Shown in pieces: positions 1-64,000 of a DNA stretch of 64,000 bases. Both the position numbers and the translations under genes were made by a program. Positions within the stretch are counted from its first letter, which is position 1, and each line of letters opens with the position of its first letter. The stretch is from Salminus brasiliensis. Lineage: Eukaryota; Chordata; Actinopteri; Characiformes; Bryconidae. Below the pieces are notes generated by a model that ran no database searches, was not told the DNA's origin, and saw nothing but the letters and a program-made list of their open reading frames with translations. The stretch spans positions 7,680,526 to 7,744,525 of the forward strand of contig NC_132881.1 of assembly GCF_030463535.1 (NCBI RefSeq), given 5' to 3'.

Positions 1-257
1 AATGTAATTGGTTAAATCTGAACACAGCCACACCCCCAGTTATAAAAGGGTGTGCACACTTATGCAACCACATTATCTCAGTTGTTTATTTTTACTTCAC
101 CTAACTGAAAGATTTCTGATTGTTTTTTAATTGCATTGTACAGGTTATAGGTCACATTAAAGGTGGAAAAAGTTCTGAAATGATTTGTCTTGTGTTTTTT
201 ACATCACAAAAACCTGGCATTTGAAAAGGGGTGTGTAGACTTTTTATATCCACTGTG
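1..257 (+). mobile_element. Tc1/mariner-like DNA transposon end (partial)
   Basis: This stretch matches my memory of the terminal part of a common fish Tc1-like element. It ends in the typical phrase 'gtgtgtagactttttatatc' followed by a TA-rich flank at about 255-260, as expected for insertion at TA. The other end lies outside the window. No transposase reading frame is present, so this is a terminal fragment or a non-autonomous copy. Orientation is nominal. Confidence 0.6.
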
Positions 258-325
<68 letters not shown>

Positions 326-342
326 ATATATACATATATATA
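258..342. repeat. TA/TG compound microsatellite
   Basis: A run of alternating TA (about 261-306) passes into TG (307-325) and back into TA-rich sequence. Short reading frames through it are only YIYIYI and VCVCV low-complexity peptides and are not genes. Confidence 0.9.
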
Positions 343-343
343 T

Positions 344-380
344 AAATTCTTTTTATTTTCATGTATTATTCTATTCTTCT

Positions 381-419
<39 letters not shown>

Positions 420-515
420 ATAATATAATATATCATATTATTTTTAAAGATATATTATATTATGTTCAAAATATATAATAAGAAGAATAGAATAATACAT
501 GAAAATAATAAAATG
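344..515. mobile_element. Palindromic AT-rich element (MITE-like)
   Basis: The left arm (about 350-395) and right arm (about 468-513) are near-perfect reverse complements, sharing the core 'catgtattattctattctt'. The inner sequence continues the pairing towards a centre near 440. One arm carries an expanded TA run. This is the architecture of a foldback or MITE element without coding capacity; its family is not assigned. Confidence 0.6.
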
Positions 516-783
516 AATTGAAATGCTTAACTTAAAGTCAGCTACAGCTACTATAAACACGAGTATGTTCGCGTTGCATTATGGGGTTTGCAGTTCTTTA
601 TCTAACCAAGGCTTTTTACATCCACTGTCTTTTACCTTTTAATGCCGCTTTGTTTTTTAACTTTAAGCATGTATGTGAAATACGTGTACTCGTTACATTT
701 ACACCGCCACAAATAGGATCACATCTGGACAAATACAAAAAACACAGATATCTGGAAATCTCTGGAACAGGCTTCCGGACTCC

Positions 784-791
784 TGACGTCA
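784..791. promoter_or_regulatory. CRE-like palindrome upstream of mad2l1bp
   Basis: A perfect TGACGTCA octamer, the consensus CREB/ATF site, lies 221 bp upstream of the preferred mad2l1bp start codon. A second TGACG half-site is nearby at about 806. Function is inferred from the motif and its position only. Confidence 0.4.
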
Positions 792-1004
792 AGCAGATGA
801 TCACATGACGTGCTTTCTTTAAACGAAATTTATATTATATATTTTTTTAATACGTTTGAGAGTATAAATACTCATTTTTTCTCAATATAGTGCACTGTGT
901 AGTGATATGTGATGTTTCTGCGATTGAATCTGTCTGAAAATAATGTACTTTTTGCTGTTTCCCATGATGCACCACCGAGGGCACTTCAATTCAAACTAGG
1001 AGAA

Positions 1005-1743
1005 ATGGACGAAGGCTTGAGGGAAGACGGGAGAGGCAGCGGGACTATGACTCTCATCAAAAATAACGAGCCTGCTGCGAGCCGTGGAGAGCGATTAGTT
1101 CATGTTAAGCAAAGCTGTCATCCAAACAGAGTAGAAATCAGTAATGTGAGTGAAGCGTGCTGTGTTAGTCCGGTAGATCCGGGCACTTTAAAGGCAGTGG
1201 TGTGCTCGCCCTCCCCGGCTGGTGCAGGCCGGGGTGCCGGTAATGCACCCCAGCTGTCCGGGGCTGGAGGACATACCGGCTCGGTTCAAGAGGGAGTGGA
1301 TGTTAGGCTGGAGTCAGTAAACGGCGAGGACGGCACTGCAGTAGTCTCTGGGACAGCAGCAGCAGCAGCAGCAGCAGAAAGTCACCGGGAATCAAGTAAG
1401 TTTTGTGCCTGGTAGGAACTCTATTGATTAGCTATAGGTGTCAACCTCAGTACAGTAAATCTTGTATTTTCAATATTTAAAACATAGAAATCAATAGTTC
1501 TCTCTGTTTATAGTTTATTTACTGTAATTATTAATTTCCTGGTAAGTTATTTGCACTGTATTTGGCACACAGCTAGTGTCTCACAGTAATATACACACAT
1601 ACCATCACATTTCAACTTTATAAAGCCCTCTAATATTAATCTCTAATATTAATGTCAAATGTAATGGGAGAAAATACATTTACCCTGATAGGCTGTAGGA
1701 GATTTGTGTAAAATGTGTGTAAAAAAAAAAAATAAAAAATAAT

Positions 1744-1813
<70 letters not shown>

Positions 1814-4164
1814 CTGCTTTATATAGGACTAATTCACCATTGTATTTGCCCTTTACGTTGTACTTTATACCGTATAGGTACACAGAGACCGTATGGTTGT
1901 GTATGTATATATACCATGTAATAATCCTATACAGCAGTACAAGGCCCAGTACAAGAAGAGCTTGTTACTGAGTTCAGATGTGCCAGAAGAGAGCAAGCAC
2001 CAGCTTGTGTATAGTAATGTGTATAGACTTTCCAGGACTGGTATTGGAGAGGCCAGGAATATGGAAAACGCTGGCAGTCAGAAAGAGTTGCTCAGCTGTC
2101 ATTTATCCTATATTGCAGTCATGCAGTCAGTTTTTGAGGTCCACGGGTCTTCAGGGCCACAGCCCAGGCGTTATTGTTATAGAAGTCTCATTAAAAATGG
2201 TGTGCTATGTACTTCTCAATAAAGTAGCCATACCATGTTGAGCACAGTTAATTTCCCTGTTCTTAAGCGGTATTTCCAACAATTGTTCTTTCAAGGTTCC
2301 CTGCCTACGGACGCTATTCTCCCTGAGTCAGCCACGCAGGACGACTCTAAATGTAGGACGATGTCTGCATGGCAGGCTTCTTGTGACGATGAGGAGATTG
2401 CAAGAAAAGCCAAAGAGGAAGGACGCGTGGACGTTGTGTTTCCCGGCACTGTGACTCAGGACGGCTGCTGTAGGTTGGTCTGTGAGCTCTTCAAGTGTGT
2501 CCTGTATCAGCGACAGCAGCTGCCCATGACCTATGACCAGATGGTGTTCTTTCAGAAACAACAGCACACGTCCATACAGGTAAAAGAGTGTTTGCTCAAA
2601 AGAACTTCAACCAAGTACATGGGGTTCATGCCCTGAATAGTCCACACACAGGCCTGATTCCGTGCTCATTTCGGTGCTTATTTTATGATCGGAAGAGGAG
2701 CCGTTATTACTTTTCAGACGTTGCTTTCCCCACCATTCTCAAACTTGAAACACGGAGTAATGGGCTAAGATCAAGGAACCAATGAAGCTCCTTGACATGT
2801 ACAGCTGAGAGCAGGTAGCTGTCGCCCTATTAGGGCTCACTTGACGTGATCCCCATGCCTCCTTGTTCAGGAGATGCAGAGATCCAAACACTGGACCATA
2901 TCCAGCCCCTTAAACACACATACTTCACACTTGGTCAAACAGACCAGTGTCTAAAAAAACATTGCCATGCCTTAACCCTTGTGTAGTCTGAACATTCTGT
3001 ATGCTCCTATATTCGAGTCAAAATGCAGTTGGTCAGTGTTTGTCAGTACTGACAATTTCAACAATATACTTTTATGAGTATATCACAATAACAAAATTCA
3101 TAGCAATTTGACAAAATATCAAAATATCATATTGCCCTTCCCTAATAGACCAACACTACCAGCCAGAAGTTTGGAAGCAACAAATAATTAATGGGTCTCC
3201 AAGTTGGTACAATATACGGACATGACATCAGTAGTTTTTTGTGTTTATATACATGCTCCCTGTCGAAGGTTGGGGCGCAAGTCTGTGAGCAGACAGTGAC
3301 GTTCATCATGTAGAAAAGAGTGGCACGCAAACTCACAAATGACATTGACTCGCTTTATAGACAAGGAGATCCTGCTGTTAAACATAGTTGAAAATGATCC
3401 TGCTATTATATTATCTTCGTATCACTGGCATTAAATGGCCTTAAGTTACACAAATATCTGAGACAGTATATTGTCCAAAATTGCGAAAATTAGGCCTACT
3501 ATGTCATCAATTGCAAATATTGACTATACATTTTTCCATTTGTGTGCTTATTTATCTTGCATGCCTGTTTTATAGAGTTTTGTATCTTCTATATTTAGTA
3601 ATTCAGTCCTTTTTTCCCTCCTTTTCCATAAAGTCAGAGGAAGCAGCAGTGAAGAAATCCACCAAAACGTCTGGAGGCCTGAACTGGCATCGATGCCAGA
3701 GGACACTACAGGAACTGGACGACGTGCTGGGTAATCTAGAGGCCCTTTTCTCTCTCAGCCACGTCCCACGAGTGCTCTTCATGCTGGGTGGCTCTACAGT
3801 CCTCCCCACTGAGCTGTACGAGGTCAACATGGAGGCTTTGGTCGCGGGAGGTGGAGAGAGCACTTTGAGGACGTCCTCTTGTTTGAGGCAGCTTTTCCGA
3901 GCACTGTTTGTGGCTGACTTGCTATCTGATGTAAAACCAGTGCGCCTCATGGCCACTACAGTCATGGCGCTCGCCCACCGGGACTGTGGTGTTGCATGGT
4001 TTAAGCCAAAGGTTGACTTCAGAATTCCCACAAGAGTAAAGAAGCAGGTGATTTTATTAGCCTCCGACACTTCGTTGAGTGGACAAGCAAAGGCAGCCAC
4101 TAGAGACTGGGAGAATTACATATGGTTCCAAGCTCCAGTGACTGTCAAGGGATTCTGTAAATGA
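1005..4164 (+). CDS. mad2l1bp: MAD2L1-binding protein (p31comet), 3 coding exons
   Basis: Coding exons are 1005-1395, 2296-2579 and 3634-4164 (401 codons plus stop), with phases 1 and 0 agreeing at the two GT/AG junctions. In the family, p31comet is a HORMA-like protein that binds closed MAD2 and, with the TRIP13 ATPase, disassembles the mitotic checkpoint complex. Recognised segments are 'RQQLPMTYDQMVFFQKQ' in exon 2, and 'SLSHVPRVLFMLGGS', 'MALAHRDCGVAWFKPKVDF' and the C-terminal 'WENYIWFQAPVTVKGF' in exon 3. The N-terminal region encoded by exon 1 is long, low in conservation and contains a seven-alanine run from a GCA/CAG repeat. The protein exceeds the human form (about 274 residues), mainly there. 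The start at 1005 is preferred because sequence after it is acidic and Gly/Ser-rich; in-frame ATGs at 909 and 912 would add 32 residues. Confidence 0.9.
1354..1378 (+). repeat. GCA/CAG trinucleotide repeat in mad2l1bp exon 1
   Basis: About eight consecutive CAG/GCA triplets are read in the alanine frame, giving a short polyalanine tract near the end of exon 1. Such tracts often vary in length between individuals. Confidence 0.85.
1748..1810. repeat. (TA)n microsatellite in mad2l1bp intron 1
   Basis: About 30 TA dinucleotides follow an A-rich lead and lie inside intron 1. No gene content. Confidence 0.95.
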
Positions 4165-5090
4165 CAGGGAACTGAATGGAAGTCTAGCGTTGTTTATATT
4201 TAAGGTGCTAAAAAGGGTTCCTCAACATGATGCCATAGGAGAACCTTTTGGTTCTATAGAAATCGCTGAAATGGGTGGTTAATGGGGTTGATAACAACAG
4301 CTATTGTTAAGATGTTTGAGCATAAAGACTGTTTTTAAAGTTTACATTATGTGAAGGTTATTTACCTCATTTCCTTCAGTCTTTAAATTGCGTGGAGTTT
4401 TTTAGTTCTTAAGAGCATTTAAAGATTCTGAATGAAACCACTAGTGGTTCTCGCATAGCTTCTCTCCTTTTTTAGGAGCGAATGCAAATAAAGCATGTTA
4501 CTCTGCAGCAGAGAATCTTCATGATCCTAAACCTAACTCCACCCTCAGGGAACTCTCATTTTACATGCCTCATTCAGGAACAGATTTTAGCTAAACCATT
4601 ACTTCACCTCAGATGAATGTTTCACAGGTAGCATCGATGTCAGGTATTTACAATTGAATTTTAGGTGCATTTTATTATTAAAAAATCTATGAACAATGAT
4701 AATACATTTTTAAAATGTCAGTCATCTCATTTAAAACAAAAAAATAATGTGGCAGTCGTGTCTAAATTATTACTCCGTGAATGTCCTCAAGCTTGATTTC
4801 CTAACTGTTGGTTGTCTTTTATTCATGGTGCCAAGTATTATTACTTTTCTGTATAATTTTTTTATTAAATTCTCAAAGAAACTAAATCCTAAAAGCTGTG
4901 GAAGTCATTTGTTTTGGTATGTGAATTTGGCATGTATCCTTGTACTTACTTACCGGAATGATTGGAAATTTTAATGAAATACACCAGTTTTTTCCCCCAT
5001 ATGACAGATGTACACTATGTCCAAGTACAAGGACACTTATTCTAAGTAATGATCTTGGTTACTTTAAGTAACACAGTGCCTCACACTATG
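4165..5090 (+). other. mad2l1bp 3' flank and intergenic AT-rich DNA
   Basis: An AATAAA hexamer at 4487-4492, about 320 bases after the stop codon, is a plausible polyadenylation signal for mad2l1bp. The remaining sequence is AT-rich, and I see no gene or clear repeat in it. Confidence 0.5.
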
Positions 5091-5094
5091 ACTA

Positions 5095-5190
5095 ATGGAG
5101 GGAGATGATGGTTGTAATGTAGTGCTTTCTGGCCTAGTGTTGATCATGTTAAGATGCAGACCCTAAATGCACCTCACTTCAGACCGAAGG
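5095..5190 (-). pseudogene. Possible relic of an ephx1 exon 6
   Basis: On the minus strand, about 37 bases (roughly 5136-5172) closely match the start of the functional ephx1 exon 6 at 10876-10912, including 'gggtctgcatct' and a following 'aacatg.tcaa'. The read-through peptide begins GLHLNM-like with L-for-G changes. Similarity decays further along and no full exon remains. Fish often carry several ephx1 copies, so an eroded tandem duplicate is plausible. A chance match is not excluded. Confidence 0.4.
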
Positions 5191-5204
5191 AACACAAATC
5201 TCAG

Positions 5205-5720
5205 GGATGGATGATGCGGTGAACATGACACTTTACCTTATATTTCACCACCTTGACCAGCCAAGGACATACTCCAGAATCCATTTCCTTAATGTTCAGT
5301 GGATCATCAGCGTCCTCACATTTGGAAAGCAGCAGATTAGGCAGAGAAAAATCTCCTCATGCACTCGAACAGTCAGTACTGGCACTCCTGAAGGATGTGT
5401 GCTCTCCCACCGACTGTTCTCACTGTGCACCTCCACAAACCCCCTGTCAAAATCTTAAAGTTTGCTGACGACACCACAGTCTTTTGTCTCAAATGAGATG
5501 ATGACGAGTCTGCTTACAGACAGGTGGTTGAACAGCTGGTCCTCTGGAGCTGAACACACTCCAAACAGGGAGGGAATGATGGTAAACTTGCACAGGAAGA
5601 AGCCCCCCTCACCCCTACCCTTACCATCCTTGACAAGACTGTGATGGTTGTTAAAAGTACCTAGAAAATGCCTGAAGTGGGATATCAACATCAAAGCAAT
5701 CACAAGGAAAGCCCACTCTG
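5205..5720 (+). mobile_element. Decayed LINE reverse-transcriptase fragment
   Basis: Conceptual translation contains recognisable pieces of a fish non-LTR retrotransposon ORF2: 'MTLYLIFHHLDQPRTYSRI', then 'STGTPEGCVLSHRLFSL', then 'LKFADDTTVF' in a shifted frame, then a WSSGAEHTPN-like stretch. The middle of the RT domain is missing between the first two pieces, and frameshifts separate the rest. It is a dead copy of the L2/CR1/Rex1-like group; the exact clade is not determined. Confidence 0.8.
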
Positions 5721-6569
5721 GTTTGTCTACTCAAATGTTGGGTTAAGCCTATTGGGTCAGTTTGCTGACCTATTTTCACTCGGCTGGGTGGGAGCACTTT
5801 TGAGTAGCCCAGCTGCTGAGTTACTGATTATAGCACAGTAACAACCCAGGAACCCAATTGGTTCATCAGTGTTAATAAATAGAAACTGTAGAGGTAGGCT
5901 AAAATAATGAACAGCACCTGAGGAATCTGATTAGAACAGCCATTTAAACAGGCATCCTCATCAGACAGCAGCATGTAGTCCCAACGGCCAGGAATTGCTC
6001 CCTAAAAAACAGGAAATATAGCATATAACAGCATATATAGCAAAATACAGACACATATAGGCATAATACTGCTTACTATTAATTGAAACTAATCCAAATG
6101 TGCTTATGCAATATGTAGGACAGCTCATTTTAGCTTGTTATAAATGCATGACGTCTGTTTCCATTGTCGTCTGGTTTCTGATATTTTTCAATTTATAGCT
6201 GAAATTATTTATGTGTAATACTTGTAGTAGTTTCCTTGCATTAGCATACTAGCCGAGGTACCCAGCTAGCTAAGCAACAAACCTGGTTTAGAATGGCATT
6301 TATATTGACTTTACTCCTAATATGTGGTACATTATCTGGATAAGGTGTTTCAAAATTCAAAATGTTTCACAGGTTGTGTTGTGAGCATCGATGAGGCAAT
6401 GGAACATTCAAGTAAAGTGTTACCTAGGGACAACTAAATAAATGTTAGCTGAAAATACTTTTTATTAAACAGAACTAATTTAAAACAAACTATATTGTTA
6501 AGAAAAAAAACAATAAATGAGTTTAACATCCAATGGTCGGGTCATGTGCACACATTTTTTTGAGCTCGG
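5721..6569. other. Intergenic DNA, no gene seen
   Basis: The sequence is AT-rich without a supported gene. A stretch at about 5740-5860 carries repeated TTGGGTC/GACC and AACCCA words suggestive of an old dispersed repeat, but I cannot assign it. It separates two fragments of LINE-like sequence. Confidence 0.4.
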
Positions 6570-6895
6570 CACAGGATGAACTGTTCCTGCAACCTTCCTC
6601 AGCAGCTGCTGTGTCAGTTCTACACAGCTGTCATGGAGTCTGATGCAACTCTGCCATCAAACCTAGACCTTCATATCTTAAGGTCTGCAAAGAAAACCAT
6701 AGTGTGCTCCTGCACACCATGCTCAATTGCACAACACCCAAAAGTCATTACTGAGCCTTCACACCCTGGCCATTACTTGTTTCAGCTCCTCCCCTCAGGA
6801 AGGTGCTTTAGCCAGTCACTGTTAAAACATTACATCACACTGGAACTACTGCGGCACATGTTCATCCCTATACTTGCATTTGTACTTACCTAGCT
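6570..6895 (+). mobile_element. LINE ORF2 C-terminal fragment
   Basis: An open frame reads 'LPQQLLCQFYTAVMES', then 'TEPSHPGHYLFQLLPSGRC'. These match the C-terminal region of fish LINE polymerases (a HPGH.LFQLLPSGRR.R type motif). It is co-linear with the RT fragment at 5.2-5.7 kb and probably belongs to the same insertion or family, with the intervening part lost or replaced. Confidence 0.75.
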
Positions 6896-7077
6896 GCTGC
6901 TCTCAGCACTTTAAATACCTTTATTTGACAAGACAACCATATTCACCATTTGCGTCAGACACAGATGAAATGTGGACTCTGCCTTTAACTCCTCTGTGCA
7001 CAATCCAGCGGTCCAGTAAGCAAACACACACTGTGTGACCCAGTGAGGACAGGTGCCTGGAACAGTGGGCAGCCATC

Positions 7078-7335
7078 TAAAAAGGTAAAGGTGCAAGGAT
7101 TTGTAAAATGTACAGTGAAATGTGTGCTCCGCATCGGTCCCATTCGTGGTAGTGAGCACACACACCTGAAGCGCTCCAGGGAGCAGTAGGGGGTAAGGTG
7201 CCTTGTTCAAGGGCACTTCAGCCATGGGTTGAAGGCGTGGAGCTCTGCCCCCACCCCCAATTCTTACCTGCCAGTAGGGTTTGAACCGGTGACCTGGTCT
7301 CAAGCCCACTTCTAACCAGGACTTCTAAGCCACGA
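7078..7335 (-). mobile_element. tRNA-derived SINE, diverged copy
   Basis: In minus orientation it has an A-box-like and a B-box-like head (near 7270-7330), a central 'TTGAACAAGGCACCTTACCC' V-domain-like region and a tail ending in a 'CACCTTTACCTTTT' type. It is the same superfamily as the copies at 46.8 and 63.4 kb but clearly older. Confidence 0.75.
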
Positions 7336-7339
7336 CTCC

Positions 7340-7456
7340 CCTCTGAGGCACCTGGGGAGCAGAGAGGGTTAAGGGACTGGCCCAGGTATCAAACCCAGGT
7401 ATCAAACCCACAACCCTGTCATCAATAGCTTGGTGCACTAACCACTGACCCACTAC
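7340..7456 (-). mobile_element. Second SINE fragment
   Basis: This adjacent fragment retains the 'ggggagcagagagggttaag' segment and a head with 'caaacccacaaccctgtc', lacking the middle and tail. A 15-bp direct repeat ('atcaaacccaggt' type) lies inside it. It is either a separate insertion or a rearranged part of the preceding copy. Confidence 0.6.
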
Positions 7457-7508
7457 TTATTTAACAGTAGACAAAAATGTAGACACACATTCAAGCTTAC
7501 ATGAATAA

Positions 7509-7511
<3 letters not shown>

Positions 7512-7543
<32 letters not shown>
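7512..7543. repeat. (GT)n microsatellite
   Basis: About 16 GT dinucleotides. The surrounding 7460-8069 is ephx1 3' flanking DNA in which I see no gene. Confidence 0.95.
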
Positions 7544-7544
<1 letters not shown>

Positions 7545-8069
7545 CATTGTGTTTGTGAACTGTGGCCTACTGTGTAACTAAAGGCAACTTCCTTATATAT
7601 GCAAACATACCTGGCCAATAAATCCTGCAGCAAATGGTTGCAGCTCTAAGATTGTTGAAAGTTACTCTGCTGATAATCCTGACATACATGTTAAAACACG
7701 TTAAAGCAGCCAGTTTGTTCATGGAATTGAAGTCCCTTCCTGCATAGCAAGAAAAGGTTTCGGTTTTGTTATTAAGAAATACAAGCACCCACACTTATAG
7801 ACATTGATTCTTTATCAAATTCGCTTTGCGAATCACACATGATTCATCACATGACAACATGTCATGGACATGTACAACAGTACAACAGCAATGCTGTGAT
7901 CATTATTCTTTATGCATATATATAAAGGAAGTGCAACTGATATGTGGAATGCTTATCCATTTGGTGCTTAAAAGCTTTAAAGTTAATGATTACTTCAGTT
8001 TTTTTCACTTGATTTTTCTTCTTCATTTCCCAAAACAATGCAATCTCACAGTGCACTGGAACGCAGTAA

Positions 8070-11000
8070 TTATTTAGGCCTCTTGCTCTCCACTTTCTTC
8101 ACAAACTGCAACAAGTCTTGGGCCAGTAGCGCAGGTTCCTCAAAGGCTGCGAAGTGCCCGCCTCGTGGCATGTAGGTGAAAGAGCGAAGGTCCTTGAACC
8201 TTGAGCTGGCCCAGACCCAGGGGCAGTGCAAGAGCTCATGTGGAAATGCTGCCAGTCCCGTTGGTACATGCACTTTTGTTCTGTGAGAACAAAATACTCA
8301 CATCAGTTATTTACCCACCTATCAGTTATTTACCCACCTAGATACAGTTTTTTTTACATACCCAAAATGCAGCTGATCAACATGCTGATGTTTAATGCTA
8401 ATTTGTGACCATAAGCTCCCACTTGTTGGTCATTGCATTAGCCATGCAGTTCCAGTGCAAGTGACTACATCTGGGGATCGTAGTGTAGTCGTGTATATTC
8501 AAGGAGGTAACCAAGTATGCACAATAGGCAGGCATGTTCCCTCCTCTGCTAATTTATCCCGCCTTATATTGTAAGAGTGTAACAGTATGTGTATTCATAC
8601 CAAACTGCCGTGATACGGAGGTCACAGTTCAGTTAATGCAGTCGCACAGAGAATACACGGTATATGCTACTATGATAAATACGGCAATTTCACCAGCAGC
8701 GTGCCACCCAGAAACCTTTGCATGGATTTGCATGGTGCTGTGGGAACTGTAGTGGTTTAGGAGTATTGCTATGGTAACTGTATGGTAACTCTTTAGCCGT
8801 TACCTCTTACTATTTTCATCTTTAGATTTAAAACGACTCAAAAGTTATCGTACATCAAGTCGTGAAATCATGGTGGACTGGACTGGCGTTTTTGTGTGCA
8901 TGTTGGCACTTTACTGCTTAATTAACACACTGCAGGCTGTATTAACTACCTCAGGGGGCGCTATGCAGATGGAAAAAACAGTCATTTGCACAAATGTCTA
9001 TTCAAGCTAAATAAACAGAAACCTGGGTTAGTCTTATGTTTTTTTCTGTTGTACTGCACTCGTACCGACCTTTGTGTACGGTTACACACCTATTATACTG
9101 TGAACAGATATTACTCACGTATTGTTCATTGTTTTACGAAAGTCTGCACCCATGTTCTCTTTGTAAAAGCGCATGGATGGGATGATGGAGCCTGTAGTCC
9201 AGTAGATCATGACGTTGGTAAGGAGGTCATCCAGACTGTACTTTCTATGGCAGAACAAAGACTCTTCTTTAGCCTTATTTAGCTCTTATTAGCCCAACAA
9301 TCATGAATGCAATGTAGGCTTCTAAGTTATTGTATCACATTAATAATAAACATATATGTGAGTTATTTATATGGTGCTATTTTGCTGCCACATCTAGGAC
9401 AATCAGTTCATAGCATTGTGCATATGATTTCAATAGTCAAATTTTCGGTTTGAACTGAAGTAAAGTTTATAATGTGCTATTCTTGTCTTTTAGAAATCCT
9501 TGTGGCGTAGCTCAAAAATGAGACGTAAGGAACAGCAAAGCAGCCAATACAGGTCTATAATATACAGTATTATTATAAGCCTCAAGTGATGACTGTCCAG
9601 TAGGATTGTCCCGCAGCTTTTTCCTAATGGACAGGGCTAAAATTCATGAAAATGTTGATGGATTTGTATTTCTCAGAGTATTTACATAACAACACAACAT
9701 GTCTTCTACTGAAGTATGTTCACTAAGTTACATAACTGTAACTATGTTTGTCAATGTAACAGGTTACTAGCCACCATAAGTAACAACTTTTCTTTTTTTA
9801 CCTCTCTAAACCCCCATCCTCAAGGTCCCTGTTCTCAAAATCAGTCCAGGTGCTGAACTTCTCCAAGATGTAGGCAGCCAGACCAACTGGGGAGTCATTT
9901 ACTCCACAGCCTGTGAGGGGAGACAAACTCCACCAAGTTAACATTCTACAAAACAATCATAAGCCCAATGTCCGCTGATTTTCACACATTTACAAACTGG
10001 TACAAACTGGGCTATACAATATGTTACGTTTTATATGGCGGTATTGATGACCATTGAGATTGTGATATGGCTGCATGACTGAGAAGCCCACTGTATTCGA
10101 TATTCAAATTTTTACACAGATGTAATGTACATATGATCGCTATCTGGTTAAAGCCTCGTATAAACAAAATGGCAACTTTACACAAGAAGGATAAAACATT
10201 TTTAACGTTTAATCGAAGTTATGTAAAAAGATTTTATTCCAGGTCTTTTTGGAGCATTGCTATTGGTCCTATTCCTACTGGTTAAAGAATAAAGATTCAC
10301 ATTATGTCAAAATTGAGTCAAGTTTTGCTGTTCTTTTACATCTTGCCATGATGATGAATGTCTATTTTTAAAATGTCACGATGAAAGTTAAAAGGTTTTT
10401 TCCTCCTCCTGTGAAGTTGTATGTGTGTAAATCACATTCATCATTCATGTGCTCCTCATGTGATGTTTCGAATTATGCAATAAGGGAGAACGCTACACAC
10501 AGTAGCCTCTTTAAGTATTAGTAGAGTGTATGATACATATCAATACGCTCAGCTCTAATACAAACTTACCCACTGTTAGCACTACATTCACAATCTGAGT
10601 GTTTACTGCTGAAGTTGTTTAAACACATTAAAGGCCCACTCTTTGCCAGGCAAGACAAAATATGGTTGTAGCTAGAATTAAGCTTCCAGTACAGTACCTG
10701 CAGTGTCCGGTTTGGTGGCCTGGATGTGCATGTAGCCAGATTCTCGCAGTATTTCATACACATTCTTTTGCATGAAAGGATACATTCGGCGGACATCTTC
10801 TCTGGTGAATCCCACCAGGAAAGGCAAGTAGCGGCCAATGAGGAGAGAGACAGTGCTCATAAGGCCTCCTGCCTTGGCATTGACCATGTTGAGATGCAGA
10901 CCCCGAACGCACCTAAGACCAAAGAAGAAGGAAGACTGTGTGTAAAACTGCAGAATAAGCTCTGCATAACAATAACTAGTAATAACTTTCAGATTAGGGA

Positions 11001-14000
11001 TATAAAGTTATCTACCAAAAGATATATAATCTCACAGTAACATTAGACATTTTTCACATTTGACATAAATGTATCATGAGATTGAAAAAACTAATTGAAA
11101 AAGACAAAAATGCACCAGCAAAACAGCAGTGCCACATTTATAAAAATCTCAAGAAATTAATAAAAGAAGGTAATGACATAGCAGGCTGCCATCCAATGAG
11201 CCACTAGTTGCTATGCAGTTAATGACAATGAAATAGTAAACTATTGTACAATAGTTGTTGTTGTTTACTGGTTCTGTATAATTCATTAAAAACATTAAAG
11301 TGTATGACAACAATCTCCATATTATTCAGTGTATCACTATTTTCCCACTTCTAATGTCAGCATTAAATGACAGCACCTCAATACCTTGGGTATTATGTGG
11401 TTAATATGGGTTTGTGTCGTTAAAATATACTTTTTCATGTGTGCAAAATTATTTATCTCACTCAGGCTTCATCAGAGCCATGGTGGTGGTGATGAAGGCT
11501 CCCCAGTCCCCTCCTTGAAGGTAATAGTCAGTGAACTCCAGTCTGTCCATCAGTTTATGGAAGATACGTGCAGCACCCATTGAATTGAATCCTGCCATAT
11601 TACAAATCATGCTTTAAACATGTGATAAGAATATTAAAATAATGTTTTCAGTTCGCAGTAATATATGACTAGGGCATAAACACCATACAGGCCGACATGT
11701 AAGAGTTAATAAGAAAAGAAACTAGGAATATTAGCTAGCAATGCTAAGTACATACTCAAGTCACAACTAGACTGTTTATTGTAAGCCCTTACAATGTAGG
11801 TCTATGCAGTACCACACATAGTTACTTACCCTTGTACCTAAATCCACTGGTCACATTATCAGGTACACTTACTAGCAAGCTACTTCCATAGTGGAATGAA
11901 CCACAACCCAAATAATATCTGGTCAGCAATGGTCCTGTGATGGTTTGTTTTGAAAGAGGTATTCATTTAAGCACCATTTCTCCCTAAAAAGTGGTCCAGT
12001 ATGTTAAGTGTATCTAATAATATGGCCAGGTTTATAGGTACAAGGTAGGCTTACCTAATAAACTAGTGATTTAATGCATGTCTGAAGTCTCACCTTGAAT
12101 CTGGGGAGCTTCAGAGTAGCCATAACCTGGAATAGAGGGGCAGATGACCTCAAAAACAAAGTCTCCCTCCGTCTCAATGAGCATAGGAATGATCTTGTAG
12201 AACTCAAAGAAGGAACCAGGCCAGCCATGCACCATCATTAAAGGCAGGACCTTCTGCCCAGCACGTGGGACAGGCTTCACATGTATGAAATGCACATCCA
12301 GACCTGTGAAGATACATACAGAATTAAACCATGCTAACGTTTCAGAGCTCATATGTGGCATCCTAGAGAAGTGTGTAAACATACTCACCCTCAATGTTGG
12401 TTTTGAAGTGAGGGTACTTGTTGAGCACCTTAACCTGTTTCTGCCAGTTAAAATCATGCCTCCAGTATGAGGCCACCTTTTTGAGATGGGCAGAGTTAAA
12501 GCCATAGTGGAATCGAGCATCTTCCAGACTGTCTGTGTATCTCATTTTGTCGATACGTTCATGAAGATCCTGAAAGGAGCAGATATTATTGGTTTTAATG
12601 CCATTTATGAATCGAACTATAATACAAATAATCAACCTGTTTTACCAACTAGGTACTTCTCAAACGGGGGAATGTACCAAACCGTGAAGCCATGGTTTTT
12701 GGAAGTCTGTTTGGGTATTAAACCATGGACTTCTTATTGACTCATGTTATAGTGTAGAGATTGCTACATTTACATTTACATTTATGGCATCTTATCCAGA
12801 GCGACTTACATGGTTACTCGTATTACAGAGGAGGGCCAACGTAGTGTTAGGAGTCTTGCCCAAGGACTCTTATTGGTGTAGCGCAGCATAGTCACCCAGA
12901 CCGGGAATCGAACCCCAGTCTCCCACATGGTGTGGTAGCTCACTGGCAGGTTATCTGTTGCGCCACACCAACCACTATGCTATGATCCGATACCCAGTGT
13001 GCTGGATGTCAGATACAGTTAAAATTAAGAAAAAATGATCACCTGTATCATATCTTCAGAGGTCTCCACAACAAAAGGACGTATTGTTCTGTCCTCAGTG
13101 GAAGGCCTCTCTCCTACCCTCCACCAGCCATTCCCAACTGGGACCTTCTTTGGCTGTCTCCTCCAAGCCAGATAGCATAAAAGACCCCCAATTCCAACAG
13201 AGGAAAGTGCCAGTACTTTCAATTTGCAGGGGTCAAGCTCAGAGAGGGCTTTTCTGCAAAAGACAAGAGAAAATTGTCAGTGTACCACAGGTGAACTGGA
13301 TAATAGCAGAAAATACAAATAATGGTTTTTTTTTGTTTGGTTTTTGCAGAAGACTATTACAGCTTTAAGTGGTGGAGTACTTGACATGATGGCAACACGT
13401 AAATGCCATTTTCCATATTCAGAAATATGCCTTTCCTCTTAAGTGAGCAGTCTGTGAAGACTAGGGGTGTAGGAAAACAAGAATATATTGAAATACTGTG
13501 ATATGTTATGCAATACTGTCTCGATTCTCAAAGACATGTAAGGTTTGGTGGCAGACAGTGGTTCATTTTGTGTTGTTTGAACCCTGACCACTAGATGGCA
13601 GTACTGTACTCTTGTCTCCAGATCCCACTGTTCTGATTACTCAGATATTATGATGGTATGATGTTGTGCTTTTTATACTATGACAATTTTCATACAATTA
13701 TTTTTTTTTTAAATTGTGATCTATAGCTTATAGATATATACAATATCGCAATATATTGAATGTAACCCCTTCTTCCCTGAACTCGACAACGTCTTTAAAC
13801 CAGGTGATTATGCGCTGTCCATGAGCGGCTTGCAGCGACACACCTTTCGACATGTCAATTTATTTTTAATTAATTAATAAATTAATTAATTAAAAATAAT
13901 TCATAATTAATTTATAAATTCTCGTAAAAACTTTCTGTTTGATGTTACTGCGACTGGCATATTTATTGTTTTATCATTGCCATTACTATAATCTGTACTA

Positions 14001-14501
14001 TACCCTCTATCTAGGTTGCACCATCACAACTTGGTTGTAGTCCACGCTTTGCACTACCCCACAAAACAACTGCTGCCATAGATTTTGTATATATTTAATA
14101 TTTAACTTTTGTACAACTGTAATATTGATTAAATATTTAAAAGACACAAATGATCTTTTGTATATGCTCTTAAATTATGTTTATATTATCTTATATTTGC
14201 ACATAATAGAGAGTTCCTAGTTTTGTGAATATTTCTACCACTGTTGTGTTTATATTAGAGCTGTCCTGCTGTAGAGGGGTTAGCACTACCAGGGAATGAG
14301 TGAATGGCCTCCTTTCAGAGGCCTGGCAAAGCTACAGCCCATTGTTTCCCATTACGGTACGAACAGCTTGTAAAAGTGACCACCTCAACAGGCAAGCTTG
14401 TCGAGGACCTCGAGGACCTCTCCACAACTCCAAATGCCCCGTCTCACCCCCCTATTAACAAAGCGTAGTCCTACTCACTGGATATTCTCCACAGTCTGCA
14501 T
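8070..14501 (-). CDS. ephx1: Epoxide hydrolase 1, microsomal; 9 coding exons
   Basis: Minus-strand coding exons in transcript order: 14501-14479, 13253-13043, 12569-12389, 12303-12094, 11591-11462, 10912-10698, 9910-9802, 9244-9119, 8280-8070. Total 471 codons plus stop; every phase agrees. In the family the enzyme hydrates arene and alkene epoxides to trans-diols at the ER membrane. An N-terminal anchor ('[17 protein letters not shown]', residues about 25-41) precedes the epoxide-hydrolase N-terminal region and an alpha/beta-hydrolase fold. Visible active-site features are the oxyanion HGWPGS motif, nucleophile Asp237 in GGDWG, Glu416 in FPHELLH and His443 in [11 protein letters not shown], matching the human Asp226/Glu404/His431 triad in spacing. 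Exon 1 codes only MQTVENI plus part of a codon. The protein is slightly longer than human EPHX1 (455), mainly at the N-terminus. Confidence 0.93.
8571..9092. mobile_element. hAT-like MITE in ephx1 intron 8
   Basis: The left end reads 'gagtgtaacagtatgtgtat' followed by 'cataccaaactg'. The right end 'cgtaccgacctttgtgtacg' plus 'gttacacacct' is its approximate reverse complement. This resembles the fish hAT non-autonomous family starting GGGTGTAACGGTACG. There is no transposase; the length is about 520 bp. Confidence 0.6.
11845..12068. mobile_element. Short TIR element (MITE) in ephx1 intron 4
   Basis: Ends 'cactggtcacattatcaggt' and, at the other side, 'cctaataaactagtg' form imperfect inverted repeats of the CACTGGCCACTTTATTAGGTACA type carried by a fish mariner/Tc1-like family. 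About 220 bp, with no coding capacity. The right end stops 26 bp short of the exon boundary at 12094. Confidence 0.6.
12764..12974 (-). mobile_element. tRNA-derived SINE in ephx1 intron 2
   Basis: Read on the minus strand: tRNA-like head 'ggtgtggcgcaacagataac' (A box) and 'ggttcgattcccggtctggg' (B box), a body with 'cttgggcaagactcctaaca', and a tail 'taagtcgctctggataag'. The tail is shared with fish L2-type LINEs that probably mobilise it. The copy at 20.4 kb is the same family. Confidence 0.85.
13463..13770. mobile_element. MITE with AGGGGT(G)TA termini in ephx1 intron 1
   Basis: The left end 'aggggtgta' and right end 'tgtaacccct' are inverted, and inner arms share 'aatatattg' / 'caatatattg' words around 'gcgatattg'. 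About 308 bp, non-coding, probably hAT-related. Confidence 0.5.
13860..13899. repeat. Perfect 19-bp-arm palindrome, AT only
   Basis: Arms 'ttatttttaattaattaat' and its exact complement are separated by two bases. It lies in ephx1 intron 1 and could form a cruciform; no function is indicated. Confidence 0.8.
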
Positions 14502-14900
14502 GATTTCGTGACAGACCTCCACCCACGGCGGTTGTAGCAATACGCTCGTGCACTACAGAAACCTAGACAGCCTGCATGCGTGTGCAGTTCCCTTCAGCGC
14601 TTCCAGAGTCCGAAGGTTAAGTTTAGCTAAAGTGCGCGAGGAGTTTAGGATCAGGATCAGGATCAGGATCAGGAGTTCCTGTTTGGTCGCGCGGTGTTTC
14701 CCCACCCACCCATTCCCTCCGTCAGCAGCAGCAGGTGGGATTTGTCGGAATACGGGTGGGGGTGGGGGGGAGAAAAACACACTCCCGCTTTAAGAAATGA
14801 CAAACAGTCATTAGTTAAAACCAAAAGAGACTAATTATTGCAAATAACTTCGTAAATAACATTTAAAAAATATTATTATGATAAATAAAATGAAAAGGTA
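14502..14900 (-). promoter_or_regulatory. ephx1 upstream region with GGATCA hexamer repeat
   Basis: The region upstream of the ephx1 start is GC-richer than its surroundings. It holds four copies of GGATCA/ATCAGG at about 14648-14672 and a G-rich run at 14752-14771. No TATA box is evident. It probably contains the promoter and 5'UTR, but the start of transcription cannot be placed. Confidence 0.45.
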
Positions 14901-14917
14901 TATATCGCAAATACAAT

Positions 14918-14996
14918 GTGTGTGTGTATATATATATATATATATGATACAGAAAATATATGCCTTAAAATACTTAACTAATTAAGTAATTAATTA

Positions 14997-15047
<51 letters not shown>

Positions 15048-15297
15048 AGTCTCTGCAATTTAATACTATACTTTAATATTATTGCAAATAGCTTTGTGTA
15101 TATATACACAAATATATATTATATGATATATATATATATATATTAAATGATACATCAAATATATGCATTTAAATACTTTACTAATTAAGTAATTAATTAT
15201 CAATATTTTTTGTTGTTTGTTTGTTTTTTGTTTTGGCGCCTTTTTACGGGTGGGCGGGTCTTAGAAGAGGGCGTTCACCTAAAATCACCTCTATTGG

Positions 15298-15338
<41 letters not shown>

Positions 15339-15340
15339 GT
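14918..15340. repeat. AT-rich microsatellites
   Basis: It contains TG/TA (14918-14945), ATT triplets (about 15000-15043 and 15301-15337) and TA (15126-15143) runs. Between them are the repeated blocks described in the next entry. Confidence 0.9.
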
Positions 15341-15620
15341 CTCTGCAATTTAATACTCTACGTTTTGGCGCCTTTTTACGGATGGGCGGGTCTTAGAAAA
15401 AAAGACCAATTATTGCAAATAGCTTCGTATATATATACACAAATATATATTATATGATACATCAAATATATGCATTTAAATACTTAACTAATTAAATCAA
15501 TAATCAATTAAATTAATTATCATTATTTTTTAAGGTTTGTTTCTTTTTTGGCGCGTTTTTACGGGTGGGCGGGTCTTAGAAGAGGGCGTTCACCTTAAAT
15601 CACCGCTATTGGTTTATCTG
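15040..15620 (+). promoter_or_regulatory. Tandemly repeated block with E2F-, GC- and CCAAT-like boxes
   Basis: A unit of about 300-315 bp is repeated. Landmarks such as 'tctctgcaatttaatact' (15049 and 15341) and 'aaatatatgcatttaaatac' (15158, 15462) recur in order. The GC-rich core contains TTTTGGCGC (E2F-like), GGGCGGG (Sp/KLF-like) and CTATTGG (inverted CCAAT), at 15231-15302, in part at 15363-15398, and again at 15547-15617. The box order resembles cell-cycle promoters. A strong 5' splice-site-like GTAAGT lies at 15776-15781, so an unannotated first exon is possible. No coding frame supports this. Confidence 0.4.
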
Positions 15621-16080
15621 GTTTGAGTGACAGGCGCTCTGAAGCCTCGTCTGAAACCACGTTTTCTAACATGTGCACGGCAGCAGATAAACGGTATTTC
15701 TGCATTAAAAATAAATCATCATCATATTAACTAATCACTGAATTGCTCGTTCATGCATTTACGCCATTGCTCTTCGTAAGTGCTTTACTCCAGTTGAAGC
15801 TGAACCGGCCTACCTATCGTATTTGTGGCTAAAATGTTAAATGCAGAACTTCAGTTTATCTGCTACTCTGAACTTAAATCTATATATTTTATGTATTTAT
15901 ATAAATATATTGCGTTCACTACCCACTTTTTTATGTTGAATTTCAACAACATTTTGCTTGCAGATTCTATTTAGCAAAACTTAAGGCACAAAATTAACAA
16001 CATTTAGAGTCATTTTGAATAAGTTGAGAAGGAAACTACATTTAGGCAAATCAGCAAGGCGCTGATCTACTAAACAGTCG

Positions 16081-16278
16081 CCTGTAAAAGTGCAAAGTAA
16101 CCCTTCTGTGGTAGTGAACACACACACACCCAGAGCGGTGGGCAGCCAACTCCAGCACCCGGGGAGCAGAGAGGGTAAAGGGCCTTGCTCAAGGGCCCAA
16201 CAGTGAGCCCGGGAATCGAACCCACAACCTTGTTATTGATAGCCTGGCGCTCTAACCGCTGAGCCACCGCTGCCCACC
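16081..16278 (-). mobile_element. tRNA-derived SINE (V-type), lacking most of the tail
   Basis: Minus strand: head 'gtggctcagcggttagagcg' (A box) and 'gtgggttcgattcccgggct' (B box), body 'cccttgagcaaggcccttta' and 'gctccccgggtgctggagtt'. The L2-like 3' tail present in the 46.8 and 63.4 kb copies is cut short. This is the commonest SINE family in the window. Confidence 0.88.
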
Positions 16279-17690
16279 AGAAATTATGCAGTTGAGATTC
16301 CCACATTTGGGGAATTCGCAGGGGTCAGGACAACCGGAGTGCAAGTGATCATGGTATCTCCCCTGCCATTGACTATTTCCTCCCATTGACTGTATAGTCA
16401 ATGTTGCGCTTTTTCCACCATGACACTTGTGTAGTGCACTTCCACTGGGGTGAGAACTTAATGAGCACTACCCGATAATACCCATTACAGCCTTACATAT
16501 GTCATTACACAGCAAAGTAGAGTGGTTTACAAAAAGGAGGACACTGGGGACACGTGGGTGTTCACTGTGGTTAGGATGTTTTAGCCAGGAGCTTCAAGTA
16601 GGCGTAAGTTGTAGGATCATGGCAGCGTATGTGTGTGTTAGAGGGGCAAAAAGTTAAGTAAACTAAACACACTTTTAAAAATGTCCACTTTTCACATAAA
16701 TGTTTTTTGTGCCAATATAACAAAAATACATACAAAAAATAAAGTCAGCTGGCATAAAAATCTGCCATTTTTCTCTAGACACAGTCCTCTTTGTGTGTGT
16801 GATTGACTTCATTATAGATTTGAACCCTGATTTTGGTGCCTTTGGACCCTTCAGCATGTTTGGTTCCTCTGAAAGGCCAATAACTGATCTGTGCTTATTT
16901 ATATTGGCATTGAGGCTCCTGCGCTATCTCTGGGAAGCGTTTTGATCAATGCTTGGATGTAGACGTATGTACATAAAGACCAGTTGTAGTGGAGAAAAGA
17001 AAGCAGGCCTTACAGAGACGTGTTTGAAGCTGAAAAATCTGCACACAGATTGTGTGGCGACTGTAGAAACTGGCATGAATTCAATGCAAAATCACGCAAT
17101 CATTTTACGAATCGCAGCTGGACACATTTTTAGATCCACAAATAAGGACATGTCCCGGAAAAGAGGGCATATGGTCACCCTGCCCAGCATAGTCATGCTG
17201 GCTGACCAGCATACCAGCATTTAAAAGTCAACAAAGGCCTGTGCTGGTTTTGCTGGTAGCAAAAGGAATGGGTGATCTCACTTACTTACGTCTGGTACAG
17301 TCAAGACCAAACTACACATACCGATACTGCTATGTTTAGAAGAGGGAGTTCTTTCAGCTTTATTTAAAATGTATAATTACTTCTGCCCATTTCTGAGCAC
17401 TCAAAGCACACTTTAAGCTACTAGTGAACTAATAAACAAGCTCTTCCTAAAGTAAACTGGGTGTGTAAGTGCAAAAACTACAACCTGCAGGGCAGTGGTA
17501 CTTCAGGATCACTAGTCCACATAATATCCCTTGTTTGGATGTAATTTCACCATGGCACTAAGGAGAAGCAGTCTATATGACTCAGTACAGGCCAAGCCAT
17601 TAATCAATGTCCAGTACAATCACTGGAGGCCCCATTTCTTTAGATGACTATTATCTTCAAAGGAAGCAAAGGTGTAAACTACAGTAGCAT
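16279..17690. other. Intergenic DNA, no gene seen
   Basis: No supported exon. At 17180-17280 there is a dispersed fish repeat built of CCAGCAT/ATGCTGG and TGCTGGT words. The rest is unremarkable. Confidence 0.5.
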
Positions 17691-17691
17691 A

Positions 17692-17830
17692 AAGCCTAAT
17701 TTATACTTCGGAGAAAATTGTTAGCCGACAAAAGACTAAGTGACGCAAATTCCACACCCCCTGGCGTCAATCTCACCCTTTTTAAAGGGTGTGGAGTACC
17801 TGCTTTTCTTCTGAAGTATAAATTAGGCTT
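17692..17830. mobile_element. MITE with perfect 18-bp terminal inverted repeats
   Basis: Terminal repeats 'aagcctaatttatacttc' at 17692-17709 and its exact complement at 17813-17830 enclose a 139-bp non-coding element with a GC-richer centre (about 17745-17800). The perfect ends suggest recent activity or selection on the ends; the superfamily is unassigned. Confidence 0.8.
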
Positions 17831-17831
17831 A

Positions 17832-18640
17832 GATGGTTTGTAGAAGACGCACTTCATCGGCGAAGGACACACTAAAAAAAAACATACACCATTGGCCTGT
17901 TCACAGATTTTAATATGACTGAATTTTAGTATAGTAGTTCTTTAGTAGTTCTTAGTAGAATTACATATACATATACATATATCTAATTCATAATTAGAAA
18001 ACAACAACATAAGAATGTATTTATGTTTGCCGGTATTGGTAAAGATTTTCTGCAGACAGACTATTCACCTCCTCCAATGTTTGAGCAAAATCCAGACTGG
18101 AGGCCTAGTTGCAAAATATTTGTCATTTAAAATCTCAGACACAATTAAAAAGTGCTGTAATATTGCTGCAGGACTTGAGATTTGGCGTATCATTCTCTCA
18201 TTGTTTTTGCCTCTGAGCACCACCTTGCCATCACATATAGGCCTTTTTAATCCGATTCATCTGATTCTATTGTCTGTAGCCTGGAGCGTTACAGACATGG
18301 ACAAGTCCCCCCTCGCATTTTACCATCCGTATAATATTCCAGGAATTAATAACAGTATCTGGTGCACAGTAAAAACTCACAGGCCAACACAAGCCTAATG
18401 CCTAGATATCTTAAAGAAACAGTCCATGCACAACCTAGCTTTTACCAAGAGCTATGAAGGCACTCAAGTCAAAGACAGATTAAAGCATTAAAAACTCCTT
18501 AGATTTCAATCAGCAACTTTATGCATAGAACAGAGTTTGTTATATACAGTGAACTATAATCTCTATAACTTACATAATAATAATACTTGCATTTACATTG
18601 TTCAAAAAAGCTTATGGGGTCCAACCAGACAACTATATAT
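17832..18640. other. Intergenic DNA, no gene seen
   Basis: An open frame at 18015-18398 lacks recognisable domains and codon character and is treated as chance. A short TA run lies at about 18635-18647. Confidence 0.45.
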
Positions 18641-18647
18641 ATATATA

Positions 18648-19030
18648 AAGATAAGATAAGATAAGATAGTCCTTTATTAGTCCCGCAGTGGGGAAATTCC
18701 CAGTGTAACAGCAGAAAGGGATAGCAAGACACTCAGTTACAAAAATGTAGATAAATAATTTACACTATATACACAATATAAATAAGAATTAAAATAGCAA
18801 TAACAATATTATTTACAGCAAAAGACTCTTAATTGCACATGGGGGGGTGGGGATATTGCACATAGTATTCCCTGAACATGAACATGTGTGTGTAGTTAAG
18901 TGTGTGTGTATGTGGTCTGCTGGGAGCAGTGCTGGTTGTGCAGTCTGATGGCAGCAGGAAGGAAGGACCTGCGATACCGCTCCTTCACACACTTGGGGTG
19001 AAGCAGCCTGTCGCTAAAGGAGCTGCCCAT
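18648..19030 (-). mobile_element. LINE 3' end with AAGAT-type tail
   Basis: On the minus strand the sequence codes 'FSDRLLHPKCVKERYRRS' plus 'FLPAAIRL', a known C-terminal ORF2 region of fish non-LTR elements. It then runs through a 3'UTR to 'ggactaataaaggactatct' and a TATCT pentamer tail, the classical 3' end of such elements. The 5' part is truncated. Confidence 0.85.
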
Positions 19031-19039
19031 ATATATATA

Positions 19040-20374
19040 TATATGGTGCCTGCTCTCTGCAAGCAGTGCGCCAAATTATTAGTTTCTTGGGGCACCATTA
19101 CTGTTAAACACAATCACTTGAAATTAAGCCATTCACAGTAGTTTGTTGTGAAATGATCAATCATTAGGAAACAGTCTCAGATGTCTTTACAGTGGTGATG
19201 ATAAGAGCTAGGTTGCGCAATGACAAATAAAGTCATTTTTATCTAGTCCAGTTTAGTGGGAAAATGTCTTGAATGTTTCTCTTCACCATGAATGTATTTT
19301 AAAAATTGTTTTAGGCCTAGTGTCTAGACATGGGCCGATTATCCAGACACTGTTTGATTCCCATTGATTGCCCAGCCACTTGTGGCAAGGTGTCCATGAC
19401 GACTGGTTTTTCACATCTGTAACCCATTCTGACTCAGTGTCTCTAGAACAAAGCATTTACCATAAACCACTCTGATTAAGCACAACTGTTCCAGTTAAGA
19501 TATGTAAAAAAAACATTTCCCTGCCTACAGGCCCAATAAATCAGGCTGTATTTCCTACATTTATATTTAGTTCTATCTGAAAGTTTGGGAAATGAAACCT
19601 ATGTAGCTAATCAAACATAAAGCAGATAATTGGGTAATTAAGAACTGTTGGCTGAATCAAAATCCTTCATAAATTCTCATAAATGCTCCTTTAAACAACT
19701 GGCTGATCAAAAATGATAATAATAACAGTAATAAACAGTGCACACAAGGCAAGTGAGGGTTATAAGAACATAGAAATGGCAGTTCAGGGGAACGGTGGAG
19801 GTCAAGATGGGATCAGAATTGCTGTTTTCTTTGCTAGGTTCCAAAGGTATAATCTTATTCCTCTTATGGAAGAGTCATAAGAAGGAAGTTTGAACCTTGA
19901 GTTCATTTCAGCAAGTGCTGTAGACTGATGGAGCCACAATCAGCAAATGTATATTTCATTTTGAGAAAAGAAAATGTATTTCATGGCAAGAACACTTTAG
20001 TAACTGAAGTATATGTAAGAAAACATGACATGTATGTAATACACCTGTAATCCATGCGAGCACACTGCACGCTTATTTTCGATTGATGCGATTGGACATC
20101 TGGATAAATAAAATATGATCCTCTATTCAGTTTCTGTTTGTTTGTTATTATTTTTATCTTTTTTTATCATTTGTGAAATTATAAAGCAAAATTATTTCCT
20201 GTTTTATATCCACCGTCAATAACAGAACCCAAAAACTCCCAATTTATTTCCAATTTTTCAATAATGGTTTTTGAAAGAAAAACTGAATGACCAAAGGTAC
20301 ACCGGCTGTGTTGCTCCTGGTGACATTAGCAATATTGCACAAATGGTAAAATAAAATACATGGTCAGACTATCT
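19040..20374. other. Intergenic DNA, no gene seen
   Basis: AT-rich sequence without supported exons. A segment near 19420-19470 ('tctctagaacaaagcattta') resembles 28390-28430, part of the diverged duplication noted in the findings. Confidence 0.45.
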
Positions 20375-20375
20375 G

Positions 20376-20570
20376 TTGGTTGGTGTGGCGCAACAGATAA
20401 CACCACCACCTACCATTGCGTTACAACAACACTTTGTGGGAGACCAGCACTACACCAATAAGGGTCCTTTGGCAAGACTGCTAGCACTACATTGGCCCAC
20501 CTCTGTAATACGAGTAACCTTGTAAGTCGCTCTGGATAAGAGCGTCTGCTAAATGCCGTAAATGTAAAGT
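20376..20570 (+). mobile_element. tRNA-derived SINE with L2-like tail
   Basis: Head 'tggttggtgtggcgcaacag', body 'ggcaagactgctagcactac' and tail 'gtaagtcgctctggataaga' followed by 'gcgtctgctaaatgccgtaa'. Same family as the copy in ephx1 intron 2; the B box is degraded here. Confidence 0.85.
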
Positions 20571-20584
20571 AAATCTGTTAGAAG

Positions 20585-21010
20585 ACTGAAACTGATAAGA
20601 GAATGGCTTCTACAAAAGGATAACGATCCAACATATGCCTCAAAATCCACCATGGACTGCCTGCAGAGACACAAACCGAAGCTTTTGTTGGGCTGGCCCT
20701 CACAGTCCCCTGACCGAAATATCACAGAACATTGACAGAACTTTAAAGAAGCTGTGAATGCAAGAATGTATCTAAAACTAAAGGCTGTCTGCAAAGAAGA
20801 GTGGGGGAAACATCCAATTAGAAGAATTGAAAGACTTTTAGCTGCTACAAAGTGTTTGCAAGCTGTCCAATATTTTGCACAGGCCACATTAAAGATATTC
20901 CTTTTTTGTTCATGTAATAAAAAATGGCTGTGTTTACTTTTATTATTTATTTTTATGATTGACAAAACATACAGTCTGGCCAAGAGAACCCAAACCTTCA
21001 TATACAACTG
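20585..21010 (+). mobile_element. Decayed Tc1-like transposase C-terminal fragment
   Basis: Translation shows a 'NDPTYASKSTMDCLQRHKPK' stretch, then WPSQSPDRNI, then 'CKEEWGKHPIRRIERLLAAT' and KCLQAV. These match the C-terminal part of Tc1 transposases, including the SPDLN-type region. A stop codon and frame changes interrupt it, so it is non-functional. The element's remaining end is not clearly delimited. Confidence 0.8.
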
Positions 21011-21855
21011 TATGTATCTGTACACAGTTTTAATACCTTTTGCATTTGGACTGAATATTGAATTCCACATGGTAAGAAATGAGGCAGAGGGAAAACACAA
21101 GGCCCAACATGTTACCTTATATTTAAAAAAAAAACCAACAAATAACATTTATGTAGTCATGAAATATAATCACAAGGGTTCCTGTTCCAGATCTCTCCAT
21201 GATGCTGAAAAAGGCCGCAGTCTAGGGCAGGTTGCAACATGACTAAGAAATTCCTGCACCTCTTACATAATCAAATATTGTGGCAAACCGTGTGTTTACT
21301 CAGTCAGCATGAACATTGTTAAAGCAGGCTGGTTAAATGTGGAAGGCATTACAAAATGTGAATACTTCATACTGCAACACCTTTCTCCACATTACCAGTT
21401 TCATCTTCTGCAAATTTGTCAAATGTGCTACAAATCTTGCTACTATTTGCATTTAATTTATTATCTTTTACAATTATAAATTTTTTTTAACTATTGCTCA
21501 ACCTTATAATTGAGAGATGTTCTCTGAACACACCAGCTACAAATAGATGTGCATACTTCTTGAAAATGTTGCTACTGCTTTTCTGTTGTAAAACTATAAT
21601 TTACCTGAAACCCATCAGGAAATGTTTGCTAGGGTTTATGCCTGTTTTTGTTGCATGATAGCTAAGCGAAAAGCTAAGAAAACTGAAACAACCCCAATAC
21701 ATCAGCTCAAAACTCAGACGTGAACAAGGCTATTAGGGTATCAGGCCGCATGACAACACTGAAGGAAGACTCTTGTGTAAATTTTGTATTTATATAATGC
21801 TTAATAACACTTTCTTATGTACACCATGTCATGATCTCTACTGCTACTCAGTGAC
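21011..21855. other. Intergenic DNA, no gene seen
   Basis: Frames covering about 20549-21242 on both strands are low-complexity or fall inside the Tc1 relic. Nothing else is supported. Confidence 0.4.
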
Positions 21856-22150
21856 CATGCCCACTGAGTGGCAGCATTAGTGTTCAGTGTGAATGCTGCT
21901 AAACATTTAGCAGCATTCACACTGCGGGACTAATAAAGGACTATCTTATCTTATCTTATCTTAAAAAACAGAAAAACGGGAAAGAGCTGATGTACAAAAA
22001 GATGCATCAGGAATTGCGGAGCCATGCTTTTTTTTGCAGACTGAAAAGAGAAGCAAATAATTTGCTGCAATTCTAGACTCCAGGCACCGAAACGTGTGGG
22101 AGCTCAATCTGTAGTCATGAATTCAGCGACATGCTAAGTTTGATTAAAAG
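21856..22150 (+). repeat. Copy A of a diverged duplicated segment
   Basis: This segment shares an ordered series of matches with 29230-29520: 'cagtgtgaatgctgctaaa', 'acagaaaaacgggaaagagc', 'tgcggagc', 'tgcaattct' and 'ccaggcaccgaaa' followed by 'gggagctca'. Copy A is interrupted after 'gctgctaaa' by an insertion ending in a TATCT-repeat LINE tail (about 21905-21961). The segment has no recognised function. Confidence 0.65.
21885..21924. repeat. Perfect 19-bp-arm palindrome at an insertion junction
   Basis: Arms 'cagtgtgaatgctgctaaa' and its exact complement are separated by two bases. The left arm belongs to the duplicated segment (it recurs at 29268-29286); the right arm begins the inserted LINE-tail sequence. 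It looks like an inverted copy made during insertion. Confidence 0.8.
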
Positions 22151-22401
22151 TTAAAAGGGAAAGCTCTGTCCGATACAAGGCTTTAGCCTCTAAGCGTGTG
22201 GGATTTGAGCCTCAGTCAGCTGGACGTCCCTGCTACACATGGGCATGGGACCATTGGTTCTTTGGTAGTTTGGTTGGATCTTGAGCAGACAACGGCTTGT
22301 TTCATCTCATTTTGGCTCTTTTCCTAATAAACATATTATTTTGCCACTCATTCCGACTAAAGATGCTCCATCCATCCATACACCATCTATCATGCAATAG
22401 C

Positions 22402-22516
22402 CACTGTTGGGCCCTTGAGCAAGGCCCTTTACCCTCTCTGCTCCCCGGGCGCTGGAGTTGGCTGCCCACCGCTCTGGGTGTGTGTGTGTGCACTCACTGC
22501 CCCTAGTTCACTAGTG
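22402..22516 (+). mobile_element. SINE body fragment (no tRNA head)
   Basis: It begins at 'ccactgttgggcccttgagc' and runs through the 'gctccccgggcgctggagtt' section to the CA-rich zone, the middle of the V-type SINE. The head and the tail are absent, and it abuts the tandem array that follows. Confidence 0.8.
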
Positions 22517-22518
22517 TG

Positions 22519-24215
22519 TGCGAGTGTGTAACAGGTAGGTGATCATTCAGTTTTTATACATATATTGACTTTCTTTTTTTGTCTTACAGGTTTTTCGGAC
22601 CGCATGAACCAAGGGTCTGTGCATCTGTAACTGTGTGTGACTCGCTACTATCTGTCTGCAAGTGTGTAACAGGTAGGTGATCATTCAGTTTCTATACATA
22701 TATTGCCTTTTCGTTGTCTTACAGGCTTTCAGGACCAATGGCTCCCCCCTTCCTGATAGTGCATACAGCCAACAAGGGTCTTTCCATTGCCACTGTGTGT
22801 GTGGCTCGCTATCAGTCTGTCTGCAAGTGTGTAACAGGTAGGTGATCATTCAGTTTCTATACATGTATTGACTTTCTTTTTTTGTCTTAAAGGTCTCTCA
22901 GACCTCATGAACCAAGGGTCTGTGCATCTGCAACTGTGTGTGACTCGCTACTATCTGTCTGCAAGTGTGTAACAGGTAGGTGATCATTCAGTTTCTATAC
23001 ATGTATTGACTTTCTTTTTTTGTCTTACAGGTTTTTCGGACCACATTGATCAAGGGTCTGTGCATCTGTAACTGTGTGTGACTCGCTACTATCTGTCTGC
23101 AAGTGTGTGACAGGTAGGTGATCATTCAGTTTCTATACATGTATTGACTTTCTGTTGTCTTACAGGCTTTCAGGACCAATTGCTCCCCCCTTCCTGATAG
23201 TGTATACAGCCAACAAGGGTCTTTCCATTTCCACTGTGTGTGTGGCTCGCTATCAATCTGTCTGCAAGTGTGTAACAGGTAGGTGATCATTCAGTTTCTA
23301 TACATGTATTGACTTTCTTTTTTTGTCTTAAAGGTCTCTCAGACCTCATGAACCAAGGGTCTGTGCATCTGCAACTGTGTGTGACTCGCTACTATCTGTC
23401 TGCAAGTGTGTAACAGGTAGGTGATCATTCAGTTTCTATACATGTATTGACCTTTTTTTGTCTTACAGGTTTTTCGGACCACATTGATCAAGGGTCTGTG
23501 CATCTGTAACTGTGTGTGACTCGCTACTATCTGTCTGCAAGTGTGTGACAGGTAGGTGATCATTCAGTTTCTATACATGTATTGACTTTCTGTTGTCTTA
23601 CAGGCTTTCAGGACCAATGGCTCCCCCCTTCCTGATAGTGCATACAGCCAACAAGGGTCTTTCCATTGCCACTGTGTGTGTGGCTTGCTATCAGTCTGTC
23701 TGCAAGTGTGTAACAGGTAGGTGATCATTCAGTTTCTATACATGTATTGACTTTCATATTTTGTCTTAAAGGTCTCTCAGACCTCATGAACCAAGGGTCT
23801 GTGCATCTGCAACTGTGTGTGACTCGCTAATATCTGTCTGCAAGTGTGTAACAGGTAGGTGATCATTCAGTTTTTATACATGTATTGACTTTCTTTTTTT
23901 GTCTTACAGGTTTTTCGGACCACATTGATCAAGGGTCTGTGCATCTGTAACTGTGTGTGACTCGCTACTATCTGTCTGCAAGTGTGTAACAGGTAGGTGA
24001 TCATTCAGTTTCTATACATGTATTGACTTTCTGTTGTCTTACAGGCTTTCAGGACCAATGGCTCCCCCCTTCCTGATGGTGCATACAGCCAACAAGGGTC
24101 TGTCCATTGCAACTGTGTGTGTGGCTCGCTATCAATCTGTCTGCAAGTGTGTGACAGGTAGGTGATCATTCAGTTTCTATACATGTATTGACTTTCTTTT
24201 TTTGTCTTACAGGTT
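22519..24215 (+). repeat. Higher-order tandem array with intron-like monomers
   Basis: Twelve monomers start with 'aggtaggtgatcattcag' at 22533, 22671, 22836, 22974, 23112, 23277, 23415, 23550, 23715, 23853, 23991 and 24156 (the last partial). Spacings follow 165-138-138, so three monomer types (A, B, C) form a higher-order unit of about 441 bp repeated over three times. Every monomer carries a donor-like CAG|GTAGGT, a branch-like TTGAC, a pyrimidine tract and an acceptor-like TTACAG (TTAAAG in type B) only 52-55 bases later. Exon-like parts are 113, 83 and 83 bases but contain stops in all frames, so no protein is implied. The array ends about 470 bp upstream of the cystatin start. Confidence 0.9.
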
Positions 24216-24489
24216 TTACCTTTAGATAACTGACCCTAAACCTGTTCTACGATTTCACACCACAACCACAACTTTGGATTTAATAAACCTCAAAAAGATA
24301 AGGAGCAGTTTAAGATGGCTTTAAATGTGTGCTTTTAACTTGTGTGGGTTTACAGTGCAAACAGGCTACAGGTCTTGCTAGTTCAGGGAGGGAGGTGAAA
24401 CTGCCCTAATCACACACCCTAGATGTGTTTTCCAAATCATGGCCAGCCTTGAGAAATCTGGGCTGACTCATTCTGAAGCGTCCACGCAT

Positions 24490-24681
24490 CGACCAATCCG
24501 CTTTCACCAGGGCTTATGTGATTGGACGAAACAAAGGCCCGCCCACACCCCACACCCCCCTCCTGCTGCTGGGCTTCGTGCTTATATAACCGCAGCGGTC
24601 GCCTGTTGTTTTCGTCCTCGGAGCCTCCTGTTGTTTCGCTTTAGCTAGCATCGACTGAGGCCATCGACTGAAGATCAAGCC
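24490..24681 (+). promoter_or_regulatory. Cystatin promoter with TATA and CCAAT boxes
   Basis: A TATATAA element lies at 24583-24589, about 95 bp upstream of the start codon. CCAAT boxes lie upstream on each strand (CCAAT near 24493; ATTGG near 24520), with a GC box-like CCCGCCC at about 24539. This is a conventional TATA promoter for the cystatin gene. Confidence 0.65.
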
Positions 24682-25185
24682 ATGTTTTGGAAGGTTGTCG
24701 CCCCTCTCCTGGCCGTCTGCTTGGCCGTGGCGAGCGCTGGCCTCGTCGGAGCCCCCGCAGAGGCGGACATGAACGACAAGGACGTGCAGGATGCCCTGCA
24801 GTTCGCTGTGGCCCAACACAACAAAGCCAGCAACGACATGTATGTCAGCCAGGTTGCGAGAGTGATCAGCGTCAAGAAACAGGTAGGACAGTTGATCCTA
24901 AATTCTGTGTCCGTCCATGAGGAGATATCCCACTAAGGAGTGGCCTTTTCTGATTATTTAATAACCCTTATCCGGGGAGGAGATGTTAGGGGCGTTCCTC
25001 CTGGACCGTGCTGGATGGGCTATTCATCGTGATCTACAGGACAGAGAATAGAGAGGTGCCCCTCTGTTGATGTGTAGGGGGCCTTCTTCTCCCAGGCTCT
25101 CAGCCTCCTCTCATTGTTTTCTATCTGTGAAATAATAGCCTGCTTGTTTCCAGGCCTCCATTCAGTCACTTTCAGAGATGATTTA

Positions 25186-25218
<33 letters not shown>

Positions 25219-25526
25219 GAGATTATTATATTATTGTGAATAACCATTATATTAATTCAATTGTCATCTGGTTTACAGTTGTAGGTGTTTCCACCACGAA
25301 CTGAACCTTTGAAATGTCTTTTGGACAGTCATTTAGCATCTGACCAAAATGGCCCTCAGTGGATGAGGGGACACTAGTTAGTCCACTATGCTGAAGGGAC
25401 ATTTCTGCACAATTCAGTGATCTAAATGCTTTGGATCTTTCTATGCTACTGTAAACTATTCTGGCTTCTCTCAAACGTAGCATAACACCAACATCACAGA
25501 ATATGTAAACAACTGTATACATATTC

Positions 25527-25584
<58 letters not shown>

Positions 25585-26050
25585 CAAGATGTTGCAGGTT
25601 TAGGGTTAGAAAGCAGGAATGGTCAGGAAACGCCACAGAGAGCTTCATAATACAGAGTAATTAAAAACCTTCCCACGTTCTCCTCCTCCTCCACCATGAG
25701 TAAACTTACTGGTGTGGTCTCCATATAATCCCAATGAATACATCTTATTTCCGCTCTTAGGTTGTTTCTGGACTGAAGTACATCTTCACAGTTGAGATGG
25801 CCAGAACGTCCTGCAGAAAGGGTGGAGTAGAGGAGGTGTGCGCTGTCCAGGCCGACCCAAATCTGGCTCAGGTCAGTTGAACGTCTTTTTTTACAGTCAT
25901 TTACTGTGCTGTTTTGTGTTCAGCCTAGACCTGTAAGTTAACACAACTCTGATTTGTGTCTCTTCCCTCCAGCACCGCCAGTGCAAGTTTGCCGTCTGGA
26001 GTCAGCCTTGGCTGAACAGCATCAAGGTTGTTGAGAATACCTGCAAGTAG
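24682..26050 (+). CDS. cst3: Secreted type-2 cystatin (cystatin C-like), 3 exons
   Basis: Coding exons 24682-24882, 25761-25871 and 25973-26050 give 129 residues with phase-0 junctions, the conserved three-exon layout of type-2 cystatins. In the family these proteins inhibit papain-like cysteine proteases such as cathepsins B, H, L and S in extracellular fluid. A signal peptide ([20 protein letters not shown]) precedes the mature chain. The inhibitory wedge is complete: an N-terminal glycine (LVGAP), the QVVSG loop formed across the exon 1/2 junction, and the C-terminal PW loop (SQPWL). Four cysteines (SCRKGG, EVCAV, QCKF, NTCK) fit the two disulfides. Orthology to CST3 rather than another fish type-2 cystatin is an inference. 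A polyadenylation AATAAA lies at 26098-26103. Confidence 0.92.
25187..25217. repeat. (ATT)n microsatellite in cystatin intron 1
   Basis: About ten ATT triplets inside cystatin intron 1. Confidence 0.9.
25536..25582. repeat. (TA)n microsatellite in cystatin intron 1
   Basis: About 23 TA dinucleotides, likely length-variable, inside cystatin intron 1. Confidence 0.95.
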
Positions 26051-26097
26051 AGCTCGGATACCACACAGCACAATCCCTGCCTGTCTTTAGTGGAATC

Positions 26098-26103
26098 AAT
26101 AAA
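26098..26103 (+). terminator. Polyadenylation signal of cystatin
   Basis: Canonical AATAAA 48 bases after the stop codon, followed by a T-rich stretch (TACGTTTTTTC). Confidence 0.75.
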
Positions 26104-26139
26104 TCCCTGTCTACTTTAATACGTTTTTTCAATGAATGT

Positions 26140-28330
26140 GATATTTCTGCCAGTATCATCGGGTTGATCGTACTCACAGCACGTACTCACAAGTTCACAA
26201 TGCTTTAACTAACGTTCTGTCCTGTAACTACAGATTTTACAGTTTTTGTATAATTGAAAACACAGTATTGAAAATAATAAGAGTTGGCAATTAGATTTAA
26301 TATTAAAAGATTGCTGAAAATAATTGTGTTGTACATTTATTTTGCTGAGTTGTTTTTATTCACTTAGTCTGGATGGTCACACTCATTAATAGCTAAGAAT
26401 AAAGTTTGCTTTTTCAGTGTTCAGAAGTTCAGTGGGGCAAACTGTATACAATAATGCAAAGACACAGGAAACACACAGTAACATACAATAAAATGACAAC
26501 TATACAATAAATACACCATACAGTATTGAAAAAAATACATCTGTACAGAATAATATAGAATAATATGATCTAGTTATATACAGATCAGGTGTCAATGTGC
26601 CACCTCTGATATGAAGATCCTCTTAAAGCTCCTAATTTGCTGGATTAAGTGTAGAACCCATAAATAAGGTCAGTGTTGAAACAAAACCTAGTAACTTAGT
26701 AGTTTCAAAAAGTAAACTTTCAGTGTATAAAAATTAGGATGCAGTATAAATGGTAAACACAGATTTACAGAAGGTTTTACAGAAGCTTTTTCTGCTGTTT
26801 TCGGACAGCAACAGTATGAACGTGTATTTTCACATAAGTGCTCATATTCCCTTTAAGTGAGGGAAGTTTACAGAAACATGAACTACTGTATGTGTTTTTG
26901 GCTGCAGATAAATGGATATAATGATACTAATTAGACATCAGATAAAAGGTTTTTACAGTGTCTGTAGAGTATGCTAAAATGACTGAATATATTATTTCAG
27001 TGATTTTCAAATCCTTAGACAGATAGCTTGACCGAAAATGGATAATCAAATAGATAATTCATTCATTTAGTATTTATCACTCAAAATACTTTATAAGAAT
27101 AAAAATGATTATCATTTAAAATATCTAAAAACAGTGTGTAGTGTTTATAGTATTAAATGTGCATTGCTTAAATTATTATTGAATATAAAGTCACAAAAAT
27201 GATTGACATGACATGTTTGGCATTATATCAGAGAAGATTGTTAGGAAACAAGAGCACTGGAATCAAGCCTTTCTTGGCCCTAACTGTCTTAAAATGGCTA
27301 TGAAACGTTGCTATATAAGATTGCTTCAATACTATAACTTGCTATAACAGTATTATCATACATAATTAAATAATACACAATAAATATAAAGTAATAATCT
27401 ACTACATTTCTTTATAGTATTATAAAAAAAAACTAAACTAACCTTAAACATTAAGGTTATAAAATTCTTTATTCAAATCATATTCTGGACAAACTCCAAA
27501 CTCTAAATTCTCGTACCCTGGGTCATTTTATTACATTCCTATGTGTCGTATATTGGGGAAGATGACCACAGGCTAATGATTAGGGCTGCTATTCTAGCAA
27601 TGTCCTTCATAACATGTGAATGCTGTTATGGCTTTGACTGTGCTATTGTTGTGGAGGTGGTCATGTTGCATGTATTGGCCTGGAGCTGACATAGCAAGAG
27701 AGTGAAGAGAAAAACAGGCTGATGGCTGCTCTTAACATCGTACCATTGCAGCCAGAGTTCAGCTGCTTTTTTAATTGAAGCCCTCTCGACTCCCTGCTCT
27801 CTCCAGCAGCACCGGTCACAACATCGGAAGATGTTTTAGTCGTCTTAGACTCAAAGCATCATTCTTAAACTGTCTAAAATTCTGTCTACAGGTTTTAATG
27901 AGCACAGAATGTTTCATCTGGAAGACAACAGTGTGAATCATCATCATCATCATCATCATCTCAGGTCCTTTTTTACACTTATAGAAGAAGGACTGACTTT
28001 TAGCAGATGTTTTGCTACTGTTGGCCTAAGAAACAGACTGTTGATTAGATTTAAGGGAATATTTAAATATTGTTAATTGTAATATAGATCAATGTCTATA
28101 TTACATTGGTGGCAATGGTAACCTAGTACAGTCTTTTTATTTACTGTTCAACAGATCCAGTGAACTTGCACACATCTTTACATGCAGTGTTGATTAAAAT
28201 TGTGTTTTCTTTGGGGACTGAATGGATTTAAACATGACATGATATTTTAGACCCAAATCTTATTTTACAACAATCTTAAAACCCCTCAGACAGTTAATTT
28301 ATGTCCATTTTAAATAATAAAAAAAAGGTT
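26140..28330. other. AT-rich intergenic DNA, no gene seen
   Basis: No exon with recognisable coding content was found. A short (ATC)n run lies at about 27938-27960. The remainder is unassigned single-copy-looking AT-rich sequence. Confidence 0.55.
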
Positions 28331-29028
28331 CTGTGGGGCAGCCTTCCTGTGAAATATTTTAGGTGACCTTTGATTCCTGTTACTAACAATTCTGACTCTG
28401 TACGTTTCTCTAGAACAGAGCATTTAATACCTTAGGAAAACAAGGCTGGGTTTTTATATTCTCTTCAGTTTCAGAGGCTCACTGATTAGATCAGAACTTT
28501 AATAAAGTATTAAACCAAGCCTGGCCTGTTCTTTAAAAACCAAAAACCATTTTTTTTAATAAAATGAAATCCTAAACTGTTTTATCCCAGACGTTTTATT
28601 ACAAAACAGGGCTATCATTCATTTGCAAGTCCAAGTTTTTAAGAGGCAGTCATGAAGTAAGTCAACTGCTGCATTTTAAGCCTCAATGTCAGTGAAAATC
28701 TTGAAGTCTGTTTCTCTGACAGAGAAATGCTGTGAAGGCCAGGACTCTGTCCAGAAAACCAGCCTCAAAGCTTGCCTCAAAATTAATGTTTCAAGTAGGA
28801 ATAAAGCTATATGAGGCAATAAGGTATTATAAATCAACCAGTAATGCCTTAAAACACAGTTATTACTGTTAAATCTGCTTTTAAAAACACACAAAGTAGA
28901 ATACTAGGGAAATCTAGCCAGTGCATGTTAAAGCAGAAGGTTTTTTATGGCTTAATAGAGACTGGCCCTCCAGAGAAACTACATTGCTGCATCAGAATGG
29001 TGAGTGAAAGCAATGTACAAGGCGACAG

Positions 29029-29520
29029 GTGTGCACATGCATTAATATTGAACTAGCCAGATATATTTTTCAGTTAAAGATAGCCCATTGTCATTGTACA
29101 GCTATGTTACTCAATGTATCTAATCATCCTTCCTCTTGCCTAATGTGCTTTCTGCCGGTCACGTTTATCTTCTTCTCTTTTATTTACGCTCTGGCTTCAA
29201 CAGGGGATATGAATGTGATGTCACAGGTGGCGGAAATCACTGAGTGGCGAAAAGGCAGACAATGGTCATTCAGTGTGAATGCTGCTAAAACAGAAAAACG
29301 GGAAAGAGCGGTTGTGCGATTGACTGTACAAGCAGATGCAGCAAGAACTGCGGAGCTGTCCTTATACAGACCGCTGAAAGTTCAAGAACAGAGAAGCAAT
29401 TGGATTTCTGCAATTCTGGAACCCAGGCACCGAAAAATTTGGGAGCTCACTGATGGGTAAAGTCATGCTCTGAAAACCAGTGGGGAAAAAAACAAGCCAT
29501 GGTTGAGTAAAAGGGAAAGC
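29029..29520 (+). repeat. Copy B of the duplicated segment, with an open frame
   Basis: The right part (29230-29520) matches 21856-22150 in ordered blocks. A 143-codon open frame at 29029-29460 crosses it, with a plausible acceptor (TTCAACAG) near 29201. The peptide (e.g. 'ILEPRHRKIWELTDG') shows no family I know. In copy A the frame is broken, so conservation is at the DNA level and coding status is doubtful. It may be an old repeat, a duplicated regulatory element or a relic. Confidence 0.4.
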
Positions 29521-29529
29521 AAGCAAATC

Positions 29530-30144
29530 CCAATAGAATCAGTTGACTAAATGTGCTTATAAACAGTCAAAAACACTCCTCAGACCATTCACTCCACTTT
29601 GTGCTGTCAGATATGAGGCCTGATGTCAATACTGACCCTCTATTGCCATCTGTCTCGTGACTCGGCCTCTCTATCTCTTTCCTCCCTGCCATTTCATCTG
29701 CTTGCCCACACTGATATCTTGGTAAAACAGCAGCGGGAAGCTAATATTCTTAACAGTGCTGGATATGTACATTATTTTAAGTCAGAGTTCCATTTAAAAC
29801 AATGTAATATTTGTATTATATTTATATAATAACATATGATCTTTAATATGCACTCTATTTTGCTTTGTCTAGCTCTGTCACAATGACAAGGGCACAATGC
29901 CTTGGAGGTTGTATGGAGTTGTTTATGTTTTTCAGGAGAGCGAGATGTTCTGCTGAAGGCCGTTATCAAGCTGCTTTTGCTGTGTCTGGCAGAACTGAAA
30001 CTTAAGTGGACTCAAGCCACAAGAGTCAGAACTACGGGATCTTCTGAGTGACTTTCTGAGAGGGTGCCCAACCCTGATCTCACCTCTCTCTGTGATTGTG
30101 TTGATTTGTTGATGTACTTTTCTGTATTTTACTGTATATTTAAT

Positions 30145-30188
<44 letters not shown>

Positions 30189-31527
30189 TATGTGGTCATT
30201 CATTAAGGCTGGTTGTTTTCACATAGTTTGAAGAATTATCTAAGCCACATTTTTACCAAACACTTTAAACAATGTTTATTTAATTTCTACAATTAGTAAA
30301 ACACTAACTTTGAGATGTTATTTAGAGACAAAATTGCATAACACACATTTGGACCAATTACCAAACAAATCCACTGTTGTAAAGCAGTTCATCACTCAAC
30401 TTGTATTTGCAAATAAAACTACAAATGTTCCTCAAATAATCTGTATAGTTATTCTTCCTTCATTATGTCTTAAAATACTTTTTGGTTTTATAAAATCTAT
30501 TTGTTTTTTAATGTATCATTACCATTTTTAAAAACAGGCGACTAACAGAGAATCATGTCATAAACTATTTAAAAGTTATTTTTCATTTAAGGTGCAAGTT
30601 TATAAAAGTTGGGAACCTATGTTCTTGGCACTGTCCTAGTTACCTCCATGCTCAGATTTCTTTGTGCTATTTTTAGCTTTTCCAACTTGTTAACACAGTG
30701 CAGTGCAAACCGCCTGGCATAATGATCACAATCTCAAACGGATTTGCTTAAGTGGTTATCAACATTCTGTGACCTGCTATTAATGTTATATTCAAATATG
30801 GCCAAGGGTATGTTGCAGATCTAAACTAACACTAGCAGCCATCATGAAGCCTGGATTTGGCCTGTGCATTTGTCAGTTATAGATAACAGCATATCTCAGA
30901 GTGTCAGAAACCACATAAGCCCAAACCTAAAAACATTGAGCTTAGGCCTGCAGTTTGTATGATGTTAGCTAGTTAGGTTTTCTTCTCAGCTCCAGTGCAA
31001 AACTAAATAATCACCTTTTAAACACCACAGCAAGTCAAGGTTATCTTGGTTAAGTGACCAAGGATAAAAATGTGTGCATTTAGATATTTGGTTATATCTT
31101 CATTTACAATTGTGCTTAGTGGATTCAAACACTAATAATACATTATAATTATAATAAATAATAACAGTAGGTATTGAATTACATCCTAAATCTAAGGGGT
31201 GTGCATATTTGGTTTTAGTGTTGTACATAATGCTACTAAAATGCTCTTGAATTTTAAAATACATAACTTTTTTTTTTTATTACTTTTTTTCATACTTTAT
31301 TGCATTTCGTCCAGAGAAAAAAAAAGTGTGGACCTGGATGAGGTGTGAACACTGCTGTATGTGATGCTACTGAAATGCTGTTGAATTTTATTGAACAATT
31401 CTGGGAACTGGAAAAAAATTTCAGGATTCACTGATATGATTAGGAGGAAAACAAATGCGCGTGCACGTCTGTGGGCGTGGTCTAGAAACACGTGCGTTTA
31501 ATGCTGAATGGAAATGTGGCATCAGTG

Positions 31528-31573
<46 letters not shown>

Positions 31574-31880
31574 ACAAAAAAGGTACATAAAATGTAAGTA
31601 AGTAAGTATTTACCATCGTTTAAAAGTCTAATATCGAAAAAAAAAATTAAATTAAATTAAATAAAAAAATAAATAAATAAAATTACATAACCGTGCTGGT
31701 CTCGACTGAATGAATGACTGGTCTGACATGCCGTAAAATCTCTAACATTACGAAATACAGCCATAAAACTGAATGCAGAGACAGAGCAGCTGGGTAGGCT
31801 GGACTCGGGCTGCAGCAGTTTCCGTCCACGGGTCCAAAGTAGCACCTAGAGCCGCAGAGACCCGGGCTGCAGCTACACGT
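29530..31880. other. AT-rich intergenic DNA, no gene seen
   Basis: It contains TA (about 30150-30176) and ATT (about 31531-31571) microsatellites. No supported exon or recognised mobile element. Confidence 0.5.
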
Positions 31881-31906
31881 CCAGGCTCATCCTGACTCAC
31901 AGCTTC

Positions 31907-31913
31907 TATAAAA
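31907..31913 (+). promoter_or_regulatory. TATA box of the GLYATL-like gene
   Basis: TATAAAA lies 90 bases upstream of the start codon at 31997, in a GC-richer upstream region (31780-31990). Motif and position fit a core promoter. Confidence 0.6.
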
Positions 31914-31996
31914 GCAGTTCTGTTAGATTCTCCAGCTGTTTTCTTCACAGCTGGATCTACTTAACGCCTAATATACAGGAGGCGCCTGGCGGAGCG

Positions 31997-34900
31997 ATGA
32001 GGGTGCTGACTCAGGAAGAGCTGAAGCTGGCGGAGAGGGCGCTGAAAGGCTACTTACCGAGGTCCCAGCAGGTGTGTAGAGACGACCATTACCTGTGTTA
32101 CCAACGCAGTGTTTATTTCAGAGGATGTGAAAACCTCCTATTTCCCGAACCACTAATCTGGCTGGCGCGAGACTACGGTTGGCTTCGCACGTGAACTTTC
32201 CATTCCACCTTAAATGGTGGTCTATGGCTGGAGCTAACTACGGCACCATTTAAGGTGGAGCCGGAGCCGGAACTCCTTACCACTATACTCAAAATTAACA
32301 GCCAGGCAGTTTTAGACATGTGTGGAAACTAGTGTAGCACGGGGGCAATGACGCAACGCTGCACTTCCGGTGCCGAATGCGCACGCGACGTCCCATTTCA
32401 ATGCACCCCTTAGAGGGTGCAAATCTCAGCCTAGCTCATTTGACCTCCAACATGTGTGTGAACAATTCACACCATTTAGGATGATCATCTAATGCCACCC
32501 TTTTACATTTCTAGTAAAATTTCTAGCAAGGTTTTTGCTGATCCCAACCAAATGTATGTTTTGAGCTTCTGCTGAGGAGGAACAAGGTTTCTTGGCCCAC
32601 TATGATAATCAGCAGGATACTTAAATACCACCGAGGCGTCCAACTTCATCTGAACTCAAACTGAGAAAGGTGATCAATGAGAGAACCATTTTTGAGGCCT
32701 AGGGTTATATATATTCCTTCACGTCTCCTCGTTCTCTTATAACTAGGGCTGGGCGATATGGTAAAATGTTATATGCTGATATTCAAAGCCTTTTTCACGA
32801 TACTTTAACAATACATCTCATTACCTTAAATGGTGGTCTATGGCTGTTGATAACTACGGCACCATTTGAGGTGGAGCCGGAGCCAGAACTCCTTACCAGC
32901 TTACGCCAAGTCTGGTGCACGCAGAGGTCAGCAGGTATGTTAGGAATACACTATGCTCAAAATGAACAGCCAGGCAGTTTTAGACATGTGTGGAAACTAG
33001 TGCGGCCGGATCTGTGTAGCACGGGGTCAATGACGGAGCGCTGCACTTCCCCCACTTGCCCCATTTGAATGCACCCCTTAGAGGGTGCAAATCTCAGCCT
33101 AGCTCATTTGACCTCCAACATGGGGTTGGGAAGCCACATTTCTAGGCAAGGTTTTTGCTGATCCCAACCAAATGTATGTTTTGAGCTTCTGCTGAGGAGG
33201 AACAAGGTTTCTTGGCCCACTATGATAATCAGCAAGATACTTAAATACCACAGAGGCGTCCAACTTCATCTGAACTCAAACTGAGAAAGGTGATCAGTGA
33301 GAGAACCATTTTTGAGGCCTCTTTCCATGAGCCATCTCTCACGTCTCCTCTCTTTTTTTCTTTTCTTTTTTTTTATAACTAGGGCTGGGCGATATGGTAA
33401 AAATGTTATATACGTTTTTTTTCCCTTTTTTTTTTATAACTAGGGCTGGGCGATATGGTAAAAATGTTATATAAGTTTTTTTTCCTTTTTTTTTTTATAA
33501 CTAGGGCTGGGCGATATGGTAAAAATGTTATATAAGTTTTTTTTTTCCTTTTTTTTTTATAACTAGGGCTGGGCGATATGGTAAAAATGTTATATAAGTT
33601 TTTTTTTTTCCTTTTTTTTTTATAACTAGGGCTGGGCGATATGGTAAAAATGTTATATAAGTTTTTTTTTCCTTTTTTTTTTATAACTAGGGCTGGGCGA
33701 TATGGTAAAAATGTTATATAAGTTTTTTTTTTCCTTTTTTTTTTATAACTAGGGCTGGGCGATATGGTAAAAATGTTATATAAGTTTTTTTTTTTCCTTT
33801 TTTTTTATAACTAGGGCTGGGCGATATGGTAAAAATGTTATATAAGTTTTTTTTTCCTTTTTTTTTTTTTTTTTTTTACGATACACGATATTTATCACAA
33901 TACATCTCATCACAGTCCAAATACATCAGTAGCAACAGATTCTAATAAACTACTATTCAGATACACTCCCATACTGAATACAGTTACCCTAATTCAACAT
34001 CTGCTGCACTTCATCCAATTAAACCAGTCTAATTACACTGTTTGTATTGAAATCTGCAGCTGATCAGTGTTTATTAACAACTAACAATATCCCCAATATG
34101 CTTAGAAAAGCATATCATGATCATAACAAAATTGATCATGATACAATAAAATATCGTCATATTGCCCAGCTCTACTTATAACCCATAACTATTTTCAAAT
34201 CCACTGTATTAAGCGCTGCCCCAAAAGCCAGGCTCTGCTATGCAAAGACTGGAGAACAGTAGTACTGGTGAGCTGGATATGAGCAGAGTGAAGACGTGTG
34301 GTAGCAGAGAGGCTAGTCCTGCTGCCTGAAGGAGACTAAGAGATATTTAGAGATTTATTAGAGCAAATGCGTGAAAAATCCTAGTGTTGTATGAAGTCTC
34401 ATGTGTCTTAAAATGTAGACTGAAGACCCACCTCTTCAGAGAGTACTTGGGTGAGGAGTAGAGTATTATGGTCTCCATATTGGCTTGTGTTTAGTAGTAT
34501 CTAAGCTTGGAGGCATCTATGAATTTTTAGTCTATTCAAACTAGCTGAGGTTCCTCTTGAGAAAACAGTGAAGCACTTTTGTAAGTCACTCTGGATAAGA
34601 GCGTCTGCTAAATGCAGTAGATGTAAATGTATAGGGATCTTCTTAAATCTAACTATGTTGAATGATCTGACTTTACATGTATGTGTGTTTGGTGGTAGTT
34701 GGTCAGGACTGGACAAATAATCTAATAAAATGTGGCAAATGTAAATAAAAATAATTTATTTACTGCAAGGTTACATAGACTAGATCCAGAAGCTTAATAC
34801 ATGATTTTAAATCCTTATTAAAACGTTCAGTTTTTGTTTCCAGGTTTATGGCTTTGTTTTTTTAATCAATCGAGTTGAAGCTGACCGTATAGATGTGCTA

Positions 34901-37379
34901 GTGGACCGTTGGCCAGAATTCGACGTGCTTCTCGTCAGACCTGTGAAACAGGAGGCAAGTATGTCTTGTATAATAATGTGCTGAGAAAAGTAGTTGTTGC
35001 TTAGTCACCACCTTAATGTTGGCTTTTACTCTCGCCTACAGGAAACAGACCTTTATAAAGGCATTAGCATTTTTACCAGAGATGAAGCTGCTCTCAAAAA
35101 AGTACTACTTGGGAAAGATATTCTCGACTGGACGCAGTACAACTGTCTAAGTATTAATATCTTTCTTATTATGAATGTAGAAACGTGTCAAAGGAATGAA
35201 TAGGCCAGTTACACAGACCTAGATTAAGCAAAGAAATAATGAGTCACCAGGGGCACGCCTATATAGGAATGTGAACTTTACAGGACACAGAGAAAGCCTT
35301 CTTAACTTTCAGTGGAAGTCATGCCACATTGTAAAGAAGAACGGCCAGATTCAGTGAAAATGGAGTGAGGTTATATTAGTATTAGTTCAGTAGTTTGGAA
35401 AATTGACTTTTTGAATAGTGACCGCTGCCACAACCTGCGGTAAACAGTGTCCCAAAACCAAGGTCTGTCCCGTGTACACTTTCCCCTGAATCTCACAGGA
35501 ATCTATGAATTGAATGAAGGTCGTTTAGTGGTTAATAAGCAAATAATCTGTGCTGATAGACCTAATGAAATAATGTTGCCTGAGAGTAAGTCTACTATTA
35601 AACTGCATCTATTATCATATAACAAAACTGTAGGCTTATGCTGCCAAAGGGCCTTCCTGCAGTCACATGTAGCAGTGTTTACATTTTGTCTCTTTCACAA
35701 TCTTGTAATTTAGGATTCAGCAACATTTGACAAGTACAGAGAAGCATTCAGGTTTGAAATCTGAAATTCATGTCTTGACAGTTACAGGTTGACCTTTGCA
35801 CTTGAACTTTTTTCCTTAGGTTTTGACGTTTGCCATGCAGAGACCATGAAAGCAGTAGCAACCCACAAAGGTGTGGCAGAGACCCAGCTATCTTTGTGCC
35901 ACATGATGATACTGCAGGATCTCTCCAAACTTCCAACTGATGGGTAACTTGTTTCGTTTGGTTTTTTTTATATGCACATTCTAATGCTGGATTGAAGTGC
36001 TTTACACCTGGGTGTCACCAGCATGATTAACAGAGGACAGGTATTGCTGCAGGATTTCATTCCAGCCAAGCTGGGCACATGATTAGTTGTGTAAAGACTA
36101 ACTGTGAGAGACCAACTGATTAAATAAGGAATCAGGTGTGCTTCTGTTTGACTGTAATACAAACAGTCACGTTGCAGCCACGTTTGCAGAAATTATGGTA
36201 TGGAGTAGGGAATGGACAAATATTTTATAAAATAAAAAGGAAAACTAAGTAAAGTAAATGGAATATCAACAAAACAAAATATAAAAAGGCAACTAAAACA
36301 TGCCAAAATTATATAAAATATGTTGTGGGGTAATTTACCACAGCATGGCGAAGATAAACCTTAAAGAAAAGTATTACAATTTATGTGAAAAATTGAGACA
36401 TAAAAAGAAACATTAGTAAAAAGGTGCAGTAAAAGTATATAATAATCTTATGTATTAAAACGAATCAAAAGCTGATACTAATGCTTAAACTAAATTATTG
36501 GATATCATTGATCAGATCATTTCAGTTCTGATGACCGCGAGCGGGTCCACTTTGGTAGTTTCCACAGCTTAAAGTTGAACACAACAAGTTCCTATGTAAT
36601 ATCACAGTTTCCTCATTAAACACAACAACCAGTCCTTGTGGGCCAAAAAAATCATTTTAAAAAGTAAAGGAGAAGAAATGAGTGGTTGGACTTTACGCAG
36701 TGCAGAACAGGCATGCGCTGACCACACTAAGAAGAAGTTATGAGGAACTTCACTCAGATAGACCGTTTTCCCGTAGTTCTTACTCTTATAGCCCAGATTA
36801 AGTTTCAGTTCTTCCTAATACAGCAAAAGTATCTTAATAACAGCCTTTAGCAGAACATCTCAGTCTTCTGAAAAACAAACACCACACCAAACAACCTCCA
36901 GGACTAAGATTCGGAGTCCCAGCTTAATGTCTGCTTAACCTTTATTTCTGTTTACCATCCACAGGCTCTCAGTACAGGTGTCCTCTCTCAAAGAGGCTCA
37001 TGTTGCTCTGGTCAATGGTACCTGGAAGTTTGGCAGTGGAAAATTCAGTGAACGATTGATTAGGAACATGATCCTGAATTACCCTTCGTGTTGTGTGCTG
37101 GGCTCAGATGGTCAGCCAGTTGCATGGATACTGACCTATTCTTACTGTGCAATAGGAATCCTGTACACTCTACCAGAGCACAGAGGGAAAGGCTATGCCA
37201 AAGCCCTGATCAGTGCCATGGCAAAAAAGCTCTTTTCTGAGGGCTACCCAGTGTACTGCTACATTGAGGAGGAGAACAAGCTGTCCTACAGGCTCTTTGA
37301 AAGTTTGGGTTTCAAAGAGGACCCGTCTTACAGGGCTACTTGGTACAGCTTCAACCAAGCATTACTTAGTCCAAGATGA
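31997..37379 (+). CDS. Glycine N-acyltransferase-like protein, 5 exons
   Basis: Coding exons 31997-32071, 34844-34954, 35042-35150, 35820-35943 and 36965-37379 give 277 residues; all phases agree. GLYAT-family enzymes transfer acyl groups from acyl-CoA to amino acids, mainly glycine, in mitochondria. The N-terminal aralkyl-CoA N-acyltransferase domain runs from the start ('LPRSQQVYGFVFLINR') to about residue 185. A C-terminal GNAT fold follows, with the acyl-CoA-binding loop 'YTLPEHRGKGYAKALI' (residues about 207-222) and 'YRLFESLGFKED' near the end. Length agrees with human family members (about 290-300). Intron 2 uses a GC donor (34955-34956) rather than GT. Intron 1 (2.8 kb) is enlarged by a duplicated hAT MITE region. 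Which GLYAT/GLYATL paralogue it corresponds to is not resolved, so no symbol is given. AATAAA at 37466-37471 may be the polyadenylation signal. Confidence 0.9.
32207..33373 (+). repeat. Direct tandem duplication of a 616-bp unit
   Basis: Unit 1 begins at 32207 ('accttaaatggtggtctatg') and unit 2 at 32823 with the same words. Long identical stretches follow in both, for example 'gagggtgcaaatctcagcct' and 'gaggaggaacaaggtttctt', so the duplication is recent. Each unit ends with the left terminus of a hAT-like MITE. Small indels distinguish the copies. It lies in GLYATL-like intron 1. Confidence 0.88.
32744..34174 (+). mobile_element. Rearranged hAT-type MITE with 8-bp target duplication
   Basis: The left terminus 'tagggctgggcgatat' at 32744 and the inverted right terminus 'atattgcccagctcta' ending at 34174 are flanked by identical octamers CTTATAAC (32736-32743 and 34175-34182). 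This is the hAT signature. The interior has been split by the 616-bp duplication and by amplification of the left terminus. No transposase is present. Confidence 0.8.
33374..33878 (+). repeat. Eight tandem copies of a MITE terminus
   Basis: Eight copies of a unit of about 60-64 bp, each 'tataactagggctgggcgat' plus 'atggtaaaaatgttatata' and a T/C tract, run in direct orientation before the rest of the MITE resumes near 33878. Copies are nearly identical except for T-tract length. Confidence 0.92.
34400..34635 (+). mobile_element. LINE 3'-end fragment
   Basis: It contains LKTHLFREYLGE-like coding words ('gaagacccacctcttcagag') followed by the 'gtaagtcactctggataaga' plus 'gcgtctgctaaatgcag' tail. 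That tail is typical of fish L2/CR1-type elements and shared with the SINEs at 12.8 and 20.4 kb. Truncated at the 5' side. Confidence 0.65.
35965..36185. mobile_element. Dispersed hAT-like non-autonomous repeat
   Basis: The segment has the words 'tgctgcaggatttcattcca' and 'gaatcaggtgtgcttctgtt', which I associate with an old fish/vertebrate non-autonomous DNA repeat. Ends are not well defined. It sits in GLYATL-like intron 4. Confidence 0.4.
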
Positions 37380-37644
37380 CTCGGGCCTGGGCCAAAGCAG
37401 CTTTTAAAAGACTCTGATTTACTGCTGGGCATTACGGAAGCATTGGATATTTGGAAAAATATAAGAATAAAAGGAATAATAAGATTCCAAACATATCAAT
37501 GTATAAGATGACATTTAATTTGAATCATCCAAATGCTAAAATAATGTTTTACAAACCACACACTGTTTGCCTCTTTTATATTTACATTAAATGTAATTTT
37601 CTATATATCAAAATACATTGTCTCCAGTGATTTACACTAAATTA

Positions 37645-38098
37645 GGAATTTCCAAAAATGTGCTGGGATACATTAGGCAGCAAATAAAACGTCTGTGATG
37701 GCTAGACAACTGGGAATATCTCCAAAACCATTAGGCTGGTCTTGTGGAGTGTTCCCAGTATCCAGTGGTCAGCACCTACCAAAAAAAAAAATCCAAGCAA
37801 GATAACCACTGAATCTGCAAGACAGTCGTTGGCACCCAAGCTTATTTATGCAATCTGTAGAGGCCCAACCTCACAACTTGTAGGACTTGCTGGAACTGCT
37901 GCTAACATCTTGGTGCCAGATACCACAGAACACCTTCAGAGGTCTTGCCTTTTGATGCCTCGAAAGTCTCAGGTCTGTTTTGACAGCAGCAGCATAAAAG
38001 GACCAGTTCTTGCTGGCATAGGACATGGGAACATGGCATGATCAACCTACCAAAAGTGCTACAAGAAAGGACAACCGGTGAACCAGCAAAAGAGTAAA
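37645..38098 (+). mobile_element. Internally deleted Tc1/mariner-like element
   Basis: The 5' part ('gtgctgggatacattaggca', 'tgtgatggctagacaactgg') and the C-terminal transposase part ('tggtgccagataccacagaa', 'caccttcagaggtcttgcct') of a fish Tc1-like element are joined, with most of the transposase missing. The copy at 40.2 kb has a very similar join, indicating a non-autonomous subfamily. Confidence 0.78.
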
Positions 38099-38099
38099 T

Positions 38100-39530
38100 G
38101 GGTGTTTTCATGTATATCTTTAGTCTCCTGCGAAAATCAAAATGAAAAAGCTTCTTACTTGGGCAGCTAATGGGAGTCTAGTATTATTTATAGTGGTTTG
38201 GTAAATCAGTGCTTAATGATGTTAAATCAGGTGAGCTGTTAATGGAATCGAACAATGTGCTGTCTGGGGCATCCAGAAGTAATTTAGCACAAAGCTTCCC
38301 TAAACTACTTTCTTCAAAATGAGAAATACTTGTTACAGTATTTGTTTACCTGCATCTATTCTAATGGTATCTGGATTATTGTTGAGATCCATGGTTTTAA
38401 GAAGTTTGGTTGCCCAGCTTAGGTGCCCACAGTACTGAATGTCGAACAGTGCAATACTATTGCAAAAAAAGTGAAATCTAATTAGATAAAGTGTAAAAAT
38501 GTCTAGTCCAAATGTTTCCAGTTAAAAAAAACTGGAATGGTACAAGGCATACAAATGGAATCATCTATAAATAATCAACTTTTTTTTGTTTGTTTGACTC
38601 AACAGTTTCACTGAAGCAACACTGAAATCTCACCTTCCTCTCAAGACTGCTAATAGGTTGTCTGTTTTCTCCATTTTTGTTTCCTCCCTACATTTGACTC
38701 CACAATGTCAGTTACTGCCTGCCAAAACACTGCGGGTCACATTGTAAAAAAGGAGCACAAAGGGCGGACACTCACTTCAAAAGTCCAAGCTTTCTCTCAA
38801 AAGTAATCCCATCATCCTCAAAGCCCATGGTTTTCTAACACACCACTTAGATAACCAACACTAACACCCGTAATCCACCGTTTCTTAAAAACTGACAATT
38901 ATCCAACAATTGTTCTGTGAGCATATTACAGAGAACAGTTATTAAGAGACCATGATGGAATGTCTAAATCGGTGCTTAATGAGTACTTACACTGCTTAAC
39001 CGGATGGTCTGAAAGTTCCTTTCAGACGATGATCTCCTAAAATAATAGCTTTGTTAATTGTGACTTCCACAGCAGGATGCATTTACGGCAATAAAGCCAA
39101 AGATGATTATTTGGAAGATTTTAAACCGATAAACTAAAAGTGAAAATCTCCAAGCTTGGAATGTGGTTTAGATCAAATCAGAACAATCAGAGTTATATAT
39201 CTGCCAGAACTGCACATAGTGTAGGCATAGAGGTTTATTATTAGATTAAAACCTCTTATGTTTTTTGCATAACTGATGTAAAACACTTCTCTCCACTCAG
39301 GGAAACAAATCTTATTAAACATAAAGTACATCAGCAGTAAAGCTGACTGATATTAAGTATTTGTTAAGTATGTGCAAATACTTGCCTTATGTGATGAGAT
39401 GAAATTATATTTTGTTCTGTCTTTCATAATTCTAAATACGTTTTCCTAAAACTGAGAAGAGCTGGAGAACAACTGAACCTAACTGCTATAACTCCACATT
39501 AACAGTATCTTTCTTTGGGTCCGTGAAGTT
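38100..39530. other. Intergenic DNA between GLYATL-like and mgme1
   Basis: No supported gene. A TTTATT (AATAAA on the minus strand) near 39233 is a candidate mgme1 polyadenylation signal, about 300 bases beyond its stop codon. Confidence 0.4.
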
Positions 39531-39534
39531 TGGG

Positions 39535-42500
39535 TCACTTTTCCTTCTCCATGTATTCCTCTAATCTGAACAGCCATTTCTCCCAGTACTGCCTCACTTG
39601 CTTCGCATTCATACAGTGCGAGTGGGCTGGCGAGCCGTCTTTGTACGCAACCACTATCAGTCCATTTTCTACCTGCAGAAAGATAAAAGATATAGAGAAA
39701 ATGAGCTGAAAGAACTAACCTATTTGATTGATTTATAAGTATCTGCTGAGTGTAAATGTTGTGTAATAACAACAACTGCAACATCCTGATTGAGTGTATC
39801 CTGTTCCTCCTTTCTGTAACCTAACCTTGCACCACTGGATTTAGTACATGGCTAGATTCCAATGTAAACAAACAGTATAGTCAATATGGAAAGGAAAAAA
39901 AGCCATTAGCTGTATTGGCCTAGCTTTTCTACATGGATGCATCATTGAAAGTAAATATACACACCTGATAGTTGTAGTTGTTGTCACTATTTAAGGCACC
40001 TATGTAGGCAGCCACTTGCAAGGGGTTGTCATATGTGTTATGAAGGAAAGGTTTAGGCTTCTCCGAAGTCTTCCAGTCTATAACACACAGCGAACCCCTG
40101 TGTGTAAAAACAAAGACAACATTAGGGTGACAAAAACATATATTACCCATAACAGAAACGTACTCCCACTTATCATTTCAGTGCCGTCACTATCAATCTA
40201 TTTTGACACCAAATTAGAAATTTCCAATTCCTACCCACTGGGAATGTATTAGGCAGCAAGTAAACAGCCTGTTCACAGCAAAGCTGATGAGTTTAAAGCA
40301 GGAAAAACAAGCAAGGGTAAGAATCTGCCCAAACCGTGATGGCTAGATGACTGGGTCTAGGTTGGTCTTGTGGGGTGTCCCCAGTATGCAGTGGTCAGTA
40401 TCTACCACAAGTGGTCCAAGGAAGGACAACCACTGAATCGGCAAAAGAGTCATAGGCACCCGAGTCTCGGCTCATTGATATGATCCACGGAGGTCCCACC
40501 TTGCAAATTACAGGACATGAAGGATCTGCTGCTAATGGGTTTGTGCCAGATACCACAGGACACCTTCAGAGGTTCTATGGAGTCAATGCCTTGATGGATC
40601 AGAGCTGTTTTGACAGCGGCATAAAAAGGGACCAGCTCTTGCTGGCATGGGACAGGAGGACATGGGTGAGAGTAACACTTGGAGCATGTCACGGCTGTGT
40701 ATATAAGGAACTCTGGGTTGATTCGCACTAATATCTGATTTTTGGTCACAGAGACTCAGTAAGGTCTTCCAGTCTCCAGCCAGTAAAGTCTTCCAGTCTT
40801 TCCTCAAGTTGATGCTGCAATATATATATAATGAAACCAGCAGAGTTTATATATCTAAGCTATAACTGACTTGTTAAATCATGTTTAGGTGATTCATTAT
40901 GACAGCCCCAGACAATTTACAAACCTGATCATGTATCAGAGCATTAGCTGTGGGCTAATTGGGCTCTCAGTGGGTTGGTACATACATTTATGCTGGGAAC
41001 CAGTTGTGCTTCTCAAATAAGCCCCATCGTTAGAGCCCACTCTAATCTTTAGGCCCCATGTGCAGTGTACAAACCCCCCTGGACATATGGACCCCTGTGG
41101 GCATTCATATGTGGAGCCCACATGGACCAAACCAACTGGGCTACCCATAAAGGCCCCACATGAACATGTTTGCTGGGAAAGTTCTCCTCAGTTCTCACTT
41201 GTACATGGCGACACAGTCCACTACGCCCAAATACTGCAGTGACTGATGCGCTACAGCGCTTTCGATGGCTCTGACTCCTGTGACATCCTCCAGCACATGA
41301 CTGATGCTTTGCAGATACCCAGACACTTCCTCTGAACACTCCACATCATCTTTTGGGGAGTTATCATCAGTTAGGACACTTTCAATGGCAGCATGGAACA
41401 GCTTCCCATGCTTAAACAGATCTGAAATAAAAACAAATGAGGAACATTTGAATTAGAAAGCTTACAGCTTACACATACAGTGAACATACAGTGGATATAC
41501 AGTGAACAATCGTTGTTTCCACTGTATGCAACATGCCACAATCCTTGTAAATGAGGGGCTTTTGCCACGGCCCTCTCCTGTAGTTGTGCAAGCATGTTAA
41601 CATTTGCAATTGTATAATAGGGGTGTCACATACATTTTTTTTTTCACAGCGAAATTACGGAGCGCCTAAATATGTGTCCTCTGTTTATAATAATATAATT
41701 TATTTTTAAATCTGAAATTAATTACATTTTTCCACAGGACACTACACTGCTTGGGTCAATTAAAATGAAAAATGTTCAATACCTGCTATACCCAATAAAC
41801 CCCAAATGCATAATCAGTTTCAAAGTCCATATACTGATTATAAAAAAATAAATAAATGAATAAATTCTATGTTATTATATATTATATATACAGAAATTAT
41901 ATGTAATTATATATAATTATATATACAGGAAGAAGGCCCTGTCTTCTGGACCAGTGCAGATTTCTGTGCTATTCAACTTGCAGAAACGGCAGAGGTGGCA
42001 TTTGTTCATAGCTGTAGTAATCATATGGGCGACATACCTAGTAAACACCTGGCTGATCACATTCTCGCCACAAACAAACCTCTACGCTCGAGACCACCTC
42101 ATCTCGAGGGTCTCATGGGGTTGTTTTGCGTTTACGGTGTTCACACCCCCCCCCCCCCCAATCCCATCCCTGGTGCCTAGCTAATACAAAAGTGAATTCA
42201 CACAGTGAGCACATTATTAGGAACACTATGGGTACGACCCTCCCTTGCTATCAAACAGCCATCAAGTTGGCTTCATGGATTCAGGTGTTTTGGGACCACA
42301 TCCTGACCCTACCATCTGTGGGTATTTGTGCAGGTCTGCCTCTTACTGGCTTCTGACCTAGATCTGACCTAGATATTTCCCTTCCACATGATTGCCTGAT
42401 CAGACAAATATATGAAGGAGTAGGTGTGCCTAAAGAAATGCCTGGCTAGTGTATATATGGGGGGGTGGGTATGGGGGGTGGGTCATACTCAGGCTGTACT

Positions 42501-43008
42501 CTTTGAAGCTCTCCTCCCCCATCTCAGCTATCATCCTCTTCCTCCACCTCTCCAAGTAAAACAGCTGGCTCTCAGACATGGTCTTCTGCAGTATTCTGGT
42601 CACACTGGGGACACTGGGTTCCTCTGACTTCCTCTGCAGTTTAACGCGGGCCGGCTCCCCCTCTCCATGCTCTGTGTGAAGGCAGCTGCTCTTGGCGTCA
42701 TTCATCAGCGGCCAGGGGTTTTTAGGCGCTTTGGGCGCCTGGCTCGGATAGGACCTTACTACCGCCCCGAACAGCCAGTCGTCCTCCTCCTCTATGCTTT
42801 CTGGAGTCTGGGAGCTGGTTCTGGTGGACACCACCGCCCTGACCAGGGAGGAGTAGTACTCCGTGTCCACAGAGCTGTACTCACTGCTCTTTTTACGGGC
42901 GTACAACGACGGTAACGACGAAAACGAGCAGCTGACAGAGAAAGGTCCAGAGCAGAAGCCCACCCGGCTCAGACAAAGAGCCCGGGACCACAGCTCACGC
43001 ACTGCCAT
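39535..43008 (-). CDS. mgme1: Mitochondrial genome maintenance exonuclease 1, 4 exons
   Basis: Minus-strand coding exons 43008-42489, 41421-41199, 40097-39965 and 39672-39535 give 337 residues (human 344), with all phases agreeing. MGME1 is a PD-(D/E)XK exonuclease of the mitochondrial matrix that trims single-stranded DNA ends and flaps during mtDNA replication. The basic, hydroxylated N-terminus ([20 protein letters not shown]) fits a mitochondrial presequence. Exon 1 carries the '[20 protein letters not shown]' segment. Catalytic residues are visible: Asp in YLGVVDCVA, then Asp and Lys in '[14 protein letters not shown]', with human spacing (Asp238, Asp251, Lys253). The C-terminal piece '[17 protein letters not shown]' through [12 protein letters not shown] ends the fold. 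It is divergent from snx5. Confidence 0.92.
40195..40660 (+). mobile_element. Internally deleted Tc1/mariner-like element in mgme1 intron 3
   Basis: Same composition as the element at 37.6 kb: 'gtgatggctagatgactggg', 'aaggacaaccactgaatcgg', then directly the transposase 3' part 'atgaaggatctgctgctaat' and 'caggacaccttcagaggttc'. Non-autonomous derivative. Confidence 0.78.
40935..41180. repeat. Degenerate GGCCCCACATG-rich repeat
   Basis: Recurring GCCCCA / CCCACATGG / TGGGCTACCC words between 40935 and 41180 look like a degenerate minisatellite-like dispersed repeat in mgme1 intron 2, reaching to within 20 bp of exon 2. Confidence 0.4.
42200..42462. mobile_element. Mariner/Tc1-like MITE in mgme1 intron 1
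   Basis: Starts 'cacattattaggaacac' and includes 'atggattcaggtgttttggg', 'tcctgaccctaccatctgtg' and 'cacatgattgcctgatcaga'. These are scattered pieces of a fish mariner-like transposase in antisense order, ending in a 'taggtgtgcctaaagaaatg' terminus. Extensively deleted. Confidence 0.65.
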
Positions 43009-44477
43009 TGTAACTCCTGTTTACAGGAGAAAGCCAGCCAGCCAGTTTACTTCCACAACTATCCCGCCACGCCAACACGCCGCAAACTGAACGCTAGCCG
43101 GTTAGTAGGGAAGTGTAGTGCCACAGTCCATCCAAGCGGTAACGGTTCCGCGACAAAAAACTACACTTCCCACAATTCTCCGTTTTTTTGTCCCCCCCCT
43201 CCAAAATCCCGGTCGGCCAAAACAAAGACAGTGCTCTTAAACAATCGTTCCGCCTAGAGACAGTCCTCCTTTTTTAATAGCTCTGTTAAGAATATTCATC
43301 TTATTTTTTACCCCATATTAATCATATTAATACTAAATCTACGGAGCCCCTAAAGTATCGAGGTATAAAAATAATATTTAGACACTAACAACATTCCAGT
43401 AATTTAACAAATCCCTTAGTCAGCTTAATACAACCTGTTCCCTCAATTTAATACATTATTTACTTAATTAGATTAAAGAATATTAATTTTAAAGTCTCTA
43501 GCTAAATAATATTTTCCTATCGTGTTTTTGTAGAGCACACCCAACAGTCATTAGTCGAATTTTTATTTAGGGGTGAATCTATAGGTTGGGGTGGGCGATA
43601 TGGTGGAAATATTATTTTATTATCTTCATAACAAAATGTATAATAATAATAAAACATAATAATGAAATGCATTGTACTAGATTTCTCATAGAGATCAATA
43701 TTAACTATAATTTTTTTTATACTAGTAATAATCTCTCTGCAGATCTATGAAGCCATTCTGACTAGTCACACCTTTTTTTTTTTTTAAAGATATCTAGTTT
43801 TTTTGCACAAGCAGAATTTGTAATTTGAGAGTATACATGAAGGCGAAATTAGACAGTGAAAATAAACGTGAATATACAGGCCTGCGGTGAAAGCAAGGCT
43901 ACGTCTCAATTGACTCCCTACACACTATACAGTGCACTACATAGGTCACGCAGTTATTGATATCGACACTTAAATATTAGCTACATTACGTGTCCAAAAA
44001 ATACTTTTAGGAATCAGTCATGGGTGTATGTAATCTCGATAGACATTAGTGGACTATTTCATTGTGAAAGCCAATGGCACTCTCTATGTGTCTCATGTAG
44101 TGCACTAGCTATATAGGGAGTATGACGCTATTTGAAATGCAGCCCAAACTTTCGCTGTAAGGGTTTACGGGCGGGAATTCTGTACATAGGACGCAGTATG
44201 AAAGCATAACAAATAAAAATATGTGAATGAGCAAATCTAAGCAAATGTACTCAGTCGAAAACATTGATATTTTTGATGTGGGCGAACAAATCGTGTGTGT
44301 TTGACAGCTCCGGCACAGTAGGAGGCGGTAGCGGTCCCCTCGTCGGTTCTCCTGCTTCCACTGAAGCGCTCCTTCCTTCAGCAGCGAAAGAGAAAAAGTA
44401 AAAGTAGCAGCTAGCTGCAAACATCTCCAGAACTCAGCTGCGGGCCTCCGACACACACAAAACGGAGCTCTACAACC
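43009..44477. promoter_or_regulatory. Divergent mgme1-snx5 intergenic promoter region
   Basis: Start codons of mgme1 (-) and snx5 (+) are 1.47 kb apart. GC-richer ends near 42650-43250 and 44300-44560 flank an AT-rich middle, suggesting two core promoters. A lone MITE terminus ('gggtgggcgatatggtgg') lies at about 43588-43605. No clear TATA box for either gene. Confidence 0.5.
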
Positions 44478-47400
44478 ATGACAGCCATCTCACAGGACAG
44501 CGACAGGGAGAAGGTAGGCCTCGCCGCGCTGTTTCCGCTGTGTTAGCCCGCTCGCGCGCGCTCGTTGTTCAGAAGTTAGGGAGGAAGGGAGGAAGGGAGG
44601 TAGGGAGGAAGGGCGGAAGGGCGCACCTGGAGAAGTTCGTAGAACTTCACATGATCAGCAGCTGTGGAGCAGCCCACATCAGATCAACGTCCCCATAACA
44701 TAACAACGTTCAGCACTGAAGCTTATCCCGTAACCCTACCGTTAGTAGCTAACGTTTCAGGAACGTTCTGAAAACGTCTGACGTGATAATGGTTTGCATC
44801 ACAACGTTATTCGAACGCTTCGCACACAACGTCACCCAGCTGACGCTAGTTGAGCTCTAACGTTATGGAGACGTTTGAAGTAACGTTCCCAAAACGTATA
44901 GTTAAAAAAAAAAAAAAAAAAAAAAAGACCCAAATTCAGTCAGATCAAACGTTACCAGGACGTTGCTCATTGTTTGATTAAAACGTTTTGGCAACGTTGA
45001 GAAAGCTTGCAGTAAGGGCAATGAGTGCCAAAAAAGGGTCTACTAACTGAAAGGGTGGGCTGGTAGCTGGTGGACAGGCCTGAATCTTTCATATTCACTA
45101 AACTAAATAGTTTCATAATAATAATAATAATTTTTTATATTTGTATGTTCAGGCACATGCATGTAATGCCGCCTTCAAGTTGTGTCTAAAATATATGGAC
45201 AAGATGTCTGGTTATAGATGCCACAGCATAGTTGTATTTACTAGAGGGAAACTGGTAGTTATTTAGCTGTAAAGCGTGGAAACTACTGGTTAACGTAGTC
45301 TTAATAGCTTACAGATAAGTGCATGCTGCAGATGCTTCTTACTAATTTTCATACTCCGCTCTTTGTTTTCTAGCATTGATGTTAAATATCCCTTTCAGTA
45401 AACACCCACCGTTATCACAGGGCTGATTACAGCAGCTGGTGTCTGATGGTGAGACGGAAAAACAGAAGTAAACAAACAAACAGCAGCAAGAACACACTAG
45501 AAATCTTAGGGCGTTAATGTGGGTGTCCTTGTTTGGATGGATTCTCAAGTCCAGTGTGCATAACCTACAGTATCTGGCCAAAAGTAGCTGGACACGACCG
45601 TGTGTTTGGGACCTCAGCTACTTTAAGGTGGACCCATTGCTGACACAGGTGGATTGCTTGCTTACAGGTGGCTGTTCTCTTAATTCAGTATCGGTTTATT
45701 GCTGTTTTGCTTTTTATTGTTCTATCCAGTGTCGACCAGAGCAGGATGGGTTCCCTTCTTGAGTCTTGGTTCCTCTCGAGGTCTCCTCCTCTTGATCCGA
45801 GGGATTGCCACTGGTTTACTCAAAAGAGGCTTGGACCCGGATCTCTGTAAAGCTGCTTTGTGGCAACATTTGTTATGAAAAGCCTTTAGAAATATTAACA
45901 TTTGAATTGAATCAACTCATGTCTTAAAGAATTTCCTATATATATATATATATATATCTCATGAGTCTAATTCAACATGACCAATGCCAAGCTGCACCAC
46001 AACCCGATCCAGGATTGAACCTTGAGTTCTCTAGAGAGGTGGATCTTCATCATCAGATACCTTTGTTGTGCCATTTCTTTTGGTAATCCTGTGGCCCAAG
46101 ACCGATGAAGTGGCCAGGTATAAATGGGGCCTATGTAACCTCTGACGTGAGGTGGTCCTCTCATAAGTGGGCCCCACAGCTCTATTACATTCCAGTAAGG
46201 AGGCTGAGGGCTTCTCCATTTGAGTAGTGGCTCCTTTTAGATACTACAGAATCGTGAGAACATCATTGCCAGATGTACAGATTTCTGCTCTGTGTCACAG
46301 TCGTTTTCTCTGCAGTAATCGACTCCATTTAAACTGTGCATGAGTCAGTAATTTCATTAGGGAGGGCATGTCCTCCTTGAAACTGCCATGTACATCTAAA
46401 TCTGCTTCCGTAACTGGAAATCAGGTTGATGTCAAGATGAAACATGTCCACGAGTTGTAAATTTGTCTGTGTAATGGGCTGTTCAGGAGTTCCTTGTTTC
46501 AAGTTGTATTTCCTGGAAGGAACACATGTGATCTTTATCTGTTTTCTCCAGAAATGGTGATTCAAAATCATGAGTTCTTGTTTGAACCATCGTCTCCAAC
46601 CCTCTCACTGCCGCGTGTAGAGAGACCGAGACCGAGAGCGAGACCGAGAGCGAGACAAGTAGTGCAGATGGCTTGCAAATTTTCAGTTAAATAGCCTCAT
46701 AGATGGGCTTGTGTTTTTAGCCCAAATAGAGAGGACTCCTCTTGTTTCATTGACCCACCGACCTCTAGATTGGCCGTCCTCCATTAGCCTAGCTTCTTTT
46801 AAAAGGTAAAGGTAAAGGTGCACGTATTTGTCACTGTACACTGTACAGCGAAATGTGTCCTCCGCATTTAACCCATCTGGTAGTGAACACACACTCACAC
46901 ACACACATGTGTTAGGGGCAGTGAGTACACACACACACCCAGAGCGGTGGGCAGCCAACTCCAGCGCCCGGGGAGCAGAGAGGGTAAAGGGCCTTGCTCA
47001 AGGGCCCAACAGTGGCAGCTTGCCGAGCCCGGGAATCGAACCTACAACCCTGTTATCGATATCCCGGCACTCTAACCGCTGAGCCACCACTGCCCACTGA
47101 GAGCAGTGTTTTCCAGCTAGGGCCATCTTCTCTTACTGTCATGGACAGTAAGTTTGACTAATTGGTTTACGCTGTGGCGTCAGGGTGTTCATGCACCCCC
47201 ACAAACCTAAATCACTTTGGTCAACATAATCCAGGACCGCCTTTAACTACACTATATCTCTAAATGTTTGTGGACAATCCGTCTAATGAATGCATTCAGC
47301 TACTTTACTTTACGCATGCACTCACTAGCTTGTCTAGTCCCTGTAGTGCTGACAATAGATTAGGACTCTCTGGAGCAGATGACCATGAATCTATTGGCAC

Positions 47401-50400
47401 CATGCTGCCTAATGCCAAAGGTGGGCTAGAGGGGTATAAAGCCCCACAGCATTGAGCTGTGGAGCAGTGGAAGAACTGTGTTCTCTGGAATGGTGGATGC
47501 TGCTCCGTCCAATGCTTTTGGGATGAGTTGGGTGCTTTCTGCACAGAAAAGCAAGGCACAGACCAAAACACGTTGTCTGTCAATTGATGGCAAATGAAAG
47601 CCCGTGTCCAGCTTGCACAGCAGTCTTGCAGGATCACCCTCAATGGCTCATAACACTAGGGGAAAAATCAAATGTATTTTTTTTCATGAGGGAACGAGAA
47701 AGCAAAAGAAAGAGTGCTCTTCTGAGAGTGCTCTTTCCTGTTTCCTCTGAGGAATGTTTAAAGGATGTTTCTCAACTCCTCTGAGGACTGCTTTCAGCTG
47801 ACGTTGTCATCTAGGAGATCTAGGTGTCTGCTGGCCTAGCTGGATTCTTTCCTCCACACAAATCTTGATCTAGTTGGTATGGTTTCGGGTATCTGAACCT
47901 CTGTGGAGCTGTGAGAATTTTAAGGATGGTTTCTGGCCTTTTACAGTACAAGCTGGGGTTGCTCTTTGTGCTCAGACCAAGGCATCTGTCTGCACGGGGG
48001 GCTCTGGTAGTTCCAGTTGAGTAGCGCAGTGGATAACACCACTGCCCTGTACACAGTAGTTTGGCTCCTGTCTAGGCAGGAATCATTAACACCACTATAA
48101 TAGGTTATATTGTAGTTAAATGTAATAGGGGCAAGACAATTCTCGATAAGATATTCTCGATAAGAATATCTGCTAAATATGGAGTTAGGAAATAACTGCA
48201 TTTTGCTTAATCTAATTCCTTAATCTAACTTCCTATAAATTCCATCTCTACCTTGTTCAGTGCAACCAGTCTGCTCAACCCTTCACCACCATGTCACTTC
48301 CCTTATAACCCTGTCCTCTATCATTCCTGACTCCACATGTCAGAGAGGGGGGGGGGGCTGTCTTCCTACCACAAAGCGGAAGTTTCCCCCTGCTTCTCCC
48401 CGTACATTATTACCTGAAGGCAATATGTGAATTTAAATATTGGAAGAATTTGATTGGAGGCATAATTTGCCATTAAAAGTAATGCATCGCAATCCATACT
48501 CACAATCATGTGACTTGGTGTTTACAAGTTGCAGTAGAATTGTGTTGTGGAGCTTTATCGTACAGTTTCCTCTTTGTTTGTGTGGACGACTGCGGTCTAC
48601 TTCAGCTTCAAGCCCAGATTAGACCAGATTAGAGGGAAGTAATAATTAAATGTGTTGCATTAATGTAATAACATGTAAGGTAAGTAATAAACAGTACGTA
48701 ATGAAGGGTGCGGAGACATGGTTGTGGTACAGAAGATTACTCATGCGCTGTTGAACTGCTACTGCTTTTCTCATAAAAGGAGAAGTGAGAATAACCACAC
48801 CAGTTAAGGGCTGGTCCAAATTTGCACACACACACAGCTTATCCAGTCAATGTAAAGAAATATTGCCAATAGAGCAGAGCAGATAATCATGAATCTATTG
48901 GCACCATGACTAAAGCCAGGTGTGGGCTAGAGGGGTATAAAGTCCCCTAGCATTGAGCTGTGGAGCAGTGGAAGAACTGTGTTCTCTGGAATGGTGGTGC
49001 TCCATCCAGTGCTTTTGGGATGAGCTAGGAAGTTGGAGACCTTACTAACCCTCTTGTTGCTTAATGCAATCCATACAGCAATGCTCCAAAATCTAGTAGA
49101 AAGCCTTCCCTAGTCAGTGGAGACAATTTACTATACAGGATACAATATACAGTTACTTCAATAAGAGACAAAGTTTTGTTTTTGTTAATTATAAATACCC
49201 TTGATTTAGGAAGAAACAATGAATGTGCAGGTGTCCCAATACTTTTGTCTGTATAGTGTATGATGACACATTAGCATATCTACATGTATGTTTATGAGTT
49301 TGTTGGAATAGGCTAGTAATAGCATTTCCCATCATTTATCTGTATTGAGACATGAAAACACTTGCTGGGGAGACATAATACTGATTATGTGCTCCAGTGT
49401 ACACAGAACTGCAGAGCTTATTTGCGAATGTACAATAAAATTGAGCTTTTTTCCCTTGTTCAACCAGTTGCGCTCTGTGTCCGTGGACCTGAACAATGAT
49501 TCCTCGCTTCTCATCGACATTCCTGATGCCCTCTGTGAGCGCGACAAAGTCAAGTTTACAGTCCACACCAAGGTACGCAAAAATGCCACTTTGGGCTGAG
49601 GATTTACGTTAAGCTGTGTTGCATAGAATTAGGTGGATTACAGTTTGTCATGCTTATTAACATGCACTTGTCTGTTTTAGACTACACTAAACAGCTTCCA
49701 GAAGCCAGACTTTTCTGTGCCACGACAACATGAGGACTTCATCTGGCTGCATGACACACTCGTGGAGACGGAGGAATATGCCGGCCTCATCGTGAGTTTC
49801 AGTAACTTAATCCGAAGTGCCGTGTACACGCTAGACTGCTGTAGACAGGCCAGTAATATGACGTTTGCTCTTTTAGGTGAACGTTTTAGTCCCCCCCCCC
49901 CTCTCCCTCATCGAATTATCACGTTGCTTGTTTTCAGTTGACCTAACTGACAAAGAGCAAAGAGCTGGAATACTGAGAGCTGATAAGGCCTAGCTCTCTG
50001 TTCTTTAACAGAAACTCAATGGGGCTTATTCACCAGCCGTTCTTGAGAAGAAATGTCTGTTCTGTTGCATTTTCTCATGGAAATGTTGCGGGAATGCCAA
50101 TGCGAGAACCGTGCCTGTAATTGTTCTTAATGAATTTTAATCATTGATAATCAATACACACTCATACATGAGTATAGATGTATATAGTAATATCAAATCA
50201 AACCATAACCACTAATAAAAGAGATGCAAACCGATTGGACACTTTGAAAATACTTCTTAGCTCCATGGCAGAACTAGACGCAAGTTAACTTCTGGCCTGA
50301 TCGGCTGCATCAGGACGAAGGGGGAAATCGTGTATGTTTCCCCCAAAGGCTCCTTGTCAGCTTATCTTAACATTTTCAGTAATGTGTATTTCAAGGACAT

Positions 50401-53400
50401 CCTGGGATAGACATTACAGATGCCCTATTTTGTGGTAAGTCAGCTATTTCTGTGTCTGCAGGAATGTGTTAGATTACTGTTCGGCTGGAATGTCCAGAGA
50501 TGACCTAGTTTTAGCTGAGGGTGGCAGCCAGATTTTCCTTGGAAGGCCTTGCCATCTATTCTAACAAGGATTCCTGAGCCTTTGGAAACTGAACTGCTCT
50601 GTGATCCACTGTGGGAACGGGGTTGTTTTCTAAATGACTACTGCTGTTTGCGATTGTGTTGTTGTTGACTCCCATTTAGCCTTGTATCCTTGTTCTGCAG
50701 CTCCTGTTAGAAAGTTGAGATGGTAGGTGAGTTGGTATTATGGTAGGCAGACAGGATTCTTATGTGTAATGTTAGAAGGTTATGCAAAGGTTAGTGTAGG
50801 TAAAAGCCAAAGTGTGGAGAGTAGAAACTGAAAAAGTGCCAGAGAGCGCGAAAGAGAGAGGGAGGAACAAATGAAATTCTGTGTACAAGAACATTAGAGT
50901 GGCAAAGGAGGCCCCAATAATGTCACCCACGCAGAAACAAATATCAGCATTAGCAAGTTTTTTGTTTTTTTTAATATACATTTATTTATTTATTTATTTT
51001 TTAATCATTTTGTTTGTCAGTTTATTTCTCCAATTAACCGTCCCATTCGCAACAACCCTTGGCACTTGCAATGCTCCCGACAATAGGAGGGTAGGGACTT
51101 CTCCTTCTCATTTGATGTGTACAAAGATACAACATTGCCGGGCAGACTCTTGGAGGAAAGTGCCGGGTCCCCAGCTCCGCTCCACCACCTGTGCTGGTGT
51201 CTGAACGCCATCTACCCACCCGGAGAGAGTGTGGCCAGTTGTGCTCTCTCAGACTCTGTCTGCTGATGGCAAAGTCACATGGCTCGGGATTCAAACTTGC
51301 AGTCCCCGAGCCATAGGTTTAAACCTTCTAATGATGCTACTTGTTTGTTGTTTTGTGTTGTAGAGACTAGTGCGATTGAGTTGTCACCTGTGAATTGGCA
51401 AAAGTAATAATGCACTCATAGTTTTTCTAATTTCTTAAATAAACAGAAGAGCCTCAAAAACATAAAAAAAGGTTATAAGCAGTGTGAGTACTTTATGGCC
51501 TGGGTTGATAAAGCCACCACTAAATCCATTCTTTGTCAAACCTCTGCCTGGCACTCTTTAAACTGACTTGCTTTTTGAGTTTGTGACCCATTAAATGCTC
51601 AGTGAGTTGTCAATTATAATTTACAGTCTTGCTCAGCATTCTCACTTCTTTCTCACTAATCTCTCTTTGTCTTCTGCAGATTCCCCCTGCTCCACCAAAG
51701 CCTGACTTTGAGAGCCCTAGGGAGAAAATGCACAAGCTCGGAGAAGGGGAATCCACCATGACTAAGGAAGAGTATACTAAAATGAAGCAGGAACTGGAGG
51801 CGTGAGTTCTAAACACATGATCTCTGTTCTTTGAGCCATAGGAGGTTTACTGTAGAAACAGTGTGAGTGTGAACCTTTTAGGCGTAGGAAATGCATGGGA
51901 ACCAAGAACGTTTCCAAATCGTTGCCTGGAGGAGCTGTATGTGTAAACACAAACATCTGAATCAGTTGTATGTAAAGTACAAAGTCCGGGTAATGTCCGA
52001 GAGATGAATTTCAAGTTACAGTGGGTCACGTCATACTTAATGCACATGTTACACAGGCACTGCCCATTGTTGAAACCACACAGAACATTTCCTGTAGTGA
52101 GAACACATCTGACATGGAAATTCTGACTATATGCTTGGTGTGAAAGGGCAACTGCAAAAAATGTCCTGACCTAATTTTCTGACCATTTTCCAGAGTTCAT
52201 GTGTGAAAATGATTAAGGTTCTTCACACTCCTTTGTCTCTTACATGTGTTTTTTTTGTTGTTGGTGCCTGTTTGTAGTTGGTTTTATGCATTCAGCTGTG
52301 CTGTATAGTGACAAAGAAGACACGCATATATAATTAATTTATTTTAGATATTTACTATTTCTTTTTGCTACAAACTACAAAAAGAAACTCTTATATTAAC
52401 CAATAATATCGTAGCTTGTTTTACCTCCCCATCCAACACCTTCTGTCTAGCATCCCCACTCTATCTGACTGCACATCTATGCTCAAATAAATATGGCCTG
52501 ACTCTTGATTTAACATTTTCACATTGTCCCACCCCCCTCCTGCTACCTACATTCTACCTCCTGTACTACCAGGATTTCATGCCAACGGTACGACAGAAGG
52601 AGAATGGCCCCCATGGTTTACTTTAGACTTGCACCTGCTTTTCATAAGCCAATCATATCCTGATGGCTGACATCATTTCCCACCCACAGTTATTTCCCAC
52701 CAGAATATCCTGTTTCACTCTGAAGTACATCATATTAAAATATAGAGCCTGTTTTCTGAGTCACATTCATATTAATGTTTGAAAAATGTTTTTCTGACTT
52801 ATATATAAACACAAATTTATAACTACCCTACAGCTTTTCCATTGTTAATGCCATTTACTTGTAAAATCAGTTTCTTTAAAAGAAAAAAAAAACCTTTTCC
52901 CCTAAAGGTAAATTTAACAAGTTATCTGCTGTAAATGTTTGTTTAACTCTGTTATCAGTTCTAGGTATTTTTTTGTTCTATGTACTTCTTAGTCAGTCTT
53001 TAATCTTTGGGTTGTGTGTTTTATTGTGTTGCTCTTTAGGGAGTACCTGGCTGTGTTTAAGAAGACTGTGCAGGTGCACGAAATTTTCCTCCAACGGCTT
53101 TCTTCCCACCCAAACTTCAGCAAGGACAGAAACTTCCAGATATTCCTGGAGTATGACCAGGATGTGAGTGTTTGTTTTTTTTCTGTTCTATTTCTTTCTA
53201 AGAGCAAAATGCACACAGGCTTCAGTTCCTGTGAAGCTGCAGTGTTGGCAGGATGGACCCACATGGAATGAAGAGAGGACTGACAGGAAGATGGTGACCC
53301 CAGGGCCACATCCTGCTTAGTTAAGCACTAATGTGTATCGCTGTTGTTTAGCTTTTATGGAGGCTGTTTTTGGGGTACACAAATGCATAGAATCCTTGTA

Positions 53401-56400
53401 GTATTATTATCCCCAAATTTCATTTTAACGTTATTCAGAATTTGATTATTCAGAATTTGATTATTCAGATGCTGCTTCCCCATTTTATATATATTTTTTC
53501 AATATTAGTTATTTTAGTTCTCTTTAAATTTTGTAATTCAACATATGCCGAAAGACAGGCAGCCAGCAATGTCCACTGGGACAACAACAAAAAAATTTAC
53601 AGACCCCTTCAGTGAGGTCTACCTGAATATGGTTCATATTTCCATGATTCATGATCTGTTGCTCAGGATACAAAATTCTGGTGTTTAGACTAATTTCAAT
53701 TAGAACGTAATGACTTTTGGCTGCCTCTAAAATGGCATCTTTTATTTGCCTACATCACCAAGGGCAAATATAAGAATATGTGATATCATGTTTCCTGGTA
53801 TTTATAAATAATAAGCTGTCGCAGAACCGCCCCCAAGACCCCATTGACTCAAATGAAATGTCTTCCTTTTGCTCACTAGATGGGAAAAGTAAAAGTAAGT
53901 AATCCATTCTTTCCCATATCTGCTACACTGTAAAAATTGGTTTGCCTGTTCAGCCTAAAATAAATGACTTTATGTTAAACATAACATGCCATTGAACTGG
54001 ATTTATCCAACTCAAATAAATACTATGAATCGAATAATGGTTCATTCAAAGTATTTCTTTGAGTTGAACAAACCCAGTTGCCCAATTGCGTAATACAACA
54101 TGAAATCATTTTTAAAAGGTGTTTTATTTATTCATTTATTCATGTATTTATTTATTTATTTATTTTTTTGAAAGGCATACCACTTTTTATAGTGTGGCTG
54201 TTGTGAGGGAATGGATGGATTACTTCCCTTGAGCGAAACAAGCAAATCGCCACCTAGTGTACTGAAGTTTCTACTCTTGCTCATATTCTGGCTTTTGTTT
54301 CAAAATGATCACTGAATCATTTTTTTTATGCACAATATAGTAAAAAATAAACAATGTATCACATCAGACAGCTTTATCATTATTTACTTACTTTATGCCA
54401 TTTTATCACCATTTCTGCTTCCTCTCTGCTGCTGTATCATGTATTTATCAGACTTTGACACTGTATATTTAACACCTACCAACTGTACCTAACCTGGACA
54501 TTTTGAAGGGTCTACTTTATATAGAGGACATGTGTGGGAGTGTGCTTACAGTGATTTTATGGAGATGGAGAGTCAGATAATTGAGGTGTGCTCTGGCTGG
54601 ATTAAAACGTGCACCCACACTTGTCCTGTGGAGATATCATTGGACACACCACATGTTTCCTGTGCAACCCACACAAAGTCACTAGCAACCACATGTACCA
54701 AACAAATGGGGGCAGCAGCCTTTTATTCTAGGGTCAAACTGATATGAAAGCTTTGTGACAGATATCGTTTTCAGGTGGCTGGAAATTGCAATAACTAGTA
54801 GCATTGCCCAACATAATTTTATGTTTCATAGTTTCATAGTGTATTTATAGTGACTAGCACCTTTACCTTTTTAGTTTTTTAAAAATAGAAATATTGAAGC
54901 ATGGGAGAGTGGGTTTTATTTTTTTAACATTGGTATTTTGTCCAACAGTTCCATCATCTTCATAGAAATAGATTTTTTCTATATTTATATAACATGCTAT
55001 GCTCATGCCAAAGTTCAGGTTTGGACAGCACTTTATGATTGAGTTAATATAACCTTGTACCTTTCTGGTCTCATGAATGTTCTGCTTTTCTGTGTTTGCT
55101 ATTTCAGCTCACTGTGAGGAGGAAAAATGCTAAAGAAATGTTTGGTGGCTTCTTTAAGAACATGGTGAAGAGTGCTGATGAAGTCCTCATCTCAGGGATT
55201 AAGGTTTTGCATTTTTTTTAATATGCTGATATAAACATATCTTTTTTTTATGGATGTTAATCCGTAGGTACTATCCACTCTGTGCAGCCAGACGTTCAGT
55301 AGTAATCATGCATGTTAACTACCATTGGGAATTCTGTGTGTTGCAGGATGTTGATGAGTTCTTTGAGCAGGAGAAGACTTTTCTCCTAGATTATTTTAGC
55401 AAGATCAAGGATTCAACTGCCAAAGCTGAAAAGATGACCAGAGCTCATAAAAGTAAGGTCTTAAGATGCAGCATCTATAACTATATTCAGCCAACAGGTA
55501 GAAAAGCTCAAAATGCTGCTCTTTGGGAATAATTCTAAAAGCTCAGCACATATTTGTGCTGATAACCCTCACACCAAATGTGGAAATAATTATCTTTAGA
55601 GAGCGTCAACTTTTTACAGATAAGGTGGGTTACATACAGGCTGAAATGAAAACTAGTCATTGCCTTACTTTTTTTGCTTCCTCCCTTTAGATGTTGCTGA
55701 TGATTACATCCATATTTCTGCAACATTGAACAACATTGGTGCAGAAGACAATACAGCCCTAAAAACGTGAGTACTCTGTTCTGATGAAAAGGAAATGCAG
55801 GTGAGGTCTTCAAAGGTAGCATTTCTACACACCATGTGTAAGATTACAAAATAGGAACTTCAGTTTGGGGTCTATTCTTTTATGTTTGTACTCCATGCAA
55901 AAAATAACTTATCACCTTGCAATAAAACAAATCTGATATTGTGTTCTTATTTTGTAAGACTATGATATGTAGTGTGTGTCTTTCTTTTATGTATAGCAAC
56001 ATGAAACCTGGACATGCTTGTATAGCAGTATAGATTTAACTATCTTCCAAAGAAAACCTCACACAGCCATTAATGTCACAGTGAATATGTCCAAGTTGTG
56101 TCCAACTGACTCATTAGTTCCAAGGTTCCAGGTGTAAATGAGGAACAGGGCTGTTAAATGCAGTGCTTTGGGTGCAGTTCTCCGATACTGGCCGCTGGAT
56201 ATTCTACATGGTGCCTCATGACTTTTCTTTATTTTGTAACCCTTGTTGGTCATTCACATATGTTCGTGTCGTATGGCCACCCCTTATTTTCTAACGTTTC
56301 AGTTCATTTGACTCTCTTTGAATTGGGCCAGCAGAGGGAGCTATAATACAAGCAACCATTTTTTCTGTGGTTTGGCATCTGTATGGTTTCAAAGGCTAAC

Positions 56401-59400
56401 AAAATGCCTAAAAGAAAACCCTAACAAAACCAAACGATTCAGTGGTGTCAGGAAATAAACCCATGTTAACTGTGTGTATTATGACTGTGTCTTCTCCTTA
56501 CAGGCACTTGGAGAAGTTTTCCGAGCTTCTTGAGAAACTCAGGGTAAGATCTTGTGGATCTCCTAATGGCTCAGATTAATTTTCAGTTATTATTAGCTAG
56601 ATTTGCAGTTCAAGTGTGTGTGTCTTTATAGAAAGTGGAAGGCAGAGTGGCTTCAGATCAGGAGCTCAAGCTCACAGAGTTGCTGAGATACTACATGAGA
56701 GACATTCAAGCTGCCAAGGTAAGAACTACCATTGGTCTTTAATGTCTGATTTGGCAGAATGTGCTTATTTTTTTACATACCTTTTTTCTCAGTTTCCAGA
56801 AAATATAATGTCAAAGCTTTTACAAGAGTGATGCTATAGTTTTGCAAATAGTTTGCAATCGACATCTACAATCTACAAGACAGCAAGAGTAGTCTAGGCT
56901 ACTGTGTGCAGTAGGGCTGTCCCAAATACAGTTTTTTTGGGGGCTTTGGCAGTAATGAGCATCTGGAGCCTCGTCTCGGAGGGAAGGGGTGTTGAGGCAT
57001 TCTAGTAACAGCAGCACAGAGCACATTTTAAACTGACAATGTCTTTTGAACAAACATACAAATCACAACCAGGCTGCATTTGTTTGAGCCTTAAGCCTAC
57101 CTACGCTCTCTTCCTATTGTGAAAGAGAGCTTCTGGTCTTGTTCATGAAGGACCAGCCTTTGAGAAAATGCGTTCTGATGGGGATGTTTTTGGTGCTGGC
57201 CTTTTCCCTGGCTGCTGGTTAATTATTTTTGAAGCAAAGTGGGGCACATTTTTATATGTAATTATGTGCAACTTTACTATTTAAGCACCAGATAAAAGTT
57301 GTCATGCCGATTAGACAAGACACATTAGCTAAGCAAAAGTTGCTAGCTAGTATGGGGTCGATTTTTGAACTGTCAAACAACAGTCTACTCACAGCATGTT
57401 CTTTTTGTAAGCATGTTGTGCTACTGTGGTCACGCCAGTTTCAAATAGCATACTTGGCACACTACCTTTGTCTTGTTATAGTTTCATTTAAAGCATTTTA
57501 ACACAGCTGACATGATCTGAAGAGTGGCGTTCAGTGTTGGGAATGAGCGAGAGTTAGGGCCCCCAAGCTGAGTAGCCTGTATTTCCACATTTAGTCCCTC
57601 CTGTCCCACCAAAAAACAAAAGTTAAAACCGTACTCCCGAAGTTAAAACCTGAAAACCTTCCCAATGGATGAATTTCCAAATAGTTGAATATTTTGGTTC
57701 AGACATCGTCATACTTTTACAATATTGGTTGCGCACGGTCAGTCTCTTTTTTTTGCTTACTTAAGATGCCCCTGCAGCTTGACCCTTGGTAAGATGAGTG
57801 AATGCTTTGTACATTCAAAATGTCAAGTCACATTAGCACAAACTTTTCTTGAACTCCAGTTATGCCGTAACCTTCCTAAACTATTTTTGTCATGTACACA
57901 TCAGTTATTTTGATAAAACATTCCTAGGTCTTTTTCGTGATGAACTCCAAAAATAAAATCGTGTAGGTTTGACTATGTATTGACCAGCAAAGCCATAATG
58001 TGTTTTGGGGTGTTTTTCCCTTCTCCAATCCCCTCCTATCCCTCAGGATCTTTTATACAGGCGTGCGCGGGCCCTCGCCGACTATGAGAATTCCAACAAA
58101 GCCCTGGATAAGGCTCGTCTGAAGAGCAAGGATGTTGCACAGGCTGAGGAGAACCAGCGACAGTGTCTGCAAAAGTTTGACAAGCTCTCTGCGTCTGGCA
58201 AACAAGGTGTGTTTTGGGTTGTTTTTTTTAAATTATTTATTTATTTATTTATTTTTTGTAAATTCAGAGCACCCCAGCCCTGACTTTGTCTGTTTGACTG
58301 AGCAATCAAGTTTTTTCTTTTGTTTTCTTCTTCTTCTTTTCTTGCTTTTTTTTTTTTTACAGAACTCACTAGTTTTAAGGGCAGGCGTGTGGTGGCCTTC
58401 CGCAAAAACCTGATCGAGATGGCCGAACTAGAGATAAAGCATGCCAAGGTGAGGACTATATCAGCAGTGTTGTTGTATTGCTTTTTGAGCTACATTAGTG
58501 TTACCTGGGAATATACTGCCAATTGTGGGTGATTAGAAATGGGCTCCATGATTTTAATCCACTATGAATGTTTGTAGTTTTATAGTAGTGATTATGTGTA
58601 AGTGTGAATTGGATAATTTGTTATAGTAATCCTGTTCCAAACCACCTCACACTAATGTATAGTAACAAAACAGAAACAGAACTGAGCCCTGTTGTTGTTA
58701 TTGAGTGTTGTACGTTTCATGCAACACTCATGCACCTTCACTTTCGGACTAACCCAAGCACATTTGCAGTAATTCAGGGGCAAATGTAAATTTTTTTCAC
58801 ATGTAAAATGTCACTGTAGACCTCAAATTGCATTGCAAATAGCGACCATCTGGGTTCAAGCACTATGTGCCATTATGGAGAACGTAGAATTGCTAAAAGG
58901 TGAATTTTGTGCATGACTTAATTTTTCATTCGCAGTTGCCTGCTCCACAGCTTTATATTAAAGTATTTTAGCCTCAGAATGTTTTAATGTTAAAATGGCC
59001 AAGGCAAAGTTTTTTTTTCTTTTTCTGTGGAACAGGAAAAAACAACTTAACAGCAGTGAAAAGGGTGACAAGATCAGAAACAGCACTCTGCAGTTGTGTC
59101 AACTGCAGTATCAGCTGACAATTCTAATTCTAGTGTATAGTTTATTTTATAGAGCTAATAGTGCTGTTTGAAGATGAAATTGGTGTACCTAATAAAAGTA
59201 AAAGGTTGAAATATGCAGATTTGGTGGCTGAGGTGAGAGACCGTGGGTGGGTAGAGATAGGTGTTGGGGTTTTTGTAGCGAAGTCTATTATGTTCTTGCT
59301 GGTTGAATTCGGATTTAGAGGACGCCGAAAGTAGCTGAAAGATCTAGTCGGTGGTTCTGGATAAGAAAGGCTGAGGGTGGGCAGGAAAAGGGTACCGTGT

Positions 59401-59908
59401 GACTAAAAATGTGGTATTGTGGGAGATATGAGCTTGGAAGTGAGCTTGGAGGGGAGTGGGTCTGGGAAGCCATACCTCGCTGTTGAGCCTTCTTGAGGTG
59501 TTCTGTGCTTAATTCAGCCAAACACTGACAAAGTGAGGTGCCTACCTGATGACCCCTATGAAAAACTTGCAGTGTAGTTGGCCCTATGTGTAACATCAAG
59601 TATTAGGTTTTTTTTAAAGTATTTGGGGGATGAGGTGGGTTTAACCTAGTGAAGCACTGACGAAAGGAAGTTCTTAGCTGATAACCCCTGTGAAAAGCTT
59701 GCAGTGCAGCGGGGATTAGAATAGGTGTGAAGGGAATGGACTTTCCCACCCCTACGTTACTGGGTTCTGTACAAGACATTAGTTATCATTGTTGGCCCAG
59801 AATTATAATTTTTCTTTCTCTTTTTTGTCTTTCTGACAATTCATTTCCCCTCCACAGAACAACATGTCCCTTCTGCAGGGCTGCATTGAGCTGCTCAAGG
59901 TGAATTGA
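44478..59908 (+). CDS. snx5: Sorting nexin 5, 13 coding exons
   Basis: Coding exons: 44478-44513, 49468-49572, 49681-49791, 51680-51801, 53040-53163, 55108-55203, 55347-55452, 55691-55766, 56504-56543, 56632-56718, 58047-58206, 58363-58448, 59858-59908. Total 399 residues (human 404) with all phases agreeing. SNX5 pairs with SNX1/SNX2 in the ESCPE-1 (SNX-BAR) coat, sorting cargo from endosomes to the trans-Golgi network or plasma membrane. The PX domain spans about residues 20-165, starting [20 protein letters not shown] and including 'TRQHEDF'-like [14 protein letters not shown] and the SNX5-type helical insert ([17 protein letters not shown]). The BAR region follows from [15 protein letters not shown] to the C-terminal '[18 protein letters not shown]' and [12 protein letters not shown]. 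Exon 1 codes only 12 residues. Exon 6 has a weak donor (GTTTTG at 55204), the least certain junction. Confidence 0.95.
44577..44622. repeat. GGGAGGAA minisatellite in snx5 intron 1
   Basis: About five GGGAGGAA-like units just downstream of exon 1. G-rich on the plus strand, so quadruplex formation is possible. Confidence 0.75.
44690..45005. repeat. Cluster of AACGTT palindromes in snx5 intron 1
   Basis: About nine AACGTT hexamers, plus many related AACGTC/GACGTT words, occur in roughly 300 bp and are split by a 23-base poly(A) run (44904-44926). This resembles a dispersed fish repeat built on GAACGTTC-type words. Confidence 0.65.
45565..45900 (+). mobile_element. Tc1-like terminus followed by a LINE-like 3' UTR
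   Basis: A Tc1-type end ('cagtatctggccaaaagtag') at 45569 is followed, from about 45725, by a widespread fish 3'UTR repeat ('gagcaggatgggttcccttc', 'ttggttcctctcgaggtctc', 'gtaaagctgctttgtggcaa'). They probably derive from two nested elements. Boundaries are approximate. Confidence 0.55.
46799..47099 (-). mobile_element. Full-length tRNA-derived SINE
   Basis: Minus strand: head 'gtggtggctcagcggttaga' (A box), 'ggttcgattcccgggctcgg' (B box), the V-type body with 'cccttgagcaaggcccttta', a CA-rich link and the tail 'gtacagtgacaaatacgtgc' plus ACCTTTACCTTTACC. Near-complete copy of the main SINE family, in snx5 intron 1. Confidence 0.92.
47247..47560 (+). mobile_element. Non-autonomous Tc1-like element, 5' part
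   Basis: It begins with a 'tacactatatctctaaatg' plus TTTGTGGACA terminus (compare the fish Tc1 end TACACTATATTGCCAAAAGT). It continues into 'gagctgtggagcagtggaag' and 'aactgtgttctctggaatgg', which derive from Tc1 transposase. No 3' terminus is visible here. Confidence 0.65.
48870..49260 (+). mobile_element. Non-autonomous Tc1-like element, 3' part
   Basis: It shares 'gagctgtggagcagtggaag' and 'ttttgggatgagctaggaag' with the copy at 47.2 kb, then runs to a terminus 'aggtgtcccaatacttttgt' plus CTGTATAGTGTA. That is the inverted counterpart of the 47.2 kb start, though the two fragments overlap in content and are separate copies. Confidence 0.7.
51040..51335 (-). mobile_element. Second SINE family in snx5 intron 3
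   Basis: Minus strand: a tRNA-like head with a B-box-like 'agtttgaatcccgagccatg', then 'gccatcagcagacagagtct', 'gagagagcacaactggccac' and further body sequence 'ctggggacccggcactttcc'. This is a fish SINE-like repeat distinct from the V-type copies. The A box is degraded. Confidence 0.6.
53928..54198. mobile_element. MITE with TACACTGTAAAAA-type ends in snx5 intron 5
   Basis: The left end 'tacactgtaaaaattggttt' and right end 'ccactttttatagtgtgg' are imperfect inverted repeats. The left terminus is that of a very common fish non-autonomous element. A TTTA-rich tract lies near the right side. Confidence 0.5.
59515..59715 (+). ncRNA. Duplicated motif in snx5 last intron (snoRNA candidate)
   Basis: Two related stretches, 59522-59582 and 59653-59713, share 'cactga', CTGATGACCCC/CTGATAACCCC and TGAAAA(A/G)CTTGCAGTG(T/C)AG(T/C) in order, 131 bp apart. 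C-box-like TGATGA and D-box-like CTGA words occur. Mammalian SNX5 hosts SNORD17 in an intron, which makes a snoRNA attractive. I could not identify guide regions or terminal stems, so this is a candidate only. Confidence 0.25.
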
Positions 59909-61375
59909 CCCTCAGCTGAACAAGCCTGATCATGTCTGCCAGCCTACTCAAAGGGAATCAGGATACATTTCCTCAAGCCCCATCAATCGTCAATAACCAC
60001 TGCTAAGGCCTACACATCAGGACAGTACCACACGAAAGATGTTTCCAGCATGTTTACAGAAGTGCCTGTCTCGCCTCCGTCACACACTCTGTCTCTCTAT
60101 GTGTGAAAGCTTACGTAAGTGCATCTCACCATGAAGCCGAGACAGGGGTTGTGTCCAAGAAAAGGTCAGGGTTATTTTTTTTTTTTTTAATGTGTGTGTT
60201 TTTCTTTTTCTGCTGCCTCCATTGCAGCACTTACATTTGCTCTCAGTGGCTTATTAGTTTGGGTTTTGTAATTCCATTCATGAGCAGAAACTGACAGTGT
60301 TCACTTTATGGAAGAAAGTCAAAATGTGAAAAATCTCTTATGAGCCACCCAGAAATATTTATGCTATGAAACAAAAATTTGTTTTGCATTTAAAATGTGG
60401 GTACGTTAGTCTTTCTTGGCAGTGCCCAGTGTTTGGTGGAGTGACTCAAATGGTGGGTGTCCAGGACTATACAATACCAGAGCTTCCAGATGTTTAGATA
60501 GAGGGATTTCTTCACCTCTATACTCTTTCTAAAAGCTATACACGTTGATCTTGCGCTTTGGTGTTTTCGAACACCTTGTTTATAATTAGCTATAAACCAT
60601 GAGGCAGATTAGCCCTGGTGGGCATTTGCCTGTGCCTCAGCATGCAATTTATTATTTTATGTTTACGTCCCATAATCTTTACATCATGTAGCTTTCCCCC
60701 CCGTATTGAACTGCCCTTTGCTTGAACTGCTGCTGCTTCTGATTTAAACATGATTTTGCTATTTCTTACACTAAACTACACGTTTTCTCTTGTTACTAAC
60801 ATTTTAGACCCATTGCATATGACATTACCAGTGGACCAAAACTTCTTGTGTAATGGCACAAAATGTGTTCCGCAATCTGAGAAGATATTTTTTAAAAGCA
60901 CTCAAATCAGATACATGCAATTATGTCGGAGTTCAGGTATTTGATTATATGGATGTTTTGAAAATTGAATGTATTTCTAATGGATTTCAAAGTAGAATTT
61001 TTCCTATGGAGTGTCCATTTTTTGTAGAAAAAAAAAGTATTGCAAGGATGGCATTAAAGAAGCCCTGTTTCAGTTTTCAGGCCTTTTGTGTGATTATTTA
61101 AAGTGACATTTCATAAGAAACCTCATTTTCTGCACTTCAGATGTGTCAGATGTAGTATATAAGCACTGTTACAAAATGTGTAAGTTCATAAATAGATACT
61201 AGGCTGCAAAACATTCAGGCCAGGTGTTGCATTATAAAGAAGACCCCAAGTGACCCTAATGCTGCAATGTTAACATCAATGTTCCGGTCATAAGCATTGT
61301 TGACCCTTTTTGATAATGGATTTATACCACTATTAAAGCTATGAAACAAATATCAATACATTGCAAATACAACAG
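59909..61375 (+). other. snx5 3'UTR and downstream DNA
   Basis: The 3'UTR follows the TGA at 59906-59908. No confident polyadenylation signal was chosen. Short open frames here have no recognisable content. Confidence 0.45.
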
Positions 61376-61379
61376 AGTG

Positions 61380-61528
61380 CCTGGGTGAGAGCGCAGAATT
61401 AGCCACTCTACGCCACTCCTGGACCTACAAGGACACAGCAATAGCAGCTTAGCAGAGATGGGTATTGAACCCATGAGCCTGTGATCACAAACCCTGTACT
61501 CTTAACAATCGAGCCACCACTGCCTGTT
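61380..61528 (-). mobile_element. SINE fragment, older family
   Basis: The minus strand shows a tRNA-like head 'gtggtggctcgattgttaag' and B box 'gggttcaatacccatctctg', followed by a short body. The tail is missing. Confidence 0.65.
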
Positions 61529-62077
61529 AAATTGTTAATGAGAATTTTTAAAGAACTTAATCAGAACTGTTTGTGCCTCTACTGAAAAGTAAAACTTGTG
61601 GGAGTGAAAATTTCCATTCCTTTCTCATCACTTGTAGAAGACTTGCATTTTTTTCCTTCTTTACTTTGGCAAGTGGACTCCTTCCTTAATAGTGTTTACA
61701 TAAGTCCCTCCCATCAATTCCTGTCATTACTCAACTCACTTCTTTGGCTAGTGGACACTGTGGATGGTGAGACCTACATCTGTGTTACGGCGCTTGGGTG
61801 TGACTGGCTGTAGCAGAATTTAGTACAAGCAGCCAGTAGTAAATAATTAAGGCATTGCATGAAATGAGCTCACTAAACTTGTCATATAAAGTAAAAGAAA
61901 GGCTTGATTAGCTTGGCTGGATTTGGACTATGGTAAATTGGCTCTTCTTGCTTTGAAGGTCTTCGAGACACCCCTAAAGGACACCCTAAAGGGTTTTTCT
62001 GGACAAGCTGAGAGATCCAGACCTGTCGCTGAAGTGAAAGAAGTATGTGGACTGAGGTGGTGGAGTTTATAGTGGTA

Positions 62078-62120
<43 letters not shown>

Positions 62121-62930
62121 GACACACACCAGCAAAGGATTTGGCACACATGATTAGCGTTGTCTTGCCTGTTTTTGCAAAGTTGGCTACATACTGCATT
62201 CAGCAGCGCGCTGGGCCCAGAGTAGCAGCAACAGCCACTTTTCTGATCCCCTGTTATAGTTGACTTAATTTTTACATTAACACATATATTTTATGACATA
62301 ATTTAGTGGAATTAAAAAAAAAATGTGGGTTTAATGAGTCATACTGTTGACTATGTATCACTTCCTTTGCACGTGTAGCAGTTGTATTTAGTACCAAAAA
62401 AAATCTATTGGACATATTGAAACATTGCATTTCTCACTTCATATAATAATCATTTTTCCACTGAACTTCCACAGTCAGTCATAGTGGTTTGATGCTGACA
62501 CACCAAGCTTCATCTCAGTGCTCTGATGATTCAGACCCATGTCGTTTATGGTCTGTAATTAGCTGGATACGCCTGATTTTATTTAAAAGGTCCAGAAGCT
62601 TGAATGTATGTAGAATAATATAATATCTTTTATGTTATACAGAAAGTGAGAAGAGTCTGAAGTTGGGTCATGCAACTCTAGTCATTTTCTCTCTGAGGTC
62701 CAATTAGAATGACTTTTGTCTTTCAGATGTTCAAGTCATTCAGTGGTTTGTTGTTTAGGTATGGTCTGGGGAATGTTATTTCTAATGTGCTGCTGTTTTA
62801 TCATCAACAACATTACATATAAAACCCTACAAAGCCATGTAGGTTGTTTCCTGGCTTCCAAGTTTCATACCCAACCACGTTCTGACCTTATTGAAAGCTC
62901 AAAAAGTTGTGCATTAATTGACACTCTATA
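61529..62930. other. Intergenic DNA with GT/TA microsatellite
   Basis: A GT run (about 62078-62101) passes into TA (62102-62120). No supported gene or other element. Confidence 0.5.
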
Positions 62931-63105
62931 CAAGGGGTGGGCAACAGGGGCTTAACATCCAGCACAGTTTGCTGATTTCCCTGCTCTAACAGACCTACCA
63001 AACCTGGCGACTAACAGGTGAGTTGAATCACGGTGTGCTTGAGCTGGAAAAGCACCAAACTGTGCAGGAATCCGGCACTCGAGGACTCAAGAACTGCCCA
63101 CCCCT
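62931..63105. mobile_element. hAT-type MITE with target duplication
   Basis: Ends 'caaggggtgggcaac' and '...gcccacccct' are inverted, the CAGGGGTGGGCAA-type ends of a widespread fish hAT MITE; the body includes 'gcactcgaggactcaag'. It is flanked by 8-bp near-identical ACTCTATA/ACTCTGTA, consistent with hAT insertion. Confidence 0.75.
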
Positions 63106-63395
63106 ACTCTGTACTGTACTCTGTGGCAGCCATTGTTCAGCTTCTCACTGCTGCTGGTGTAAATAGGGAACCATCTGCCAGAAGTCGTTTGTTAAAGTTC
63201 ACTCAGAATGATAAAACTGATGAAATCAGTATATCAATACTTTAAGTTTTCTTCTTCCCATTTTGGACAATTTTGGTGCTCTGTGCTATGCATTCTTCCA
63301 CATACTTAAATGTCTACTACATAGTTACGTTATATTTGATTAATTAAAAAAATATCTTAATAGTAATTAAAAGTTAATAATTATTATAATTATAA

Positions 63396-63678
63396 TGGGC
63401 AGTGGTGTTTCAGTGGTTAGAGCGCCAGAATATTGATAACAGGGTTGTGGGTTCGATTCCCAGGCTCGGCAAGCTGCCACTGTTGGGCCCTTGAGCAAGG
63501 CCCTTTACCCTCTCTGCTCCCCGGGCGCTGGAGTTGGCTGCCCACCGCTCTGGGTGTGTGTGTACTCACTGCCCCTAGCTCACTAGTGTCTGTGTGTTCA
63601 CTACCACAGATGGGTTAAATGCGGAGGACGCATTTCGCTGTACAGTGTACAGTGACAAATACATGCACCTTTACCTTC
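63396..63678 (+). mobile_element. Full-length tRNA-derived SINE
   Basis: Plus strand: head 'gggcagtggtgtttcagtgg' and 'gtgggttcgattcccaggct' (B box), body 'cccttgagcaaggcccttta' and 'gctccccgggcgctggagtt', tail 'tttcgctgtacagtgtacag' to 'atgcacctttaccttcaa'. The A box is slightly mutated. It is the best plus-strand copy in the window. Confidence 0.92.
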
Positions 63679-63751
63679 AATGGCAATAAAATATTTTAAT
63701 TACTATAGTAATCTCTGATCACTATAGTAATTAAAATATTTAATTGCCATT
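63679..63751. repeat. Long imperfect palindrome after the SINE
   Basis: The left arm 'aatggcaataaaatatttta' plus 'attactatagt' pairs with the right arm at 63721-63751 with a one-base bulge and an 11-base loop, giving a stem of about 31 bp. It begins at the end of the SINE tail. Confidence 0.75.
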
Positions 63752-64000
63752 ATACATGTGCAAAAGAAATCTGTGAGACAGGAGAACGTCAAGCTCCACT
63801 GTCACTTCTGGCAGAAACCTCACAGGTGTTTAGGCCCATTCTACATTCTACTAAGACAACTCAACACCATGGGTCTGAAAATCATGAAGCTCAGCTGCAC
63901 AAATAAAAGGACAATTTGCCTGCTAAACACCAGACTACTGAAGCTGCTGGTGTTCCCAGAACCAGTCCAGACCTCAGAGTCACTGAATGTGCTTGGGATT
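63752..64000 (+). other. Window edge; possible transposase-like tail
   Basis: At 63965-63998 one frame reads SPDLRVTECAWD, similar to the SPDLNPIE.VWD motif of Tc1/mariner transposases, but the sequence is cut by the window end and the rest of the frame is not convincing. Confidence 0.25.

Follow-up and report, generated by a model that had tools for sequence, protein, structure and literature searches.

A higher-order tandem array with intron-like monomers upstream of a cystatin gene in Salminus brasiliensis: probably a minisatellite in which splice words were copied along

Introduction

Just upstream of a cystatin gene of Salminus brasiliensis, about 1.7 kb of DNA consists of tandem monomers, each of which looks like a short exon joined to a miniature intron. 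The locus raises the question whether such monomers are ever spliced, or whether a set of splice-like words was simply multiplied along with a repeat unit. An earlier note on this DNA had set two possibilities side by side: either the repeat had multiplied a coincidental likeness, or transcription of the array would give many alternative ultrashort introns. Here, the array was analysed together with the 64-kb stretch of DNA in which it lies (the window, 64,000 nucleotides). We consider it probable, at roughly 0.7, that the array is a locus-specific higher-order minisatellite whose splice words were copied along without upkeep for splicing.

Structure of the array

Tandem Repeats Finder reports a period of 441 with 3.9 copies, 96% matches and a score of 3176 (Table 1), and the tandem array is far beyond chance. 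Parsed by its donor-like word, it falls into 12 intron-like and 11 exon-like segments. The former are 55 nt (7 copies) or 52 nt (5 copies) long, and the latter are of three types, alpha, beta and gamma, whose lengths of 83, 113 and 83 nt sum to 279. Successive donors are spaced by 138, 165, 138, 138, 165, 138, 135, 165, 138, 138 and 165 bp; the single 135 in place of 138 shortens one higher-order unit to 438 bp.

Averaged monomer identity is 96-99% within a type and 83-91% between types, and the full higher-order copies, of which there are three, share 96.8-97.9% of their bases, as would be expected if a unit of several monomers had been amplified. The copies are arranged head to tail, and the blocks are more alike than the monomer types; both are hallmarks of a higher-order tandem repeat, i.e. 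a minisatellite. The earlier note had described a satellite-like 441-bp unit made from spacings of 165, 138 and 138, intron-like parts of 52-55 bases and exon-like parts adding up to 279, and apart from the one 438-bp copy this description holds. No second site of the repeat was found in the 64-kb window, where the sole recurrence is a 10-mer, GTCTTACAGG, present once at 37325. This favours a repeat that is specific to the locus.

Table 1. Positions of the array, its segments and neighbouring features, numbered from the first base of the window.
Feature	Position	Strand	Remarks
SINE fragment, both ends cut, adjoining the array on the left	22400..22529	+	93-98% identity to window copies
Higher-order tandem array	22515..24214	+	unit 441 bp, one copy 438; 3.9 units
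Intron-like segment 1, 55 nt, preceded by SINE sequence; most open donor of 12	22535..22589	+	predicted unpaired probability 0.47
Exon-like type alpha, 83 nt	22590..22672; also 23031-23113, 23469-23551, 23910-23992	+	
Intron-like segment, 52 nt, TTGCC (branch A lost)	22673..22724	+	
Exon-like type beta, 113 nt	22725..22837; also 23166-23278, 23604-23716, 24045-24157	+	
Intron-like segment, 55 nt, AAG acceptor	22838..22892; also 23279-23333, 23717-23771	+	
Exon-like type gamma, 83 nt	22893..22975; also 23334-23416, 23772-23854	+	
Predicted 64-nt RNA hairpin burying the donor	22932..22995 (and six other copies)	+	z -2.8 to -3.3
Intron-like segment, 55 nt	22976..23030	+	
Further intron-like segments	23114-23165, 23417-23468, 23552-23603, 23855-23909, 23993-24044	+	
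Last intron-like segment	24158..24212	+	acceptor one of four tied best AGs of 4030 (+ strand, approximate matrices)
Right flank to the cystatin ATG	24213..24681	+	AATAAA 24282, TATATAA 24583, five upstream ATGs
Cystatin gene	24682..26050	+	coding exons 24682-24882, 25761-25871, 25973-26050; PF00031 E 2.9e-21

Splice-like words and their chance level

The donor-like word CAG/GTAGGT is present in all 12 intron-like segments. The branch-like word TTGAC is found in 11, the exception being the copy at 22673, and all 12 end in an acceptor-like AG, which is CAG in nine and AAG in three. The T-rich tract is not continuous throughout: the copy at 23717 has an interruption, and most of the 52-nt copies have other bases within it. 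The array thus has the GT-AG ends, branch site and pyrimidine tract of a spliceosomal intron, with the branch or the acceptor decayed in 4 of the 12 segments. According to the earlier note every monomer carries all four elements; this is accurate for donor and acceptor, fails for the branch word in one copy, and is true of the T-rich tract as far as its presence goes, not its integrity. The incomplete retention of the words, with the branch A missing from one copy and AAG in three others, speaks for the minisatellite reading.

Donors and acceptors on the + strand were scored with weight matrices of approximate frequencies. On this scale the array donor is equalled or surpassed by 18 of 3931 GTs, a number that includes the 12 equal array donors themselves, and the top four of 4030 AGs are all array acceptors; the remaining array acceptors score 2.8 to 8.9, compared with 5.6 and 9.0 for the two cystatin acceptors. 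When short GT-AG pairs with a branch word are ranked, 10 of the top 11 lie inside the array, and the best such pair on the - strand scores far lower. The top pair elsewhere on the + strand is 66 nt long, at 55625-55690, with a score of 14.67. In 32 Mb of simulated sequence (16 Mb of order 1 and 16 Mb of order 3) no pair of 45-70 nt equalled the four best array pairs, and pairs equal to the ordinary array pairs arose 11 times in each 16 Mb, or 0.09 times per window.

A matrix-free rule gave a much less extreme picture and was given more weight than the matrix scores. Three versions requiring at least 8 of 9 donor matches yielded 0.04, 0.34 and 0.65 chance pairs per window; these stricter versions recovered 5, 8 and 11 of the 12 donors, with 0, 0 and 1 hits in the remainder of the window. 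The loosest version (at least 7 of 9 matches) yielded 3.0 chance pairs per window; it recovered 8 of the 12 donors, picked up 7 words lying upstream of these and had 3 hits in the remainder. How improbable the splice likeness looks depends on the scoring scheme.

The resemblance is strong, and four pairs unmatched in 32 Mb together with the four top AGs make pure coincidence uncomfortable, which counts against the minisatellite reading. The matrix-free rates of 0.04 to 3.0 chance pairs per window are nevertheless compatible with a coincidence copied by the repeat, and since a fish genome amounts to thousands of such windows, the chance capture of one such stretch by a repeat is quite possible.

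Conservation along the monomer

Differences between the monomer types are unevenly distributed. In the exon-like part they amount to 32% in the 5' part and 7% in the last 43 columns, and in the intron-like part to 1.6% in the first 35 nt and 16% in the rest. The least variable block of 56 columns, a window size picked after the alignment had been seen, contains 3 variable columns (p < 0.0002, 5000 column permutations), and the longest invariant run measures 23 columns (p 0.026). This block extends from the 3' part of the exon-like segment to just 5' of the branch A and excludes the pyrimidine tract and the acceptor. Conservation does not follow the boundaries of a splicing unit, in keeping with the minisatellite reading. 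Patchy exchange between monomers accounts for the unevenness as well as selection does; the low-variation block could be a product of selection, a point on the other side. Within types, the invariance of the donor is uninformative for recent change, since the 17 variable columns would all miss the 9 donor columns by chance with P = 0.29.

Intron length and accessibility of the donors

In a survey of 172 vertebrate genomes the likely minimal intron is 76 bp, with a steep fall-off below that size in teleosts (PMC9438311). The intron-like segments are about 20 nt shorter, which argues for a minisatellite. On the other side, splicing is reported for human introns as short as 43, 49 and 56 nt (PMC4463651, PMC8363638), so that 52-55 nt is not impossible. 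Donors and acceptors need not be paired within one segment: among 78 possible combinations of donor and acceptor, 66 lie 187-1678 nt apart, which are ordinary intron sizes, and the pairs that skip monomers exceed the 76 bp minimum. If the array is transcribed, monomer skipping or a single 1678-nt intron would accordingly be likelier than ultrashort splicing.

In a 150-nt context, the seven donors that follow 83-nt units are predicted to be buried in a hairpin, with unpaired probabilities of 0.01-0.03, compared with 0.17-0.38 for the four donors after the 113-nt unit and at least 0.25 for a further 12 donor-like words of the + strand. The 64-nt hairpin has a predicted energy of about -20 to -23 kcal/mol and pairs the 3' end of the exon-like segment with the donor. 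It stands out at those seven donors; at the other five, i.e. the first donor and those after the 113-nt unit, z is 0.6 to -1.1. Among 240 background 64-mers, 3.7% have z <= -2.5. Missing from the 113-nt type, the hairpin is not conserved across the array. Whole monomers fold mildly better than shuffles (z -1.6, two tested), the intron-like segment alone hardly so (z -0.3). The burial of most donors fits a minisatellite without upkeep for splicing, although the second cystatin donor (25872), which lies outside the set of 12 words, is itself predicted to be mostly paired (0.09), and burial is therefore no proof of disuse.

Between the two possibilities of the earlier note, the evidence leans to the copied coincidence on account of segment length, buried donors, decayed words and conservation that is off the splicing boundaries. 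As to the other possibility, alternative introns in a transcribed array would not have to be ultrashort.

Relation to the cystatin gene

The joined cystatin exons match PF00031, and the array ends about 370 bp before a TATA-like word that is a candidate cystatin promoter, confirming the earlier placement of the array just upstream of such a promoter. The AATAAA word in the right flank, 70 bases past the last array acceptor, may be due to chance since the + strand of the window has 73 such words.

This position suggests another reading, in which a spliceosomal intron was expanded in tandem. In transcripts beginning upstream it would run from the donor at 22535 to the acceptor at 24212, or be spliced by monomer jumps, possibly as an alternative intron of the cystatin 5' leader. 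Most or all of the array would then be spliced out. A donor opens the array and an acceptor closes it, as in an intron, a point against the minisatellite reading; the first donor is predicted to be the most accessible and the seven buried ones are all internal; most donor-acceptor pairs have ordinary intron sizes; and the last acceptor is among the top-scoring AGs of the approximate matrices. Fission yeast introns over several tandem duplicates of AGGT segments are also reported (PMC4974935). Against this reading, the TATA-like word, already a candidate promoter of the cystatin gene, is 3' of the array; five ATGs lie between the last acceptor and the cystatin ATG; and the AATAAA could terminate a transcript early, notwithstanding its frequency on this strand. 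Weighing these points, we regard an expanded intron as unlikely.

A more specific version is an expandable 1,678-nt intron with an open donor flanked by a SINE, a very strong last acceptor and internal donors that are mostly silenced by a hairpin contained in the 83-nt units; changes in array copy number would tune splicing or the leader of the adjoining cystatin gene. Such an element, a minisatellite whose repeat unit is a splice-site cassette, seems to us quite improbable.

The SINE flank and the edges of the array

The SINE fragment that directly adjoins the array has three further copies in the window, to which it is 93-98% identical over 93-130 bp (16113-16205 and 46889-47016 on the - strand, 63476-63592 on the +), and all four share an identical 21-nt core. 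We take this four-copy family to be of a fish type and presumably tRNA-derived. Compared with the fuller copies, the fragment beside the array is cut at both ends; the fuller copies have a tRNA-like head, for which ARAGORN listed no tRNA. The copy at 16.1 kb is without part of the body present in the others, and weak partial matches are seen at 7170-7214 and 7348-7384, both on the - strand. The first donor lies within roughly 20 bases of the left end of the array and the last acceptor a few bases short of its right end, and ACAGGT stands at either edge.

The truncated SINE beside the array might indicate a composite mobile element, in which a SINE and variable-number repeats, as in primate SVA, were inserted as one unit. 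However, no direct repeat of at least 8 nt, as a target-site duplication of a SINE-VNTR retrotransposon would be, was found between 22331-22420 and 24206-24345; three monomers aligned with two SINE copies no better than shuffles did (p 0.09-0.31, 300 shuffles); and the 64-kb window contains a single combination of SINE and array. A composite element is accordingly very improbable. The same shuffle-level alignments led us to reject a SINE origin of the monomer; the values of p 0.007, 0.000 and 0.000 obtained for the left flank are circular, as the flank that was aligned takes in the opening bases of the array itself.

True ultrashort introns, each 52-55-nt segment being removed singly to give a non-coding RNA with many exons, variably chosen, would fit the 8 of 12 segments that combine the donor with TTGAC and a CAG acceptor, and the splicing of a human 56-nt intron that has conventional signals requires SPF45/RBM17 (PMC8363638). 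Yet the segments are below the likely vertebrate minimum, more than half of the donors (7 of 12) are predicted to be buried, no spliced frame is open, and the acceptor is AAG in three copies with the branch A lost in another, which makes this reading hard to credit.

Reading frames

Stops interrupt the joined exon-like units in every frame (forward 9, 20 and 8; reverse 14, 7 and 13), and the same holds for all six frames of the unspliced array. No open frame runs through the spliced exons, as it would in tandem coding exons; a coding array with ordinary splicing is ruled out, the earlier observation of stops in every frame is upheld, and the minisatellite reading gains. Frame 1 of the exon-like units (22590-24157) is open in 8 of 11 copies.

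Two weaker donors alter this picture somewhat. With one that lies 4 nt downstream, frame 1 is kept and has 3 stops in 358 codons, all due to one type-alpha change, versus 22 and 23 stops in the remaining forward frames. By arithmetic the frame would also be kept with a donor-like word seen 11 nt upstream in 7 copies (7 of 9 matches), giving exons of 72 or 102 nt, and the monomer spacings of 135, 138 and 165 are all multiples of three. These features, with the open copies of frame 1, could be remnants of a coding gene with tandem exons. Neither alternative donor comes close to CAG/GTAGGT in strength, however, and the downstream one would leave introns of 48-51 nt; the units are related and hence offer few independent codons, several frames and donor choices were examined, and a three-unit translation of the array matched no Pfam family (best E 0.12). 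The near-open frame is likely a chance effect of related units, and a coding relic is scarcely believable.

Proposed origin and comparison with known systems

The higher-order minisatellite would have started from one monomer of 135-168 nt with a short GT-AG intron-like stretch beside the truncated SINE. Tandem duplication of this monomer would have been followed by divergence into three types (83-91% identical on average), and the three-monomer block would then have been amplified about four times, presumably by unequal exchange, giving copies that are 97-98% identical. The splice words would have been carried with the repeat unit rather than maintained for splicing. Whereas the array, its higher-order structure of three types, its junction with the SINE and the partly decayed splice words are observed directly, we infer the order of events, the unequal exchange and the lack of function.

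Higher-order repeats are exemplified by alpha satellite. As in such satellites and in minisatellites, the monomer types are repeated as a block and the blocks are far more alike than the types; unlike the satellites, the array has about four blocks in 1.7 kb, is located beside a gene and has intron-like words in every monomer. In the tandem duplications described in PMC4974935 the repeated segment likewise has AG/GT words, so that duplication multiplies GT and AG sites, but the unit studied here holds a full donor-branch-acceptor set and has no known host exon, coding frame or transcript. The IR1 array of Epstein-Barr virus with its W1 and W2 exons provides a precedent for the skipping of units; it differs in having 3 kb units, a promoter, protein coding and established splicing (PMC5834210).

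Introners resemble the array in their many near-identical intron-like copies, and the ACAGGT at the array edges resembles a short target repeat; the array copies are tandem at one place and not dispersed (PMC9860276), and no dispersed copies were found outside the array within the 64-kb window. Ultrashort human introns (37-65 nt) are similar in size and, in the 56-nt HNRNPH1 intron, in conventional signals; they differ in being single introns of known genes (PMC4463651, PMC8363638). For these, splicing was supported in 15 of 22 candidates (PMC4463651). Among the literature matches listed, no such array is described in the titles and the beginnings of the abstracts, and five array words of 14-17 bases, looked up in the papers searched, turned up a single one, on another subject to judge by its entry. 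Exact array words have 0 matches in viral contigs and prokaryote genomes, and blastn of the array in phages gave no match; as non-fish collections, these carry little weight.

If spliced, the array would be a vertebrate case of tandem duplication mass-producing introns and would bear on intron gain. An unspliced array would be a neat instance from nature of convincing splice signals that arose and spread in non-functional repeats, and a warning for gene finders and for those who read sequence only.

Other features of the window

Pfam searches were run on 6 of 38 ORFs as well as on the array translation and the joined cystatin exons, and identified three further gene families in the window: p31comet, epoxide hydrolase and glycine acyltransferase. 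Rfam at gathering thresholds gave just two hits in the whole window, both outside the array; these are UnaL2 LINE 3' elements, at 20509-20562 and 34568-34621. With its UnaL2 elements, SINE and animal genes, the content of the window is teleost-like. A second tandem array, at 33354-33868, has a 61-62-bp unit in about 8 copies with 95-96% matches, and contains GGGCTGGGCGATATGG and long T runs.
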